From Kordiimonadales bacterium IMCC3096 (GTDB lineage Bacteria > Pseudomonadota > Alphaproteobacteria > Minwuiales > Minwuiaceae), in NCBI GenBank assembly GCA_016865035.1, contig CP018227.1, forward strand, positions 186,001 through 250,000: a DNA stretch of 64,000 bases. Direction: 5' to 3'. A model generated the notes under the pieces. It was not told the origin of the DNA. It saw only the letters and a list, made by a program, of their open reading frames with translations, and made no database searches. Positions within the stretch are counted from its first letter, which is position 1, and each line of letters opens with the position of its first letter. Position numbers and translations under genes: made by a program. Below, one piece after another: positions 1-64,000 of the stretch.

Positions 1-113
1 GCCTCGGCCGGGACCGAAATCAGTATGGCCATGGCGGTCAGCCCGGAAGCCAGCGCCGCAAACGCCGAACCGGTCAATAGCGTGCGACCGAACTGTCGAT
101 TTCCTGCGACCAT
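1..113 (-). CDS. N-terminus of an exported protein (partial; possibly TolC-type)
   Basis: Reading leftwards from an ATG at 113, 37 codons stay open to the window edge. They encode a basic N-terminus, a hydrophobic core (TAMAILISVP) and an AEA end that looks like a Sec signal peptidase site. The start overlaps the 3' end of the rhodanese gene by 40 bases, so the two are probably co-transcribed. In many alphaproteobacteria a pcm-type gene and a rhodanese are followed by a TolC-family outer membrane gene; that identity is inferred from context only, since no mature sequence is visible. Confidence 0.5.
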   Translation of the reverse strand, partial: MVAGNRQFGRTLLTGSAFAALASGLTAMAILISVPAE

Positions 114-409
114 AGGTCGATGCCTCCATGAAGGTTCGTCACGTTGTCATAACCCTGCTGCCGAAGCCACGACACTGCTTGCATACTGCGCATGCCGTGG
201 TGGCAGTTGAAGATCACCGGGCGGTCCATGGGTACCTCGTCACGCCGCTGCGGCAGGTCACGTAAGGGGATATGGTGTGCGCCTGCGATCCTGCAAAGAT
301 CCCATTCCCACTTTTCACGCACATCAACGATCAAGGCACGGGAGTCTGTCACCAGCGCGCGGGCTTCGGACGGTGTGATCTCCAGCGGCAGGTCCGTCCC
401 AGAACTCAA
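74..409 (-). CDS. Single-domain rhodanese-like sulfurtransferase
   Basis: A 111-residue protein covering one rhodanese domain. It has the DVREKWEWD segment near residues 29-37 and an active-site loop with cysteine, NCHHGMRS, near residues 69-76; the cysteine would carry the persulfide. The GGIDLW stretch near the C-terminus is also typical of the fold. It has no signal peptide, so it is probably cytoplasmic. Its ATG overlaps the end of the upstream methyltransferase by four bases, which indicates translational coupling. The physiological sulfur donor and acceptor cannot be told from sequence. Confidence 0.9.
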   Translation of the reverse strand: MSSGTDLPLEITPSEARALVTDSRALIVDVREKWEWDLCRIAGAHHIPLRDLPQRRDEVPMDRPVIFNCHHGMRSMQAVSWLRQQGYDNVTNLHGGIDLWSQEIDSSVARY

Positions 410-1056
410 AACACGAAGGCCTTGCGCGCCTCGAAACCCGGCAATACCGGTGTCGCGGCATCGAACAGCGGCCGATGGCCAACCACCCCGTTCTCCCGGC
501 GATAGAGCGTCACCACGCCGACACCATTGCCCCGAACGATGGCCAGCAGCTGCCCACCGTCCGCAATCTGGTCCACAAGGGCCTCGGGCACGCCGGAGAC
601 AGCCCCCTCGACCAGGATCAGGTCATAGGGTCCCTGGTCCGCCAGCCCCTTTGCCAGATCTCCCTCGACCACCGCCGCATTGGCGATCTGCAGGTCGGCC
701 AGAAGCTCGGTCGCCGTGGCAGCGAGATCGGGATCGGATTCCAGCGCAACCACCGTACCGGCCAGCATCGCCATTACCGCGCTGGCATAGCCGGTGGCAC
801 AGCCAACATGCAGCACCGTATCGGTCGGGCCAATCCCTGCGGCCTGCAGCATGCGGGCCAGCACCATCGGCTCCATCAGATAGCGCCCGTTGCCGAGATG
901 AATGTCCTCATCGACATAGGCGACGCCTGCCAGCGCCTTCGGCAGGAATTTCTCGCGCGGGAGGGTGAGCATCGCATCGGCAATGCGATCATCGGTCAGC
1001 CGGTTCGGTCGCAACTGGCTATCCACCATGGCCTTGCGTGCAGCCTGGAAGTCCAT
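406..1056 (-). CDS. Protein-L-isoaspartate O-methyltransferase family protein
   Basis: A 216-residue PCMT-family methyltransferase. The N-terminal part (AARKAMVDSQLRPNRLTD) and LPREKFLP are characteristic, and the SAM-binding motif VLHVGCATGYASAV lies near residues 101-114. Family members methylate isoaspartyl residues of damaged proteins using S-adenosylmethionine. The alphaproteobacterial group that sits upstream of a rhodanese and tolC is divergent from E. coli Pcm, and its substrate is less certain. The motif reads GCATG rather than the more usual GxGTG. It is the first gene of a leftward operon with the rhodanese. Confidence 0.85.
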   Translation of the reverse strand: MDFQAARKAMVDSQLRPNRLTDDRIADAMLTLPREKFLPKALAGVAYVDEDIHLGNGRYLMEPMVLARMLQAAGIGPTDTVLHVGCATGYASAVMAMLAGTVVALESDPDLAATATELLADLQIANAAVVEGDLAKGLADQGPYDLILVEGAVSGVPEALVDQIADGGQLLAIVRGNGVGVVTLYRRENGVVGHRPLFDAATPVLPGFEARKAFVF

Positions 1057-1208
1057 TTTCGCCGTCTCTCCCGCAACGTTGAGTGCACCTTGAGCTTCCT
1101 GCTTATAGTTCCCGCACCTGCGCCACGCAATGCGGCGGATCGGCGTTTGGCCATGCCGCTTGACCGCAGGGGCGTGCCCCGCATATACACCGATGCCCTG
1201 TCGGCTTC

Positions 1209-1282
1209 GGCGCGGTGGCGGAGTGGTTACGCAGCGGACTGCAAATCCGTGTACGCCGGTTCGATTCCGGCCCGCGCCTCCA
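1209..1282 (+). tRNA. tRNA-Cys (anticodon GCA)
   Basis: The 74 bases fold as a cloverleaf. The acceptor stem GGCGCGG (1209-1215) pairs with CCGCGCC (1272-1278). The anticodon stem GCGGA/TCCGT encloses the loop CTGCAAA with anticodon GCA at 1241-1243. The T arm is GCCGG-TTCGATT-CCGGC (1255-1271). The discriminator is T and the CCA end is encoded (1280-1282). It stands alone between the methyltransferase (minus strand) and the MATE gene (minus strand). Confidence 0.96.
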
Positions 1283-1357
1283 GCCGAACCGGCAGGCCTT
1301 CACCTTCGGACACGTCCCGCGCGCCGGATCGGCCTGCCGATTCGACCAGCGCGGCCG

Positions 1358-2755
1358 TCAGGGGTTCACGGCAACCACACCGGGCCGTTCGAACAGGCCC
1401 CACCTGCGGACGCCTCGCCTGCCGGCGCTGCAGAGCACCACGGTGGTGAGCAACAGCCACATCCCCTCCCCCACCGGCCCGGCCAGCCAGATCCCCGGCT
1501 CCCCCAGCAGCAACGGCAGGGCCAGCGTCAGCGGGATGCCGAACAGGTAAGGCCTGGAAAGACTGAGCAAGGCGGCGCGCCGGGCATCACCGATGGCCTG
1601 GAAGTGACTGGCGATCATCATCAGCGGTCCGGCAACACAATAGGCCAGCACGATCACCGGCAGGATGCGCGCCACCTCCGCGATGACGAGACGGTCACTC
1701 ACGAACAGTCCGCCGATCGGACCCGCAGATGTCATCATGATGGCCTGCAGCACACCGCAGTACACGAATGCCGTGGCGATCCCGATGCGCAGGCTGCTGT
1801 TGGACCGGTCGAACAGTCCGGCACCATGATTGTTCCCGGTAACCGTCTGCATCGCATGTGACAGCCCGAGCAGCGGCAGATAGGCGAAGGTCATGACCCG
1901 CGTGATGATCCCGTAGGCGGAGACGGTATCCGCATAGTTCGCGCTGTTGATGACCTGGAGCATCAGCATGACTGCCGCGGAACTCAGCGCCAGCCCGACG
2001 AAGCCCAGGCTCTGCGGCGCGCCCAGCGCCATGATGTCCCCCCAGCGCGCGCCAAGGGCCCTGCCGGCAAGGGCGCCGGGGCGGAGTTCGGTCTCGCCCC
2101 TCAACCGGAACGCCAGGATGATGGCGAACGCCAGCGCCTGGGCGAGAGCCGTGCCAAGCGCGGACCCGGCAACGCCAAGGCCGAGCTGAGCGATCAGGAT
2201 GTAGTTGAAGCCGATGTTGGCCAGGGAAACCAGCAGGCTCATGGATGCCATGAACCCGACCCGGCCCTCGTTGCGCAGGGCGTCGGAGTTGACGGAGAGC
2301 ACGAAGATCAGCGGAGACGTCAGAACCGTGATCCGCAGGTAGGTCAGCCCCATGCCGGCCAGGTTCGCATCACCGTCCGCCGCGAGATCGGTGACTGTCG
2401 ATCCGAACAGCAGGAACAGCACCACAAGAGCAGCGCTGACGGCCAGTGCCAGCCCGTGCGCACCCGCAAGGACCTGCCGCGCCGCTTCGTACTGCCGTCC
2501 GCCCAGATGCCGCGCCAGAATGCTGGACATCCCGCTGGAGACAAGGGTCGCGAGCGCCACCACCAGCATGTAGAGCGGAAACATGAGGGTGACCGCTGCC
2601 AGAGCCTCCGGCCCCACGAAGTGCCCCAGAAACAGGGCATCGACCACCGCCAGCAGACCGTTCATGCCCATCACCAGGATGATCGGCAACGCCGTCCGGA
2701 CGTAGATGGCCCCAAGGGAGCCGACAAGAAACGCATTCGTTCGGGAACCGGTCAT
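1358..2755 (-). CDS. MATE family multidrug/Na+ antiporter
   Basis: A 465-residue membrane protein with about twelve hydrophobic segments in two similar halves. The first half has the MATE-type opening (LPIILVMGMNGLLAVVDALFLG...GPEALAAVTLMFP). MATE proteins export cationic compounds in exchange for Na+ or H+. The ATG at 2755 is chosen over the open upstream frame because AGGAGG lies 8 bases before it and the transmembrane region starts right after. It is transcribed away from the MFS gene at 3006. The substrate is unknown. Confidence 0.88.
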   Translation of the reverse strand: MTGSRTNAFLVGSLGAIYVRTALPIILVMGMNGLLAVVDALFLGHFVGPEALAAVTLMFPLYMLVVALATLVSSGMSSILARHLGGRQYEAARQVLAGAHGLALAVSAALVVLFLLFGSTVTDLAADGDANLAGMGLTYLRITVLTSPLIFVLSVNSDALRNEGRVGFMASMSLLVSLANIGFNYILIAQLGLGVAGSALGTALAQALAFAIILAFRLRGETELRPGALAGRALGARWGDIMALGAPQSLGFVGLALSSAAVMLMLQVINSANYADTVSAYGIITRVMTFAYLPLLGLSHAMQTVTGNNHGAGLFDRSNSSLRIGIATAFVYCGVLQAIMMTSAGPIGGLFVSDRLVIAEVARILPVIVLAYCVAGPLMMIASHFQAIGDARRAALLSLSRPYLFGIPLTLALPLLLGEPGIWLAGPVGEGMWLLLTTVVLCSAGRRGVRRWGLFERPGVVAVNP

Positions 2756-3005
2756 GCCCGATGCCTCCTCATTCATGCTTCGCACAGGGAGAATGGGACC
2801 CGCATTACCATCCGCACGACGCATGTGAAGGATGACAGGAAACATGAACAGCAACGCTTCACCGGGACACGAATGTCAGCGGGCGGCAGGCGGTTGCGAC
2901 CTGACAGCCTGATATCGGTTACCCCCGGTAGTGTCAATCTCGTCGAGGGCGAGGCAGCAAGAATGCACGGGACGCTGGTCGGCGTTCGTCTCTATGCTTC
3001 GCCAC

Positions 3006-4226
3006 ATGAGCGCGCCGAACACCGATACATCCGCGAAGACACGCTGGGGCATAGTCTGGATCGCCATCGGCGCCGGGATCGTGTGCGGCATGCAGGTCGG
3101 CAAGGCGCCCCCGATGATCGGCGGTATCCGGGAGACCCTGGGCATCGACCTGGTCGGCGCCGGTTTCTACATGTCGATCATCAACGGTCTGGCCGTCGCC
3201 ATCGGCATCATTGCCGGAGTCTTCGCCGACCAGATCGGCCGCAGGCGCGCCGTAACCCTGGGCCTGCTCACCATCATTGCCGGGAACCTGACGGGTGCCC
3301 TGGCCGACAGCGCATCGGTCATGTATGCGTCCCGGATACTGGAGGCTGTCGGCTTCGTCAGCGTCGTGACAGCCGTGCCCGGCCTGCTGTCCGAACTGGT
3401 GACGCAGAAGGACCAGCGCAGCGCCCTGAGCGCCTGGAGCATCTACATGCCCGCCGGGTTCTGCGTGATGATGGCGGCCGCGCCCCTGCTGGCAAGCCAG
3501 GATGACTGGCGGCTGATCTGGTGGCTGAACGGCGCACTCGTCGCCCTGTTCCTGATGCTCTTTCTTGCCGCCACACGCGGAATCGGCGGACGCCCCCGAC
3601 AGGCCCGGTCCCTGAGTGGCCTGCGTGCCGTCGCCAGCCGCCCCGGACCCTGGCTGCTGGGCCTGATCTTCATGAGCTACACAACGCAGTGGTTCGGGGT
3701 GCTGACCTGGATGCCCACGATCATGGAGCAGGCCGGATTGTCGACCGCCGATGCAGGACTTGGCGTGGCACTCGTGGTGGGCGCCAACATGGCGGGCTGT
3801 CTCGGATCCGGTCCCCTGCTGAACTTCGGCCTTGCCCGCTGGAAGATCGTCGTCGCCTGTTCCCTGACCCTTTCCGTGCTGGCCTTCGGGATCTACGACG
3901 CGACACTCTCCCCCACCATACGGCTGCTGCTGGCGGCGCTGTTCTCCGCCATCGGCGGCCTGATCCCCGGCGCCGTGCTGGCCGGCGCACCGATGCACAG
4001 CCCGGGCGCGGGCAATATCGGCACGACCAACGGGGTCATCGTGCAGTGCACCAACCTCGGCTCCCTGCTCGGGCCGCCTGCTGTCGCCTGGCTGGCCGTC
4101 CAGGCGAGCGGAGACTTCGGTGCGGCCCGCTGGCTGGTGCTGGCGGCGGGGCTGACGGGAACGCTGCTGGCCTTCACCTTGCGCAGGGTGGAGCAGCGCA
4201 TGCAGTCAGCGGCCACAGCCTCATGA
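3006..4226 (+). CDS. MFS transporter
   Basis: A 406-residue major facilitator with about twelve hydrophobic segments. The loop 2-3 signature is visible as GVFADQIGRRRAVTLG, matching the GxxxDRxGRR pattern of the superfamily. The resemblance is to the cyanate/nitrate-like or drug-proton MFS groups, without a clear substrate. The frame is open further upstream; the ATG at 3006 was preferred because the first transmembrane helix follows shortly, although no strong Shine-Dalgarno is present (2994 is an alternative). Its TGA overlaps the ATG of the VWA gene, so the two are coupled. Confidence 0.82.
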   Translation: MSAPNTDTSAKTRWGIVWIAIGAGIVCGMQVGKAPPMIGGIRETLGIDLVGAGFYMSIINGLAVAIGIIAGVFADQIGRRRAVTLGLLTIIAGNLTGALADSASVMYASRILEAVGFVSVVTAVPGLLSELVTQKDQRSALSAWSIYMPAGFCVMMAAAPLLASQDDWRLIWWLNGALVALFLMLFLAATRGIGGRPRQARSLSGLRAVASRPGPWLLGLIFMSYTTQWFGVLTWMPTIMEQAGLSTADAGLGVALVVGANMAGCLGSGPLLNFGLARWKIVVACSLTLSVLAFGIYDATLSPTIRLLLAALFSAIGGLIPGAVLAGAPMHSPGAGNIGTTNGVIVQCTNLGSLLGPPAVAWLAVQASGDFGAARWLVLAAGLTGTLLAFTLRRVEQRMQSAATAS

Positions 4227-4942
4227 AGACACTCCATCACTGCGTCATGGGCCTTGCCATGACACTGGTTCTGCTGGCGCTGCCCGAAGACCGCGCCAGA
4301 GCGCAGGCATCGGTCGATGTTGCCATCGTGCTCGCCGTGGACGCCTCCACTTCCGTCAGTCGGGAGGAGTTCGGCCTGCAACTGGACGGCATTGCCGCGT
4401 CGCTGCGCCATCCAAGGGTCATCCGGGCCATCCGCGCTGGCGCGGTCGGGGCCGTAGCCATCGCCCTGGTCGAATGGTCCAGCCCGCACCAGACCTGGCT
4501 GGCCATCCCATGGACCCGTGTCTCGGATGCCGCGTCGGCTGACCGCCTGGCCGAGATGATCAGCCAGACACCCCGCCTGTTCGCCGACGGCGGCACGGCA
4601 ATCGGGGCCGCCATCCGCTTCAGCGCCAGACAGTTCCGGCATCTGCCGTTTCCGGCCGGGCGGCGGGTCATCGACATCTCCGGCGACGGCAGCAACACAC
4701 ACCTGCCCGACGTAACCGTGGAGCGTGACGCCGCCGTCGCGGCAGGCATCACGATCAACGGCCTGCCTATCCTCAGCCGCGAAGACGACATCGAGACCTA
4801 TTTCCAGAACCGGGTGATCGGTGGCAGCGATGCCTTCACCGAGATCGCGGTAGACTACGAATCCTTTCCACAGGCCATGTTGCGGAAGCTGTTACGAGAA
4901 ATCAGGAGCGATTCACTTGTCTCCGTGTTAGTCCCTGATTAA
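4223..4942 (+). CDS. DUF1194 / von Willebrand factor A-like exported protein
   Basis: A 239-residue protein with a signal peptide (MKTLHHCVMGLAMTLVLLAL, cut after ARAQA) and a VWA-like domain. Metal-ion-dependent adhesion site elements are visible: DASTS near residues 37-41, the threonine in DGGTAIGAAI and the aspartate in DISGDGSNT. This pattern matches the DUF1194 family, whose biochemical role is not established; VWA domains usually bind a protein partner through a divalent metal. The start is fixed by the ATGA overlap with the MFS gene. A periplasmic location is likely. Confidence 0.85.
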   Translation: MKTLHHCVMGLAMTLVLLALPEDRARAQASVDVAIVLAVDASTSVSREEFGLQLDGIAASLRHPRVIRAIRAGAVGAVAIALVEWSSPHQTWLAIPWTRVSDAASADRLAEMISQTPRLFADGGTAIGAAIRFSARQFRHLPFPAGRRVIDISGDGSNTHLPDVTVERDAAVAAGITINGLPILSREDDIETYFQNRVIGGSDAFTEIAVDYESFPQAMLRKLLREIRSDSLVSVLVPD

Positions 4943-4964
4943 TCATTTTCTGCGAAAGACGGGC

Positions 4965-5285
4965 ATGACTCGATTCTGGTTGTTCATGACGCTGGTCGGC
5001 ACCGTCATACCCTACGCATTCTTTGTGCCGTGGGCGATCGAGCACGATTTCAACATTCCGCTGCTGTTCGTGCAGAATTCCATGACGCTGGCTGATCGCT
5101 TCTTCACGGCGGATCTGGTGATCACGGGCGTCTGCTTCCTGATCTACATGCTGGCACGGGAACGGCGCAGACATGTGCCCTACTATGGCCTCGCCATCGT
5201 CGGGCTGCTGCTGGTCGGCATCTCCTGCGGATTGCCGCTCTACTATTATCTGGAGGAGCGGCAGCGCCTGAGAGACGCGGCCTGA
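4965..5285 (+). CDS. DUF2834 small membrane protein
   Basis: A 106-residue protein with three hydrophobic segments (about residues 5-25, 45-62 and 73-93) and a charged C-terminal tail. The layout, with a WAIEHDFNIPLLF loop between helices 1 and 2 and TADLVITGVCFLIYM in helix 2, fits the DUF2834 family of unknown function. It lies 22 bases after the VWA gene, and its stop overlaps the start of the VOC gene by one base (TGATG), so it is an internal member of the operon. Confidence 0.8.
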   Translation: MTRFWLFMTLVGTVIPYAFFVPWAIEHDFNIPLLFVQNSMTLADRFFTADLVITGVCFLIYMLARERRRHVPYYGLAIVGLLLVGISCGLPLYYYLEERQRLRDAA

Positions 5286-5674
5286 TGCGCAGCGGCACGG
5301 TCCTGCGTGTCGTACGCCCTACGGATGACCTCGCGCCCATCCGGCGCTTCTATGTCGAAGCCCTCCGGTTCCCGATCATCTACAGCTTCGAGGGCCACGA
5401 AGGATTCGACGGACTGATTGTCGGCGTGCCGGGGGCGGACCATCACTTCGCCTTCACCCGCAAGCACGGCTTCAGCGCCGGACGCGCTGCGACACCGGAA
5501 AACCTTCTGGTCTTCTATCTGGAGGACAGGGCCGTCTGGGAAGAGGCGATGACGCGGATGCGGGCGCACGGCTTCGATCCGGTCGAGCCCCACAATCCCT
5601 ACTGGCGCGCGAATGGCGCAACCTTCGAGGACCCTGACGGCTATCGCGTCGTGCTGCAGAACAGCGCGCCCTGA
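5285..5674 (+). CDS. VOC superfamily (glyoxalase/bleomycin-resistance-like) protein
   Basis: A 129-residue single-domain VOC protein. It starts with the usual strand-helix element (VLRVVRPTDDLAPIRRFYVEALRF) and ends with FEDPDGYRVVLQ, the common C-terminal signature. VOC folds bind a divalent metal and act as lyases, dioxygenases or drug-binding proteins; the substrate cannot be deduced. Its ATG overlaps the preceding stop by one base. It is the last gene of the MFS-VWA-DUF2834-VOC string and converges on pntB. Confidence 0.85.
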   Translation: MRSGTVLRVVRPTDDLAPIRRFYVEALRFPIIYSFEGHEGFDGLIVGVPGADHHFAFTRKHGFSAGRAATPENLLVFYLEDRAVWEEAMTRMRAHGFDPVEPHNPYWRANGATFEDPDGYRVVLQNSAP

Positions 5675-5704
5675 CCGGTCCGCCCCGACAGAGGCGCAGA
5701 CCCG

Positions 5705-7096
5705 TCAGTCGATGGCGCGCACGATCTCCTCGCAGCAGCCCTTGGCATCCGCAAACAGCATCATGGTGTTGTCGGCGTAGAACAGCTCGTTGTCGATGCC
5801 CGCGTAGCCGGGGCTGAGGGACCGCTTCACGAACAGCACTGTCTTGGCCTTGTCCACATCCAGGATGGGCATGCCGTAGATCGAACTCTGCGGGTCGTCG
5901 CGGGCGGCGGGGTTGGTGACATCGTTCGCGCCGATGACGAAGGCCACGTCGGCGGTCTGGAAGGACGAATTCACCTCCTCCAGCTCGAAGACCTCGTCAT
6001 AGGGGACATTGGCCTCCGCCAGCAGCACGTTCATGTGCCCAGGCATGCGTCCGGCAACCGGATGAATGGCGTAGACGACCTCCACACCCTCTTCCTTCAG
6101 CTTGTCGGCCATTTCCCGCAGCGCATGCTGTGCCTGCGCCACCGCCATGCCGTACCCCGGCACGATCACGACCTTGCCGGCATTCTTCATGATGAAGGCG
6201 GCATCGTCAGCGGAACCGGCCTTGACCGGCTTGTCACTGCGCGTCGCGGCGGAAGCGGCGGAATCGCCACCGAAACCGCCAAGGATGACGTTGAAGAACG
6301 ACCGGTTCATGCCCTTGCACATGATGTAGCTGAGGATCGCGCCGGAGGAACCGACCAGCGCACCGACGATGATCAGTGCCGTGTTCTCCAGCGTGAAACC
6401 GATGCCTGCCGCCGCCCAGCCGGAGTAGCTGTTGAGCATCGACACGACGACGGGCATGTCCGCGCCGCCGATGGGAATGATCAGCAGGAAACCGATCACC
6501 AGCGCCAGGATGGTCATGACCCAGAACCAGGTCGGATCGACATCAATGGTGAACACCACGATGGCGACCACGATCACCAGTCCGATCAGCGCATTCAGCG
6601 GGTGCTGGCCGGGGAAGGTGATCGGATTGCCGGTCATCAGTTCCTGCAGCTTGGCAAAGGCGATGATGGAACCGGAAAAGGTGATGGCACCGATGACCAC
6701 ACCCAGCGCCATCTCGATGCGGCTGCCGACCTTCAGTTCACCGGCTGCATTCAGGATGCCGTAGGGCTCGGGATTGTAGAACGCGGCAGCGGCCACCAGC
6801 ACGGCGGCGAGACCGACCAGGCTGTGGAACGCGGCCACCAGCTGCGGCATGGCCGTCATCGGAATGCGGCGCGCGATGACGGTGCCGATGGTGCCGCCGA
6901 TGACCAGCGCCACGATGATCCAGACATAGTTGGTCACGGCAGGGCTGATGATGGTGGTCAGCACGGCAATGGTCATGCCGATCATGCCGAGGACGTTGCC
7001 ACGGCGGCTGGATACGGGCGACGAAAGTCCCCTCAGCGCCATGATGAAGAGGATGCCCGAAACCAGATAGGCGATTGCGGTCAGGTTGGCCGACAT
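5705..7096 (-). CDS. pntB: NAD(P) transhydrogenase subunit beta
   Basis: A 463-residue membrane protein. About nine hydrophobic segments fill roughly residues 1-260. A cytosolic NADP(H)-binding domain follows, with VIVPGYGMAVAQAQHAL near residue 310 and the conserved DVTNPAA and YAGIDN motifs. Together with the two alpha-part genes it forms the proton-translocating transhydrogenase, which uses the proton gradient to reduce NADP+ with NADH. It is the last gene of the leftward pntAA-pntAB-pntB operon, 12 bases after pntAB. Confidence 0.97.
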   Translation of the reverse strand: MSANLTAIAYLVSGILFIMALRGLSSPVSSRRGNVLGMIGMTIAVLTTIISPAVTNYVWIIVALVIGGTIGTVIARRIPMTAMPQLVAAFHSLVGLAAVLVAAAAFYNPEPYGILNAAGELKVGSRIEMALGVVIGAITFSGSIIAFAKLQELMTGNPITFPGQHPLNALIGLVIVVAIVVFTIDVDPTWFWVMTILALVIGFLLIIPIGGADMPVVVSMLNSYSGWAAAGIGFTLENTALIIVGALVGSSGAILSYIMCKGMNRSFFNVILGGFGGDSAASAATRSDKPVKAGSADDAAFIMKNAGKVVIVPGYGMAVAQAQHALREMADKLKEEGVEVVYAIHPVAGRMPGHMNVLLAEANVPYDEVFELEEVNSSFQTADVAFVIGANDVTNPAARDDPQSSIYGMPILDVDKAKTVLFVKRSLSPGYAGIDNELFYADNTMMLFADAKGCCEEIVRAID

Positions 7097-7108
7097 GCCC
7101 GGTTGCTC

Positions 7109-7414
7109 CTACTTCTTCTTCTTTTTGTACATGCCCAGCATCCGCTGGGTGACGACGAAGCCGCCAAAGATATTCACCGACGCCAGAATGACCGCGAAGA
7201 AGCCCATGACCTTGGCGAAGGTCGAACCGTCGCCGCCGACGTCCGGCCCGACAGCCAGCAGGGCACCAACGACGATGACCGAGCTGATGGCATTGGTCAC
7301 GGACATCAGCGGGGTATGCAGCGCAGGCGTCACGGACCAGACGACATAGTAGCCAACGAAGATCGCCAGCACGAAGATCGCCAGCCGGAATACAAACGGA
7401 TCAACGGCTTCCAT
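7109..7414 (-). CDS. pntAB: NAD(P) transhydrogenase subunit alpha part 2
   Basis: A 101-residue protein with three to four hydrophobic helices corresponding to the membrane part of the transhydrogenase alpha chain ([19 protein letters not shown] is the conserved core). The split of alpha into a soluble and a membrane polypeptide is the usual arrangement in alphaproteobacteria. The C-terminus is a run of five lysines. It starts two bases after the pntAA stop. Confidence 0.96.
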
Positions 7415-7416
7415 GA

Positions 7417-8565
7417 TCAGCCCTCACCCTTCAATTGCGCATGAACCACCTGGCCATCGCGCGTCAGCAGCGTGCCGGTGACGGTTTCGTCTTCCCAGTC
7501 GATCTTCAGCTCACCGGATTCCTTGTCGATGTGCGGCGAAAGGAAGTTCCACAGGTTCTTGGCGAACAGCAGTGAAGCGTCGGCGGCAATGCGGCTCGCC
7601 GTGTTCAGATAGGCAACGATGGTGACGCCATGCTCGACCGTGACCTCGCCCGGCGTCGTCAGTTCACAGTTGCCGCCCATCTCCGCTGCCAGATCGACGA
7701 TGACCGAACCGGGGCGCATGGATTTCACATGCTCCGCCGTGATCAGGATCGGGGCCTTGCGGCCCGGAATCAGCGCGGTGGTGATGGCGATATCGGTCTT
7801 CTTCAGCGCCTCGGCAGTCATTTCTGCCTGCTTGGCCTTGTAGGCGTCGGACATCTCCTTCGCATACCCGCCCACGCCGTCGCCCGACTCCTCGATATCC
7901 GGGGCCACGAACTTGCCGCCCAGGCTCATCACCTGTTCCCGCGTCGCGGGCCGCACATCCGTGGCGGAGACCACAGCGCCAAGCCGCTTTGCCGTCGCGA
8001 TCGCCTGGAGACCGGCAACACCGGCGCCGAACACGAACACGCGGGCCGGGGCAATGGTACCCGCCGCCGTCATCATCATCGGCATGGCGCGAAGAAAATG
8101 CTCGTTCGCGTCCAGCACGGCCTTGTAGCCGGCAAGGTTGGACTGCGAGGACAGGATATCCATGGACTGGGCACGGGTGATGCGCGGCATCAGCTCCATG
8201 GCAAAGGCCACGATGCCCTTCGAAGCATAGTCGCCGACCTGTTCGGCGTTCTGCAGTGCCTCCAGTCCGGCAACCAGCACCGCACCGGACTTCAGCATCG
8301 CGGCCTCATCCGGTCCGCCCTCGGCCTCCGTCAGCGGTCGGCGGATCTTCAGCACCAGGTCCGCATCCCCCACGGCAGCGGCCGCATCACTCGCGATCTC
8401 GGCACCCGCCGCCCTGAACATGTCGTCCGTCAGACCGCAGGCTTTGCCCGCCCCCGTCTCGATGACGACCGTGGCGCCAAGGCCAGTGAACTTCTTCGCC
8501 GTCTCAGGTGAAATGGCAACGCGCCGCTCCAGCGGGCGGCGCTCCTTCGGGATACCGATTTTCAT
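7417..8565 (-). CDS. pntAA: NAD(P) transhydrogenase subunit alpha part 1
   Basis: A 382-residue soluble NAD(H)-binding subunit related to alanine dehydrogenase. It opens with [20 protein letters not shown] and carries the nucleotide-binding stretch [20 protein letters not shown] near residues 175-194; [18 protein letters not shown] is also family-typical. It supplies hydride from NADH to the NADP(H) domain of PntB across the membrane complex. It is the first of three tightly spaced genes, and lies about 100 bases after the small cytochrome oxidase subunit gene. Confidence 0.97.
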
Positions 8566-8666
8566 GCTGTTCGACGCCCTGTCCGTCTGTGGCAGTGTCC
8601 GGCACAGCCGTCATGGCCGCCCGGTCGTCGTTCCGGATCCGGCATCCACCGGACACGCATTCGCGA

Positions 8667-8795
8667 TCAGACCAGGAAAATGGCCATTCCTGCCAGCAGG
8701 ATGACAGAGCCGATGATCGTCACCTTGGTCAGCGTGACAAACGTGCCATACATGCCCTTGTGCTGGCTGATATCCATGGAACCCGGTTCGTGCAT
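8667..8795 (-). CDS. aa3-type cytochrome c oxidase subunit IV (42 residues)
   Basis: A very short gene: 42 codons from an ATG at 8795 to a TGA at 8667-8669. The protein has a polar N-terminus (MDISQHKGMYGTF) and one transmembrane helix (VTIIGSVILLAGMAIFLV). This matches the small bacterial aa3-type oxidase subunit IV family, a single-helix accessory of the oxidase. A purine-rich AAGGGGG sequence precedes the ATG. In related genomes I recall this gene directly upstream of the transhydrogenase alpha gene, as here; the main oxidase subunits are not in the window. Confidence 0.8.
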   Translation of the reverse strand: MHEPGSMDISQHKGMYGTFVTLTKVTIIGSVILLAGMAIFLV

Positions 8796-8977
8796 CGCCT
8801 GCCCCCTTGAAACAGTGACTCTCGCCCGAATGTGCCGCTATCGGCATCGGAGCGACTCATTTTCCTGCGTCCCCTGACGCGGCACGCAACATAGAGAAGT
8901 CGCGGGACGGCGGCAATCACCCGACTGCGGCAAAATCAGCGCACCTTGCGACACGCCCGGCGGTGCGGAACGGCAGC

Positions 8978-11254
8978 CTACTTGCTGGTCGCGCGGAACA
9001 CGCCATCCCAGTCCGCGGGCGGCGGATTCTCGCGATATTCCTCCAGGCGCTCCTGATAGAGATCCCAGAGAACGTCCATGTCGGGCCGCATCTCGCGGCA
9101 CTTCTCCATGTGCGCCCAGGCCTCATCGAACTTCATGGCCTTGTAGGTGGCCAGCATGGCCTCCGTCTCGGCGCGCAGGGCCTTGTATTCCGGCTTCTGG
9201 GCTTCCTCCGGGCCACCCATCATGGTGAAGATGCGCACGGCCTCGTCCTTGCCCTTCACCGCGATCAGGTCGAGTTCCAGGATCGCGTAGTCCGGGACCG
9301 CCTCTGCCGTGATCTCGCCGATGATGTTGGTGACGCCATAGGACTTCGACTGGCCTTCAAGCCGGGCACCCAGGTTCACCGCATCGCCCAGCACCGAATA
9401 GTCGAAGCGCTGCTGGGAACCCATGTTGCCCACGACGCATTCGCCGGTGTTCAGGCCGATGCCGATGCGGATAGGGATGAAGGGGCGGCCCTCTTCCTCC
9501 GCCTCCACCTTCAGCTGCTCGTTCACCCGTACCAGATCCTCCTGCATCATCAGGGCGGACTCGCAGGCATGGCGCGGATGTTCCTCATCGCTCAATGGCG
9601 CATTCCAGAACGCCATGATGCAGTCGCCCATGTACTTGTCGATGGTGCCGTGGTTGGCCATGATGATGTCGGTCATCGGCGTCAGGAACTTGTTGATCAG
9701 CTTGGTCAGGCCCTGCGGATCGCCCTTGAAGCTCTCCGAAATCGGCGTGAAACCACGGATGTCGCAGAACAGGAACGTCATGTTCTTGGTCTCGCCACCC
9801 AGCACCAGCCGGTCGGGGTCCTCGGCGAGCTGCTCCACCAGCGCAGGAGACAGATACTGGCTGAAGGCACCGCGCACCTGCTTCTTCTGCGCCTGCTCGC
9901 GGGCGAATTTCTGATAGACCAGCAGCACGAACAGGATGAACAGCGCCACCACCGGCGTCAGCCCGTCGACCAGCAGCGATTCATAGGCAAACAGGTACCA
10001 GCTTCCACCCAGCAGCAGCAGGCTGAAGGGCACGAAGAAGGCGATGGTGGTTACGGCGGACAGATAGGGCACCAGCCAGATCAGGATGATGCCCGCCACC
10101 AGCACGATCGCCAGCTCGATGGCGTTGGAGATCGAGGGCCGGATCAGATAGGCCTCGTTCTCCACCATGTCGATGATGTTTGAATGGACCTCGACCCCGG
10201 GAATTGCTCCCTCCAGCGGCGTGGACCGAATATCCTTCAGCCCCTCGGCAGAGGTGCCGACCAGCACGTACTTGCCCTTCACCTTGCCGAACAGTTCCTG
10301 GATCTTCTCCTGATTGGCAGGGTCGATCTGAACTATGTCGGAGGCCGAGACATAAATGTCGGGATTGTGCTTCTGGAATCGCGGCCAGATGATCCCGTTC
10401 TCGTTGGTCGGAATGACCAGTTTCTTGTCTTCCCGCAGCTTCGAGCGCATGCGTATCGACGCAATGCCGGAATTCTGGTCGGCCTTGGAAATGATGATGC
10501 CCTTGGAGCCGTGGACCAGCCGGATCAGTTCGATGCCGAGGCTGACGTAGACCTCCTGGTTCTTCGGATCATTCGGCGGGCCGACGCGGGTCAGTGAAGG
10601 CACGCGCCGCACCACACCGTCCGAACTGGCATCCGTGTTGAAGATCCCGAAGCCCGGCGCGGCGCCCTGCAGCGTCGGATTGTTCTCGATCAGCTCCGGA
10701 TAGAGCGGCAGCCAGGTCTTGCCGGGACCGTTCTCTTCCAGAATTCGCGCGCCCTTCGGCAGCTTGCGGTCCTTGCCCTCGGTCTTCACATAGGTCGTCG
10801 TCCCACCCAGCACGGTGACGCTCTGGCGCAGCACGCTGGCAAGCTGTTCGTCGGTATTGGGCAGCTGTTTCAGGGCCGCGGCGATTTCCGGCGGCAACTG
10901 GGCGTTCTGCTCACTGTAGACGGTTGGCGAGAGCCGATCCGCCTCCGGGAAGGTGACGTCGAAGGCGATCCCCTTGGCACCAAGCTGACTCAGCACCTGG
11001 ATCATCACCGCGATCTGATAGCGTGACCAGGGCCACTGGCCGACGGCGGCCAGACTCTTCTCGTCGATGTCGACGATGGCGGTGTGCCGCGCGGGCGGGA
11101 CGTACTCATCAAAGCGCTGGAACTGGTCGAACCAGACATTCTCGCGCACGAAACGGGAGATGTTGGGGTCCTCGACCCGCACCCAGATCAGCCCGGCAAG
11201 CACCAGAAACGCCAGCCAGCGCTGTCCGAAGAATTTCCCAAGTCTTCTCATCAT
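8978..11254 (-). CDS. Adenylate/guanylate cyclase with CHASE2 sensor domain
   Basis: A 758-residue membrane signalling protein. An N-terminal membrane anchor is followed by a large periplasmic CHASE2 domain (about residues 35-370; DIDEKSLAAVGQWPWSR and GVEVHSNIIDMV are typical). Three transmembrane helices follow at about 380-450, then a class III cyclase domain at about 490-670. Catalytic elements are present: the metal-binding LFCDIRGFT, YMGDCIMAFWNAP, and the LGDAVNLGARLE asparagine/arginine motif. A helical tail of about 80 residues ends the protein. It would make cAMP (possibly cGMP) in response to an unknown extracellular signal. Confidence 0.93.
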   Translation of the reverse strand: MMRRLGKFFGQRWLAFLVLAGLIWVRVEDPNISRFVRENVWFDQFQRFDEYVPPARHTAIVDIDEKSLAAVGQWPWSRYQIAVMIQVLSQLGAKGIAFDVTFPEADRLSPTVYSEQNAQLPPEIAAALKQLPNTDEQLASVLRQSVTVLGGTTTYVKTEGKDRKLPKGARILEENGPGKTWLPLYPELIENNPTLQGAAPGFGIFNTDASSDGVVRRVPSLTRVGPPNDPKNQEVYVSLGIELIRLVHGSKGIIISKADQNSGIASIRMRSKLREDKKLVIPTNENGIIWPRFQKHNPDIYVSASDIVQIDPANQEKIQELFGKVKGKYVLVGTSAEGLKDIRSTPLEGAIPGVEVHSNIIDMVENEAYLIRPSISNAIELAIVLVAGIILIWLVPYLSAVTTIAFFVPFSLLLLGGSWYLFAYESLLVDGLTPVVALFILFVLLVYQKFAREQAQKKQVRGAFSQYLSPALVEQLAEDPDRLVLGGETKNMTFLFCDIRGFTPISESFKGDPQGLTKLINKFLTPMTDIIMANHGTIDKYMGDCIMAFWNAPLSDEEHPRHACESALMMQEDLVRVNEQLKVEAEEEGRPFIPIRIGIGLNTGECVVGNMGSQQRFDYSVLGDAVNLGARLEGQSKSYGVTNIIGEITAEAVPDYAILELDLIAVKGKDEAVRIFTMMGGPEEAQKPEYKALRAETEAMLATYKAMKFDEAWAHMEKCREMRPDMDVLWDLYQERLEEYRENPPPADWDGVFRATSK

Positions 11255-11337
11255 GTCCCGTCGCCCCCCTGTCAGGCGATTGGTATCCGCGTATCAGGCA
11301 AATGCGACGCGACGGTGCCTGACGGTCCTTGCGAACT

Positions 11338-11820
11338 CTATTCGATGTTCACCCTGTGCGAGAACGATTTCCCGTCCGATATGACGATCTGGTTGAAGCC
11401 CAGCATCTTCGCCAGGTCGAAGAAGGTGAACAGATCCTCCACCTTCAACTCCCTGAAAAGCGGTGTACCCCGCGCAGTGGCTGTCAGCTGGGCCAGCAGC
11501 GCCCGCGCCTGATAGATGGTTCTGAAGCCTGCGTCCCCTGTCGCCACGATGATCATCTTCTCCGCCTCCGCCCCCTTGGCGAAGATGACGAAGGTGGGCC
11601 AGTAGGGACGGGCGAGCTGTTCCCCCGTCAGCCCGGTGATGAAACCGAGACGCTGACCGCGATCGGCGTTGGCGATCTGATCGGCGCGTCCGACATAACT
11701 CTCCGACGTTACCGGGCCGGGATAGTAATATCCCTCGTGCCGGTCATCGTCGGCATGGGCTGCCCCCGCCACCAGAATCGGCAGCAGGACCAGAAACAGT
11801 ATCTTTCGAGCGACTCTCAT
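11338..11820 (-). CDS. Exported protein of unknown function
   Basis: A 160-residue protein with a clear Sec signal peptide (ILFLVLLPILVAGAAHA) and a mature domain beginning DDDRHEGYYYPGPVTSESY. No catalytic motif was recognised. Similar alphaproteobacterial proteins have sometimes been labelled molybdopterin-guanine dinucleotide biosynthesis protein A, but nothing in this sequence supports that role: there is no nucleotide-binding motif and the protein is exported. It is transcribed leftwards towards the cyclase, 83 bases away, and divergently from NAD kinase. Confidence 0.75.
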   Translation of the reverse strand: MRVARKILFLVLLPILVAGAAHADDDRHEGYYYPGPVTSESYVGRADQIANADRGQRLGFITGLTGEQLARPYWPTFVIFAKGAEAEKMIIVATGDAGFRTIYQARALLAQLTATARGTPLFRELKVEDLFTFFDLAKMLGFNQIVISDGKSFSHRVNIE

Positions 11821-12007
11821 GCGCCGATGATCACCTGCCCCCGCACCATGTGCAAGCGGTTGCGGTCACGGTCAGTGTTGCCTTCACCGACTTCGCCCGG
11901 GTCTCGGGCACCGCCCGGATCACCGTCACTGGCACGTCGCTGAACGCTCGCTATACTCCCGCCACCCGACACGCAGGCGTCGGGTTCGGGGTTTGAGGGG
12001 ACACCGC

Positions 12008-12775
12008 ATGGCAATCGAGCGTATCGCGTTCACATCCGCACGCACTCCCGGCGCGGAGTCGGCCATCGAGACGCTGACCAGACGCTACGGCAACACACCG
12101 GTCGACGAGGCTGATGTGGTCGTCGCCCTGGGCGGTGACGGCTTCATGCTGCAGGCCATGCACAACTTCATGCATCGCGACATTCCGATCTACGGCATGA
12201 ACCGGGGCACCATCGGGTTCCTGATGAACCAGTATTCGGAAGATGACCTGCTCGAACGCCTCGACGGTGCGACGATGGCCCAGATCCATCCCCTGCGCAT
12301 GGTCGCGATCCCGGAATCCGGCGGACGCCAGGAGACACTCGCCATCAACGAGGTCTCGCTGCTGCGCCAGACCCGACAGGCAGCGAAGATCCGCATCGAG
12401 ATCGATGGCCGTGTGCGGATGGAGGAACTGATCTGCGACGGCGTCCTGCTGTCCACCCCGGCCGGCAGCACGGCCTACAACCTGTCCGCCCACGGACCGA
12501 TCCTGCCGCTGACCGCAGGGGTGCTGGCCATGACCCCGATCAGCGCCTTCCGTCCCCGCCGCTGGCGCGGTGCCCTGCTGCCACGCGGCGCGCAGGTGAC
12601 CTTCCACGTGCGGGAGGAATACAAGCGCCCCGTCAGTGCCGTGGCTGACACGTTCGAGGTGCGCAACGTGAGCGAGGTGCAGGTGAGCGAGGCACTGGAT
12701 GTGACCATGCGTCTGCTGTTCGATCCGGAGCACAGTCTGGAAGAGCGCATTCTGAACGAGCAGTTCGTCCCCTGA
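12008..12775 (+). CDS. nadK: NAD kinase
   Basis: A 255-residue protein carrying the NAD kinase signature: [13 protein letters not shown] near residues 37-49 (GGDG, ATP phosphate binding), a conserved NRGTIGFL, and the NE segment in [27 protein letters not shown] is the substrate-binding loop. It phosphorylates NAD to NADP in the cytosol. The start at 12008 is preferred because GAGGGG precedes it and the family N-terminus fits. Its TGA overlaps the ATG of the next gene. Confidence 0.96.
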
Positions 12776-13458
12776 TGTCCGAGGTACTGCCCGACCGCAT
12801 CGCCCACGCCCTTCGATACCCCTTCAACCCGCCGCACCGGGCCTACCGGTTTCGCGATGGCGGGCTGCATCCGCCCGAACCCTTCGACCCTGCGGGACTG
12901 CACGCGGTCGTCGCCTCCGGCTCCAACGGGTCGCCGGACCGGCTGCAGCAGAAGTTCGGCAATGCGGCCGGGGTTCCTGTGACCTACGGCATCATCCACG
13001 ACCTCGTGCCCGTCTTTGCGGCACGGGTAACAGGGTACGGTTCGGTTCCCGCAACGCTTGCGGTGGTGCCTGGTGCCCGGGCGGGGGTCCATGTGACCTG
13101 GCTGACCGATGCGCAACTGCAGATCATGCATCAGACGGAGTCGGTCGGTACCGGCTATGCCTATTGCGCGCTGGAGGGTTTCACGTTCACGGCGCAGGGC
13201 GATCACCCACAGGCACCGCTGCATGCCTATATCAGCCTGCACGGCGCACTCGCACCGGAGGGCCGGCTGCTGCCCATGGATCAGGTGCCGCAGACGCAGG
13301 CGCAGCAGCACGTCATGGACAGCTTCGGCTTTGCCGGAACCCTGGCGGAGTTCGTGCGCCTGAACCTGGATGATCCCGATCATCGCCTTCGCGCCAATGA
13401 CGCGGCCAGCCGCATTGGCCAGGCGATCGACCATGCGCGCCTGATACGTATCGCCTGA
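12775..13458 (+). CDS. Conserved protein of unknown function, coupled to nadK
   Basis: A 227-residue cytosolic protein with no recognised catalytic signature. The segment VVASGSNGSPDRLQQKFG near residues 45-62 and the later YCALEGFTF resemble the loop-strand layout of gamma-glutamylcyclotransferase-like folds, but this is a weak impression. It overlaps the NAD kinase stop by one base (TGATG), so both proteins are likely made from one message. The linkage suggests a housekeeping or nucleotide-related role, which is inference only. Confidence 0.7.
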   Translation: MSEVLPDRIAHALRYPFNPPHRAYRFRDGGLHPPEPFDPAGLHAVVASGSNGSPDRLQQKFGNAAGVPVTYGIIHDLVPVFAARVTGYGSVPATLAVVPGARAGVHVTWLTDAQLQIMHQTESVGTGYAYCALEGFTFTAQGDHPQAPLHAYISLHGALAPEGRLLPMDQVPQTQAQQHVMDSFGFAGTLAEFVRLNLDDPDHRLRANDAASRIGQAIDHARLIRIA

Positions 13459-13541
13459 TCCCCTTGTTCCGGCTTGGAAATCACCGTGTGTGCAAATAAT
13501 ACCGCATATGGATGCCATTGTTTGCAAAGCGGTTTTTTCGC

Positions 13542-13570
13542 TTGACGTGCCCAAATACGCTCTCTAGAAG
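13542..13570 (+). promoter_or_regulatory. Sigma70-type promoter of rplM-rpsI
   Basis: TTGACG at 13542-13547 and TAGAAG at 13565-13570 are separated by exactly 17 bases, and the -35 box is preceded by CT as in many alphaproteobacterial housekeeping promoters. A T-rich stretch lies just upstream. The rplM start is 68 bases beyond the -10 box, leaving a short leader. Confidence 0.6.
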
Positions 13571-13637
13571 CGCCACTTCCGAGACACGTTTCATCAGGAA
13601 CCGGTCCGTCCGGTGCACCTGCGAGAGGCAAGCAATC

Positions 13638-14096
13638 ATGAAAACCTATTCCGCCACGCCGGCAGATATCGAGAAGAAGTGGATTCTGATCGACGCCGAA
13701 GGTGTGGTTCTGGGCCGTCTGGCGGCCTTCGTCGCCAACCGGCTGCGCGGCAAGCACAAGCCCGGCTATACCCCGCACATGGATGATGGCGACTATGTCA
13801 TCGTCATCAACGCCGAGAAGATCGCCATGACCGGCTTCAAGAAGCAGGACAAGATCTACTACTGGCACACCGGCTATCCGGGCGGCATCAAGCAGCGGAC
13901 CGCGCGCGAGATCCTGGAGGGCAAGTTCCCGGAGCGTGTGGTTCAGAAGGCCGTCGAGCGGATGATCCCGAAGGGCCCGCTGGGTCGCCAGCAGTTCAAG
14001 AACCTGCGCGTCTATGCCGGTGCCGAGCATCCGCATGCCGGTGCCCAGCCTGAGGTCATCGACCTCAAGGTGCTCAACAGCAAGAATACGAGGTAG
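13638..14096 (+). CDS. rplM: 50S ribosomal protein L13 (uL13)
   Basis: A 152-residue uL13 protein. [59 protein letters not shown] and [10 protein letters not shown] are all conserved L13 blocks. It is an early assembly protein of the large ribosomal subunit. The ATG at 13638 is preceded by GAGAGG and matches the family N-terminus, so the longer open frame is not used. It is followed after 8 bases by rpsI, the standard operon partner. Confidence 0.98.
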
Positions 14097-14104
14097 TTCG
14101 CGTC

Positions 14105-14596
14105 ATGTCTGAAGAACAGAACACAGTCGGCGATCTTTCCGATCTGGGCGATGCCATGGGTGTCACCCCCGAAGAGGTGCAGGCGCCTGTCGAACCGCAG
14201 ATCGACGCCCTGGGCCGTTCCTACGCCACAGGCAAGCGCAAGAACGCGATTGCCCGTGTCTGGATCAAGCCGGGCTCCGGTCGCTTCTCCGTCAATGGCC
14301 GCGAACTCGACGTCTATTTCGCCCGCCCCGTGCTGCGCCAGATCGTGGCCCAGCCGTTCCATGTCGCCAACCGCGACAACCAGTTCGATGTCTTCGCGAC
14401 GGTCACCGGTGGTGGCCTGTCCGGTCAGGCCGGTGCAGTGCGCCATGGTATCTCCAAGGCCCTGACCTACTACGAACCGGGCCTGCGTCCTGTTCTGAAG
14501 AAGGGCGGTTTCCTGACCCGCGACAGCCGCGTGGTGGAACGCAAGAAGTACGGCAAGGCCAAGGCCCGCCGGAGCTTCCAGTTCTCCAAGCGCTGA
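14105..14596 (+). CDS. rpsI: 30S ribosomal protein S9 (uS9)
   Basis: A 163-residue uS9 protein. An acidic N-terminal extension of about 38 residues precedes the core ([20 protein letters not shown]). The C-terminus ends in [11 protein letters not shown]; the final basic SKR tail normally reaches the P-site tRNA in the 30S subunit. The extension is common in alphaproteobacteria. A strong terminator lies 40 bases after the stop. Confidence 0.98.
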
Positions 14597-14636
14597 TCCG
14601 CGACGGCGCTCTCGCGCCACTGGATACAAGACAAGC

Positions 14637-14667
14637 AAAGGCGCTGCCCCCCCGGGGCGGCGCCTTT
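14637..14667 (+). terminator. Intrinsic terminator of rplM-rpsI
   Basis: A 14-base-pair stem (14637-14650 with 14654-14667, one G-T pair) closes a three-base loop. The 5' arm begins AAAGGCGC and the 3' arm ends GCGCCTTT, followed by TCTG. The T tract is only moderate, but stem strength and position after the operon support termination. Confidence 0.8.
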
Positions 14668-14716
14668 CTGCATTCCGCGGTGCAGCCCCGCGTCGGCTGG
14701 CACCCCCTTCGGCTGC

Positions 14717-15172
14717 TCAGGATCCGCGTGACGCCTCCTGCGCTTGCATCTGGCGTCTGACGAAAGCCTCCGCCTCTGCCATCTCGCCGGTGGCAAGCAA
14801 GGCACCCTCCAGCAAGGAGGTCCCCACAACGACATTCGCAAGCTCCACAAGCTTCGCGTATTCAGTGTCGCCGGTGACTGTCGCTGCGTAGATTCGTTGA
14901 ATGCCCGCCTCCAGCACAAAGTCGGTCAGGTACACGATGTCATCATATGTGAAGACATTCTCGAAACCCGCCCTGTTATCGAGAATGCAGAAATAGTTCG
15001 GTGACGGATTTGCGGCCAGCGTGGCCTTGTAGAGCGGAATTCTCAGTTTCAGGTTGATTGGTCCGGTAACCGTGATCCGATGCAGCACTTCCTGGCCCAG
15101 CCGATCGGTCCTGAAACGAAAGCTGCTGAGTTCGCCTGAGGCGACAATCTGTGGAAATTCGTCTTGCTGCAT
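14717..15172 (-). CDS. Unknown protein, tandem paralogue A
   Basis: A 151-residue protein with no signal peptide. It is clearly homologous to the next gene (15298-15771): both begin MQQ.E and share the blocks TVTGP, YFCILDN and ENVF.Y.DI in the same order and spacing. The pattern of a short beta-rich N-terminus, an amphipathic helix with TL.AN, then YFCILDN recalls STAS/SpoIIAA-like folds, but that is only a structural guess. The ATG at 15172 is preferred to 15214 because it aligns with the paralogue start and has a G-rich ribosome site. Function unknown. Confidence 0.7.
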   Translation of the reverse strand: MQQDEFPQIVASGELSSFRFRTDRLGQEVLHRITVTGPINLKLRIPLYKATLAANPSPNYFCILDNRAGFENVFTYDDIVYLTDFVLEAGIQRIYAATVTGDTEYAKLVELANVVVGTSLLEGALLATGEMAEAEAFVRRQMQAQEASRGS

Positions 15173-15297
15173 GTCGCCCCCCGGCCCGGCATCGCCCCCA
15201 TTGAAACATGCCATAGCAATAACCAGGCCGGTCCTGACACCCAGAGGATCAGAATCTGCCGTCTGGACAAGTCGGCAAGGCCAGTGAGGGGCCGGCG

Positions 15298-15771
15298 TCA
15301 GTCAAGCTTCCTGCTCGACTGTGTACCCAGCGCCGCCACCAAATCCAGTTTCTCGCGAATGAAGGCTTCGGCCACCTCCGGATCACTTGTCGTCGTGACT
15401 GTTCCCCCCAGTTCGAGGATCTGCAGCACAGCCGTCACGATCTGCACCAGTTTCGGATAGCCGGCATCATTGGTTATCGTGACGCCATAGAAGGCCGTCA
15501 GCCCCTCCTTCGACAGCCATTCGGCCAGCATCTGAATATCGTTGTAGCCGAAGACATTCTCATGCTCGGCACTGTTGTCGAGAATGCAGAAGTACCGGGC
15601 GGATGTGTTGGCTTTCAGCGTTTCTTCGTACATCAGGATGCGTCGCCGCAGGTCCAGCGGACCGGTGACGGTCACCCGGTGGACCACTTCAGCCCCGTGG
15701 CGGACGGACACGAAATCGAAGCCCGGGTGGGATCCTGTCGCGACTATGTCTCGAGGTTCAATCTGCTGCAT
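15298..15771 (-). CDS. Unknown protein, tandem paralogue B
   Basis: A 157-residue protein homologous to the gene at 14717-15172, from which it is separated by about 125 bases. Shared features include HRVTVTGP near residues 31-38, a basic LRRRI segment, YFCILDN near 60-66 and ENVFGYNDI near 70-78. The C-terminal helices differ more, suggesting divergence after duplication. No enzyme motif, membrane helix or signal peptide was seen. It could be a STAS-like regulatory domain protein; this is not established. Confidence 0.7.
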   Translation of the reverse strand: MQQIEPRDIVATGSHPGFDFVSVRHGAEVVHRVTVTGPLDLRRRILMYEETLKANTSARYFCILDNSAEHENVFGYNDIQMLAEWLSKEGLTAFYGVTITNDAGYPKLVQIVTAVLQILELGGTVTTTSDPEVAEAFIREKLDLVAALGTQSSRKLD

Positions 15772-15953
15772 CAGCTACCAGAACATTTCCCGCTCGGTTT
15801 GTTCGCACAGCTGCCATTGACCAGTCGGCATCCTGTCCGGTCCGGCAAGGAGGATGCATCAGAGCCGCCGCAACCACAACGAGATTGCCGGAGCAACGAA
15901 CCCTGTGCATGGCGGCGATGCGTTGACCTGTCCCGGTGCATGTGATCCATTTA

Positions 15954-15965
15954 ATGCAAGTGCAT
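15954..15965 (+). promoter_or_regulatory. Candidate operator (inverted repeat) before the MBL gene
   Basis: ATGCA and TGCAT form a perfect 5-2-5 inverted repeat ending 20 bases before the start codon of the MBL-fold gene, in the divergent region shared with paralogue B. A second TGCATG lies nearby at about 15938. A regulator-binding role is only a suggestion. Confidence 0.25.
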
Positions 15966-15985
15966 CAATCGACGGGGAGGACGAA

Positions 15986-17245
15986 ATGCAGGATGACGCG
16001 GACGCCAGGAGCAAGAATATCCTGACCGGAGCTGTGGGGGTCCGTGAACTGAACGATCACGTTCTTGTCCTGCCGGCCCAGGGCAACGCGCTTGCCGTCA
16101 AGACCGCCGATGGGATCGTGCTGGTGGATTCCGGTTCCGGGCGCGGCATGACGGCGAAGATGATCACGTGCCTGCGGGAATGGTCCGACCTGCCGGTGAA
16201 GGCCATCTGCTACAGCCATGGCCACATGGGCTACAACGACGGGACCGCAGACTGGCTGAAACACGCTTCGGAGCGTGGCGATCCGGCGCCCGAACTCATC
16301 GGCCATGCCAATATCACCCGGCGTTTCGCACGCTATCGCGAGACGGCCGGGCTGCAGGACACGCTCAACGGCATGCAGTTCCCCCAGCTCAAGATCTCTA
16401 CTGCCGGCGAGAACCAGATCGACCCGACACGGACGTTCGATGACCGACTGGTCCTTGGCGAGGGGGGGGACCGGATCGAGCTGCTCTGGGCACCATCGGA
16501 AACCGACGACGTGCTGGCACTCTGGCTGCCGGGGGACGGTATTCTCTACGCAGGGGCCGCCTTTCCGGGAACCACGCTGCCGAATGTCGGCACACCGCTG
16601 CGCACCCAGCGTTTCACGATCCGCTGGGCGGAGACACTGGACATGCTTGCCGGACTGAACGCGACGGTCCTGATCCAGGAGTTCGGTCCGATCGTCGAGG
16701 GTGAGGACGCGGTCCGGGAGCGGCTGACCATCACGGCGGAAGCCCTGCGCTGGCTGAGGCGGGAAGTTGTCGCCCGCATGAACCGGGGCATGAGCGATGT
16801 GGAGATCATTCACGACCTGGACTGCCCGGATGCCCTGTTCGACCACACCTGGATGCGCGAACGCTACGGCGCGATATCCTATCTGGTGCGTGACATCTAT
16901 CGGGAAGAGAACGGCTGGTGGGACCGCAATCCGACAAGCCTGCATCCCGCGCCCCCTGCGGCCGCCCAGGCGGCAATCCTTTCCGCGATCACTGATCCGG
17001 CAGCCGTCATCGCGCGGGCAAGGGAACTGGCAGCGGGTGGCGAGGTCCAGCTTGCGCTGCATGTCATCGACCTGCTGGCGCAGGCTCCCGGCGACGACGA
17101 AGTGCTGAAGGAGGCCCGGCAGCTCAAGGCCGAACTCTGCCACGGTCGTGCGAAGGAAGTCCGCCCCTACGTCTCCAAGGCACTCTATGCCTCTTCGGCA
17201 AAGCTGCTGGAGCGGGGTCAGACAAGCTGGTCCAAGGCCAGCTAG
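15986..17245 (+). CDS. Alkylsulfatase-like MBL-fold protein with altered metal site
   Basis: A 419-residue protein matching MBL-fold proteins with an alkyl sulfatase dimerisation domain. A family-typical segment GHANITRRFARYRETAG follows near residues 106-122, the SETDD motif lies at 171-175, and a helical dimerisation region occupies about 245-400. The zinc motif expected as HxHxDH reads HGHMGYND (78-85). The later metal-binding Asp and His of the fold fall in AGAAF and QEFGPIV and are missing. Metal hydrolysis is therefore doubtful. The start at 15986 has GGAGG 5 bases upstream. It lies before a TauD-type dioxygenase gene. Confidence 0.8.
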   Translation: MQDDADARSKNILTGAVGVRELNDHVLVLPAQGNALAVKTADGIVLVDSGSGRGMTAKMITCLREWSDLPVKAICYSHGHMGYNDGTADWLKHASERGDPAPELIGHANITRRFARYRETAGLQDTLNGMQFPQLKISTAGENQIDPTRTFDDRLVLGEGGDRIELLWAPSETDDVLALWLPGDGILYAGAAFPGTTLPNVGTPLRTQRFTIRWAETLDMLAGLNATVLIQEFGPIVEGEDAVRERLTITAEALRWLRREVVARMNRGMSDVEIIHDLDCPDALFDHTWMRERYGAISYLVRDIYREENGWWDRNPTSLHPAPPAAAQAAILSAITDPAAVIARARELAAGGEVQLALHVIDLLAQAPGDDEVLKEARQLKAELCHGRAKEVRPYVSKALYASSAKLLERGQTSWSKAS

Positions 17246-17379
17246 CTGCTGCCCCGCAATTTGCGCAGAGCGCGGAACAGGATGACCTGTGCTAGAATAA
17301 TGTCAGCGAATTAGGGTGACAAAGAGACGGCTGAACCAATGCCGCAAGCGCCGCCCGCCCCGATCTGGAGGAACCGATC

Positions 17380-18276
17380 ATGACCATGCAGCGCCCCGCA
17401 GTGACCTATCAGGATCACTGGAAAACCGAAGGCTACGATCATATCTCCGTCACGCCGATCAATCCGGTCGTCGGCGCAACGGTCGAAGGCATCGACCTGT
17501 CCAAACCCTTCAACGATGCGGAGATCGCGGAAGTCCGGCGCGCGTTTCTGGCGCACCATGTCCTTGTCTTTCACGACCAGAACATCAGCGACGAACAGCA
17601 CAAGGCGTTCGGCAGCCTTTTCGGTGAGCTTCATGTGCATCCGCTGAAGCACGACGCAAGCAATGACCGTGGCGGCGACCCGGCAATCCTGGAGATCCGT
17701 ACCACGGCGAACTCCAAGTACACCGCCGGTGGCGCCTGGCACGCGGACGTCACCTGCGACGAACGCCCGCCCGCGAGTTCAATGCTGCTGATCCGCCAGA
17801 TCCCGGAGGTCGGCTGCGGCGGCGATACCTGCTTCGCCAACATGTACAAGGCGTTCGAGACCCTGTCGGCGCCGATGCAGGATTTCCTGCGCGGCCTGAC
17901 CGCTGTCCATGACGGGGCCATTCCCTACGTCGGGGCGTACAATACGACACCGCCGGAGGGGGGCTATCCGCGCAATGAGCATCCCGTGGTCGTGCGCCAC
18001 CCGGAAACGGGCCGGGAAGTGCTCTACGTCAACCCGGGCTTCACGTCCCACATCAAGGGACTGAGCAAGTTCGAGAGCCAGTCATTGCTGGAAATGCTGT
18101 ACCGGCATGTGGAAAAGCGGCTGGATATCCAGTGTCGCGTCAGCTATCGCCCCAACACGCTGGTGTTCTGGGACAACCGGTGCCTGCAGCATCAGGCGGC
18201 GTGGGACTATTTCCCCTACAGCCGTTCCGGCGGCCGGGTTTCGATGATCGGCCATCGCCCGACACGCGATACCTGA
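17380..18276 (+). CDS. TauD/TfdA family Fe(II)/2-oxoglutarate dioxygenase
   Basis: A 298-residue dioxygenase. Its iron ligands are visible as the HAD motif in GGAWHADVTCDE near residues 114-125 and a distal histidine in CLQHQAAWDYFP; the 2-oxoglutarate arginine is probably in SRSGGRVSM. The N-terminal ITPINPVVGATVEGIDL-like block (here SVTPINPVVGATVEGIDL) is typical. Relatives oxidise taurine, sulfate esters or 2,4-D; the actual substrate is unknown. GGAGG precedes the ATG. The neighbouring alkylsulfatase-like gene would fit organosulfur use, as inference. Confidence 0.9.
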   Translation: MTMQRPAVTYQDHWKTEGYDHISVTPINPVVGATVEGIDLSKPFNDAEIAEVRRAFLAHHVLVFHDQNISDEQHKAFGSLFGELHVHPLKHDASNDRGGDPAILEIRTTANSKYTAGGAWHADVTCDERPPASSMLLIRQIPEVGCGGDTCFANMYKAFETLSAPMQDFLRGLTAVHDGAIPYVGAYNTTPPEGGYPRNEHPVVVRHPETGREVLYVNPGFTSHIKGLSKFESQSLLEMLYRHVEKRLDIQCRVSYRPNTLVFWDNRCLQHQAAWDYFPYSRSGGRVSMIGHRPTRDT

Positions 18277-18289
18277 TCAGGGGATTCCG

Positions 18290-18787
18290 TCAGTCCGAGA
18301 ACTGGATGGCCCCCGCGAACATGTCGGGGTTCACACCGTCCCGTGCCAGCGGCAGCAACAGTCGGCGATAGGTGATCGGCAGAGGGTCGTCCCGGTTCAG
18401 ATAGACCGACGTCACGGTCAGGCAGGGCTTTCGCTGCTGCAGGACGTAGGCGTAGTCCTTCGCGATCTCCGACCAGTTGCCGCCCTTGTAGGCGGCGGCA
18501 ACGTCCATGCCTGTCGCGTCAAAGCCCACGTGGTGCACGATACCCGTGCCGACAAGCCGATAGCGATAGGTGTCGGCATCGATGACATCGATCAGCATCA
18601 GCCAGGGTAGCAGCGGAATCATGTCCGAAGGTGCCAGGTCCGTACGTGACGGCAGACGACCGTCGCGTACAAGTCCCCGCCAATAGCGCAGCAATTGCAG
18701 CAACACCGCGCTGCCCATCACCTTGTCATCCGGATCCCTGAAGACCTGGGTATCCATACCGCGCTCACCTGACAGCCGAATTGTCAA
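18290..18787 (-). CDS. PAS_5-type PAS domain protein
   Basis: A 165-residue protein made of one PAS domain of the short alphaproteobacterial group (PAS_5-like). Recognisable parts are LLQLLRYWRGLVRDGRLPSR, LPWLMLIDVIDADTYRYRLVGTGI and a C-terminal ITYRRLLLPLARDG. No output domain is attached, so it probably senses or binds a partner. It converges on the dioxygenase gene with a 13-base gap. ATG at 18757 is an alternative start. Confidence 0.82.
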   Translation of the reverse strand: MTIRLSGERGMDTQVFRDPDDKVMGSAVLLQLLRYWRGLVRDGRLPSRTDLAPSDMIPLLPWLMLIDVIDADTYRYRLVGTGIVHHVGFDATGMDVAAAYKGGNWSEIAKDYAYVLQQRKPCLTVTSVYLNRDDPLPITYRRLLLPLARDGVNPDMFAGAIQFSD

Positions 18788-18946
18788 ACAATTCTAGCAG
18801 AACAACCTTGCCGAGCTCTTAACGGACCAAACCGGCATGCCGCGCCTGCAACATCATTGAAATATATTTCGCCTATCCACTCGCGCAATCAAATCTCGTA
18901 TTGGGCCAGAGATCTCCACCCTTGGATTGCAGATCGGATTTTCCGC

Positions 18947-18975
18947 TTGAACACATATATCAATTCAATATATAT
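18947..18975 (+). promoter_or_regulatory. Candidate promoter with overlapping AT inverted repeat before padR
   Basis: TTGAAC (18947-18952) and ATATAT (18970-18975) are 17 bases apart. The spacer and -10 form an inverted repeat with arms ATATAT (18955-18960) and ATATAT (18970-18975 region). The location before a PadR gene suggests an autoregulatory operator. The arms are low-complexity, so this is tentative. Confidence 0.4.
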
Positions 18976-19028
18976 CGCTTTGTGATTTCAGGGGCTGTTC
19001 CCCTTCCCCAACCAAGAGAATCCGCAAA

Positions 19029-19568
19029 ATGGACATTCGCACCCTCTGCCTCGGCATCCTGACGATGCGCGAAGCGACCGGCTATGAGATCAAGAAGGTA
19101 TTCGAGGATGATCTCAGTCATTTCTACGAAGCCAGTTTCGGATCGATATATCCGGCCCTGAACCGCATGACGGAAGACGGCTGGATCGCCTGCAAGGCGG
19201 AGGCACAGGACGGGCGCCCCGACAAGAAGATCTATTCCATTACCGCTGCCGGTCGCATGGCCTTCATGGATGCGCTGGAGAAGAAGCCCCGCAAGGATCG
19301 CCTGCGTTCCGAGTTTCTGGCGATGATGATGTTTTCCGACCTGATGGTCCCCTCGCGCATCGCGGGGCTGATCGACGAACGACTGGCCGGTCTCGACGCC
19401 AACCTCAAGGAACTCGACACCTGCCTGGATGAGGCCGCCACGCCGAACGTGGTCCGGTTCCTGCGCGGCTTCGGCCGGGCCGTGTACCAGGCGGAACGGG
19501 ACTATCTGGAAGAAAACCGCCACCTCGTCGAAGCGCAGGCCCTGATGGCCCGCGCCGCCGCAGACTGA
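19029..19568 (+). CDS. PadR family transcriptional regulator
   Basis: A 179-residue regulator. The N-terminal winged helix is clear (LCLGILTMREATGYEIKK, then SIYPALNRMTEDGWI and KKIYSITAAGR). The C-terminal helical part matches the Vir_act_alpha_C-type dimerisation domain. PadR proteins commonly repress efflux genes and are released by the exported compound. It lies 19 bases before the RND adaptor gene, so it probably controls the pump and itself through the upstream AT-rich site. Confidence 0.92.
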   Translation: MDIRTLCLGILTMREATGYEIKKVFEDDLSHFYEASFGSIYPALNRMTEDGWIACKAEAQDGRPDKKIYSITAAGRMAFMDALEKKPRKDRLRSEFLAMMMFSDLMVPSRIAGLIDERLAGLDANLKELDTCLDEAATPNVVRFLRGFGRAVYQAERDYLEENRHLVEAQALMARAAAD

Positions 19569-19587
19569 ACCGCCCGCCCCGGAGTAA

Positions 19588-20727
19588 ATGACCGTGAACC
19601 GATCAATCCTAATCGCGATAATCATTGCCGTCGCCGCTGTAGGCTGGCTGCTGACCGGTGTGCTGGACGCTGACGGCCCTGGCAATCAGGACAGTGCCAA
19701 CGCGTCGGAAGGGCCCGCGGCGACTGAAGCGAGTGCGCCGGCAGCCGCGGCAGGCCCTGCGGCAGCCCCGGAAGCCAAGCCGCACGCCCACAAGACGAGC
19801 GTCCGGACCCGGATCAGCGAATCCGCGCCCCATGCCGTGCAGATCACCGTGCGCGGCCGGACGGAGTCGGTTCGGACCGTGGAGGTGCGGGCACAGACGC
19901 AGGGCCGGGTCGAACAGATCTACCGCAAGAAGGGTGACCGGGTCGCGAAGGGCGATCCGATCGTCCGTCTCGCCGCCGGTGACCGCAGCGCACGCCTGGC
20001 CGAGACCGAGGCCCTGATCAAGCAGCGCGAGATCGAGTACGAGGCCGACCGGAAGCTCAATGCCAAGGGCTACCGCGCCGACACCCAGGTCGTCGCCGGT
20101 GCCGCGGCACTGGACGCTGCCAAGGCGGCGCGGATGAGCATGGAGGTCGATATCGCCTACCTGACCGTCCGGGCGCCTTTCGACGGCGTCATATCCTCCC
20201 GTCCCGTCCAGCTTGGCGCGTTCCTGAAGGTTGGTGATCCGGTCGCCGTGATTGTCGATCAGGATCCGATCCTGGCCATCGGCAATATCTCGGAGCGGGA
20301 GATCGGACAGGTGGAGATCGGCACACCGGCGGAGGTCGTGCTGATCGACGGGCGGAAGGTGAGCGGCAAGGTCCGGTTCATTTCCCCCATCGCGGAAGCC
20401 TCCACCCGGACGTTCCGGACAGAGATCGAGATCGACAATCCGGACCGCTCCATCCGCGACGGCATCACGGCGGAAATCATGCTGGAAGCCGGCAGTGTTC
20501 AGGCACATTTCCTGACGCCTGCAATCCTGACGCTGAATGACGCCGGCGCCATCGGCGTTCGTACCGTGGACCGCAATCGCCAGGTTGCCTTCGTCCCCAT
20601 CAGCATCATCGCGGACGGGCCGGACGGGGTCTGGGTCAGCGGACTGCCCCCCCAGGTCCAGATCATCACTGTCGGTCAGGAATTCGTTCGCGAAGGCCAG
20701 GTCGTCGACGTCGCACTGGCGGAGTAA
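19588..20727 (+). CDS. RND efflux periplasmic adaptor (membrane fusion) protein
   Basis: A 379-residue adaptor. One N-terminal transmembrane anchor (residues 6-22) is followed by an Ala/Pro-rich linker to about residue 65. The lipoyl/barrel-sandwich region follows (VRAQTQGRVEQIYRKKGDRVAKGDPIV and LTVRAPFDGVISSRPVQLGAFLKVGDPV), with a short helical hairpin between its halves, then beta-barrel and membrane-proximal domains. It would couple the inner-membrane permease to an outer-membrane channel. GGAG precedes the ATG. No tolC-like gene lies in this operon. Confidence 0.94.
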   Translation: MTVNRSILIAIIIAVAAVGWLLTGVLDADGPGNQDSANASEGPAATEASAPAAAAGPAAAPEAKPHAHKTSVRTRISESAPHAVQITVRGRTESVRTVEVRAQTQGRVEQIYRKKGDRVAKGDPIVRLAAGDRSARLAETEALIKQREIEYEADRKLNAKGYRADTQVVAGAAALDAAKAARMSMEVDIAYLTVRAPFDGVISSRPVQLGAFLKVGDPVAVIVDQDPILAIGNISEREIGQVEIGTPAEVVLIDGRKVSGKVRFISPIAEASTRTFRTEIEIDNPDRSIRDGITAEIMLEAGSVQAHFLTPAILTLNDAGAIGVRTVDRNRQVAFVPISIIADGPDGVWVSGLPPQVQIITVGQEFVREGQVVDVALAE

Positions 20728-20733
20728 GCCATC

Positions 20734-23700
20734 ATGATGAGCGCCATTATCGATGCAGCGATCGACCGTTCGCGAACGGTCATCGCCACGCTTGTTCTGA
20801 TCCTGCTCGCGGGCGCTGCCGCCTACAACGCGATTCCGAAGGAATCCGATCCGGACATCAACATCCCGATCATCTACGTCTCCATGACCCACGACGGCAT
20901 CTCGCCGGAGGACTCCGCGCGACTTCTGGTGCGGCCGATGGAGCAGGAACTGCAGGGCATCGACGGTGTGAAGGAGATGAAATCCATCGCCGCCGACGGC
21001 TTCGGCTCGGTGATCCTGGAGTTCGATGCCGGCTTCGATGCCGACCAGGCCCTGACGGACGTGCGGGAAAAGGTCGATACCGCCAAGTCCGAGCTGCCCG
21101 AAGAAACGGATGAACCGCGCGTGGAGGAGGTGAACTTCAGCCTGTTTCCCGTCATCGTCGTGACCCTGTCGGGCAACATTCCCGAGCGCGCCCTGTACCG
21201 GGTCGCACGGGAACTGAAGGATGATATCGAAGGCATCACCACGGTGCTGGGCGTCGACATGGCCGGTGACCGCGACGAATTGCTGGAGGTGGTGCTCGAC
21301 CCCGCCAAGCTGGAAAGCTACCAGATCGACCAGGCGCAGCTGATCCAGACCATGACGCTGAACAACCGCCTGGTGGCGGCCGGCGCGATGGACACCGGCG
21401 AAGGCCGCTTCGCGATCAAGGTCCCGGCCCTGTTCAAGACCGCGCATGACGTGCTCAGCCTGCCGATCAAGACCGACGGCGATGCTGTCGTGACCCTGGC
21501 TGACGTCACCACCGTGCGACGCACCTTCAAGGACGCGGAGAACTATGCCCGCCTGAACGGCCGTCCCGCCGTGGCACTGGAAGTGAAGAAGCGGCTGGGC
21601 GCGAACATCATCGAGACCATCGACAATGTGCGCCACCTGGTGGAAGAGCAGGCGCAGCGCTGGCCTGCGGGGATCGAGGTCTCGTTCAGCCAGGACAAGT
21701 CCAACGATATCCGCAACATGCTGCAGGACCTGCAGAACAACGTGATCAGCGCCATTCTGCTGGTCATGATCGTCGTGGTTGCGGCGCTGGGGCTGCGCAG
21801 CGCGCTGCTGGTCGGCGTCGCCATCCCGGGCTCGTTCCTGATCGGCATTCTCTACCTGTTCATGTTCGGCTTCACGATCAACATCGTTGTGCTGTTCGCG
21901 CTGATCCTGGCGGTGGGCATGCTGGTCGACGGCGCCATCGTGGTGACCGAGTTCGCGGACCGGAAGATGCAGGAAGGCGAGCCGAAGAGGGTTGCCTATG
22001 CCATGGCCGCCAAGCGCATGGCCTGGCCCATCATCGCCTCGACGGCCACGACGCTGGCGGCCTTCATGCCGCTGCTGTTCTGGCCCGGCGTGGTCGGTGA
22101 ATTCATGCAGTTCCTGCCGCTGACCCTGATCACCACGCTCTCCGGCTCCCTGCTGATGGCGCTGATCTTCATCCCGACGCTTGGATCGATCTTCGGCAAG
22201 ACCACGGCGGGGCCGGACAGTGCGGTTGCGGCGGCCGAGAGTGGTCCCATCACGAGCATCCGCGGCTTCACGGGCGTTTACGCGCGGTTCCTCAATCGTG
22301 TTGTCCGACGGCCCGTGCTCTGGCCTGCCACGATCATGGTCCTGGCGATCATCAGCCTGGTCGGCGTCAACACGGCCTACGGTGTCTTCGGCAAGGGCGT
22401 GGAATTCTTCCCCGACGTCGAGCCCGAGCGGGCGCTGGTCTACGTCCATGCACGCGGGAACATGTCGATCAAGGAACAGGATGCGCTGGTCCGCGAGGTC
22501 GAGAACCGCGTGCTGAGGTTCGACGACTTCTCCACCGTCTATACCCGTTCCGGCAAGCGTGAGCAGGACGGCAATGACATTTCCGAGGATGTGATCGGGA
22601 TCATCACGCTGGAGTTCAAGGACTGGCTGGAACGCCGTCCGGCCGACGTGGTCCTGCCGCAGATCCGGGAGGCAACTGCCGATCTTGCCGGTATCGAGGT
22701 CGAGACCCGCAAGGAAGAGAACGGGCCGCCGACCGGCAAGGACGTGCAGGTCCAGATCACCTCCCTCTTCAGCGAGAAACTGCCGCCTGTCGCCGACCGC
22801 ATCCGTGCCTATCTGGAGGACAACGTGGAGGGACTGCGCGATATCGAGGATTCGCGGTCCCTGCCGGGTATTCAGTGGGAACTGCAGGTCGATCGCGCCC
22901 AGGCCGGTCGCTTCGGCACCGACGTCGCGGCCATCGGGGCCATGGTCCAGTTCGTCACCAATGGTGTGAAGGTCGATGACTACCGCCCGGACGACACCGA
23001 CGAGGAAGTGGATATCCGTGTGCGGTTTCCGGAGGAATACCGGACCCTGAACCAGCTCGACAACCTGCGCATCAACACGCCCAATGGCCTGGTGCCGCTG
23101 TCGAACTTCGTGACCCGGACGCCGGAACCAAAGGTCGGCCGGATCGAGCGGGTGGACGGTGCCTACAAGCTGGTGGTGCAGGCCAACGTGCAGGAGGGCG
23201 TGCTGGTCGATGACAAGGTCAAGGAGGTCAAGGCCTGGCTCGCCGAGCAGGATTTCGACAGGGATGTCGATATCGCGTTCAAGGGCCAGGACGAGGAGCA
23301 GGCGGCAGCGGAAGCCTTCCTGATGAATGCCTTCGTCATCGCGCTGTTTGTCATGGGCATCATCCTGGTGACGCAGTTCAACAGCTTCTATCAGGCCTTC
23401 CTGATCCTCACCGCCGTCATCATGTCGACAATCGGCGTCATGATCGGCCTGCTGGTGATGGGTCAGCCCTTCGGCATCGTCATGACCGGTGTAGGCGTCA
23501 TTTCACTGGCCGGCATCGTGGTGAACAACAACATCGTGCTGATCGATACCTATTCCTACCTGGCCAGAAATGGCATGGAGCCGCTGGAGGCCATCGTGCG
23601 CACCGGCGCGCAGCGTCTGCGGCCCGTGCTGCTGACCACCGTGACCACCATCTGCGGTCTGATGCCGATGGTCTTCCAGGCCAATATCGACTTCTTCAGC

Positions 23701-23952
23701 CGTGAGATCACGATGGGGGCGCCGTCAACGCAATGGTGGGTACAGCTTGCCAGCGCGGTGGCCTTCGGCCTCGGCTTCGCCACCATCCTGACCCTGGTCG
23801 TCACCCCCAGCCTGCTGGCGCTCGGCGTCGCAACGAGCCGGGCCCTGCCCTGGAATCGTCGCAAGCAGAAGGCGGAGCAGGACGCGCAGGATGAAAAGAA
23901 GGCGCAGGCGGGCGACGACAGCTACGGTGGCTTCACCGCCCCGGCGGAATGA
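20734..23952 (+). CDS. RND family efflux permease
   Basis: A 1072-residue inner-membrane pump of the AcrB/MdtC type. It has twelve hydrophobic helices around two large periplasmic loops. TM4 carries the proton-relay acidic pair region (LILAVGMLVDGAIVVTEF), and TM10-12 contain GVISLAGIVVNNNIVLIDTY. The protein starts 6 bases after the adaptor stop. It would export hydrophobic or toxic compounds using the proton gradient. A Lys/Asp/Glu-rich cytosolic tail of about 35 residues ends it. Its stop abuts the stop of convergent fmt with no spacer. Confidence 0.95.
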   Translation: MMSAIIDAAIDRSRTVIATLVLILLAGAAAYNAIPKESDPDINIPIIYVSMTHDGISPEDSARLLVRPMEQELQGIDGVKEMKSIAADGFGSVILEFDAGFDADQALTDVREKVDTAKSELPEETDEPRVEEVNFSLFPVIVVTLSGNIPERALYRVARELKDDIEGITTVLGVDMAGDRDELLEVVLDPAKLESYQIDQAQLIQTMTLNNRLVAAGAMDTGEGRFAIKVPALFKTAHDVLSLPIKTDGDAVVTLADVTTVRRTFKDAENYARLNGRPAVALEVKKRLGANIIETIDNVRHLVEEQAQRWPAGIEVSFSQDKSNDIRNMLQDLQNNVISAILLVMIVVVAALGLRSALLVGVAIPGSFLIGILYLFMFGFTINIVVLFALILAVGMLVDGAIVVTEFADRKMQEGEPKRVAYAMAAKRMAWPIIASTATTLAAFMPLLFWPGVVGEFMQFLPLTLITTLSGSLLMALIFIPTLGSIFGKTTAGPDSAVAAAESGPITSIRGFTGVYARFLNRVVRRPVLWPATIMVLAIISLVGVNTAYGVFGKGVEFFPDVEPERALVYVHARGNMSIKEQDALVREVENRVLRFDDFSTVYTRSGKREQDGNDISEDVIGIITLEFKDWLERRPADVVLPQIREATADLAGIEVETRKEENGPPTGKDVQVQITSLFSEKLPPVADRIRAYLEDNVEGLRDIEDSRSLPGIQWELQVDRAQAGRFGTDVAAIGAMVQFVTNGVKVDDYRPDDTDEEVDIRVRFPEEYRTLNQLDNLRINTPNGLVPLSNFVTRTPEPKVGRIERVDGAYKLVVQANVQEGVLVDDKVKEVKAWLAEQDFDRDVDIAFKGQDEEQAAAEAFLMNAFVIALFVMGIILVTQFNSFYQAFLILTAVIMSTIGVMIGLLVMGQPFGIVMTGVGVISLAGIVVNNNIVLIDTYSYLARNGMEPLEAIVRTGAQRLRPVLLTTVTTICGLMPMVFQANIDFFSREITMGAPSTQWWVQLASAVAFGLGFATILTLVVTPSLLALGVATSRALPWNRRKQKAEQDAQDEKKAQAGDDSYGGFTAPAE

Positions 23953-24894
23953 TCAGAGTCCGGTGCCTGCGGGCACCGGACGACCATTCAGATAGGCAGC
24001 GGCGTCCATCACGCCCTTGCCGGCCTTCTGCAGACGGGTGAGGCGCAGGACGCCCGAGCCACACTGCACGGCAAGCTGGTCATCGACGGTCACGGCGGGC
24101 TGCCGACCGCTGGTGGCATCCTCCACCACATGGGCCGCGTGAATCTTGACCCGTTGCCCGTCGATCTCGCACCAAGCTCCCGGAAAGGGTGACAAGCCGC
24201 GGATCAGGCGTTCGATCCGCTCCGCATCCCAGCTCCAGTCGATGCGGGCCTCGGCCTTGTCGATCTTGGCGGCATAGGTCACACCGGCTTCCGGCTGCGG
24301 AGTTTCAACCGCCTGCCCGGCAGCAATGTCGGCAACTGCCTGAACCACCAGATCGGCGCCCATGGCCGCCAGCCGGTCGTGCAGCGTCGCGGTGGTATCG
24401 CTGGCCCGGATCGGTGTCCTGTCCACCAGCAGCATGGGCCCGGTGTCCAGCCCCGCCTCCATGCGCATGATCGTGATGCCGGTCTCATCGTCCCCCGCCA
24501 TGATCGCACGATGGATCGGCGCCGCGCCACGCCAGCGCGGCAGCAGGGACGCATGGATATTGAAACAGCCAAGCCGCGTCGCATCCAGGATCGCCTGCGG
24601 CAGGATCAGCCCGTAGGCCGCAACCACGGCCATGTCGGCCTCCAGGGCGGCGAAGGCCTCACGGTCCGATGCGTCGCGGAAATTCAGCGGCGTGCGTACG
24701 CTCAGACCCAGTTCCTCGGCGGCCTGCTGCACCGGGCTGGGGCGCGGTTTCTTGCCCCGACCTGCGGCGCGCGGCGGCTGGCAGTAAACCGCCACGATCC
24801 GGTGACCGGCGGCATGCAGCGCGCGCAGCGGCGCGACCGCGAAGTCAGGTGTGCCCATGTAGATGATGCGCAGGGGCTGCGCCGGGCCCGACAT
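23953..24894 (-). CDS. fmt: Methionyl-tRNA formyltransferase
   Basis: A 313-residue enzyme that formylates initiator Met-tRNA using 10-formyltetrahydrofolate. The N-terminal transferase domain has [10 protein letters not shown] and [21 protein letters not shown] (catalytic Asn/His region), followed by [10 protein letters not shown] and DTGPML. The C-terminal domain, about residues 205-310, binds tRNA. It begins directly after the def stop, so the two form the usual operon. It relates to the window's Fhs, which makes 10-formyl-THF. Confidence 0.97.
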
Positions 24895-25413
24895 TCAGCC
24901 GGTGGCCTGCAGCTTCTTCGCCTTCTTCAGGCGGCGCAGGATCATGTTGCGCTTCAGCGCGGAGATATGATCCACGAACAGGATCCCCTCGAAATGATCC
25001 ATCTCGTGCTGGATGCAGGTGGCGAGCAGGCCATCGGCGGTCAGTTCCTGTGTGGCACCATGCTGGTCCAGGTACTTCACCCGGATCGTTGCCGGACGCT
25101 CCACCTCCGCATATTGCTCCGGCAGGGACAGGCAGCCCTCCTCGTAGGCCCGCAGATCCTCCGACGACTCGAGTATCTCCGGATTGATCAGATAGATCGG
25201 GTTGGCCGCTGCGCCATCGTCGGCGCAGTCCACCACCATCACCCGTTTCGGCACGCCCACCTGGATCGCCGACAGCCCGACACCGGGCGCGTCGTACATC
25301 GTCTCCAGCATGTCATCCATGAAGGCACGCAGTTCGTCATCGATCTGCCCGACGGCCTCGGAGCGGACCTTCAGACGGGGATCGGGCGCGGTGATGATGG
25401 GAAGCAGGGCCAT
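24895..25413 (-). CDS. def: Peptide deformylase
   Basis: A 172-residue metalloenzyme removing the N-formyl group from new proteins. All three signatures are present: GVGLSAIQVG (motif 1), EEGCLSLP (motif 2, cysteine metal ligand) and QHEMDHFEG (HExxH, motif 3). Motif 1 has Ser where Ala is more common. It is first in the def-fmt pair. A lysine-rich C-terminus (RRLKKAKKL) is typical. Confidence 0.97.
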   Translation of the reverse strand: MALLPIITAPDPRLKVRSEAVGQIDDELRAFMDDMLETMYDAPGVGLSAIQVGVPKRVMVVDCADDGAAANPIYLINPEILESSEDLRAYEEGCLSLPEQYAEVERPATIRVKYLDQHGATQELTADGLLATCIQHEMDHFEGILFVDHISALKRNMILRRLKKAKKLQATG

Positions 25414-25489
25414 GAGTCTCGGTTCTTCGATGGATGGGTCCGGTGGAGGTAGTCCCGCCTGACGTTGGCGTCAAGTGTCACAGGTCCAC

Positions 25490-26362
25490 TCAGAACCTGC
25501 CCGCCTGGAAGTCCTGAAATGCCTGCATGATCTCCTCCCGCGTGTTCATCACGAAAGGACCGTAACGGGCGACCTGCTCCCCGATCGGCTGCCCCGCAAT
25601 CACCAGAAAGCGGGCGGCCTCCCCACCGGATGCCTGCACGTTCAGCTTCGCGCCATGGGTCAGCAGTGCCATCTCGCCCGTGTCAACGGGCCTGTCACCC
25701 ACGGAAACGCTGCCGTCATAGACATAGATGAAGGCGTTGTGGCCGGTTGGCAGGCTCTCTGCCAGCGCCTTGCCGGCATCCAGATGCACATCCCAGTAGA
25801 TCGGGCTGACCGCGATGTCGCGCACCGCCCCCTCCTGCCCGCGCAGGGTTCCGGCGACCAGGCGCACCTTCACGCCATCCTCCAGATCCAGTTCCGGAAT
25901 GTCCTCGGGCTCGATGTCCTGATAGCGGGGCGGACGCATCTTCTGCGCGGCGGGCAGGTTGACCCAGAGCTGGAAGCCCCACATCAGCCCGTCTTCCTGT
26001 TCCGGCATCTCGGAATGCACTATGCCCCGGCCCGCCGTCATCCACTGCGCGCCACCGGGCTTCAGCAGGCCGGCGTTGCCCTGGTTGTCCTTGTGCCCCA
26101 TCCGACCGGCGAGCATGTAGGTCACGGTCTCGAAGCCACGGTGCGGGTGGTCCGGAAAACCGGCGATATAGTCACTCGCGTCATCGGAACGGAACTCGTC
26201 CAGCAGCAGGAACGGGTCGAACAACTGCAGCTCCGGCCCGCCGAGGCTGCGCTTCAGCCGGACCCCAGCCCCATCCTGCGCGGCGACGCCCGGCACGATA
26301 TGCGCCACAGCGCGTGCATCCGTCCGGGTCTCCTTGGCTCCATCCTGCAGTGTCGTATCCAT
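25490..26362 (-). CDS. Pirin family protein (quercetinase-like cupin)
   Basis: A 290-residue bicupin. The N-terminal cupin has the pirin signature FPDHPHRGFETVTYMLAG with the metal-binding histidines, and GGAQWMTAGRGIVHSEMP, supplying the remaining His/Glu. The C-terminal cupin includes VYDGSVSVGD. Some pirins have quercetin 2,3-dioxygenase activity or act as regulators; the role here is open. The ATG at 26362 is chosen because AGGAGA lies 7 bases before it. It is a single gene, divergent from the Sel1 protein. Confidence 0.92.
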   Translation of the reverse strand: MDTTLQDGAKETRTDARAVAHIVPGVAAQDGAGVRLKRSLGGPELQLFDPFLLLDEFRSDDASDYIAGFPDHPHRGFETVTYMLAGRMGHKDNQGNAGLLKPGGAQWMTAGRGIVHSEMPEQEDGLMWGFQLWVNLPAAQKMRPPRYQDIEPEDIPELDLEDGVKVRLVAGTLRGQEGAVRDIAVSPIYWDVHLDAGKALAESLPTGHNAFIYVYDGSVSVGDRPVDTGEMALLTHGAKLNVQASGGEAARFLVIAGQPIGEQVARYGPFVMNTREEIMQAFQDFQAGRF

Positions 26363-26503
26363 TCCGAATTCTCCTGTTGCGAGCAACCGCCAATCTGCCG
26401 GAGAGATGGCAACGCGTCAGTCCCCAATCAATTGCACGTCTGGAAACGCTCAGTTTCCGACACGCCCCGCAATGGCGCGCGACTTGCTGTTCAGTGGGGT
26501 ATC

Positions 26504-27508
26504 ATGATGATGTATTGCAAATTGCGAGTTTCCCCCTTGTCAGCGCTGTGTGGCATTCTGCTGCTGACATGCATAATGGGATTCTCTTCCATTCTGGCAT
26601 CTCCTGCGCAGGCCGCCAGAGATCGCGCCGAGCTCTATCGGGAGGCGCTGAGCGCGTTCCGGGCCCAGGATTATGTGCAGGCAGTAGCGATCTGGCGTGA
26701 CCTGGCCGAGAAGGGTCACGCGGCAGCGCAGAACAATCTGGGTCTTTGCTACCTGAATGGGAAGGGCGTGAAGGTCGATCCAGAACGTGCACACAGCCTG
26801 TTCAGCGAGGCGGCAGAGCGGGGACGGGCTGCGGCACAGAACAACCTCGCCCGGACCTTCCTGAAAGGCTGGGGCGTGGAGCAGAACGAGGCCGAGGCCT
26901 ATCGCTGGTATCTTGCCGCGGCGGAACAGGGTCACGCCAACGCCCAGAAGAACCTCGGCGTCATGCTGCTGCAAGGCACTGGTGTCGATGCCGACCCCGA
27001 AGCGGCATACGACTGGTTCCAGCGCGCCGCCGAGCAGGGCGAGCGACGGGCCTTCTATCAGCTTGGATTGATGTATGCGCGTGGTCTTGGTGTTGTCAGG
27101 GACTGGTCGAAGGCCGTCACCTACTTCAGGGAAGGTGCCGCACGCGGCGACGCCGGGTCGAGTTTCCTGCTGGCGGACGCGTTCGAGACCGGCAAGGGGG
27201 TCGATGTCGATGTCGATCAGGCCCTGCGCTGGTATCGCCGTGCGGCAGCGCGCGGTCATCGCAGGGCACTCGTGACGCTGGGAGAGAAGTTCCGCGACGG
27301 GACGAATGTGCAGCAGAACATCGCGCGCGCGATCATGTGGTTCGAACTGGCGGAACGCGCCGGTCACCGCCGCGCAGGTGAGACACTTGAGAAGTTGATG
27401 GATCAGGCGAATGAGCGCCAGATCGCCAAGGCAGGGCAGTTGCTCGAGCGGTTCCTGGGCAAGTTGAAGCCCCCCGCTCGCGCCAAATTCGAGGACCAGT
27501 CCGCATGA
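26504..27508 (+). CDS. Sel1-repeat (TPR-like) exported protein
   Basis: A 334-residue protein with a hydrophobic signal segment (about residues 8-33, ending SPAQA) and about six Sel1-type repeats, e.g. AAQNNLGLCYLNGKGVKVDP and AFYQLGLMYARGLGVVRD. Such solenoids mediate protein contacts, often in envelope or stress pathways. Three successive ATG codons stand at 26504-26512. The longer open frame upstream is antisense to pirin and is not coding. It overlaps the following RHH gene by four bases (ATGA). Confidence 0.88.
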   Translation: MMMYCKLRVSPLSALCGILLLTCIMGFSSILASPAQAARDRAELYREALSAFRAQDYVQAVAIWRDLAEKGHAAAQNNLGLCYLNGKGVKVDPERAHSLFSEAAERGRAAAQNNLARTFLKGWGVEQNEAEAYRWYLAAAEQGHANAQKNLGVMLLQGTGVDADPEAAYDWFQRAAEQGERRAFYQLGLMYARGLGVVRDWSKAVTYFREGAARGDAGSSFLLADAFETGKGVDVDVDQALRWYRRAAARGHRRALVTLGEKFRDGTNVQQNIARAIMWFELAERAGHRRAGETLEKLMDQANERQIAKAGQLLERFLGKLKPPARAKFEDQSA

Positions 27509-27777
27509 ATGACCAACGCATCAACATCGTCGGCTTCGGTGCCATCCACAAGAGGTCGGTGCGGATCGCCGGGCATCCGACGAGCATTTCGCTGGAAGAT
27601 GTCTTCTGGTCCGCCCTCCGCGAGATTGCCGACTCCCGTGGTCAGCGGCTGAGTTCGCTGGTCGAGGAAATCGACCGCAACCGCGATACGGCAAACCTGT
27701 CGAGCGCCATCCGCATCTTTGTCATGCAGACGTTCCGGCAGGCCGCGGGAAACCTGAGCATGCGGCAGGCAAGCTGA
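27505..27777 (+). CDS. Ribbon-helix-helix domain protein (RHH_4-like)
   Basis: A 90-residue protein matching the alphaproteobacterial ribbon-helix-helix group: KRSVRIAGHPTSISLEDVFWSALREIADSRG near residues 16-46, then SSLVEEIDRNRDTANLSSAIRIFVMQTF. RHH folds bind DNA as dimers. The gene starts inside the Sel1 stop (ATGA), so expression is linked to an exported repeat protein, an odd pairing. Target DNA is unknown. Confidence 0.85.
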   Translation: MNDQRINIVGFGAIHKRSVRIAGHPTSISLEDVFWSALREIADSRGQRLSSLVEEIDRNRDTANLSSAIRIFVMQTFRQAAGNLSMRQAS

Positions 27778-27780
27778 ATA

Positions 27781-27804
27781 CAGCGGCGGCGAAGCACGCC
27801 GCTG
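27781..27804. terminator. Hairpin between convergent RHH gene and era
   Basis: CAGCGGCG (27781-27788) and CGCCGCTG (27797-27804) form an 8-base-pair stem around an 8-base loop in the 53-base convergent gap. There is no clear T tract on either strand, so termination is possible but weakly supported. Confidence 0.4.
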
Positions 27805-27830
27805 CCGGTGCCCTCACCTGACGAACCGAC

Positions 27831-28751
27831 CTAGCGCGGGAATTCGAGGCCCATCTCTCGATAGCGTGCCGGGTCCTCCAGCCAGCGTTCCCTGACCTTC
27901 ACGAACAAGAATAGGTGGACCGGGCGTTCCAGCAGTTCGGAGAGTTCCTCCCGCGCGGCCTGCCCGATCTGACGCATCGTACGTCCGCCCTTGCCCAACA
28001 CGATGGGCTTGTGGCCGGTACGCGAGACATAGACGATCTGATCGATCCTGACGGACCCGTCCTTACGCTCCGTCCATTTCTCGGTCTCGACGGTCAGGGA
28101 ATAGGGCAGTTCCTGATGCAGGCGCATGAACAGCTTTTCCCGCGTGATCTCGGCGGCCAGCAGGCGGCTCGGCATCTCCGACACCTGATCCTCCGGGTAC
28201 AGCCACGGGCTTTCCGGAACCGAAGCCGCCATTGCGGCGCGCAGATCGTTCACCCCGTCGCCGTTCAGGGCGGAGATCATGAATATCCTGTCGATGCATT
28301 CGACATCGCCAAGCTGCGCCGCCAGTGCGAGCAGGGCATCCTTGCGCACCTGGTCGATCTTGTTCAGGGCCACCCAGATCTTCTTGCCTGCCTGACCCAG
28401 CCGCTTGAGGATCCTGTCGGTATCCTCCCCCACGCCGCGCTCCGCATCGATCAGCAACAGGGTACGGTCGGCCTCTTCCTGACCGGCCCAGGCCGCGTCC
28501 ACCATCGCCTGTTCGAGCTTGCGCTTCGGCGCGAAGATGCCAGGGGTATCAACCAGGATGATCTGGCTCACCCCCTCCATGACAATCCCGACGACCCGGG
28601 CGCGGGTCGTCTGCACCTTGGGCGAAACGATGGAGACCTTCTGCCCCACAAGCTGGTTCAGCAGCGTCGATTTTCCGGCGTTCGGTGCGCCCACCAGCGC
28701 CACGAAGCCCGCCCTTGTCCTGTCTCCGTCCGCCGCCGACTTGTTCGCCAC
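27831..28751 (-). CDS. era: GTPase Era
   Basis: A 306-residue GTPase needed for 16S rRNA processing and 30S assembly. The GTPase motifs are G1 GAPNAGKST, G3 DTPG, and G4 NKID. The C-terminal KH domain includes KPIVLGKGGRTMRQIGQAAR, which binds the 3' end of 16S rRNA. It begins with GTG at 28751, two bases after the rnc stop, and ends the lepB-rnc-era operon. Confidence 0.97.
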   Translation of the reverse strand: MANKSAADGDRTRAGFVALVGAPNAGKSTLLNQLVGQKVSIVSPKVQTTRARVVGIVMEGVSQIILVDTPGIFAPKRKLEQAMVDAAWAGQEEADRTLLLIDAERGVGEDTDRILKRLGQAGKKIWVALNKIDQVRKDALLALAAQLGDVECIDRIFMISALNGDGVNDLRAAMAASVPESPWLYPEDQVSEMPSRLLAAEITREKLFMRLHQELPYSLTVETEKWTERKDGSVRIDQIVYVSRTGHKPIVLGKGGRTMRQIGQAAREELSELLERPVHLFLFVKVRERWLEDPARYREMGLEFPR

Positions 28752-28753
28752 TT

Positions 28754-29446
28754 TCAGGTTCCCTGCAATTGTTTCAGAAGCTCGCGTGCGGCGCTCCGCT
28801 CCGCCTCCTTCTTCGATGGTCCCTGTGCTGTTGCCGTACCGAGGTCACATGCCGCCTCGATGGTGAACAGCGGGGCATGATCGGGGCCGTCCGTCGCAAG
28901 CACGGTGTACTTCGGCGGCTCGACCCCCCTGGCGTGGGCCAGCTCCTGGATCTCCGTCTTCGGATCGCGCGGGGCCTGCTTCAGGCCCGCCACACGATCG
29001 TGCCACAAACGCCGCACGAAATCCCGTGCCGCATCCAGACCACCCTCCAGATACAGCGCCGCTATCACCGCCTCGCAGGCGTCCGCCAGGATCGCGGGCT
29101 TGGTCGCCCCCCCGGTGCCACGCTCGGAGGCCGCCATGATCAGGCATCTGTCCAGCCCGATCTCCAGTGCCACCTCAGCCAGGGTCTCGCGCCGCACCAG
29201 TTCGTTGTAGCGGCTGGCGATGCGGCCCACGTCGGCCTGGCGGTAGAATTCGTAGAGCCATTCGGAGATCACGAGGCCAAGAACACGGTCACCGACGAAC
29301 TCCAGACGCTCATAGTCACCGCGCCCCTTCCTGCCCTTCGCCAGTGCCGACGGATGTGTCAGGGCCAGGGAAAGAAGATCGGGATCGCGAAAGCTGTGGC
29401 CAAGAATCGCCTGCAGGTCTTCCAGCCCCGATGCGACGTCGCTCAA
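28754..29446 (-). CDS. rnc: Ribonuclease III
   Basis: A 230-residue double-strand-specific endoribonuclease. The catalytic helix is YERLEFVGDRVLGLV, the second acidic cluster is DACEAVIAALYLEGG, and a C-terminal double-stranded RNA binding domain spans about 160-228 (DPKTEIQELAHARG; GPSKKEAERSAARELL). The start appears to be TTG at 29446, with GGAG 8 bases upstream and the lepB stop 4 bases away; no suitable ATG fits. Functions in rRNA maturation and RNA turnover. Confidence 0.96.
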   Translation of the reverse strand: MSDVASGLEDLQAILGHSFRDPDLLSLALTHPSALAKGRKGRGDYERLEFVGDRVLGLVISEWLYEFYRQADVGRIASRYNELVRRETLAEVALEIGLDRCLIMAASERGTGGATKPAILADACEAVIAALYLEGGLDAARDFVRRLWHDRVAGLKQAPRDPKTEIQELAHARGVEPPKYTVLATDGPDHAPLFTIEAACDLGTATAQGPSKKEAERSAARELLKQLQGT

Positions 29447-29450
29447 GGGT

Positions 29451-30200
29451 TCACTCCAGCGAGTCGCCCAGGCGACCGTAGCGGATGTTGCCGATCAGCT
29501 TCCAGACTTCGTACCAGTGGAAGTCGGTATCGATGCTGAAGAACAGGATCTCCGCGCGCCCGACCAGATTCTCCATCGGCACGAAGCCGACACCACCGGC
29601 ACTGATCGGCACCCGGCTGTCGCTGGAATTGTCGCGGTTGTCGCCCATCATGAACAGGTGCCCCGGCGGCACGGTATAGACCTGCGTGTTGTCATCGCGA
29701 CCCGTGGGACGCAGATCCAGCGTGCGATAGGTCCGGCCGTTGGGCAGGGTTTCCTCGAACTGCGACACGAAGCTCGTGCGGCCATATTCGTCCTGATAGG
29801 CGAAATCCTCGACGCGCTGGCGTTTCACCGGGCTGTCATTGATGTGCAGCACACCCTGTCGCATCTGGATACGGTCGCCGGGAAGTCCGATCAGGCGCTT
29901 GATGTAGTCGGTGTCATTGTCGCGCGGCGTCTTGAAGACGATCACGTCACCACGTTCCGGCTCACTGCCGAGGATCCGTCCGGAAAACAGGTCAGGACTG
30001 AATGGCAGCGAATGCTTGCTGTAGCCGTAGCTGTACTTGGAGACAAACAGGAAGTCGCCCACCAGCAGGGTCGGGACCATGCTGCGCGACGGAATGTTGA
30101 ACGGCTCGAAGGCCACCGTGCGGATGACCAGCGCAATCAGTACCGCATAGACAACGGTCTTGATCGTCTCACCAATGCCGCCCTTGGATTTCGACGCCAT
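29451..30200 (-). CDS. lepB: Signal peptidase I
   Basis: A 249-residue membrane protease. A hydrophobic anchor at about residues 10-28 precedes the catalytic serine in PSRSMVPTLLVGD and the catalytic lysine in DTDYIKRLIGLPGD. The GDNRDNSSDSR motif near residue 185 is conserved. It removes signal peptides from exported proteins. First gene in the lepB-rnc-era string. Confidence 0.97.
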   Translation of the reverse strand: MASKSKGGIGETIKTVVYAVLIALVIRTVAFEPFNIPSRSMVPTLLVGDFLFVSKYSYGYSKHSLPFSPDLFSGRILGSEPERGDVIVFKTPRDNDTDYIKRLIGLPGDRIQMRQGVLHINDSPVKRQRVEDFAYQDEYGRTSFVSQFEETLPNGRTYRTLDLRPTGRDDNTQVYTVPPGHLFMMGDNRDNSSDSRVPISAGGVGFVPMENLVGRAEILFFSIDTDFHWYEVWKLIGNIRYGRLGDSLE

Positions 30201-30308
30201 TCCGTCTCTCTTGTCGTCTGTGGGTGCTGGGGTGCCCCGCCGGGCGAAGCAGTCTGTCTCAGCGCGTTGAGCACAGCGGCGAGATAGACCCCAAACACCC
30301 TGCCGCTG

Positions 30309-30707
30309 TCAACCGATCCGGGCCTCCAGGATGACCTGCGCCATCGCATAGGGTGCCTCGTCCGTCATCGAAAGATGCGCGACGACATGGTGTCCCTCCG
30401 GCGCCAGGGTCTGCATCGTGCGCGCGGCGGCACCCGAGAGCCGCAGCGACGGCTTGCCGTTGGGGGCCGACACGACTTCGATCTCGGTGAGGAAGGCATG
30501 TTCGCCGATGCCGGTTCCGACGGCCTTGGCGAAGGCCTCCTTCGCGGCATAGCGACGGGCATAGCGGGCGGCACGGTCAGCCCGCCCCTCGTTGACCGAC
30601 TGTTCGTCGGGAGAGAAGCAACGATCGAGGAACCGCTGACCGAAGCGGTCAAGCGCGCCCTCGATCCGCCGCGTGTCACAGAGGTCGATGCCAAGCCCGA
30701 CAATCAT
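30309..30707 (-). CDS. acpS: Holo-[acyl-carrier-protein] synthase
   Basis: A 132-residue phosphopantetheinyl transferase. It opens with GLGIDLCDTRRIEGAL (metal-binding Asp) and has RYARRYAAKEAFAKAVGTGI, the helix with the catalytic Glu and Lys. It transfers phosphopantetheine from CoA to acyl carrier protein. It follows pdxJ by 18 bases, the standard alphaproteobacterial order. Confidence 0.97.
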   Translation of the reverse strand: MIVGLGIDLCDTRRIEGALDRFGQRFLDRCFSPDEQSVNEGRADRAARYARRYAAKEAFAKAVGTGIGEHAFLTEIEVVSAPNGKPSLRLSGAAARTMQTLAPEGHHVVAHLSMTDEAPYAMAQVILEARIG

Positions 30708-30725
30708 GCTGGCGGGCGCCCGGAC

Positions 30726-31481
30726 TCAGGCACTGGCCTGCCCAAGTGCTTCCGCACGGGCCTTGTCGATCAGGCTGCGCATCCGGGTGATGGCGGAAGG
30801 CAGGCCGGAGAAAATGGCCTCGCCCATCAGGAAGTGTCCGATGTTCAGTTCCACGATCTCCGGGATTGCCGCAATATCGCCCACGGTATCGAAGGTCAGC
30901 CCGTGCCCGGCATGGATCTCCAGACCCATCGAGGCGCCATGGGCCGCCGCCTCCCTGATGCGCTGCAGGTGAGCGGCACGTTCCTCGCCCTCGCTGTCGC
31001 AATAGGCACCGACATGAAGCTCCACCACCGGCGCGCCCAGCGCCGTGGCCACATGCAGCTGCACCGGCGAAGGCTCGATGAACAGGGAGACGCGGATGCC
31101 CGCGTCGGTAAGCTGCTTCACCAATGGCGCAAGCTCGCGATGCTTGGCGGCCACATCCAGCCCGCCCTCGGTGGTACGCTCCTCCCGCTTCTCCGGCACG
31201 ATGCAGGCGGCATGCGGCTTGTGGCGCAGCGCGATGGCCAGCATTTCATCCGTTGCGGCCATCTCCAGATTCAGCGGCACACTGATCTCCGCCGCCAGCC
31301 GGTCGATGTCATTGTCGGATATATGTCGCCGGTCCTCGCGCAGATGCGCGGTGATTCCGTCCGCGCCGGCCTCCGCAGCCTGTCGCGCCGCACGCACCGG
31401 GTCCGGATGGCCGCCCCCGCGGGCATTCCGGATCGTCGCCACATGGTCGATATTCACGCCCAGCCTGACACGGTTGATCAT
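30726..31481 (-). CDS. pdxJ: Pyridoxine 5'-phosphate synthase
   Basis: A 251-residue enzyme of the DXP-dependent vitamin B6 pathway joining 1-deoxyxylulose 5-phosphate and 3-amino-2-oxopropyl phosphate. Conserved blocks are [35 protein letters not shown] and [13 protein letters not shown]. The ATG at 31481 has GGGAGAGG upstream and gives the family N-terminus; the open frame 9 residues longer is not preferred. First gene of pdxJ-acpS. Confidence 0.97.
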
Positions 31482-31572
31482 GCCACCTCTCCCGAAATTC
31501 GCGTCCACGACAGCAACATAGGCCAGTGCGCGGGAAAACGGAATCCTTGGCGCATGGTGATTCCGATGCCGG

Positions 31573-32430
31573 TCAGACGGTCCCTGCCAGATCTTGCAGC
31601 CAGTCCCCGGCGTCGCGTGCGTCCACCTCAGCCTCCCGCACCAGCGCGTCGAACTGCTCGGTCAGCATCCGTACCCGGTCACGGGACCGGAACGCCAGAT
31701 AGAACCGACCGATGTAGACCACACCGACAAGCGGACCGAAGACCGTGACCGGTGCGGAGAAGATCCGCCGGGAATCGAACAGGAACAGCCGCAGCGACGG
31801 AAAGAAGTCCCGCACCGACGCCGCCATGCTGGTCAGCTGATCGCGCCGGACATCGGCCGACAGCCCCCGATAGTATCCCTGTCCGGCCGCGAAGGCATGC
31901 AGCTCGCCCAGCGAGACGGCCATCTCGAAGTCCGACTGGTTCTGCCGCATCAGTGCCAGCCGATCCTGCATCGCCCCGATGGCCTGTTCCGCGGTCTTGC
32001 CCAGCGTGCGCTCATACTCCCAGCGCAGCGTATCCTCGGTCTTCAGCATGTCTGGCAGGGTCGCGGGCACGTGGCGGATCTTGTAGCCGGCGGCCTCCCG
32101 ATGCCAGTCCAGCAGTTCGTCATCCCACGCCGCGCGCGCCGCCTGGGTCACCGAGACCGCCGCCGCAATCACGTCACCGGGCCGCTCCGGCCGGTCGGTC
32201 AGGCCAAGCAGCCAGTCGGCGCTGACACCCAGCACCTGGGCGCAACAGGCCGCCAGATGGGCATTGGGCAGACGCCCCACCTCATCAGAGAGCAGTTGGG
32301 CAACGGTGGAGCGGTCGGCACCAGTCCGGCGCGCCAGTTCACTCCGGTTCATGGCTGACCGCTTCATGCCTTCCGCAAGCCGCGCCTGGAAAACCTCGGA
32401 ACGCTCACGCTTGTCGAATAAATCATGCAT
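31573..32430 (-). CDS. XRE family regulator with C-terminal sensing region
   Basis: A 285-residue protein from the ATG at 32430. A helix-turn-helix domain sits at about residues 20-75 ([25 protein letters not shown]). The remaining 200 residues lack a recognised enzyme motif and end in a part resembling a ligand- or phosphorelay-binding fold ([26 protein letters not shown]). ATG at 32454 is an alternative. A small hairpin overlaps the start region. The regulated genes are not evident; a DUF2061 gene lies divergently. Confidence 0.82.
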
Positions 32431-32544
32431 GAGGAGATTTTTCTCCACAAGCATGATTTTTTCAATGGAATTCACAGAATACCCGCCCATCGGTCGATCG
32501 CCTATACCGGGGCCGACACCATCAGACGCGGAGGCACATTCGAG

Positions 32545-32760
32545 ATGGACACCAACCTGCGCACCCTGGCGAAAACCGCGACCTGGCAGACATCCGGCCT
32601 GCTGGTGATGTGCGGCATCACCTACGCCGTCACCGGATCACTGGCAGATGGCGGCATCGTCGCGGTCATCGGCACGGCCACCGGCACGCTGGCCTACATG
32701 CTTCACGAACGCCTGTGGTCGCGGGTGAAATGGGGGCAGCTGAACGGGATGCAGCAGTGA
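32545..32760 (+). CDS. DUF2061 small membrane protein
   Basis: A 71-residue protein with two hydrophobic segments (about residues 17-32 and 38-52) and the family-typical ending YMLHERLWSRVKWG. This matches DUF2061 proteins of unknown function. The ATG at 32545 is preceded by GGAGG; the longer frame is not used. It converges on the second cyclase gene with a 15-base gap. Confidence 0.8.
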   Translation: MDTNLRTLAKTATWQTSGLLVMCGITYAVTGSLADGGIVAVIGTATGTLAYMLHERLWSRVKWGQLNGMQQ

Positions 32761-32775
32761 ACCCGGATCGACCGT

Positions 32776-34101
32776 CTACTCAGCGGCAACCGCAGTCTCG
32801 CTGACAGGTTCCGGGGAAGGCGTCATCCACCAGGTCCGCATCCTGCCCTTGCCCTTGATCTCGATCTCGCCGCGCGGTTCGAACCGGTAGATATCGCCCA
32901 GCGCCGCCACGACATCCTCGGTCACCTGGATCCGACCGCATTCGCCGGTCGTCTCCATGCGCGAGGCCGTGTTCACCGGGTCGCCCCAGAGGTCATAGAG
33001 AAAGCGGCTGTCACCCACCACACCAGCGATGATCGGCCCGCTGGAAATGCCGATACGGATTCCCAGCGGTGTGCCGTCGGGCCGGCTCATCCCCTCCACC
33101 GCACGCAGCATGTCGCAGGCCAGAGCGGCAATGTTGCGAATGTTGGAGGTTGACCCCGGCGGCGCACCGGAAGCGACCATGTAGGCATCGCCGATGGTCT
33201 TGATCTTCTCCACGCCATGTTGCGCGACCAGGGCATCGAACTTCTCGAACACATCGGAGAGCAGGGTCAGCGTCTCCTCCGGCTCGCAGGATGCCGCCAG
33301 TGTGGTGAAGTCCTGCAGATCGGCGAACAGCACTGCGACGTCGGACAACCGCTCGGTGGTATGTCCGTTCCCCTCCCGCAGCCGTTGCGCCACCGAGGCC
33401 GGCAGGATGCGGTCCAGCAGTTCCCGGGCCTTGTTGCGTTCCTGATCGATGATGACGGAGCGGGCAAAGGCCCTGCGGCGCAACAACTCCAGCCGCCGGG
33501 CGGCAAAGAGCCCCACGAGATTGGCCGAAATGATCAGCATCGCGCTCGACACGACCCGGATCGGGTCCGTGTCTTCCAGCGAAAAGGGAAAGGTGATGGC
33601 GAGGAAAAGGACCGTACTGATGGATGCCGTGACCACAGCCTGGATGTAGAACAGTGGAAAGAGGGAATAGATGATGAAGATCAACAGGATGAAGCCGGAA
33701 TCCACTGGAAGCGGGTGGCCGCCGTAAACATTGGAAAGGGCCTGAAAGACGCATACCTCGACCGCGGCGAGATTGAGAAGCAAAGGCCAACGCGTCCGCC
33801 AGAAATCAAGATAGCTGAGCACATAGCCAACCAGCATCAGCCCGTTGAGCACGAACAGTCGCAACAGACCAAGCAGTTCGGCGTTCAGCCAGAGCCCGAA
33901 GAAATCCACCGGCACGAACACCGTGTTGAGTGCGATCCCGATCAGCAAGGCCCGGCGCACCTGCAACAGGTTGCCGTCCCGCATGGCGGCCTTGTAGCCG
34001 CGTTCCCATTCGATGTCCTTGAATTCGAGCGACACCCTGTCGAGCGGCGGCAGATCCCCCGCCGAATCGTCCTGTCGAACATGACCATGCAGGAATTTCA
34101 T
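32776..34101 (-). CDS. Class III adenylate/guanylate cyclase, membrane-bound
   Basis: A 441-residue protein from an ATG at 34101. A cytosolic N-terminus of about 45 residues is followed by about six transmembrane helices (roughly 50-210), a linker helix, and a cyclase domain at about 240-415. Catalytic parts are present: VAVLFADLQDFTTLA, KIKTIGDAYMVASG and WGDPVNTASRMETTG. This is the second class III cyclase in the window, with no CHASE2 domain, so it should respond to a different input. A TTG start 48 bases upstream is possible. Confidence 0.9.
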   Translation of the reverse strand: MKFLHGHVRQDDSAGDLPPLDRVSLEFKDIEWERGYKAAMRDGNLLQVRRALLIGIALNTVFVPVDFFGLWLNAELLGLLRLFVLNGLMLVGYVLSYLDFWRTRWPLLLNLAAVEVCVFQALSNVYGGHPLPVDSGFILLIFIIYSLFPLFYIQAVVTASISTVLFLAITFPFSLEDTDPIRVVSSAMLIISANLVGLFAARRLELLRRRAFARSVIIDQERNKARELLDRILPASVAQRLREGNGHTTERLSDVAVLFADLQDFTTLAASCEPEETLTLLSDVFEKFDALVAQHGVEKIKTIGDAYMVASGAPPGSTSNIRNIAALACDMLRAVEGMSRPDGTPLGIRIGISSGPIIAGVVGDSRFLYDLWGDPVNTASRMETTGECGRIQVTEDVVAALGDIYRFEPRGEIEIKGKGRMRTWWMTPSPEPVSETAVAAE

Positions 34102-34316
34102 CGGCGCAGGATAGCGCAGCCGCCCAGCCTTGCCATCTGCAATCGGCAACCAAATGTTCCGGAAGGAATTTGTTGACCCTCAAGCCCTGCATCTTGTGCA
34201 ACGCAGCATAACACCAACGCCGGTTCCAAGCGCAATGCCGCCACCTATATTGCAGTGCAGCATACGGTGTCATCGCGAAGATCCCACCGGTGCCTGTCCA
34301 AGAAACGGAGTATCCG

Positions 34317-34508
34317 ATGTCTCCCCGGAATGCGCATGGCGAAAGCACGGCGCGCAAGCTTGAAGCTGTCGAAATCCAGAACATGATCCTCGAGGCCCGT
34401 GCAGTGCGCTCGGCGATGATCTCGAACCTGCTGATCAGCGGGTACCATGATGTTCGCAACTGGTTCGGCAATCTGATCCACAGCCGCCACAATGTAAGCG
34501 GCGCCTGA
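34317..34508 (+). CDS. Small protein of unknown function (63 residues)
   Basis: A 63-residue ORF with GGAG upstream of an ATG at 34317. The sequence has a charged N-terminus and a repeat of hydrophobic positions in RSAMISNLLISGYHDVRNWFG, compatible with one amphipathic helix. No family was recognised. It stands between the cyclase and P450 genes, whose directions leave it alone on the plus strand. Confidence 0.5.
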   Translation: MSPRNAHGESTARKLEAVEIQNMILEARAVRSAMISNLLISGYHDVRNWFGNLIHSRHNVSGA

Positions 34509-34640
34509 TCCCCAATCCGACGAACCGATCCTGGCGCGTCGCCACTCCCTCCCCCCTGTGCTTCTGGTCGCACCAGTTGATCAGCGGCAACGGTGGCGCG
34601 TCAGGATTCGGGTCTTCCCGGTTGAATCGCAGATTTGATT

Positions 34641-34681
34641 CGAAACCGGTTGCCGAAAGATTCGCCAATATTCCGGTTTCG
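34641..34681. terminator. Candidate hairpin between small ORF and P450 operon
   Basis: CGAAACCGG (34641-34649) pairs with CCGGTTTCG (34673-34681) around a 23-base loop, in a convergent 217-base gap. On the plus strand a run of A follows rather than T. A bidirectional termination role is only plausible. Confidence 0.35.
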
Positions 34682-34725
34682 TTCGAAAAAGGGATTCAAA
34701 CCACGGTCCCGTAGCCCTGAGCGGA

Positions 34726-35946
34726 TCAGTACTGCCGCAACCTTACAGGGAATGTCCTGAACCCGCGAAATCGTGCACGACCGGTTCGCGCTGACGGACC
34801 GTCGGGTTCAATGGTCGCGAAGCGGTCCAGCAGGCCACGGATAGCGATCCGTCCCTCCATCCGCGCCAGCGTGTTGCCCATGCAGACATGCGCCCCCCAG
34901 CCGAAGGCCAGGTGGCGGTTCGGGCTGCGGGTGATGTCCAGCCTGTCCGGATCAGGGAACATCGCAGGATCGCGATTGGCGGCACCGATGCCGAGATGGA
35001 TGACCGTGCCTGGCGACAGGACTTCGTCGCCGATGCGTGTTTCGACTGTGACCCGCCGATTGCCGAGCTGGTTCGAACTCTCGAAGCGCAGGAACTCCTC
35101 GATCGCGCTGTCCATCATCTCGGGGTTGTCGCGCAGACGCTGCAGTTCCCCGGGAAAGGCCAGCAGGGCGGCGATCCCGTTGCCGATCAGATTGGTCGTG
35201 GTCTCGTGCCCGGCGTTCAGCAGGAAGATGCAGTTCTGGATCAGCTCTTCCTCGGTCAGCCCCTCTCCCTCGACCTCCCCCATGATCAGGCGGGAGAGGA
35301 TGTCGTCGTCGCGCAGCGCCTTGCGCCGTTCGTCGATCAGGTCCTTGAGATAGGCCGAGAAGCCCTCCACTGCCGCATTGCCACGATGCAGATGGTCATC
35401 ACTGATGACCGGCTCCAGCGCCCCCAGGATCGTCACCGCCCAGTCGCGCAGCCGGTCGCGGTCGGCCACCGGCACCCCCAGCATGTCGCAGATCACCCCG
35501 ACCGGCAGCGCGAACGCGAAGTCACCGATCAGATCAACCTGCTGCCGCGCCGCAGCATCGTCCAGAAAGCCGTCGACCATGGCAATGATGGATGGTTCCA
35601 TCTGGCGCATGGCGCGGGGCGTGAAGGCCTCCGCCAGCAGCTTGCGGACACGGGTGTGCAACGGCGGGTCGTTGAAGACCAGACTGGTGGTGTGATGCCT
35701 GTACAGCCCGCCGTCACCGAACTTCGGCCCGAACTCCTTCGTCTTGTCAGACGACATGCGGCGGTCGCGATAGACCTCCAGCACATCCGCGTAGCGGCTG
35801 AGGAACACGGACCCGTCCGGCATCCGGTGAACAGGACTGTGGTGGCGCAGCGCGTGGTAGACCGGAAACGGGTCTTCCAGGAACGCAGGCGTCAGCTTGT
35901 AGAGATTGAACTCCCGCGCCACCGCCGCTGCTGCCACCTGTTCCAT
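34726..35946 (-). CDS. Cytochrome P450
   Basis: A 406-residue soluble class I-type P450. The oxygen-binding I-helix is LLNAGHETTTNLIGNG near residues 225-240, the ExxR motif is in EEFLRFESS, and the heme loop is FGWGAHVCMGNTLARME with the axial cysteine. Bacterial P450s of this length use separate ferredoxin and reductase partners, none of which is in this window. The ATG at 35946 lies one base after the SDR stop, so both are made from one message. The substrate is unknown. Confidence 0.95.
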   Translation of the reverse strand: MEQVAAAAVAREFNLYKLTPAFLEDPFPVYHALRHHSPVHRMPDGSVFLSRYADVLEVYRDRRMSSDKTKEFGPKFGDGGLYRHHTTSLVFNDPPLHTRVRKLLAEAFTPRAMRQMEPSIIAMVDGFLDDAAARQQVDLIGDFAFALPVGVICDMLGVPVADRDRLRDWAVTILGALEPVISDDHLHRGNAAVEGFSAYLKDLIDERRKALRDDDILSRLIMGEVEGEGLTEEELIQNCIFLLNAGHETTTNLIGNGIAALLAFPGELQRLRDNPEMMDSAIEEFLRFESSNQLGNRRVTVETRIGDEVLSPGTVIHLGIGAANRDPAMFPDPDRLDITRSPNRHLAFGWGAHVCMGNTLARMEGRIAIRGLLDRFATIEPDGPSARTGRARFRGFRTFPVRLRQY

Positions 35947-35947
35947 C

Positions 35948-36727
35948 TCAGCGGGCCAGGAAACCACCGTCGATGGGCAGTTCGACACCTGTGACGAACT
36001 TGCCGGAGTCGGCGACCAGGTACAGCACACCTTCCGCGATGTCCCGCGCCTCCCCGATCCGGCCCAGCGGTGTCGCGCGGATCATGCGCTTCTTGATGAA
36101 GGATTCGCCGAATTCCTCCACCACCGTGTCCAGCATCCCCGTCTCGATGAAGCCCGGATGCACCGAATTGATCCGGATCGGATAGCGCAGCGAGGTGCAT
36201 TCCATGGCCGCGGCCTTGGTCAGCGTACGGACACCGCCCTTCGACGCCGAATAGGCCCCGATCATCGACGCGCCCGCAATACCGTAGATCGACGATGTAT
36301 TGACGATGGCACCGCCCGACTGCTTCATCGCCCGGATGCCATGCTTGATGCCCAGGAACACGCCATCCATGTTGATGGCCATGTGAGCCTGCCAGTCGGC
36401 AAGGGTGACATCCTCCAGCGGAATGGTCTCCGTCCGGACCCCGGCATTGTTGAACAGGATGCTGACCGTGCCGAACTCGGCGGCCTTGGCAAAGGCCGCT
36501 TCCCACTGCGCCTCATCCGCCACGTCGTGACGCAGGAACGCGGCCTTGCCGCCCGCCGCATTGATGCCCTCCACCACGGCCTGACCGCTTTCCACGGCCA
36601 CATCGGTGACGAGCACTGCCGCGCCTTCCGCGGCCAGCAGTTCCGCCGTCGCGCGCCCGATACCCGATGAACCGCCCGTGACGATTGCCACCTTGCCGGC
36701 AACCCGGCCCTTGCCACTCTCGCTCAT
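35948..36727 (-). CDS. SDR family NAD(P)-dependent oxidoreductase
   Basis: A 259-residue classical short-chain dehydrogenase. TGGSSGIGRA (cofactor loop), NNAG, catalytic serine in NTSSIYG, and YSASK (Tyr/Lys) are all present. An Asp (VTDVAV) at the end of strand 2 suggests NAD(H) preference. The start at 36727 has GGGGAGG 5 bases upstream. It is the first gene of the SDR-P450 operon and probably oxidises the alcohol produced by a P450-type hydroxylation, as inference. Confidence 0.93.
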   Translation of the reverse strand: MSESGKGRVAGKVAIVTGGSSGIGRATAELLAAEGAAVLVTDVAVESGQAVVEGINAAGGKAAFLRHDVADEAQWEAAFAKAAEFGTVSILFNNAGVRTETIPLEDVTLADWQAHMAINMDGVFLGIKHGIRAMKQSGGAIVNTSSIYGIAGASMIGAYSASKGGVRTLTKAAAMECTSLRYPIRINSVHPGFIETGMLDTVVEEFGESFIKKRMIRATPLGRIGEARDIAEGVLYLVADSGKFVTGVELPIDGGFLAR

Positions 36728-36883
36728 GTCATCCTCCCCAGGAAATGAATGTGCCGTGACGATAGACCGTTTCGTCGCCCGATGGAATTCGCACCCTGAC
36801 ATGTCCCTGCCCCCCTGACGCAGGAAAGCGAACCGGTCTATGGTGCGCCACAGAGACTGACACCGACCCTGGGGAGGCGCGCC

Positions 36884-37810
36884 TTGTCCGATCTGATCCT
36901 GCACCACTATGACGGCTCACCGTTCGCGGAGAAGGTGCGGCTGATGCTGGGGCTGAAGGGACTGGAATGGCGCTCCGTCGATATTCCGAACATCATGCCG
37001 AAGCCGGACCTGATGCCGCTCACCGGGGGCTACAGGAAGACACCCGTGCTGCAGATCGGTGCAGACATCTATTGTGATACCAAGCTGATCGCGGACGAAC
37101 TGGAACGGCGGTACCCGGACCCGACACTGATGACGGGCGGCCTGGGGCTGGCGCAGGCGATCTCCGGCTTTGCGGAGACCGGGATGTTCTGGACCATCGC
37201 CGGCTTCGTCATGGGCACCATTGCCGACAGGATGCCACCCGCCTTTCACGAGGACCGGGCACGGATGCGCGGCGCGACGAGTGTCAATATCGACAAGCTG
37301 AAGGCCGCGGTACCGGGCCATCTGGAGCAGTTGAAACCGCAACTCGCCTGGGCGGCTGACCTGATCGACGGCAAGGCTGCCTTTCTGGCGGGCGGCACGC
37401 CGGGCCTGGCCGATCTGACGCTCTACCACCCGCTCTGGTTCATGGCGAATGCCGGGCGCAAGGTGGGTGCCGTCCTGAACGACTATCCGGCACTGACCGG
37501 TTACATGGAACGGGTCGCGGCCATCGGACACGGCACGAAACAGGACATGACCGGGCCGGACGCCCTGTCCGTTGCCGCCGCAGCGACCCCCGATGCAACA
37601 ACCGGCGTGGCGGAGAATGCGGAGGGCTGGCAGGCGGGCGATCAGGTGTCCGTCACACCGCTGGACTACGCCCGCGATCCGGTTGTCGGCACGCTCGACG
37701 CCTACAACGGCCAGCGCATCGCGGTCCGTCGCACGGACGAGAAGGTCGGCGAGATTGTCGTGCATTTCCCGCGCGTGGGCTTTGCCATTCGCGCCACGAA
37801 GCAGAACTGA
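36884..37810 (+). CDS. Glutathione S-transferase family protein with C-terminal extension
   Basis: A 308-residue GST-like protein. The N-terminal thioredoxin fold is visible (LILHHYDGSPFAEKVRLMLGLKGLEW, then GGYRKTPVLQIG). A helical GST C-domain follows. A further 80 residues beyond about 225 (starting near GWQAGDQVSVTPLDY) form an uncommon beta-like extension. The start codon is TTG at 36884, supported by GGGGAGG 7 bases upstream. It is divergent from the SDR-P450 operon and lies 27 bases before the aldehyde dehydrogenase. Confidence 0.82.
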   Translation: MSDLILHHYDGSPFAEKVRLMLGLKGLEWRSVDIPNIMPKPDLMPLTGGYRKTPVLQIGADIYCDTKLIADELERRYPDPTLMTGGLGLAQAISGFAETGMFWTIAGFVMGTIADRMPPAFHEDRARMRGATSVNIDKLKAAVPGHLEQLKPQLAWAADLIDGKAAFLAGGTPGLADLTLYHPLWFMANAGRKVGAVLNDYPALTGYMERVAAIGHGTKQDMTGPDALSVAAAATPDATTGVAENAEGWQAGDQVSVTPLDYARDPVVGTLDAYNGQRIAVRRTDEKVGEIVVHFPRVGFAIRATKQN

Positions 37811-37837
37811 AACACCAGAACCACGGAGACCAGAGGG

Positions 37838-39265
37838 ATGTTCATTTCAGGGGCATGGACGGACGCTGCATCGTCCGGAACGTTCGACGTCATCAACCCG
37901 GCAACGGGGGAAGTGATCACCCAGGTACCCGACGGCGGACGTGACGACGCAAGACGGGCCATCGACGCGGCGCATGACGCCTTTCGTGGCTGGGCCGGGA
38001 CCACGGCCTATGAACGCTCCGCCATCCTGCGCCGCGCCTACGACCTGATGCTGGAACGCAAGGAACATCTGGCCCGCACGATGACGGAGGAGCAGGGCAA
38101 GCCGATCCGCGCTGCCCGGACGGAGGTTCAGTACGGCGCCGACTTCCTGCTCTGGTTCTCGGAGGAGGCGAAGCGGAACTATGGCGAGACCATCCCCTCC
38201 CCCCGCTCCGACCAGCGTTTCATCGTGCTGCATCAGCCGGTTGGCGTCGTCGCCGCAGTTACGCCCTGGAACTATCCCGTCTCCATGATCACCCGGAAGG
38301 TCGGGCCGGCACTCGCCGCCGGCTGCACCGTAGTGCTGAAACCGGCAGAGGCGACACCGCTCTGCGCCATCGAGATCTTCAAGATCCTGGCCGAGGCCGG
38401 TGTGCCGGATGGCGTCATCAATCTGGTGACGGCGCTTGACCCGAAACCGATCGGCGACGAGTTCACCACCAACCCGAAGGTCCGCAAGCTCACCTTCACC
38501 GGCTCCACGGCTGTCGGGCGGATGCTTGCCGGGCAGGCCGCCGCCAACATGAAACGTGTTTCATGCGAGTTGGGTGGCCATGCACCGTTCATGGTCTTCA
38601 AGGATGCGGACCCGGTGCACGCCGCCAAGGGCGCGCAACTGGTGAAGTTCCTGAACACCGGCCAGGCCTGCATCAGCCCCAATCGTCTCTATGTCCACTC
38701 CTCCCTCGCCGATGCCTTCACCGGCACGCTGGCCGACCGGGTCGGAAAGATGAAGGCAGGGTCGGGCTTCGACGATGGTGTCGGCATCGGACCGCTGGTG
38801 AACGCGAAGGCGGTGGACAAGGTCGCCCGTCAGGTCGATGACGCCCGCGACAAGGGTGCCGAGGTCGTGCTTGGCGGCAACCGCCTGACCGAAGGCGCGC
38901 TGGGACAGGGCTTCTTCTATGCCCCGACGATCCTGACCGGCGTCAATCCGGCCATGGACATCTATCGGGAGGAAACCTTCGGCCCCGTCGCCCCGATCAT
39001 CCCCTTCGATGATGAGGAAGAGGCACTGAGCCTCGCCAACGACACCCACTACGGCCTCGCCGCCTATGTCTACACCCGCGACATCGGCCGCGCGTTCCGC
39101 ATGTTCGAAGGGCTGGATTTCGGCATCATCGGCGTCAATGACATCAACCCCAGCGCCGCCGCCGCCCCCTTCGGCGGCATGAAGGACTCCGGTCTGGGCC
39201 GCGAAGGGGCGCGGGAAGGCATCGCCGAGTATCTGGAGACCAAGCTGGGCGGCTTCTCGATCTGA
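37838..39265 (+). CDS. NAD(P)-dependent aldehyde dehydrogenase (succinate-semialdehyde-type)
   Basis: A 475-residue ALDH. VTPWNYPVSM (catalytic Asn), CELGGHAPF (general base Glu) and NTGQACISPNRL (nucleophile Cys) are intact. The length and N-terminal GAWTDAASSGTFDVINPATGE resemble the GabD/succinate-semialdehyde group, though the exact substrate is not certain. It oxidises an aldehyde to an acid, which fits a step after an alcohol dehydrogenase. It follows the GST gene and converges on the ABC operon. Confidence 0.95.
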   Translation: MFISGAWTDAASSGTFDVINPATGEVITQVPDGGRDDARRAIDAAHDAFRGWAGTTAYERSAILRRAYDLMLERKEHLARTMTEEQGKPIRAARTEVQYGADFLLWFSEEAKRNYGETIPSPRSDQRFIVLHQPVGVVAAVTPWNYPVSMITRKVGPALAAGCTVVLKPAEATPLCAIEIFKILAEAGVPDGVINLVTALDPKPIGDEFTTNPKVRKLTFTGSTAVGRMLAGQAAANMKRVSCELGGHAPFMVFKDADPVHAAKGAQLVKFLNTGQACISPNRLYVHSSLADAFTGTLADRVGKMKAGSGFDDGVGIGPLVNAKAVDKVARQVDDARDKGAEVVLGGNRLTEGALGQGFFYAPTILTGVNPAMDIYREETFGPVAPIIPFDDEEEALSLANDTHYGLAAYVYTRDIGRAFRMFEGLDFGIIGVNDINPSAAAAPFGGMKDSGLGREGAREGIAEYLETKLGGFSI

Positions 39266-39317
39266 TCCGACGTGCAGGCTGCACGCCTGCCGGGGTCAGG
39301 CGGATCCTGAAATGAAA

Positions 39318-39351
39318 GGGGCAGGTCGGGAATGATCATCCCGCCTGCCCC
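39318..39351 (-). terminator. Terminator hairpin between ALDH and ABC operon
   Basis: GGGGCAGG(T)CGGGA (39318-39331, one bulged T) pairs with TCCCGCCTGCCCC (39339-39351) around a 7-base loop. On the minus strand the stem is followed by a T-rich TTTCATTT, favouring termination of the ABC operon; it may also stop plus-strand reading. Confidence 0.7.
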
Positions 39352-39404
39352 TGCCAGTTCTCGCTTCACCGGGTCGGGTGAAGCCTGTCGTTCGGAATCA
39401 CCGC

Positions 39405-41054
39405 TCAGGTATTCGCCGCCTCGCCGATATTGTCGACGCCACGTTCCTCCACGACCGTCGTCAGCCAGTCGGGATCCATCTCCGGCACCGACGACAGCAG
39501 CAGGTCGGTATAGGGATGATGCGGCGGGGTGAACATCTCGTTCTTCGGCCCCTGCTCCACCACCTTGCCCTGCTTCATCACTACCACCTCGTCCGCGATG
39601 GAGCGCACCGTGGCAAGGTCATGGGTGATGAACATGTAGGCGAGGTTGAGTTCCTTCTGCAGCCGGTCCAGCAGCTTCAGGATCCCCTCCGCCACAAGCT
39701 GGTCGAGGGCGCTCGTCACCTCGTCGCAGATGATGAAGGTCGGGTCCGCCGCCAGCGCCCGGGCGATGCCGATACGCTGCTTCTGCCCGCCCGAAAGCTC
39801 CGGCGGATAGCGGTTGTAGTACTTCGACGGCTCCAGCTCGATCAGGTCCAGCAGTTCGTCGACACGGCTCTTCAGGGCACCGCCCTTCAGCCCGCCGTAG
39901 AAGGCAGCGGGCCGCCCGATGATCTCGCTGATCAGCACTTTCGGGTTCAGTGCCGTATCGGCCATCTGGTAGATCATCTGCGCCTGACGCAGCTGGTCCT
40001 TGGTCCGCTTCCGGTAGTCGGCGGGCAGCTCCTCGCCATTGAACAGGATACGTCCCTTGGTCGGCGGCAGCAGGCCCGTGATGCAGCGCGCCGTGGTCGA
40101 CTTGCCCGAGCCGGACTCGCCCACAACCGCGACAGTCATGCCTGCGTAGATGTCGAAGGAAACATCCTCCAGCACCTTCACCGGGCCATATGCGGCGTCG
40201 ATGTTTTCCACCGACACGACCGGAACGGCATCCCCTGTCGGGCGCGCTTTCTGGTCCCGCTGGAAGCTGCGCACCGCCCAGAGGGACTTGGTATATTCCT
40301 CCTGCGGGTTCTCCAGCATGGAGCGGGTGTCGGATTCCTCGACCTCATTGCCCTTCAGCAGCACCTTGATGGTGTCTGCCATCTGGGCCACGACCGCGAG
40401 GTCATGGGTGATGTAGATCGCGGCGGTATTGTACTGCTCCACGATATCGCGGATCGCCAGCAGCACCTCGATCTGCGTGGTCACGTCCAGCGCCGTCGTC
40501 GGCTCATCGAAGATGATCAGGTCAGGACGGCAGGCCATGGCCATGGCGGTCATTGCCCGCTGCAACTGCCCGCCGGAGACCTGGTGCGGATAGCGGAAAC
40601 CGATCTCGCGCGGGTTCGGCAGACGGAGCTTCTCGTAAAGCTCCATCGCGTCTTCCTGGCTGTCCTGCCGTTTCCTGATGTTGTAGTGGACCGGCGTTTC
40701 GGTGTGCTGGTCGATCAGCCGATGCGCCGGATTGAACGATGCCGCCGCTGACTGGGCCACATAGGCGATGCGGGACCCTCGCAAGGCCCGCCGGTCGGAT
40801 TCCGGCGTCGTGGTCAGTTCCAGGCCATCGAATTCGACCGAGCCGCTGGCGATCCGGCAGCCGTCACGGGCGTAGCCCATGGCGGCCAGCCCGATGGTCG
40901 ACTTGCCGGCCCCGGACTCCCCGATCAGACCCATGACCTCACCCCGGTGCAGGGTCAGATCGATGCCATGGACAATCTCGATCCACTTCTCGTCGGAATA
41001 TCCCTCGATCTTGAGATCGCGGATTTCCAGCAGGACGTCGCGTTTGCTTTCCAT
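39405..41054 (-). CDS. Dipeptide/oligopeptide-type ABC transporter, fused ATPases (two domains)
   Basis: A 549-residue protein with two ABC domains equivalent to DppD and DppF. Domain 1 has [19 protein letters not shown] and [11 protein letters not shown]; domain 2 has [22 protein letters not shown] and [10 protein letters not shown]. Peptide-group transporters often use two separate ATPases, so the fusion is a variant layout. AAGGAG lies 8 bases before the ATG at 41054; GTG at 41063 overlapping the permease stop is an alternative. It provides energy for the importer. Confidence 0.92.
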
Positions 41055-41059
41055 GCTCA

Positions 41060-42121
41060 TCACTCCTTCAGGCCGGACGACCGGTACAGCATCCAGTCGA
41101 CGACAAAGTTCACGGAGACCGTCAGCAGCGCGATGGCTGCCGCCGGGATCAGCGGCGTGATCTCACCGAAGGAGATCAGGGTGGCGTTCTCCCGCACCAT
41201 GGAGCCCCAGTCCGCCGTCGGCGGCTGGATACCCAGGCCCAGGAACGACAGGCCGGCGATCAGCAGGAACACGAAGCAGAACTCCAGCCCGAACTCCGCC
41301 ACCAGCGGCGCCATGGAGTTCGGCAGGATCTCCCGACGGATCAGGTAGAAGATGCCCTCACCGCGCAGGCGCGCCGCCTCGATGTAATCCATCACCACGA
41401 TGTTGCCGGCGACCGCACGGGTCAGTCGGAAGACACGTGGCGAATAGATCACCGCCACGATGCAGATCATGACGAACATGTTGGTGCCGAAGATCGACAG
41501 GATCAGCAGGGCGAAGATCAGCGACGGGATCGACATGATCACATCGGCGAACCGGCCCATGAACTGGTCGAACCAGCCCCCGACCGTCGCGGCCATCAGA
41601 CCGGCGAAGGCGCCCATGACGAAGGCCGCTACGGTCGCGACCAGCGCCAGACCGACCGTGTTCCGCGCGCCATAGATCAGACGGCTGAACAGGTCGCGGC
41701 CAAGCTGGTCGCCCCCGAGCAGCAGTGTCTCATCCGCTGGCGCAAAGGCCTCCGTGATGATCTCCGCCTCCCCGAAGGGGGCGATGATCGGTGCGAAGAT
41801 GCCTGCGATGGCGTAGACGCCGATGACGAACAGGCCGAAGGTCGCCGTCAGGGGGGCGGTGCGGAACGCCTTCGCGACCTCCCGCGGCAGCACGATGACC
41901 AGGAACTCCCGGAAGGCGTAGGCCGTGCCCGCGCAGAACGCGATGGCCCCCGCCGCCAGTGTGATGCTCCAGAGCCAGGACTCGCCGCCCAGAATGCCCA
42001 CCACGAAGGAGACGAGCATCAGGGAGAAGAGCAGCAGGAACGCACCACGCTTGTTGGTGTAGGCCGCGAGACAGGAAGCCCCGATCAGCAGCGCAAAGTA
42101 GCCGATGACAAAGTAATTCAT
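41060..42121 (-). CDS. ABC transporter permease (DppC-like)
   Basis: A 353-residue permease. The first 100 residues add two to three hydrophobic segments before the standard domain, making it longer than usual DppC proteins (about 290-300). The permease motif DYIEAARLRGEGIFYLIRREILPN (EAA region) is present, and GGDQLGRDLFSRLIYGAR is typical of the group. It partners with the DppB-like permease 10 bases upstream. Confidence 0.92.
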   Translation of the reverse strand: MNYFVIGYFALLIGASCLAAYTNKRGAFLLLFSLMLVSFVVGILGGESWLWSITLAAGAIAFCAGTAYAFREFLVIVLPREVAKAFRTAPLTATFGLFVIGVYAIAGIFAPIIAPFGEAEIITEAFAPADETLLLGGDQLGRDLFSRLIYGARNTVGLALVATVAAFVMGAFAGLMAATVGGWFDQFMGRFADVIMSIPSLIFALLILSIFGTNMFVMICIVAVIYSPRVFRLTRAVAGNIVVMDYIEAARLRGEGIFYLIRREILPNSMAPLVAEFGLEFCFVFLLIAGLSFLGLGIQPPTADWGSMVRENATLISFGEITPLIPAAAIALLTVSVNFVVDWMLYRSSGLKE

Positions 42122-42131
42122 TTCCCGGCCC

Positions 42132-43088
42132 TCACTTCTTGTACCGAAGCCGCGGATTGGTGAGGATCGCCCCCACGTCAGCCGCCAGATTCAGCAGGAT
42201 GAAAGTTGCCGCGAAGATCAGGCAGCAGGCCTGAACGACAGGGAAATCGCGCTTGGTCACCGCATCGACCAGCAACTGGCCGATCCCCGGATAGACGAAG
42301 ACAACCTCCACCAGCACGACACCGGTGATCAGATAGGCCAGGTTCAGCGCAACGACGTTGATGATCGGCGCCCAGGCGTTGGGCAGCGCGTGCTTCACGA
42401 TCACCTTCCAGGCCGGCATGCCCTTGACCCGCGCCATCTCGATGTAGGGTGAGGCAAGCAGGCTGATGATCGCGGCTCGCGTCATCCGCATCATGTGCGC
42501 AACGACCACGAGGACCATCGTCAGTGCCGGCAGGAACGTCCTGTCCAGCAACTCGAGGAACGTCATGTCGGTACTGAGCTTGGCAATCGCGGGGAATGCA
42601 CCCGTCTTCACCGAGAGGTAGAGGATCAGGATGTAGCCGAGGAAGAACTCCGGCGACGATATCGACGTCAGGGTCAGCACGTTGGCGACCCGGTCGAACA
42701 GTGTGTTGCGCAGCAGCGCGACCACGATACCCAGCATGATCGCGACGGGAACAGCGATCACGGCAGCATATCCGGCGAGGAACAGCGTGTTCAGGAACCG
42801 GGGGGCAATCGCCTCCGACACCGATGTCTGCGACACCAGTGAAACACCGAAGTCACCGACCACTGCACCGGCCAGCCAGTCGAAATAGCGTACGGGCGCC
42901 GGGTCGTTCAGGCCCAGCTGTTCCCGCAAGGCGGCAACGTTCTCTTCCGTCGCACCCTGTCCAAGCACGGCCTGGGCAATATCGCCCGGCAGCATCTCAA
43001 CGGCCCCGAAAATGATGACTGAGATCACGAAAAGCGTGAGCAGTCCCAATCCGAGGCGCTTTAGTACGATGTTCACGACATCGCCCAT
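42132..43088 (-). CDS. ABC transporter permease (DppB-like)
   Basis: A 318-residue permease with six hydrophobic helices. It starts with MGDVVNIVLKRLGLGLLTLF; the EAA-type loop is IEMARVKGMPAWKVIVKHALPNAW, and LVEVVFVYPGIGQLLVDAV is group-typical. The ATG at 43088 follows an AGAGGGGG sequence; the 77-residue upstream extension is not credible. It is the first permease, after the hairpin downstream of the binding-protein gene. Confidence 0.94.
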   Translation of the reverse strand: MGDVVNIVLKRLGLGLLTLFVISVIIFGAVEMLPGDIAQAVLGQGATEENVAALREQLGLNDPAPVRYFDWLAGAVVGDFGVSLVSQTSVSEAIAPRFLNTLFLAGYAAVIAVPVAIMLGIVVALLRNTLFDRVANVLTLTSISSPEFFLGYILILYLSVKTGAFPAIAKLSTDMTFLELLDRTFLPALTMVLVVVAHMMRMTRAAIISLLASPYIEMARVKGMPAWKVIVKHALPNAWAPIINVVALNLAYLITGVVLVEVVFVYPGIGQLLVDAVTKRDFPVVQACCLIFAATFILLNLAADVGAILTNPRLRYKK

Positions 43089-43403
43089 AACACGTCCCCC
43101 TCTGGATACGTCTGAAGTCTTCCCTGCGTTGCCGGACGGTCCGGCAGCCCCGAATTTCCTTTTGATCCGCCTCTTTTCCCGAAGCGGTTGACGAAACCTG
43201 ATTGTGTAACAGGGGTGTAACCCTTGTCCATCCCGATGCGGCGCTTTCAGACGATCACTATTCTGAATACGACACGGGGAACCACCGGCCCCGGCGGCAA
43301 GAGGTGATGGATTACCCAAAAGGAACAGGCCCCCGGAATCGCTTCCGGGGGCCTGCCAAACCGTTCAACGCCCGAAGGATCTCCGGGCTGCATCGGGTCA
43401 GGA
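43089..43403 (-). other. Intergenic region between binding protein and permease genes
   Basis: These 315 bases lie within the ABC operon. The part near 43326-43355 holds a perfect 13-base-pair hairpin. No convincing ORF with a ribosome site was seen in the rest, though it contains a GA-rich stretch close to the permease start. Confidence 0.6.
43326..43355 (-). terminator. Stem-loop attenuator after the ABC binding-protein gene
   Basis: A perfect 13-base-pair stem (43326-43338 with 43343-43355) closes a TCGC tetraloop. It lies 48 bases after the binding-protein stop; on the minus strand TTCCTTTT follows. Such elements commonly let the binding protein be made in excess over the permeases. Confidence 0.75.
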
Positions 43404-45014
43404 TCAGCCGTCGAACCACCAGCGGCTGACACCACGTGCACCGTCGACCTGCCAGCTTGCGGCCAGATCCGGGCCATGCATGACGTTCTTGCGGCGTGCA
43501 TAGACGAAGTTGGTGAACATCGGAATGATGGTCCCGCCGTCGTCGCGCGCCAGAACCTGCATCTCGCGATACATTTCCGCCCGCTTGGCCTGATCCAGTT
43601 CGGCCTTTGCCTGCAGCAGCAGTTCGTTGAACCGCGCGTTCTGCCAGCGGCTCTCGTTCCAGGCCGCATCATCCTTGTAGGCAAGGCTGAGCATGACGTC
43701 CGGCGTCGGACGCGCGCCCCACTGCACCATGCAGAACGGCTTCTTCAGCCAGACGTCGGAGTAGTAGCCGTCGTTCGGCTCACGCACGACATTGATGTTG
43801 ATGCCGGCCTTCTTCGCCTGCTCAGCATAGAGCACGCACATGTCGACCGCACCGGAGTACACGCTGTCGGCGGTGGACAGGTTGATCGACAGGTTCTCGT
43901 GCCCGGCCTTCTTCAGCAGGGACTTGGCCTGATCCGGATCATACTTGCGCTGCGGCAGGTCGGCCCAGTACGGCATGTTCGGCGAAACGTGCACGTCGTT
44001 GCCTGGGATGGCGGTGCCGAAGGCGATCTTCTGGATGATCTCCTCCCGATCCATCGCCAGCTTCAGCGCCAGACGCACGTTCACATCATCGAACGGCGCG
44101 GTATCACAGAACATCGGCATGGTAATCGCGGCGCCGCTCGGCACGTTGTCCACTTCGATGTTCGGGTTCCGCTTCAGCAGGCTCAGGGTCTTCAGATCCA
44201 CCGCGGTGACCGCATCGACGTCGCCGGTCACCAGCGCGGTCTGACGCGCGTTCGGATCGTTCAGCACCAGGATCTCCGCGCTGTCGAAGTACGCGCCCTC
44301 ACCATGCCAGCCGTCGTGGCGGGTCAGTTCGTAGCTGACGCCGAACTCGGCATTGTTCAGCTTGTAGGGGCCGGAGCCGTCGCCGGTCTGCCAGTTCAGG
44401 GTGCCGTCGGCATTGGCCGGGCAGATTGCCAGATGATAGTCGGTCATCAGCCAGGGCAGGTCGGCATTGCCGGACGCGAGCTTGAAGGTCACGCCGTTGG
44501 AGCCGGACTTCACGATATCGTCCACATCCTTCAGCAGCGCCTTGGCTGCGGAAGTGCTCTTGTCACCACGATGGTGGTTCATGGAGGCGATGACATCGTC
44601 CTGCGTCACCGGCTTGCCGCTGTGGAACGTGGCACCCGAGACGATCTCGAAGGTCCATTCCTTGGCATCCGGGGTTGCCGACCATGAAGTGGCCAGATCG
44701 CCGCCAAGGGTATTGTCCGGATTGATCTGCGTCAGGTAGCTGCGGAACGTGTGCGCCAACTGGATCATGGAGAAGGTGACGTAGGTGCCGGGGTCATGCG
44801 TGTCACCCGTATTGCCGTCATGCGCGCCGAGGCGGAAGTTGCCACCCTTCTTCGGTGCGGCCATCGCGACCTTGGATGACCAGGCGCCGGTCGCGACCGC
44901 ACCGGCAACGCCGGCGGCGCTGGCATAGCGCATGAAATCACGGCGTGAAAGACGGCCCAGACGCGCCTCCTTCACCATCCGTTCGAGAAGTTCCGGATCA
45001 AGATTCCCTGACAT
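43404..45014 (-). CDS. ABC transporter substrate-binding protein (family 5, peptide-type)
   Basis: A 536-residue periplasmic binding protein with a Tat-type signal (SRRDFMRYASAAGVAGAVATGA, cleavage after VAMAA). The SBP_bac_5 pattern is clear: HTFRSYLTQINPDNTLGGDLATSW, WTFEIVSGATFHSGKPVTQDDVIASM and NVRLALKLAMDREEI. It delivers peptides, nickel chelates or opines; the substrate cannot be told. AGGAGG is 6 bases before the ATG at 45014. The 633-base extension of the open frame is antisense and not coding. Confidence 0.93.
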   Translation of the reverse strand: MSGNLDPELLERMVKEARLGRLSRRDFMRYASAAGVAGAVATGAWSSKVAMAAPKKGGNFRLGAHDGNTGDTHDPGTYVTFSMIQLAHTFRSYLTQINPDNTLGGDLATSWSATPDAKEWTFEIVSGATFHSGKPVTQDDVIASMNHHRGDKSTSAAKALLKDVDDIVKSGSNGVTFKLASGNADLPWLMTDYHLAICPANADGTLNWQTGDGSGPYKLNNAEFGVSYELTRHDGWHGEGAYFDSAEILVLNDPNARQTALVTGDVDAVTAVDLKTLSLLKRNPNIEVDNVPSGAAITMPMFCDTAPFDDVNVRLALKLAMDREEIIQKIAFGTAIPGNDVHVSPNMPYWADLPQRKYDPDQAKSLLKKAGHENLSINLSTADSVYSGAVDMCVLYAEQAKKAGININVVREPNDGYYSDVWLKKPFCMVQWGARPTPDVMLSLAYKDDAAWNESRWQNARFNELLLQAKAELDQAKRAEMYREMQVLARDDGGTIIPMFTNFVYARRKNVMHGPDLAASWQVDGARGVSRWWFDG

Positions 45015-45337
45015 ATATAGCCTCCTGTTGGCCCGTTTGATGGGCACATTCGTGGTTACGTTCTGAGTTGACCGTAACATCCCATGACAAGCATGTCTGC
45101 CCGCCCCATGAACGCTCTGTTCAAACTGCGACCTATCCTTGGACATATCCGGCATCACTTCAACCCGTCGAAAAGACGCGGTTTCCCCAACGAAAGACAA
45201 ATCGACTGCTTGTCTCAGGGAAGGCAGCGACATGTCGCAATTGGACGTGTTTCTTGTTTCGCCACGCCCATAGTAACGTCCCAGCAACCGGCGGCGACGC
45301 ATCACGACGAGCCCGCCGATCACCACGGAGAACGCGC
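45015..45337. other. Divergent intergenic region between ABC binding protein and fdsGB
   Basis: This 323-base stretch separates the leftward transport operon from the rightward formate operon and must hold both promoters. A 12-base perfect palindrome GCGACATGTCGC lies at 45227-45238. No credible ORF with a start signal was seen; long open frames running through it are extensions of the flanking genes. Confidence 0.55.
45227..45238. promoter_or_regulatory. Candidate operator palindrome upstream of fdsGB
   Basis: GCGACATGTCGC is perfectly self-complementary, 100 bases before the fdsGB start and in the divergent region. A regulator site is possible. No matching regulator gene lies nearby. Confidence 0.3.
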
Positions 45338-47029
45338 GTGTCAGGTCTGGCGGAACGCAAGGGTGTCTGGAAGTCCGGCAAGGGCAAGGGACGCCGCACA
45401 CCGAAGGGGCGTCAGCTTGATGACAGCGCCCTGGACGAGGTCCGGACACTGCTCGGCGACCGTTCGCGCCGTCGCGACCTTCTGATCGAACACCTTCATC
45501 TGATCCAGGACCGGTTTGGCCATCTGTCGGCGGCGCATCTGCGCGCGCTGGCGGAGGAAATGCGGCTGTCGATGGCGGAGGTGTTCGAGGTTGCGACCTT
45601 CTACGCGCATTTCGATGTGGTGAAGGAAGGCGAGACCCCGCCGCCACCTCTGACCATCAGGGTATGCGACTCCCTGTCCTGTGAACTCGCCGGCGCCCAG
45701 GGCCTGCTCCGGGACCTGAAGGGCGCGCTGCCTGCTGATCAGGTTCGCGTCGTGCGTGCCCCCTGCATGGGCCGGTGCGATACCGCACCGGTACTGGAGA
45801 TCGGACACAATCACATCGACCATGCGGATGCCGCGAAGGTGAATGACGCAATCCGGGCCGACGACACCCATGCGCATCTGCCCGATTACCAGACCTTCGA
45901 CAGCTACCGCGATGCCGGCGGCTACGCCCAACTGGAACAGTTGCGGGCCGGATCGCGGACACCGGATGAGGTGCAGGAGACCATTCTGGAGTCCGGCCTG
46001 CGCGGCCTCGGCGGCGCAGGTTTCCCCTCCGGTCGCAAGTGGTCCTTCGTGCGCGGCTATGCCGGTCCGCGCTACCTTGCCGTCAATGGTGACGAGGGCG
46101 AGCCGGGCACCTTCAAGGACCGCTACTGGCTGGAGCGGGAGCCGCACCTGTTTCTGGAGGGCGCACTGATCGCGACCTGGGCCGTCGAGGCCGAACGCAT
46201 CTTCATCTACATGCGCGACGAATACCCTGCGGTGCTGGAGATCCTGCGCCGGGAGATCGCAGCACTGGAGGCTGCCGGACTTGTCGCGCCGGGCTTCTTC
46301 GACCTGCGGCGCGGCGCGGGGGCCTACATCTGCGGCGAAGAGAGCGCGATGATCGAGAGCATCGAGGGCAAGCGCGGCCTGCCCCGCCATCGCCCGCCCT
46401 ACGTCGCCGAAGTCGGCGTCTTCGGCCGCCCCACACTGGTCCACAACGTCGAGACGCTGCACTGGATCGCGCGCATCGTGCGTGAAGGGCCGGAGATACT
46501 GAACAGCGTCGAGCACAACGGCCGGAAAGGCCTGCGGTCCTATTCCGTCTCGGGTCGCGTGCAGGAACCGGGGGTGAAGCTGCTGCCCGCCGGATCAACC
46601 ATCCTGGACATCATCGATGCCTGCGGCGGCATGCTGGAAGGTCATGCTTTCAAGGCCTATCAGCCGGGCGGCCCCTCCTCGGGCCTGTTGCCTGCCAGCC
46701 TGAACGACGTGCCGCTGGATTTCGACACGCTGCAGCCGCATGGCTCCTTCATCGGTTCCGCCGCGGTTGTCGTTCTGTCCGATCACGACAGCGCCCGCGC
46801 CGCCGCCCTGAACATGCTCCGCTTCTTCGAGGACGAGAGCTGCGGCCAGTGCACCCCCTGCCGTGTCGGCTGCGAGAAGGCGGTGAAGCTGATGCAGGCG
46901 GACACATGGGATCAGGGCCTGCTGGAGGAACTCAGTCAGACACTGGTCGATGCATCGATCTGCGGGCTGGGCCAGGCCGCCCCGAATCCGATCCGTCTGA
47001 CCATGAAGCATTTCCCGGAGGAGATCTGA
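45338..47029 (+). CDS. NAD-dependent formate dehydrogenase, fused gamma and beta subunits (FdsG-FdsB)
   Basis: A 563-residue fusion. Residues about 20-160 equal FdsG/NuoE, with the 2Fe-2S ligands in CDSLSC and APCMGRC. Residues about 175-563 equal FdsB/NuoF, with the NADH/FMN motifs GLGGAGFPSGRKW, NGDEGEPGTFKDR and GAYICGEESAMIESIEG, and the 4Fe-4S motif ESCGQCTPCRVGCEK near the end. It passes electrons from the molybdenum subunit to NAD+. The GTG at 45338 has GGAG 7 bases upstream. Its stop overlaps the CpxP-like gene by one base. Confidence 0.9.
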   Translation: MSGLAERKGVWKSGKGKGRRTPKGRQLDDSALDEVRTLLGDRSRRRDLLIEHLHLIQDRFGHLSAAHLRALAEEMRLSMAEVFEVATFYAHFDVVKEGETPPPPLTIRVCDSLSCELAGAQGLLRDLKGALPADQVRVVRAPCMGRCDTAPVLEIGHNHIDHADAAKVNDAIRADDTHAHLPDYQTFDSYRDAGGYAQLEQLRAGSRTPDEVQETILESGLRGLGGAGFPSGRKWSFVRGYAGPRYLAVNGDEGEPGTFKDRYWLEREPHLFLEGALIATWAVEAERIFIYMRDEYPAVLEILRREIAALEAAGLVAPGFFDLRRGAGAYICGEESAMIESIEGKRGLPRHRPPYVAEVGVFGRPTLVHNVETLHWIARIVREGPEILNSVEHNGRKGLRSYSVSGRVQEPGVKLLPAGSTILDIIDACGGMLEGHAFKAYQPGGPSSGLLPASLNDVPLDFDTLQPHGSFIGSAAVVVLSDHDSARAAALNMLRFFEDESCGQCTPCRVGCEKAVKLMQADTWDQGLLEELSQTLVDASICGLGQAAPNPIRLTMKHFPEEI

Positions 47030-47577
47030 TGCGGCACCTCGCGCTGATCGCCGTCGGGCTGGTACTGGGTGTTGCCGGGACACTCGGGATTCAGCATTTC
47101 ACCTCCGCGCACGATGATCATGCGCCGTACGCCGGACAGCAGACCCGGCTGGTCGCCAGCCTCAGCGACAGTGATGTCGATGCTCTGAGCGAGGGCAAGG
47201 GCTGGGGGTTGGCCAAGCCGGCTGAACTGAACGGCTATCCCGGTCCCCTGCACGTACTTGAACTCGCGGGCGACCTCGGTCTCGACGGGAAACAGCGCGA
47301 CACCGTACAGCGTTCGTTCGAGCGCATGCAGTCCAGGGCCCGCGAACTCGGCCATGCCCTGATTGTGGCGGAAGCCGAGATCGACGCCCTGTTCAAGACG
47401 GCAACCGCTGATCCGGAAACCCTGAATGCGCGTCTTGCCGTCTCCGAAAGGCTGCGCAGCGAACTCAGAGCAAGCCATCTTCTGGCGCACATTGAAGTGA
47501 CGCCGGTCCTGACCGCCGATCAGCGCGCGACCTACAAACACCTGCGTGGTTACGACCATGCACATGGGAGTCACTGA
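47029..47577 (+). CDS. CpxP/Spy-like periplasmic metal-binding protein
   Basis: A 182-residue protein with an N-terminal membrane/signal segment (residues 4-20) then a histidine-rich stretch (HFTSAHDDHAPY). The helical core includes LTADQRATYKHLRGY near the C-terminus, the LTxxQ signature of the Spy/CpxP group, and the tail ends HAHGSH. Such proteins sense or chaperone in the periplasm. It sits between two formate dehydrogenase genes, overlapping the first, which is unusual. Its role there is unknown. Confidence 0.75.
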   Translation: MRHLALIAVGLVLGVAGTLGIQHFTSAHDDHAPYAGQQTRLVASLSDSDVDALSEGKGWGLAKPAELNGYPGPLHVLELAGDLGLDGKQRDTVQRSFERMQSRARELGHALIVAEAEIDALFKTATADPETLNARLAVSERLRSELRASHLLAHIEVTPVLTADQRATYKHLRGYDHAHGSH

Positions 47578-47578
47578 C

Positions 47579-50362
47579 ATGGCCGATCCGATCAGTTTCT
47601 CACTCGACGGAAAGACCGTTGTCGCCCGGGAAGGCGAGACCATCTGGGAGATTGCGAAGCGTGAAGGCACGCTGATCCCGCACCTCTGTCACGCCGACCA
47701 GCCGGGCTATCGCGCCGACGGCAACTGCCGCGCCTGCATGGTGGAGATCGACGGGGAACGCACCCTTGCCGCATCCTGCATCCGCACGCCGACAGACGGG
47801 ATGGTGGTGAAGACCGCAAGCGACCGGGCCACCAGCGCCCGAAAGTCGGTCATAGAGATGCTGCTGGCCGACCAGCCGGAACGGGAAAGCGCGCACGACC
47901 GCTCCTCCCACTTCTGGCAGATGGCGGACATGCAGGGCGTTTCGGAGAGCCGCTATCCGGCGCTGGAGCAGGACCGCGTTCCCCTGCTGGACGGCTCCCA
48001 CGTGGCGATGCGGGTCAACCTGGACGCCTGCATCCACTGCAATCTCTGCGTCCGCGCCTGCCGTGAGGTACAGGTCAATGACGTGATCGGCATGGCCTAC
48101 CGGGGCCATGACGCCGCGATCAGCTTCGACTTCGATGATCCGATGGGCAGCAGCACCTGCGTCGCCTGTGGTGAATGCGTGCAGGCCTGCCCCACCGGTG
48201 CCCTGATGCCCGCGACAGCCGTGGACGCGGCGGAGACCGGTGACTCCGCCGCCTACGATCGCGAAGTGAAGTCCGTCTGTCCCTATTGCGGTGTCGGCTG
48301 CCAGCTCAGTTTCAAGATCCGCGACGACAGGATTGCCTGGGTCGATGGTGTCGATGGTCCGGCCAACGAACAGCGGCTTTGCGTGAAGGGCCGTTTCGGT
48401 TTCGACTACGTCGATCACCCGCACCGGCTGACGAAACCGCTGATCCGCCGCGACGACGCCCCGGCGAAGGGGCTGAACGTCGATCCTGCCAATCTTGCCC
48501 CCCACTTCCGGGAAGCAAGCTGGGAGGAAGCGCTGGAACGCGCGGTCGGCGGCATGGCCAGCCTGCGCGACAGCAGCGGCGGGCAGGCAATCGCCGGATT
48601 CGGCTCCGCCAAGTGCTCCAACGAAGAGGCCTACCTGTTCCAGAAGCTGATCCGTCAGGGCTTCGGCCACAACAATGTCGATCACTGCACCCGGCTCTGC
48701 CACGCCTCTTCCGTTGCCGCGCTGATGGAGAATGTCGGTTCCGGCGCCGTGACCGCGACCTTCAACGAGATCGAGAACGCCGACTGCGCCATCGTCATCG
48801 GGGCCAACCCGGTGGAGAACCACCCCGTCGCCGCCACCTACTTCAAGCAGTTCGCCAAGCGCGGCGGCAAGCTGATCGTCATGGATCCGCGCGGTGTCGG
48901 TCTGGGCCGTCACGCCACCCACATGCTGCGGTTCCGCCCCGGTACCGACGTGTCGATGCTGAACGCGATCATGCATGTGATCGTGGAGGAGGAACTCTAC
49001 GACCGGCAGTACATCGACGGCTTCACGGAGAACTGGGACGCCATGAAGGCGCATCTGGCCGACTTCCCGCCGGAGAAGATGGCGGAGGTCTGTGGCGTCG
49101 ATGCCGAAACACTGCGCGCCGTGGCACGGGAATTCGCCAACGCGAAGGCGGGCATGATCTTCTGGGGCATGGGCATTTCCCAGCACATCCACGGCACCGA
49201 CAATTCCCGCTGCCTGATCTCGCTGGCGCTGATGTGCGGCCATGTGGGCCGCCCCGGATCGGGCCTGCATCCGCTGCGCGGGCAGAACAACGTGCAGGGT
49301 GCGTCAGATGCCGGTCTGATCCCGATGTTCCTGCCCGACTACCAGAGCGTCACGGATGACGGCGTGCGGTCGATGTTCAATGACATCTGGCAGAACGAGC
49401 GTGATTTCTCCGCCGAGAAGGGCCTGACGGTTGTCGAGATCATGGATGCCGTCCACGACGGGCAGATCCGGGGCATGTACATCATGGGCGAGAACCCGGC
49501 CATGTCGGACCCGGACGTCGAACACGCCCGCGCCGCACTGGCGAAGCTGGACCACCTGGTGGTGCAGGACATCTTCCTGACCGAGACCGGGAACTATGCC
49601 GACGTCATCCTGCCCGCGACCGCCTGGGCGGAAAAGGCGGGAACGGTGACCAACACCAATCGCCAGGTACAGCTTGGCCGCCCCGCTGTCGCGGCACCGG
49701 GGGAGGCCCGGCCGGACTGGTGGATCACCATCCAGATCGCGCGCGGACTCGGCCTCGACTGGACCTATGAGCACCCGCGTGACGTCTTCAACGAAATGAA
49801 ACGGTCGATGAAGTCGTTCGACAACATCACCTGGGAACGGCTGGAGGCAGAGGCGGCGGTGACCTATCCCAGCCTCAGCCCCGAGGATCCCGGCCAGCCC
49901 ATCGTCTTCGGCGACGGGTTCCCGCGTGCAGGGGGCCGTGCCCGTTTCACCCCCGCCAGCATCGTTGCACCGGATGAGGTTCCGGACAGCGCGTACCCGA
50001 TGGTGCTGATCACCGGGCGACAGCTGGAACACTGGCACACGGGGTCCATGACCCGCCGCACCGGTGTGCTGGACGGGCTGGAGCCGGAGGCGACCTGTTC
50101 GCTGAACCCGAAGACCATCCGCGACCTCGGCATCCAGCCGGGTGACATGGTGCGCCTGACCACCCGGCGCGGCAGCCTGACGGTGATGGCACGGGCGGAC
50201 CGGGCGGTGTCGGAGGGCAATGTCTTCATGCCCTTCGCCTTCGTCGAGGCGGCAGCAAACACGCTCACCAATCCGGCGCTGGACCCCTACGGAAAGATCC
50301 CGGAGTTCAAGTTCTCGGCCGTGCGTGTCGAAGCCGCGACGGAAACCGTCGCTGCGGAGTAG
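47579..50362 (+). CDS. fdsA: NAD-dependent formate dehydrogenase alpha subunit
   Basis: A 927-residue molybdoenzyme of the FdsA type. An N-terminal 2Fe-2S domain (HLCHADQPGYRADGNCRACM) is followed by two 4Fe-4S motifs (CIHCNLCVRACREVQ and CVACGECVQACPTGAL). The CPYCGVGC cluster opens the molybdenum domain. The likely Mo-ligand is the cysteine at about 374 in DHCTRLCHASS. It oxidises formate to CO2. The segment HDRSSHFWQMADMQGV lacks the cysteines that NuoG/FdsA homologues often use for an extra cluster. Confidence 0.93.
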   Translation: MADPISFSLDGKTVVAREGETIWEIAKREGTLIPHLCHADQPGYRADGNCRACMVEIDGERTLAASCIRTPTDGMVVKTASDRATSARKSVIEMLLADQPERESAHDRSSHFWQMADMQGVSESRYPALEQDRVPLLDGSHVAMRVNLDACIHCNLCVRACREVQVNDVIGMAYRGHDAAISFDFDDPMGSSTCVACGECVQACPTGALMPATAVDAAETGDSAAYDREVKSVCPYCGVGCQLSFKIRDDRIAWVDGVDGPANEQRLCVKGRFGFDYVDHPHRLTKPLIRRDDAPAKGLNVDPANLAPHFREASWEEALERAVGGMASLRDSSGGQAIAGFGSAKCSNEEAYLFQKLIRQGFGHNNVDHCTRLCHASSVAALMENVGSGAVTATFNEIENADCAIVIGANPVENHPVAATYFKQFAKRGGKLIVMDPRGVGLGRHATHMLRFRPGTDVSMLNAIMHVIVEEELYDRQYIDGFTENWDAMKAHLADFPPEKMAEVCGVDAETLRAVAREFANAKAGMIFWGMGISQHIHGTDNSRCLISLALMCGHVGRPGSGLHPLRGQNNVQGASDAGLIPMFLPDYQSVTDDGVRSMFNDIWQNERDFSAEKGLTVVEIMDAVHDGQIRGMYIMGENPAMSDPDVEHARAALAKLDHLVVQDIFLTETGNYADVILPATAWAEKAGTVTNTNRQVQLGRPAVAAPGEARPDWWITIQIARGLGLDWTYEHPRDVFNEMKRSMKSFDNITWERLEAEAAVTYPSLSPEDPGQPIVFGDGFPRAGGRARFTPASIVAPDEVPDSAYPMVLITGRQLEHWHTGSMTRRTGVLDGLEPEATCSLNPKTIRDLGIQPGDMVRLTTRRGSLTVMARADRAVSEGNVFMPFAFVEAAANTLTNPALDPYGKIPEFKFSAVRVEAATETVAAE

Positions 50363-50432
50363 GCCCCGGTCATCTTTGACCGTTAGACGGTATCTGCAGA
50401 CAGAAACCCCAGACACAGGGAGTCCGTGAGCG

Positions 50433-52109
50433 ATGGCCCACATGAGCGACATCGAAATTGCCCGCGCCGCCACCAAGCAGCCCATCCAGGCCGTCGGTGC
50501 CAAGCTGGACATCCCCACCGAGGCGCTGCTGCCCTACGGCCACGACAAGGCCAAGATCTCGCAGGACTTCATCGCTGCCCAGGCCGACAAGCCAAATGGC
50601 AAGCTGATCCTGGTCACCGCCGTGAACCCCACCCCTGCGGGTGAGGGCAAGACCACGACGACTGTCGGACTGGGCGATGGCCTGAACGCCATCGGCAAGC
50701 GCGCCGCGATCTGTATCCGCGAAGCCTCCCTCGGCCCCTGCTTCGGCATGAAGGGCGGTGCGGCTGGCGGCGGCTACGCCCAGGTGATCCCGATGGAGGA
50801 CATCAACCTCCATTTCACCGGCGACTTCCACGCCATCACCTCCGCGCACAACCTGCTGTCGGCCATGATCGACAACCATATCCACTGGGGCAACAGCCTG
50901 GGCATCGATGCCCGCCGCGTGGCCTGGCGCCGGGTGCTGGACATGAACGACCGCGCCCTGCGCGACGTGGTACTGAGCCTCGGCGGCATCGGCAACGGGT
51001 TCCCGCGCCAGAGCGGCTTCGACATCACCGTCGCCTCCGAGGTCATGGCGATCCTGTGCCTCGCCACCAATCTGGAAGACCTGCAGAAGCGGCTGGGTGA
51101 CATCATCATCGCCTACCGCCGCGACCGCACGCCGATCTACTGCCGTGACCTGAATGCGGATGGCGCCATGACGGTGCTGCTTAAGGATGCGATGCAGCCG
51201 AACCTGGTGCAGACGCTGGAGAACAATCCGGCCTTCGTGCATGGCGGCCCCTTTGCAAACATCGCCCACGGCTGCAACTCCGTCGCCGCGACCCAGACGG
51301 CGCTGAAGCTCGCCGACTATGTGGTGACGGAAGCCGGTTTCGGTGCCGACCTGGGCGCCGAGAAATTCATGAACATCAAGTGCCGCAAGGCCGGCCTGGC
51401 ACCGGACGCGGTTGTCATCGTCGCCACCGTGCGCGCCATGAAGATGAACGGCGGCGTCGCCAAGGATGATCTGGGTGCGGAGAACGTCGATGCGGTGAAG
51501 AAGGGCTGCGCCAATCTGGGTCGCCACATCGAGAACGTGAAGTCGTTCGGCGTGCCCGCTGTCGTCGCCATCAACCATTTCGTCGCCGACACGGATGCGG
51601 AGATCGAGGCGGTGAAGGCATTCGTCGAATCCATGGGTTCGGAAGCCATTGTCTGCCGTCACTGGGCCAACGGCTCCGCCGGCATCCTCGACCTGGCGCA
51701 CCGGGTGGTGGAGATCGCCGACAGCGGCATGTCCCAGTTCAGCCCGCTCTACCCCGACGAGATGCCGCTGTTCGAGAAGATCGAGACCATCGCCAAGCGC
51801 ATCTATCGCGCCGACGAGGTGCTGGCCGACAAGGCGATCCGCAACCAGTTGCGCAAGTGGGAAGCGGACGGCTATGGCCATCTGCCGGTCTGCATGGCGA
51901 AGACCCAGTACAGCTTCTCCACCGATCCGAACCTGCGTGGCGCACCGACCGGTCACTCCCTGCCCGTGCGGGAAGTGCGCCTGTCCGCCGGTGCCGGTTT
52001 CATCGTCGTCATCTGCGGTGAGGTCATGACCATGCCGGGCTTGCCGAAGGTTCCGGCAGCGGAGCAGATCATGCTGAACGACGCCGGGGACATCGAAGGC
52101 CTGTTCTGA
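50433..52109 (+). CDS. fhs: Formate-tetrahydrofolate ligase
   Basis: A 558-residue enzyme making 10-formyl-THF from formate, THF and ATP. The phosphate loop [33 protein letters not shown] and [15 protein letters not shown] are conserved blocks. It starts at ATG 50433 with GGGAG upstream; an internal ATG at 50442 is possible. With the upstream formate dehydrogenase it forms a formate-using block, and it supplies one-carbon units used, for example, by Fmt. Confidence 0.97.
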
Positions 52110-52150
52110 CCGCATCGTCCGCCAATGCTCCCGGCAGGTGGCTCACGGGC

Positions 52151-52231
52151 TTGACTGACGTCCCCACGGTGATAGGTCCTGTCCCACCCTGCACAGGGTG
52201 CGGGCCGGATCACGAGGGGGACGTCAGTCAG
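52151..52231 (+). promoter_or_regulatory. Strong RNA hairpin over the ribosome site of the ACR3 gene
   Basis: A 14-base-pair perfect inverted repeat, TGACTGACGTCCCC (52152-52165) with GGGGACGTCAGTCA (52217-52230), ends 4 bases before the ATG. Inside it GTGAT (52169-52173) can pair with ATCAC (52209-52213) and CACCCT (52185-52190) with AGGGTG (52195-52200), giving a nested fold. The only purine-rich ribosome site (GAGGGGG, 52214-52220) is inside the 3' arm, so translation should be blocked when folded. No known riboswitch class was recognised. Confidence 0.6.
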
Positions 52232-52234
52232 CCA

Positions 52235-53245
52235 ATGGGTATCTTCGAGAAGTTCCTGTCCCTCTGGATCGCGCTGGCAATGGTGGCCGGCATCCTGCTG
52301 GGCAATGTGACCCCCGGTCTGTTCGCGGCGATCGGCGCGGCAGAGGTGGCGAATGTCAATCTGGTGGTCGCCGTCCTGATCTGGGCGATGGTCTATCCCA
52401 TGATGGTCGGCGTCGATCCGAAGTCGTTGCGCGATGTCGCCCGACAGCCGCGCGGGCTGCTGATCACACTGGTGGTGAACTGGCTGGTCAAGCCGTTCAC
52501 CATGGCGTTGCTGGCCGTGCTGTTCTTCCAGCATGTCTTCGCACCCTGGATCCAGCCCGAGGACGCCATGCAGTACATCGCCGGGCTGATCCTGCTCGGG
52601 GCCGCCCCCTGCACGGCCATGGTGTTCGTCTGGTCGCAACTGACGCGCGGTGACGAGACCTACACGCTGCTGCAGGTATCCGTGAACGACCTGATCATGG
52701 TCGTCGCCTTCGCCCCCATCGTGGCGTTCCTGCTGGGTGTCACCGACATCACCGTCCCCTGGTCGACCCTGGTCCTGTCGGTCCTGCTGTTTATCGCGCT
52801 GCCGCTGGCCGCCGGACTGGTCACGCGTCGGAAACTGCGGACCCCGGCAAGGATCGAGGCGTTTCAGGCCCGGGTGAAACCCTTCTCCATCGTCGGCCTG
52901 ATCGTCACCGTGATGATCCTGTTCGGCCTGCAGGGGCAGGTGATCGTCTCCAGGCCGTTCGTCATCGTGCTGATCGCCGTGCCGATCATCCTGCAGAGCT
53001 ACAGCGTCTTCGCGATTGCCTATGCCGCAGCCTTCGCGCTGAAGGTGCCACACCGCATCGCCGCCCCCTGCGCCCTGATCGGGACATCGAACTTCTTCGA
53101 GCTTGCCGTCGCGGTCGCCATCAGCCTGTTCGGCCTGAACTCCGGCGCGGCCCTCGCGACCGTCGTCGGGGTACTGGTGGAGGTTCCGGTCATGCTGACC
53201 CTGGTGGCCTTCGCGAACCGGACGCGTGCCCGGTTCGCCCCCTGA
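52235..53245 (+). CDS. ACR3 family arsenite efflux transporter
   Basis: A 336-residue membrane protein with about ten hydrophobic helices. [19 protein letters not shown] holds the conserved ACR3 cysteine (about 126), and [21 protein letters not shown] with VLVEVPVML (Glu about 316) is the second signature. It exports arsenite by H+ antiport. No arsR or arsC is near; the only control element seen is the hairpin over its start. The start at 52235 lies after the fhs gene by 125 bases. Confidence 0.93.
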
Positions 53246-53301
53246 TCCGACGCCCCGGGGACGGCAGCAGTCAACGACCGCGATTGCACCATTGGACTGG
53301 T

Positions 53302-53715
53302 CTAGCTCTTCTCTTCCGCTTCCATCTCCGCATAGACCTGCTTGATCAGCTTGATGGCGTGGTTCGCAGCCGGGACCCCGGCATAGACGGCGACATGCAG
53401 CATCGCCTCCCGGATGTCGTCCAGTGTCGCGCCGGTGTTGCGGGTTGCCTTCGCATGCAGGGTCAGTTCACCGTCCCGTCCCAGCGCCGCCAGGATCGAC
53501 AGGGTGACGATGGAGCGTTCACGCAGGCTGAAATGCGGCCGCGTCCAGAGGCCGCCCCACGCCGTCTCCGTGATGTAGTCCTGGAACTCCGCGTCCAGTT
53601 CCGTCGCAGCGGCCCGCGCCCGGTCCACATGGGCATCGCCGAGCACCTTGCGGCGGACGCTCATTCCGGCCTCGAAACGGTCACTGTTCTGCAGGGGATC
53701 GTCAGCCAAGGTCAT
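53302..53715 (-). CDS. pcaC: 4-carboxymuconolactone decarboxylase
   Basis: A 137-residue protein of the CMD group. It has RRKVLGDAHVDRA, WGGLWTRPHFSLRERSIVTLSIL and ATLDDIREAMLHVAVYAGVPAA, matching PcaC in the protocatechuate branch of the beta-ketoadipate pathway. It converts gamma-carboxymuconolactone to 3-oxoadipate enol-lactone. Its start overlaps pcaD by 14 bases. Last in the leftward pobA-pcaD-pcaC string. Confidence 0.93.
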   Translation of the reverse strand: MTLADDPLQNSDRFEAGMSVRRKVLGDAHVDRARAAATELDAEFQDYITETAWGGLWTRPHFSLRERSIVTLSILAALGRDGELTLHAKATRNTGATLDDIREAMLHVAVYAGVPAANHAIKLIKQVYAEMEAEEKS

Positions 53716-54496
53716 TCTCCCGGAAGAAGGCGTCCATCAGCGCCAGTTGTTCGTCCGGGCGCTCGATGCAGGGCAGATGTCCCGCCCCCGCGATCACCGC
53801 GAACTGCGCCCCGTCGATGAGGTTCGCCAGCGCCTGCACCAGCTCCGGCGTCGTCGCCTTGTCCTCATCGCCGACGATGCACAGCGTCGGAACGGTCAGG
53901 GCGGATGTGGACCGGGTGAAATCCGTGTCACGGATCGCGGCGGAGGTGCCCGAATAGCCCGCCACGGGCGTCCGTTCGAACATGTTGCGATAGCCCTGAT
54001 AGGCGGCGTTCCCGGGCACCCGATAGGCGGAGGAGAACCAGCGCTCCATCACCCCATCCGTCATGACGGACAGTCCCTTGGTCTCCACCGTCTCGATCCG
54101 CCCGTTCCAGAGCGTGTCGTCCCCGATGATGTGGCCCGTGTCGCACAGCACCAGCCCGCGCACCAGATCGGGTCGGCTGGCCGCCAGTCCCTGCGCGATC
54201 ATGCCCCCGACCGACAGGCCGCAGATGATCGCCGAACGGACCCCCAGATGATCCAGCAATGCTGTCAGGTCACCTACGTGATCGGCCATCACGTAGGGGG
54301 CCGCCGGGGCCTCCGACAGGCCATGGCCGCGCTTGTCGCTGCGGATGCAGCGGAACCGTCCCTTCAGCCCCGCAACCACATCGTCCCAGATGCGGAAGTC
54401 CGTCCCCAGCGAGTTGGAGAAGGCAATGACCGGCAGGTCCGCCTCCCCCGTGTCGGCATAGTGCAGCACCACGCCATTCAGTCGCGCGAAGTTCAT
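53702..54496 (-). CDS. pcaD: 3-oxoadipate enol-lactonase
   Basis: A 264-residue alpha/beta hydrolase. GLSVGGMIAQ contains the nucleophile serine, GDEDKATTPE holds the acid, and GAGHLPCIERPDE the histidine. The FSNSLGTDFRIWDDV opening is typical of PcaD. It hydrolyses 3-oxoadipate enol-lactone to 3-oxoadipate. The ATG at 54496 follows GGGAGG; the longer frame is not used. It overlaps pcaC and follows pobA by 34 bases. Confidence 0.93.
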   Translation of the reverse strand: MNFARLNGVVLHYADTGEADLPVIAFSNSLGTDFRIWDDVVAGLKGRFRCIRSDKRGHGLSEAPAAPYVMADHVGDLTALLDHLGVRSAIICGLSVGGMIAQGLAASRPDLVRGLVLCDTGHIIGDDTLWNGRIETVETKGLSVMTDGVMERWFSSAYRVPGNAAYQGYRNMFERTPVAGYSGTSAAIRDTDFTRSTSALTVPTLCIVGDEDKATTPELVQALANLIDGAQFAVIAGAGHLPCIERPDEQLALMDAFFRENDLG

Positions 54497-54530
54497 CCCG
54501 GTATCCTCCCTCGGTCCCCCGACCCCGCCG

Positions 54531-55805
<1,275 letters not shown>

Positions 55806-55819
55806 TCAGGGGGAGTGCC

Positions 55820-56260
55820 ATGCTGCACGCGACGCAACGCATCCGGGTCGAGTGGGGTCATTGCGATCCGGCTCGCATCATCTTCAACCCGAACTACTAC
55901 ATCTGGATGGATCAGGGCACGCATGGCCTGCTGGAGGCGGCGGGTTTCCCCTTCGCGAAACTGACAGCCACACCCGATTTCAGGGGCTGTCCGCTGGTCG
56001 CGTCGGGCATGGATTTCCGCAGCCCCGCCTTCTACAGCGATGTGCTGCTGCTGACCACGTTCGTGGAGAGGTTCGGCACGAAGTCCTTCACGGTCCGCCA
56101 TCACTTCACCCGCGACGGGGATCTGCTGGCGGAGGGACATGAGGTGCGCGTCTGGGCCGTGAATGTCCCGGATGACCCGCGCGGCATGAAGGCAATTCCG
56201 GTTCCCGCCGATGTGCGTGCGATGCTGGAGCAGGAAGGCAGCATCGACGTGACGGCCTGA
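55820..56260 (+). CDS. 4-hydroxybenzoyl-CoA thioesterase-type acyl-CoA thioesterase
   Basis: A 146-residue hotdog-fold protein. The signature WGHCDPARIIFNPNYYIWMD near residues 12-31 includes the catalytic aspartate of the 4-hydroxybenzoyl-CoA thioesterase group. It would hydrolyse an aromatic or related CoA ester to the free acid. The ATG at 55820 follows AGGGGGAG. It is divergent from pobA, so 4-hydroxybenzoate released here could feed PobA, an inference from position and family. Confidence 0.88.
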   Translation: MLHATQRIRVEWGHCDPARIIFNPNYYIWMDQGTHGLLEAAGFPFAKLTATPDFRGCPLVASGMDFRSPAFYSDVLLLTTFVERFGTKSFTVRHHFTRDGDLLAEGHEVRVWAVNVPDDPRGMKAIPVPADVRAMLEQEGSIDVTA

Positions 56261-56333
56261 CAACCCGGCGATGGGCTTCACCCGGAGTCGGTGGTACGCT
56301 GGGACACGGCAACAGTTGGGGAGGATTTCGGCC

Positions 56334-57152
56334 ATGAACCGGCATCCGGTGCGTGAGATCACCCGAGAGGAACAGGAAACGTTCTGGGCGGAAGGCGTCA
56401 TCTGCCTGCGCGGCATGTTCGATCCCGACTGGATCACGCGCATGGGTCAGGCGGTCGATGCCGCCATTGCCACCCCCGGCCCGATGGCGCTGAACCTGGA
56501 TCAGGGCAAGGACGGACGCTTCCACGGCGACAGCTTCGTCTGGACCTGGCAGGACGATTTCCGGGCCTTCGTCTTCGACAGTCCGGCCGCCGAGATCGCG
56601 CAGCAGGTGCTGGGCGCGCGGGAACGCGTGACGCTGTTCTTCGACACCCTGCTGGTGAAGGAACCGGGTTCCCAGGCCCTCACCCCCTGGCACCATGACC
56701 AGCCGTACTGGCCCATCGACGGCGAACAGGTCTGCACGGTCTGGACACCCTTCGATCCCGTGACGCGCGATTCAGGGGCGGTCGAATATCTCATCGGTTC
56801 GCACCGCTGGGGACGGCGTTTCCAGCCAAAGAGCTTCACCGGTGACAGCCGCTATGGCGATACCATGGAGCCTGTGCCGGACATCGAGGCGGAGCGGGAT
56901 CAGCATAGCTTCCGCAGTTTCGAGACGGAGCCGGGTGACTGTCTGGTGCATCACGGCCTGATCCTGCATTCGGCACCGGGCAACAGCCGGGTCGACCGGC
57001 GGCGGCGGGCGCTGGCGGCGCGGTTCTGTGGCGACGATTGCACCTACCGGCCGGAGGGCAGTTTCCAGCCCCTGATCCGCGATCCGGGCATCCCCTCCGG
57101 CGCGCCGCTGGAGTGTGACCTGTTTCCGCGCGTCTGGCCGCGCGCCGCATGA
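56334..57152 (+). CDS. Phytanoyl-CoA dioxygenase (PhyH) family protein, copy 1
   Basis: A 272-residue Fe(II)/2-oxoglutarate oxygenase-like protein. The iron motif HxD is in TPWHHDQPYWP, the distal histidine is probably in VHHGLILHSAPGNS, and RRALAARF carries the likely oxoglutarate arginine. The ATG at 56334 follows GGGGAGG. It shares fold and motif order with the next gene but only moderate sequence similarity. Substrate unknown. Confidence 0.87.
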   Translation: MNRHPVREITREEQETFWAEGVICLRGMFDPDWITRMGQAVDAAIATPGPMALNLDQGKDGRFHGDSFVWTWQDDFRAFVFDSPAAEIAQQVLGARERVTLFFDTLLVKEPGSQALTPWHHDQPYWPIDGEQVCTVWTPFDPVTRDSGAVEYLIGSHRWGRRFQPKSFTGDSRYGDTMEPVPDIEAERDQHSFRSFETEPGDCLVHHGLILHSAPGNSRVDRRRRALAARFCGDDCTYRPEGSFQPLIRDPGIPSGAPLECDLFPRVWPRAA

Positions 57153-57171
57153 AGACTTCAGGGAGCTGACC

Positions 57172-58014
57172 ATGGCGATGACCGACCTTCAGACAGAAAC
57201 ACCCCTGCCCGGCCCTCTGAGCGCGGCTGAGGTGCGGCATTATCAGGAACGTGGCTACGTCGTGCCCCAGGGATTCCGCATCGATCCTGACCGGCTTGAG
57301 CGGATGCGCGCGGATCTCGACCGGTTGATCGCCGACAATCCGCACCTGTCACCGGATGCCATGTTCTGCCCGCACATCCCTTCGCACGGACCACAGGCCC
57401 TGAAGGGGGCCGACACATGGATGGACCATGCCGCCATCCCCGAAGTGCTGGATGCCGTGGCGCAACTGATCGGCCCCGACATCCTGCTGTGGGGCACCAC
57501 GGTCTTTGGCAAACCGGCGCACTCCGGCAAGGAAACGCCCTGGCACCAGGACGGGCAGTACTGGCCCATCCGTCCCCTCGCCACCTGCTCCGTCTGGATC
57601 GCGATTGATCCGGCCACGTCGGAGAACGGGTGCCTGCGGGTGATCCCCGGCTCCCACCGGGACCAGCGCTTGCGTGGTCATGACCGCAACGACAGCGATG
57701 GCCTGACCCTGAACCAGCAACTGAAACCGGAAGAGTTCGACGAGGCGGAGGCGGTCGAGATCGAACTGGAGCCGGGGCAGATCTCGCTGCACGACGTCTA
57801 CATGGTGCATGGCTCCCGCCCCAACCGGTCCCCGCATCGCCGGGCGGGCTATGTGCTGCGCTTCATGCCCACCAGTTCCGTCTTCGACCGGCAGATCGGG
57901 GCCGAGATCGTGAAGCTGACAGGCGGTCAGGTCGATTTCGTCACCCGCCCCCTCTACCTGATGCGCGGGCAGGACATCAGCGGCCGGAACGACTTCTCGG
58001 TGGGCAAGCAATAG
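57172..58014 (+). CDS. Phytanoyl-CoA dioxygenase (PhyH) family protein, copy 2
   Basis: A 280-residue PhyH protein. TPWHQDGQYWPI supplies the HxD iron ligands, ISLHDVYMVHGSRPN the distal histidine, and RRAGYVLRFMP the probable arginine. AGGGAG lies just before the ATG at 57172. It follows copy 1 by 19 bases, so they form an operon, and its stop overlaps the ruvX start by one base. The two dioxygenases may act on related substrates. Confidence 0.9.
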   Translation: MAMTDLQTETPLPGPLSAAEVRHYQERGYVVPQGFRIDPDRLERMRADLDRLIADNPHLSPDAMFCPHIPSHGPQALKGADTWMDHAAIPEVLDAVAQLIGPDILLWGTTVFGKPAHSGKETPWHQDGQYWPIRPLATCSVWIAIDPATSENGCLRVIPGSHRDQRLRGHDRNDSDGLTLNQQLKPEEFDEAEAVEIELEPGQISLHDVYMVHGSRPNRSPHRRAGYVLRFMPTSSVFDRQIGAEIVKLTGGQVDFVTRPLYLMRGQDISGRNDFSVGKQ

Positions 58015-58466
58015 TGCTGCTGAAACCGGTCGAACTGCGCCAGCGTGCCACCGGCAAACGCCTGATCGGCCTGGATCCGGGAACCAAGACGATCGGCGTG
58101 GCGATCTGCGATTCCGCCCACATGGTGGCGACGCCACTGCAGGTGATCCGGCGCGGCAAGCAGGCAGCGGATTTCGCAGCCATCGAGAAGATCATCGACG
58201 AGACGGGAGCGGGCGGAATCGTGGTCGGCATGCCCCTGAACATGGATGGCACATCCGGTCCCAGGGCGCAGTCGGTCCGCGCCTTCCAGCGCAGTCTGGA
58301 GCGCGCGTTCGACCTGCCCATGGCCTTCATCGACGAACGGCTGTCCACAAGTGCCGTCGAGCGCAGCCTGATCAGCCAGGACGTTTCCCGCCGCCGCCGC
58401 GCCGAAGTCATCGACGCCCATGCCGCTGCCTATATCCTGCAGGGCGCGCTGGACCTGCGGGTCTGA
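58014..58466 (+). CDS. ruvX: Holliday junction resolvase-like protein (YqgF/RuvX)
   Basis: A 150-residue RNase H-fold protein. GLDPGTKTIGVAICD, GIVVGMPLNMDG, FIDERLST and DAHAAAYILQGALD are the family motifs with their acidic residues. It is implicated in 16S rRNA 5'-end maturation and may resolve junctions. The GTG at 58014 overlaps the stop of the PhyH gene, so a housekeeping enzyme is coupled to two dioxygenases here. Confidence 0.94.
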   Translation: MLLKPVELRQRATGKRLIGLDPGTKTIGVAICDSAHMVATPLQVIRRGKQAADFAAIEKIIDETGAGGIVVGMPLNMDGTSGPRAQSVRAFQRSLERAFDLPMAFIDERLSTSAVERSLISQDVSRRRRAEVIDAHAAAYILQGALDLRV

Positions 58467-58476
58467 CGCCAGCGGA

Positions 58477-59082
58477 TCAGCTGCTGCCGCCAGCCCGTGC
58501 CGAGGCGGCGATTGCCCTGACGGTGTCTTCATGCAGGGCGAAATAGTGCATCTTCGGCGCGAGATAGATCATCATGCGCAGCAGGCCATTCTGCTGGGTG
58601 CCGATAACGAGTCCCTTGGTCTCCAGCTGGGTCTTGGTCACCATGTCGAACTCGAAGGCAAAACCGGGACTGCTGAGAAACACCTGCGGACGCAGGTTCG
58701 TTGCTGTCACGATGGGGGCCTCGTAGACCTTCGCCAGGGTGGTCTCCACCAGTTCCATGACATCCGGTTCGGTCATGCCGACACGCCAGGTGGGCAGATC
58801 CTCGTTCACCTTCTTGTTCAGCGACTTCATGAACGGCTCGCCGTTCTCCACCCTGGAGAAGAAGAGCAACTGATTGATGCTGGGACCATCGACGGTCCAC
58901 ATGGCATCGATACCCTCGTTGCCGACGAACTGCTTCGAGACTGCGGCCCAGTCGCCGACAGCGGTCACGGTGACGCCTTCTCCCACCGGTACTGACTGCC
59001 CGGCACTGACGGCCGTGTAGGTCTCGCAGGCGGCAAGGCTGAGCAGCAGCAGCACCGAAGCCAGCAGGTTGCGCACTCTCAT
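58477..59082 (-). CDS. Lipoprotein of unknown function
   Basis: A 201-residue protein with an N-terminal signal and lipobox (LLLLSLAACET, lipidated Cys near 19). The mature part starts with YTAVSAGQSVPVGEGVTVTA and lacks a recognised enzyme motif. It lies four bases downstream of the M48 protease gene, so it is probably expressed with it and acts in the envelope. It converges on ruvX with a 10-base gap. Confidence 0.82.
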   Translation of the reverse strand: MRVRNLLASVLLLLSLAACETYTAVSAGQSVPVGEGVTVTAVGDWAAVSKQFVGNEGIDAMWTVDGPSINQLLFFSRVENGEPFMKSLNKKVNEDLPTWRVGMTEPDVMELVETTLAKVYEAPIVTATNLRPQVFLSSPGFAFEFDMVTKTQLETKGLVIGTQQNGLLRMMIYLAPKMHYFALHEDTVRAIAASARAGGSS

Positions 59083-59086
59083 GGTC

Positions 59087-60265
59087 TCAGGCTCCCACGT
59101 AGGATTGGATCATCAATCGGTCCTCGGCACCCGGGACCAGTTCAAGATAGCGCCGGAACGCTTCGGCGGCCTTGTCCTGCCTGCCGGCACGGCGGTGCAG
59201 GATGCCGATGCCGCGCCAGGCGGGACCGTGCAGTTCGTCGAGTTCCAGCGCCCGGCCATAGGCATTCATCGCCCGACCGGAATCGATGCCGTCATTGCGG
59301 GAGCGGTAGACCTCGCCCTCGTAGTAGAAGGGATCGGCATCGCCCGGATTGGCCACCTTCATCCGCTCGATGATGACCAGGGTGCGGCTGTACTGCTGCA
59401 GCCGCAGCTCGTCCTGCATCATCATGTCCCGGAAGGCCCGGGCCTGGGCCAGATAGCGGTCTTCCCCGACAATGCGCTTTCCGCCAGGAAAGGCCGCCGC
59501 CTGCAGCGCCAGCGCCTGGGCACGGTCGGCCGGAGCCGGATGGCTGGCGAAGAACACGTCCCTCTGCCGCTCCTGGTCCCGCTTTTCCTCCGCCGTAAGT
59601 CCGGCGTCGCGTTCCTCGATCAGGCCACGCCAGATTTCCGATGCCTGGACCGGGTCGTAGCCCGCATTCACCATCAGCTCCAGACCGATACCGTCCGCCT
59701 CCCGCTCCTGCTCTCGCGAGAAGGCAAAGATGTTGGCCAGTGCCACCAGACCCGGCAGGTTGGCGAGCGCACCGCCGCCCGCCGCGGCAATGGCGATGCC
59801 CAGAAAGGCAGCCACCGTGGAACTGTCCCGGATCTGTTCGAAACGCTGCAGCGAATGGCGCTTCAGATAGTGGCCGATCTCGTGCCCGATGACGGCCGCA
59901 AGCTGCGCCTCGTTCTGACAGCGCAGCATCAGCCCTGACCAGACCTGCATCATGCCATTCGGCGCCATGTTGGCGTTGAAGAAGGGTGTGCGCACCAGAT
60001 AGACGCGCATGTCGGCGCAATGCCTGCCCGCCAGACGGCAGGCAATGTCGCTGACGTAGCGGTTCAGTTCCTCATCCGTCATGCGCAGGGGCGAGAATTT
60101 CAGGTCGGCCTCTGCCCTGTTGAAGATGTCCCAGAGTCCCCCCTCGACGCTGTCCAGCGTCGGCGCATGGCCCGCCTGGATCCGGGATCCGCCGCCCTGG
60201 CTGACGCATCCGGTCAGTGCCGTGGCGGCACATCCGCACAACAGGTGCCTGCGCGTGAAGTCCAT
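59087..60265 (-). CDS. M48 family metalloprotease lipoprotein with TPR-like C-terminus
   Basis: A 392-residue protein. The signal RRHLLCGCAATALTGC ends at a lipobox, so it is likely a periplasm-facing lipoprotein. The zinc motif HEIGH is near 138-142 with a third ligand in EREADGIGLELM. The C-terminal 100 residues carry TPR-like repeats (AMNAYGRALELDELHGPAWRGIG). Similar proteins (BepA type) act on outer membrane assembly. The start at 60265 has no strong ribosome site but fits the signal. Confidence 0.9.
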   Translation of the reverse strand: MDFTRRHLLCGCAATALTGCVSQGGGSRIQAGHAPTLDSVEGGLWDIFNRAEADLKFSPLRMTDEELNRYVSDIACRLAGRHCADMRVYLVRTPFFNANMAPNGMMQVWSGLMLRCQNEAQLAAVIGHEIGHYLKRHSLQRFEQIRDSSTVAAFLGIAIAAAGGGALANLPGLVALANIFAFSREQEREADGIGLELMVNAGYDPVQASEIWRGLIEERDAGLTAEEKRDQERQRDVFFASHPAPADRAQALALQAAAFPGGKRIVGEDRYLAQARAFRDMMMQDELRLQQYSRTLVIIERMKVANPGDADPFYYEGEVYRSRNDGIDSGRAMNAYGRALELDELHGPAWRGIGILHRRAGRQDKAAEAFRRYLELVPGAEDRLMIQSYVGA

Positions 60266-60272
60266 GGCAGGA

Positions 60273-60674
60273 TCAGCCGTTCGGAAGGGTGCTGAACAGG
60301 CTGCGCACCGATTCCTCGGCAGCCTGCTCTGTGCGGAGATCACCTGAACCCCTGGCGATCGTTCCGAACCAGGCGATCTGCCCGGTATTCAGGTCCACAA
60401 GCGAGGCATAGCCGATCTGGGTTCCACCCTGGATGCCGACCCCGAGCAGTGCCAGCGCGATGCCCAGCGCAACACGCCCCCCGGACGAGTAGCTGTCCTC
60501 CATAAAGATGAACAGGCCGTAGCGGGCCCCCGTGGCGTCCGCAACCGTGCGCACATCCTTGCCGATGGACCAGTCGAACCGGCCCTGCTTGGTCGGCGGC
60601 CGCCGCTGCGGGATACGGGCCTGATAGAAGACCTCGCCTCCGACCACGCTGTGCAGCTTCACAAGCTGGTTCAC
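60273..60674 (-). CDS. Downstream part of an amber-split lipoprotein frame
   Basis: A 133-residue ORF from GTG at 60674. It lacks a signal peptide and begins immediately after a TAG (60680-60678) in the same frame as the upstream lipoprotein piece; only one codon (CTG) separates stop and GTG. The sequence reads smoothly across the stop (...STLPLDQQ, then LVNQLVKLHSVV). It contains DWSIGKDVRTVADATGARYG and a glycine-rich hydrophobic part. It is likely the C-terminal half of one protein. It lies 7 bases before the M48 gene. Confidence 0.65.
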   Translation of the reverse strand: MNQLVKLHSVVGGEVFYQARIPQRRPPTKQGRFDWSIGKDVRTVADATGARYGLFIFMEDSYSSGGRVALGIALALLGVGIQGGTQIGYASLVDLNTGQIAWFGTIARGSGDLRTEQAAEESVRSLFSTLPNG

Positions 60675-60677
60675 CAG

Positions 60678-60977
60678 CTACTGCTGGTCCAGCGGCAAGG
60701 TGCTCGCATCGAACTCGACGAGTTGAAGCTGCTTCTCCGACTGGATCAGGTTGATGGCGCGACGCACATGCAGTTCCGCGTCCTTCGTCCATTCGGCCTT
60801 CGGCTCCCTGACACCACCGGCGGTGAGCTGGTAGAGCTGCAGCTCAAGCGGCATCAGGGCAATGCGGGTATCGCCAGGCCGCAGATCGGGGCGCACCTGT
60901 GCGACCTGGCTCGTCGTCTGGCATGCGGCAAGTGCCAGCGCCAAACACGACACGAGCGCGAATCTGATCATTTTCAT
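60678..60977 (-). CDS. N-terminal part of an amber-split lipoprotein
   Basis: From the ATG at 60977, with GAGGGG 7 bases before, it encodes a signal peptide and lipobox (LALALAACQTT). The following segment RIALMPLELQLYQLTAGGVREP leads to a TAG at 60680-60678 after DQQ. The frame continues open beyond it for another 133 codons. CAG to TAG is one base change, so a nonsense mutation, a sequencing error or readthrough are all possible. Total intact product would be about 234 residues. No function recognised. Confidence 0.65.
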   Translation of the reverse strand: MKMIRFALVSCLALALAACQTTSQVAQVRPDLRPGDTRIALMPLELQLYQLTAGGVREPKAEWTKDAELHVRRAINLIQSEKQLQLVEFDASTLPLDQQ

Positions 60978-61078
60978 GCTAATCCCCTCACACGACCCTA
61001 CGGTGTTGGATAGCAATGCACGTATTCGTAGGCAATACGGAACTTGATCCCGAATAAGACGTCAGGACCCTTCCGGAA

Positions 61079-61981
61079 ATGAACTCAGCAACGGTACTCG
61101 CAGGATCGTCCGAAACGCCGCTCTGGCTGCATCATCCCCAGCGCGCGACGGGGGCCCCGCATTCCGAACGGGATGACCTGCCGCCAGCGGCGGTTGCTGC
61201 CATCAATGCCGATGAGACGGAGCCGCGTTTCACCCGATTTGACGGTGCTGACGTCCTGATCCTGCGCGGCGTGAACCTGAACGAGAACCGCCGTCCCGAG
61301 GACATGGTCTCGTTGCGGGTCGCGGTGACGGAGGACCGGATCGAGTCCGTGGCGCTGCAGCGCGTCCGGGCGGTCGAGGACACGGCGGAACTGGCCCGGG
61401 CGGCGGGCGCCGCCGCACGGCCGGGCATGATCGTCACCCATCTGGTCGCCAATCTGACCAGCCGGGTCAAGGACTCGCTGGTGCACCTCAACCACCAGCT
61501 TGCGGACCTTGAGGACATTCTGGAGGCGCCGGGACCAAATCCCTCCGCGCAGGAACTGTCCCAACTGCGCCGGCAGGCGATCTGGCTGCACCGGTTCTCC
61601 GTGCCACAGGCTGACGCGCTGGAGGCTGTTCTGGCCGCGGAACCGGCGTGGCTCAAGGCATCGGACCTGATCGACCTGCGGGAACACTGGCACGCGACCC
61701 GGCGCAACGTGGCGGCACTGGAGGCCATTCGGGACCACAGCCGCCTGATCCAGGACCGGATCGACCAGGCCACGGCAGAGGCGAGCCAGCGCGCGACCTA
61801 TATCCTGACCATTATCGCGGGCATCTTCCTGCCGCTGAACCTGGTGGCCGCGCTGCTGGGTGCCAACGTCGGCGGGGTTCCCTGGTCGGGGGATGGCAAC
61901 GGCTTCACCTACCTGCTCGCCGGGTCAGCCGTGCTGACCGTCGTGCAGCTGCTGATCCTGCGCCGCCTGAAATGGATCTGA
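61079..61981 (+). CDS. zntB: CorA-family transporter, ZntB-like
   Basis: A 300-residue protein. A long cytosolic helical domain (about 1-240) precedes two C-terminal transmembrane helices (about 240-260 and 275-292). The pore signature between them, GMN in CorA, reads GANVGGVPW here, close to the GxNVGG of ZntB zinc transporters. It probably moves Zn2+ or a related metal. It has no strong ribosome site. It faces divergently from the amber-split lipoprotein gene. Confidence 0.85.
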   Translation: MNSATVLAGSSETPLWLHHPQRATGAPHSERDDLPPAAVAAINADETEPRFTRFDGADVLILRGVNLNENRRPEDMVSLRVAVTEDRIESVALQRVRAVEDTAELARAAGAAARPGMIVTHLVANLTSRVKDSLVHLNHQLADLEDILEAPGPNPSAQELSQLRRQAIWLHRFSVPQADALEAVLAAEPAWLKASDLIDLREHWHATRRNVAALEAIRDHSRLIQDRIDQATAEASQRATYILTIIAGIFLPLNLVAALLGANVGGVPWSGDGNGFTYLLAGSAVLTVVQLLILRRLKWI

Positions 61982-62008
61982 TCTGCGCGGCGCCGTGACC
62001 CTGAGGGC

Positions 62009-64000
62009 TTACGTCGCCGTACGTTCCGCAGCCACCTTCTCGATCGTGGCCTTCAGGTCCGGATTGTCCGCGAGCAGCTTCTGGAATGCCGCACGCTCCA
62101 GCACCAGCAGGTCACAGAAGCCCTCCGCGAAGACATCCGCGTTGCGGGGCGCATCCTTCAGCAGCGCCAGCTCGCCGAAGAACTGCCCGGAACCGAGGAT
62201 CACAGGCTCCGGCGCAATGTCCACCCGGATGGCCCCCGAGGACACGAAGAACATCGCCGTCCCGGCATCGCCCTTGCGGACAACGGCTTCGCCCGGCAGG
62301 ACAAGCTGGGGCTTCAGCAGGGCAGTGATCGTCTGGATACGCTCCTGCGACAGGCTTTCGAACAGCGGCACACTGGCGACCAGTTCCGCCGGATCGAGCC
62401 CGAGGTCGAGGGGCGGGCGCTCGCCCAGCATGGCGTAGCGTTCTTCCAGATCGCCCTGCAGACTGGCATGGATCTCCGCGCCGATGACCGCTTCCTCATG
62501 CAGGCGGTCGTAATCCTGGCGTTCCTGACGCAGCGCGACACGCTCCAGATAGCGGCGCTGCAACTGCCGGGCATAATCAGGATACTGCAGCCGGACCGCC
62601 GTCAGGGCTGCCATGGTCTTCTCCAGCCGCGCGTCCAGCATCTCGCAGAGGCGGGCCGAAACATCAGCCCCCACCAGCGCCTCGATGTCCCCGATACCAT
62701 CCGTGCGAACCTCGGCCAGCACGGCCCGCATGGTCCGCAGCCGTTCCATCCTGTCGGCGAAGCGTCGCGCAAGTGGCTCGGCGAACCCGAACCGGCGCTG
62801 TAACCTCAGTGCCAGCAGGAAGGACCTGTTGAACCCGAGCACCCTGTCACAGGCGCGGGCATAGCCTTCGAGCCCGCCATGCTTGGTCGCATCCAGCATC
62901 TCGTCATTCATTGCCAGCAGGGATCGCGCAATGGCGGACGACAGGTAGCCCTGTGCATAATGGCGCAGGAAACCCCGCCGTTCCTGACCGAGTGTTGCCA
63001 TCAGCGCGACCTTCATCCAGTCGTCCGGCGTCAGCACGCCCTCGTTGGCCGCATCCGCCCGCGCCTCGGCGACGCGCTTCGCATAGATCGCCGATACCTC
63101 TTCCGCCACTTCGCCGGGGATCTTCTGGTTCTCCGCGACCTGCCCGATCCTGCCCTGAATACCGTCGAGGGCTGTCGCGATCGCGCGGTTGCGAATGGTG
63201 ACATCCGCGGGCGAGAGCTTGTCGAGGCCGAATGCCTTCATGACCGCACCAACGGTCGTGGCATTGACGAACAGGGTGAACAGGACGAACGCGCAGACCA
63301 GCGCCACGACGAATTCGCGGATGTCCTGCGGGATGGACTCGTTCTCCCAGATCGCCAGGGCCAGGGCCAGCGAGACCGCGCCGCGCAGGCCACCCCACCA
63401 CATCACCGTCCTGAACCCGAGACTGACATTGGCCGCAACGCCGACACTGCTCAGGATCGGCAGCAGGCCATGGGTCAGAAGTCCACGCGCGATGAAGGCC
63501 GAGGCCAGCAGGACGGCGAGAGTCAGCCACATGCCGCCGTTGAAGACGGACAGGATCGACGGCACCGCAAGTCCGACCAGCACGAAGATCAGGGAATTGG
63601 CCCAGAAGCCGAGGTTCTCCCAGGTTTCCTGCAGCAGGTGCCAGCCATTGGCCGACATTCCTGTCCGCCCCATGGAGCCCATGACCAGTGCCGCAGTGAC
63701 CACCGCCATGACGCCGGAAACGTGCAGGTAATGCTCCGCCACCAGAAACGAGAGATAGGCCAGCGAGACCGTCAGCGTCACCTCGACCAGGGCCACGCCC
63801 CCCATGCGCCCGATCAGCCAGACGAACCCGCGGGCCATGATGAAACCGACGATGATGCCGCCGAAGAACACCTTCATGAAGCCCAGACCGCCGCCGATCA
63901 GGTCCGCCTCCACATTGCCGATGATCATGGCGGCCAGGATGTTGAACAGCACGATGGCGGTGGCGTCATTGAACAGGCTCTCGCCCTCCACCAGCACCGC
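62009..64000 (-). CDS. CPA1-type Na+/H+ antiporter with cyclic-nucleotide-binding domain (partial)
   Basis: At least 663 residues, cut off at the window edge; the true N-terminus is beyond 64000. The first visible part AVLVEGESLFNDATAIVLF is the ion-binding CPA1 motif, followed by about eight hydrophobic helices to about residue 250. A long cytosolic helical region follows, then a cyclic-nucleotide-binding domain at about 540-650 (GSGQFFGELALLKDAPRNA with the phosphate-binding loop). cAMP or another nucleotide would modulate antiport; two class III cyclases are in the window. Confidence 0.92.
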   Translation of the reverse strand, partial: AVLVEGESLFNDATAIVLFNILAAMIIGNVEADLIGGGLGFMKVFFGGIIVGFIMARGFVWLIGRMGGVALVEVTLTVSLAYLSFLVAEHYLHVSGVMAVVTAALVMGSMGRTGMSANGWHLLQETWENLGFWANSLIFVLVGLAVPSILSVFNGGMWLTLAVLLASAFIARGLLTHGLLPILSSVGVAANVSLGFRTVMWWGGLRGAVSLALALAIWENESIPQDIREFVVALVCAFVLFTLFVNATTVGAVMKAFGLDKLSPADVTIRNRAIATALDGIQGRIGQVAENQKIPGEVAEEVSAIYAKRVAEARADAANEGVLTPDDWMKVALMATLGQERRGFLRHYAQGYLSSAIARSLLAMNDEMLDATKHGGLEGYARACDRVLGFNRSFLLALRLQRRFGFAEPLARRFADRMERLRTMRAVLAEVRTDGIGDIEALVGADVSARLCEMLDARLEKTMAALTAVRLQYPDYARQLQRRYLERVALRQERQDYDRLHEEAVIGAEIHASLQGDLEERYAMLGERPPLDLGLDPAELVASVPLFESLSQERIQTITALLKPQLVLPGEAVVRKGDAGTAMFFVSSGAIRVDIAPEPVILGSGQFFGELALLKDAPRNADVFAEGFCDLLVLERAAFQKLLADNPDLKATIEKVAAERTAT

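Follow-up and report, generated by a model that had tools for sequence, protein, structure and literature searches.

A hairpin over the start of an alphaproteobacterial acr3 gene as a candidate insulator against read-through translation

Inverted repeats near a start codon can block translation of RNA that enters a gene from outside, as in the fold-back inhibition of IS10. Two further systems come closest to the arrangement considered here. In T4, transcripts of I-TevI from upstream promoters fold into a stable structure that conceals the ribosome site, while the position of a late promoter keeps the structure-forming sequence out of the transcripts that it starts; soc, e, and others are also named as structure-repressed (PMC2988022). 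In Bacillus subtilis, sigG lies downstream of another operon. Its read-through RNA is proposed to be kept from translation by a hairpin of 20+ bp, which transcripts of the sigG promoter itself, given together with its start site, are unable to form (PMC5942855). The locus that we describe, in front of an arsenite exporter gene, would resemble I-TevI in pairing a start-hiding structure in upstream RNA with an own promoter that would skip it, here a predicted one. It differs in that the gene is a chromosomal arsenite exporter whose promoter-like site resembles the tRNA promoters of the same genome, and the resemblance would be a likeness of working, not of kinship. With sigG it shares a chromosomal gene behind another gene or operon and a hairpin proposed to act against read-through translation, although gene and phylum are unrelated and the promoter and start are predicted here and given there. 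Unlike IS10, where the repeats belong to a transposon end, no transposase is found among the neighboring genes identified here. Judged by titles and the beginnings of abstracts, one open-access library yielded no leader of this kind before acr3, which is not proof of absence. We propose, as a reading that is plausible rather than probable, that the hairpin is a translational insulator against read-through; promoter use, read-through, and the difference in translation are all things that we infer.

The window, the whole 64-kb stretch of DNA analyzed, belongs to a genome denoted G000, and G001 and G002 denote the two other species in which the hairpin occurs. In the window, fhs is followed after a 125-nt gap by acr3 on the same (plus) strand, with pcaC downstream on the opposite strand. 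The features are as follows.

50433..52109, plus strand: fhs, formate--tetrahydrofolate ligase (NF010030, 938 bits), the presumed source of read-through RNA
52148..52233, plus strand: imperfect long hairpin over the leader up to the acr3 start codon (fold z −6.17; also in G001 and G002)
52151..52156, plus strand: putative −35, TTGACT, part of the best matrix site; TTGAC, the first five of these, does not vary among the three species
52152..52165, plus strand: 5′ arm of a perfect 14-bp inverted repeat (inverted-repeat scan)
52173..52178, plus strand: putative −10, TAGGTC, preceded by TGA, spacer 16 (matrix); TGATAGGTC is invariant in three species
52185..52186, plus strand: predicted transcription start, about 7 nt past the −10, deduced from the matrix site
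52214..52221, plus strand: purine run GAGGGGGA in the 3′ arm, the sole ribosome-site candidate seen in the sequence
52217..52230, plus strand: 3′ arm of the same 14-bp repeat (inverted-repeat scan)
52235..53245, plus strand: acr3, ACR3-family arsenite efflux transporter (TIGR00832, 385.7 bits)

The acr3 gene is genuine, its TIGR00832 (ACR3) score standing against a cut-off of 282.8 bits, and position 1 of that profile falls on ATG 52235, residue 29 in a longer frame. Among named genomes, the closest relatives of this ACR3 point to an alphaproteobacterium as the source. We considered whether that frame, open from TTG 52151, might carry an N-terminal extension of ACR3 through the hairpin and rejected this reading, because the profile begins at ATG 52235 and the length of the stretch varies, being less by 2 bases in G001 and by 4 in G002. 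An earlier note on this DNA, made from the sequence alone, had remarked that acr3 has no adjacent arsR or ars partner, and this holds: the neighbors are fhs and pcaC, and the genome has six HTH_5 matches elsewhere. A search for an intrinsic terminator (a G+C-rich stem with a T run) between fhs and acr3 found none in G000, where positions 52050 to 52300 were scanned, in G001, or in G002, so, as far as intrinsic termination goes, fhs RNA can be expected to enter acr3. The related genome G006, of the same genus as the window, has an acr3 that is 71% identical; directly before it lies a gene in which an ArsR-type helix-turn-helix is fused to a low-molecular-weight phosphatase (LMWPc, ArsC-like) domain (L010:2554-3405).

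The inverted repeat TGACTGACGTCCCC (52152-52165 and 52217-52230) was seen as the earlier note had reported it, perfect over 14 bp and separated from ATG 52235 by 4 bases, GCCA. It is listed first among the 13 inverted repeats of the window, stretches to 22 nt at 86%, and, beyond a bulged T, is lengthened by outer GGC/GCC pairs (52148-52150 with 52231-52233); its arms lie 51 bp apart and contain GACGTC, palindromic in its own right. RNA of positions 52140 to 52250 folds at −67.0 kcal/mol, compared with −42.9 ± 3.9 for shuffled sequences (z −6.17, equaled by 0 of 200 shuffles), and the further internal helices claimed before are present in that predicted fold. The window has a single perfect repeat of at least 14 bp with a gap of 3 to 80; a 400-kb portion of its chromosome has 10, of which at least 8 are copies of one unrelated palindrome family. 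Because such repeats are not rare in the genome, the rarity of the hairpin is weak evidence by itself; its place and its conservation in two other species appear to us the better evidence than the length of the repeat. The purine run GAGGGGGA, which the earlier note took for the ribosome site, does lie in the 3′ arm, but it is 13 nt from the ATG, a long distance for a ribosome site, and for that reason would be a poor one even when free.

The hairpin is found in three of the nine genomes of the order that we examined, G000, G001, and G002, always at the fhs-acr3 junction, and the leader is single copy in its own genome (BLAST, E 0.001) apart from its own reverse-complement match. Two further genomes, G004 and G005, have an acr3 that is 91% identical, located elsewhere in the genome and without the hairpin, and R1, a covariance model built from the three hairpin sequences, has no match in them. 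G004 has a repeat around TCATCCCGGACAAGCGCAGCGCCGATCCGGGAT, in two copies, just downstream of fhs (L120), no more than 320 nt past the stop of that gene, where G000 to G002 have acr3. With strict filters, R1 matched 2 of 385 genomes of the class, G000 and G002, which belong to the same genus as the window; that result does not name G001. The model also matches the reverse complement at the same place in G000, at 28.8 bits. Over the 108 loci of an acr3 search (L003-L110), its own three sequences score 96 to 111 bits, and the other 105 gave no convincing copy and two weak matches, L042 at 24.5 bits and L055 at 17.8 bits. The L042 match, from a Rhodobacteraceae MAG (L042:3841-3900), is a different perfect hairpin, GTAGGCCGGGCTTCAGCCCGGC with its complement, whose end lies about 100 nt before acr3; it is placed between acr3 and an aldehyde-dehydrogenase-like gene (named by eye) and resembles a terminator or a repeat. 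We take this match as a likeness of shape in other letters, not as the same element.

A generic leader element of acr3 genes was considered and rejected: when 104 acr3 leaders were compared by folding score, that of the window included, the window alone was extreme (z −6.95). In this ranking G002 stands third (−2.81) and G001 seventh (−2.25), neither of them outstanding, with L040 (−2.84) ahead of G002 and L089, L096, and L076 between G002 and G001 (−2.26 for the lowest-ranked). In stability the G000 hairpin greatly exceeds its counterparts in G001 and G002. The latter two share a conserved stretch before the hairpin (L005:1360-1400 and its L004 counterpart) with a GGTCC-NN-GGACC palindrome, which is not conserved in G000.

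A feature missed in the first reading is a candidate promoter within the 5′ arm. It emerged from a two-box promoter matrix learned from the leaders of 30 of the 42 tRNA genes of this genome, which describes TTG(A/C)C, a spacer of 17, and a TAT-like −10; because base-2 terms and a natural-log spacing term are combined in the score, it is given as log-odds, not bits. Within 150 nt upstream of acr3, the top matrix site of G000 is CTTGACT-16-TAGGTC, at 9.45; the aligned 5′-arm site is the best in G001 (8.69) and the second in G002 (8.38 versus 8.48 elsewhere). The site is weak, with a spacer of 16 against the preferred 17, and 23 of the 30 tRNA leaders score above 9.45 and 7 below; of 852 segments of 150 nt from the window, counting both strands, 2.7% reach that value, and a simple sigma-70 scan found no promoter before acr3. 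One tRNA leader of this genome (L151) has TGATAGGTT, and the site is like the housekeeping consensus of Caulobacter, TTGACGS-N10-14-GCTANAWC. All 14 promoter columns (TTGAC and TGATAGGTC) are invariant across the three species, in an alignment that varies at 26 of its 85 columns (post hoc hypergeometric P 0.0035); 4 of 14 spacer columns and 3 of 10 pairing partners of the −10 are variable. The bases TTGAC of the 5′ arm depart from the CTGAC that would mirror the 3′ arm exactly; G000 accommodates the difference with a bulge, G001 and G002 with a U-G pair. The promoter reading, made post hoc for a weak predicted site, is plausible. The earlier note had counted a transcript start inside the repeat against a regulatory RNA, and the sequence points to one, the best promoter-like site lying in the 5′ arm. 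With a predicted start near 52185, the gene's own RNA would be without the 5′ arm, and a promoter so placed would leave the hairpin to form in read-through RNA only.

Insulation would then work as follows. RNA reading through from fhs would contain both arms, form the long hairpin, and hide the acr3 start region. The promoter of acr3, with its −35 and −10 within the 5′ arm and upper stem, would give RNA from about 52185 that is without the 5′ arm, forms no hairpin, and is translatable. Read-through RNA would thereby be silent for acr3, and the pump's own RNA would be translated. Modeled folding is consistent with this at the start codon. Opening positions −20 to +6 would cost 31.4, 23.7, and 23.0 kcal/mol in the hairpin RNA of G000, G002, and G001, respectively, 31.3, 20.2, and 25.5 kcal/mol with 150 nt of upstream RNA, and 15.3, 12.7, and 13.7 kcal/mol in the own-start RNA, in which the modeled mean unpaired fraction of −10 to +6 rises to 0.51-0.54 in all three species. 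The purine run behaves differently: its modeled unpaired fraction passes from 0.24 to 0.26 in G000, from 0.45 to 0.20 in G002, and from 0.13 to 0.42 in G001. The modeled own-start RNA thus frees it in only one species of three, a result that counts against an insulator.

Whether the pairing is maintained among the three species was approached in several ways. In the three-way alignment, 91.8% of 98 cells are paired, compared with 25 to 52% when the partners are slid; column shuffles are not beaten, since 73, 200, 200, 49, and 59 of 500 reach the five pairing measures. Compensatory changes, on both sides of a pair, account for 2 of 33 pairs, and helix 2 is paired in 89.6% of cells, partly through G-U pairs. 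Random placement of the substitutions from G000 to G002 gave an expectation of 20.3 kept pairs against the 26 of 30 observed (P 0.001), and over the six ordered comparisons this test gave P from <0.001 to 0.112. Random placement is not exceeded from G000 to G001, whether in kept pairs (P 0.11) or in folding energy (P 0.58), and the folding-energy version from G002 to G001 is not significant (P 0.11). The evidence is weaker when the changed columns are held fixed and only the new base is redrawn (P 0.006, 0.032, 0.068, 0.074, 0.35, and 0.42). Hairpin identity is slightly higher than that of fourfold sites in acr3 for the same species pairs (88, 82, and 75% versus 80, 72, and 70%), and indels are confined to the loop or the 3′ arm, the apical loop being variable. 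Pairing is probably maintained, on modest evidence from three related sequences of one genus. The check by folding and covariation that the earlier note had proposed thus came out in part: the fold (z −6.17) and the presence of the repeat in G001 and G002 bear it out, but compensatory change is confined to 2 of 33 base pairs and does not beat the column shuffles.

The genus also carries a family of palindromes of about 80 bp, whose arms measure about 25-35 bp and whose loop, for example ATTTCAGGATACTTGCGT, occurs in either orientation; copies lie at L186:9285-9370, L186:14052-14133, and L186:14472-14552, with others (G000, 1.0-1.4 Mb). Matches over both strands number 79 in G000, 79 in G001, 81 in G002, 27 in G004, 6 in G005, 1 in G003, and 0 in G006. 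The outer arms covary strongly in the 32 copies that were aligned of 40 fetched, from which the family model was also made: 11 of 35 pairs are changed on both sides, and 0 of 500 shuffles come as high. In the stretch scanned against Rfam, tRNA aside, the family has only sub-threshold matches, mostly to microRNA families. The acr3 hairpin was considered as a copy of this family and rejected, as a default search with E up to 10 gave no match in the window. Template-switch correction can make imperfect palindromes perfect. Since the family palindromes stay matched here, the perfection of the G000 hairpin might reflect such correction instead of selection for tighter pairing.

Other readings of the hairpin have to be weighed against insulation. 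Somewhat unlikely, in our estimate, is an intercistronic stem-loop of an fhs-acr3 operon, in which acr3 would be translated solely from fhs read-through, with no internal promoter, and the hairpin would lower yield, protect the 3′ end of fhs, or be processed; the common strand, the 125-nt gap, the negative terminator search, the presence of the hairpin in three species, and the weakness of the promoter-like site agree with it, but it leaves the invariant TTGAC and TGATAGGTC with a variable spacer unexplained. The promoter-like site in the 5′ arm would suit a DNA-level control region, a regulator-bound promoter with flanking inverted repeats whose pairing in RNA is a by-product, and the palindromic GACGTC in the arms and the weak covariation point the same way. 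We nevertheless judge control at the DNA level to be unlikely, as the arms are 51 bp apart and the inner stretches are complementary and mostly paired (helix 2 as above), partly by G-U pairs that an operator does not need. That the hairpin has no function, being a relic of a mobile palindrome or an imperfect palindrome perfected in G000 by template-switch correction, is quite improbable: the same genomes do hold an expanded family of matched palindromes, and the G000 hairpin does exceed its counterparts in stability, but with filters off the family model scores the hairpin at 12.4-13.5 bits, whereas matches within the family score 56-113 bits, and the hairpin resembles the family consensus no more than pair-permuted controls do (P 0.18-0.38).

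The earlier note had suggested a leader that responds to a ligand or to temperature. Of its claims, the occlusion of the start region is borne out in silico; response to ligand or temperature is not supported. For such a leader speak the lack of an adjoining arsR and the position of the G006 acr3 behind the ArsR-ArsC-like fusion gene. Against an RNA thermometer, which we rejected, the modeled unpaired fraction of −22 to −1 stays nearly constant from 25 to 65 °C (0.17-0.18 in G000, 0.16-0.22 in G001, and 0.29-0.30 in G002). Against a ligand-binding class stand the variable apical loop, the two matched genomes among 385, both of one genus, and Rfam, which at the gathering score gives only the tRNA at 1209-1279 in the window and has its best sub-threshold match at the hairpin at 18.2 bits versus 63; the earlier note, too, had seen no match to ZTP, THF, or fluoride riboswitch features. 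A responsive leader is thus very doubtful, and slightly more doubtful again is a lineage-specific RNA that would sense arsenite or an fhs-linked one-carbon metabolite in place of ArsR, which appears to control acr3 in sister species such as G006.

If the hairpin is indeed an insulator against read-through translation, a resistance gene adjoining a housekeeping gene would be insulated at the level of RNA, and the same bases would serve as a promoter in DNA and as a blocking arm in read-through RNA. The signature to seek elsewhere would be a promoter within the 5′ arm of a start-occluding hairpin. For the organism, it would mean that an exporter without an adjacent ArsR can stay silent despite transcription from upstream.
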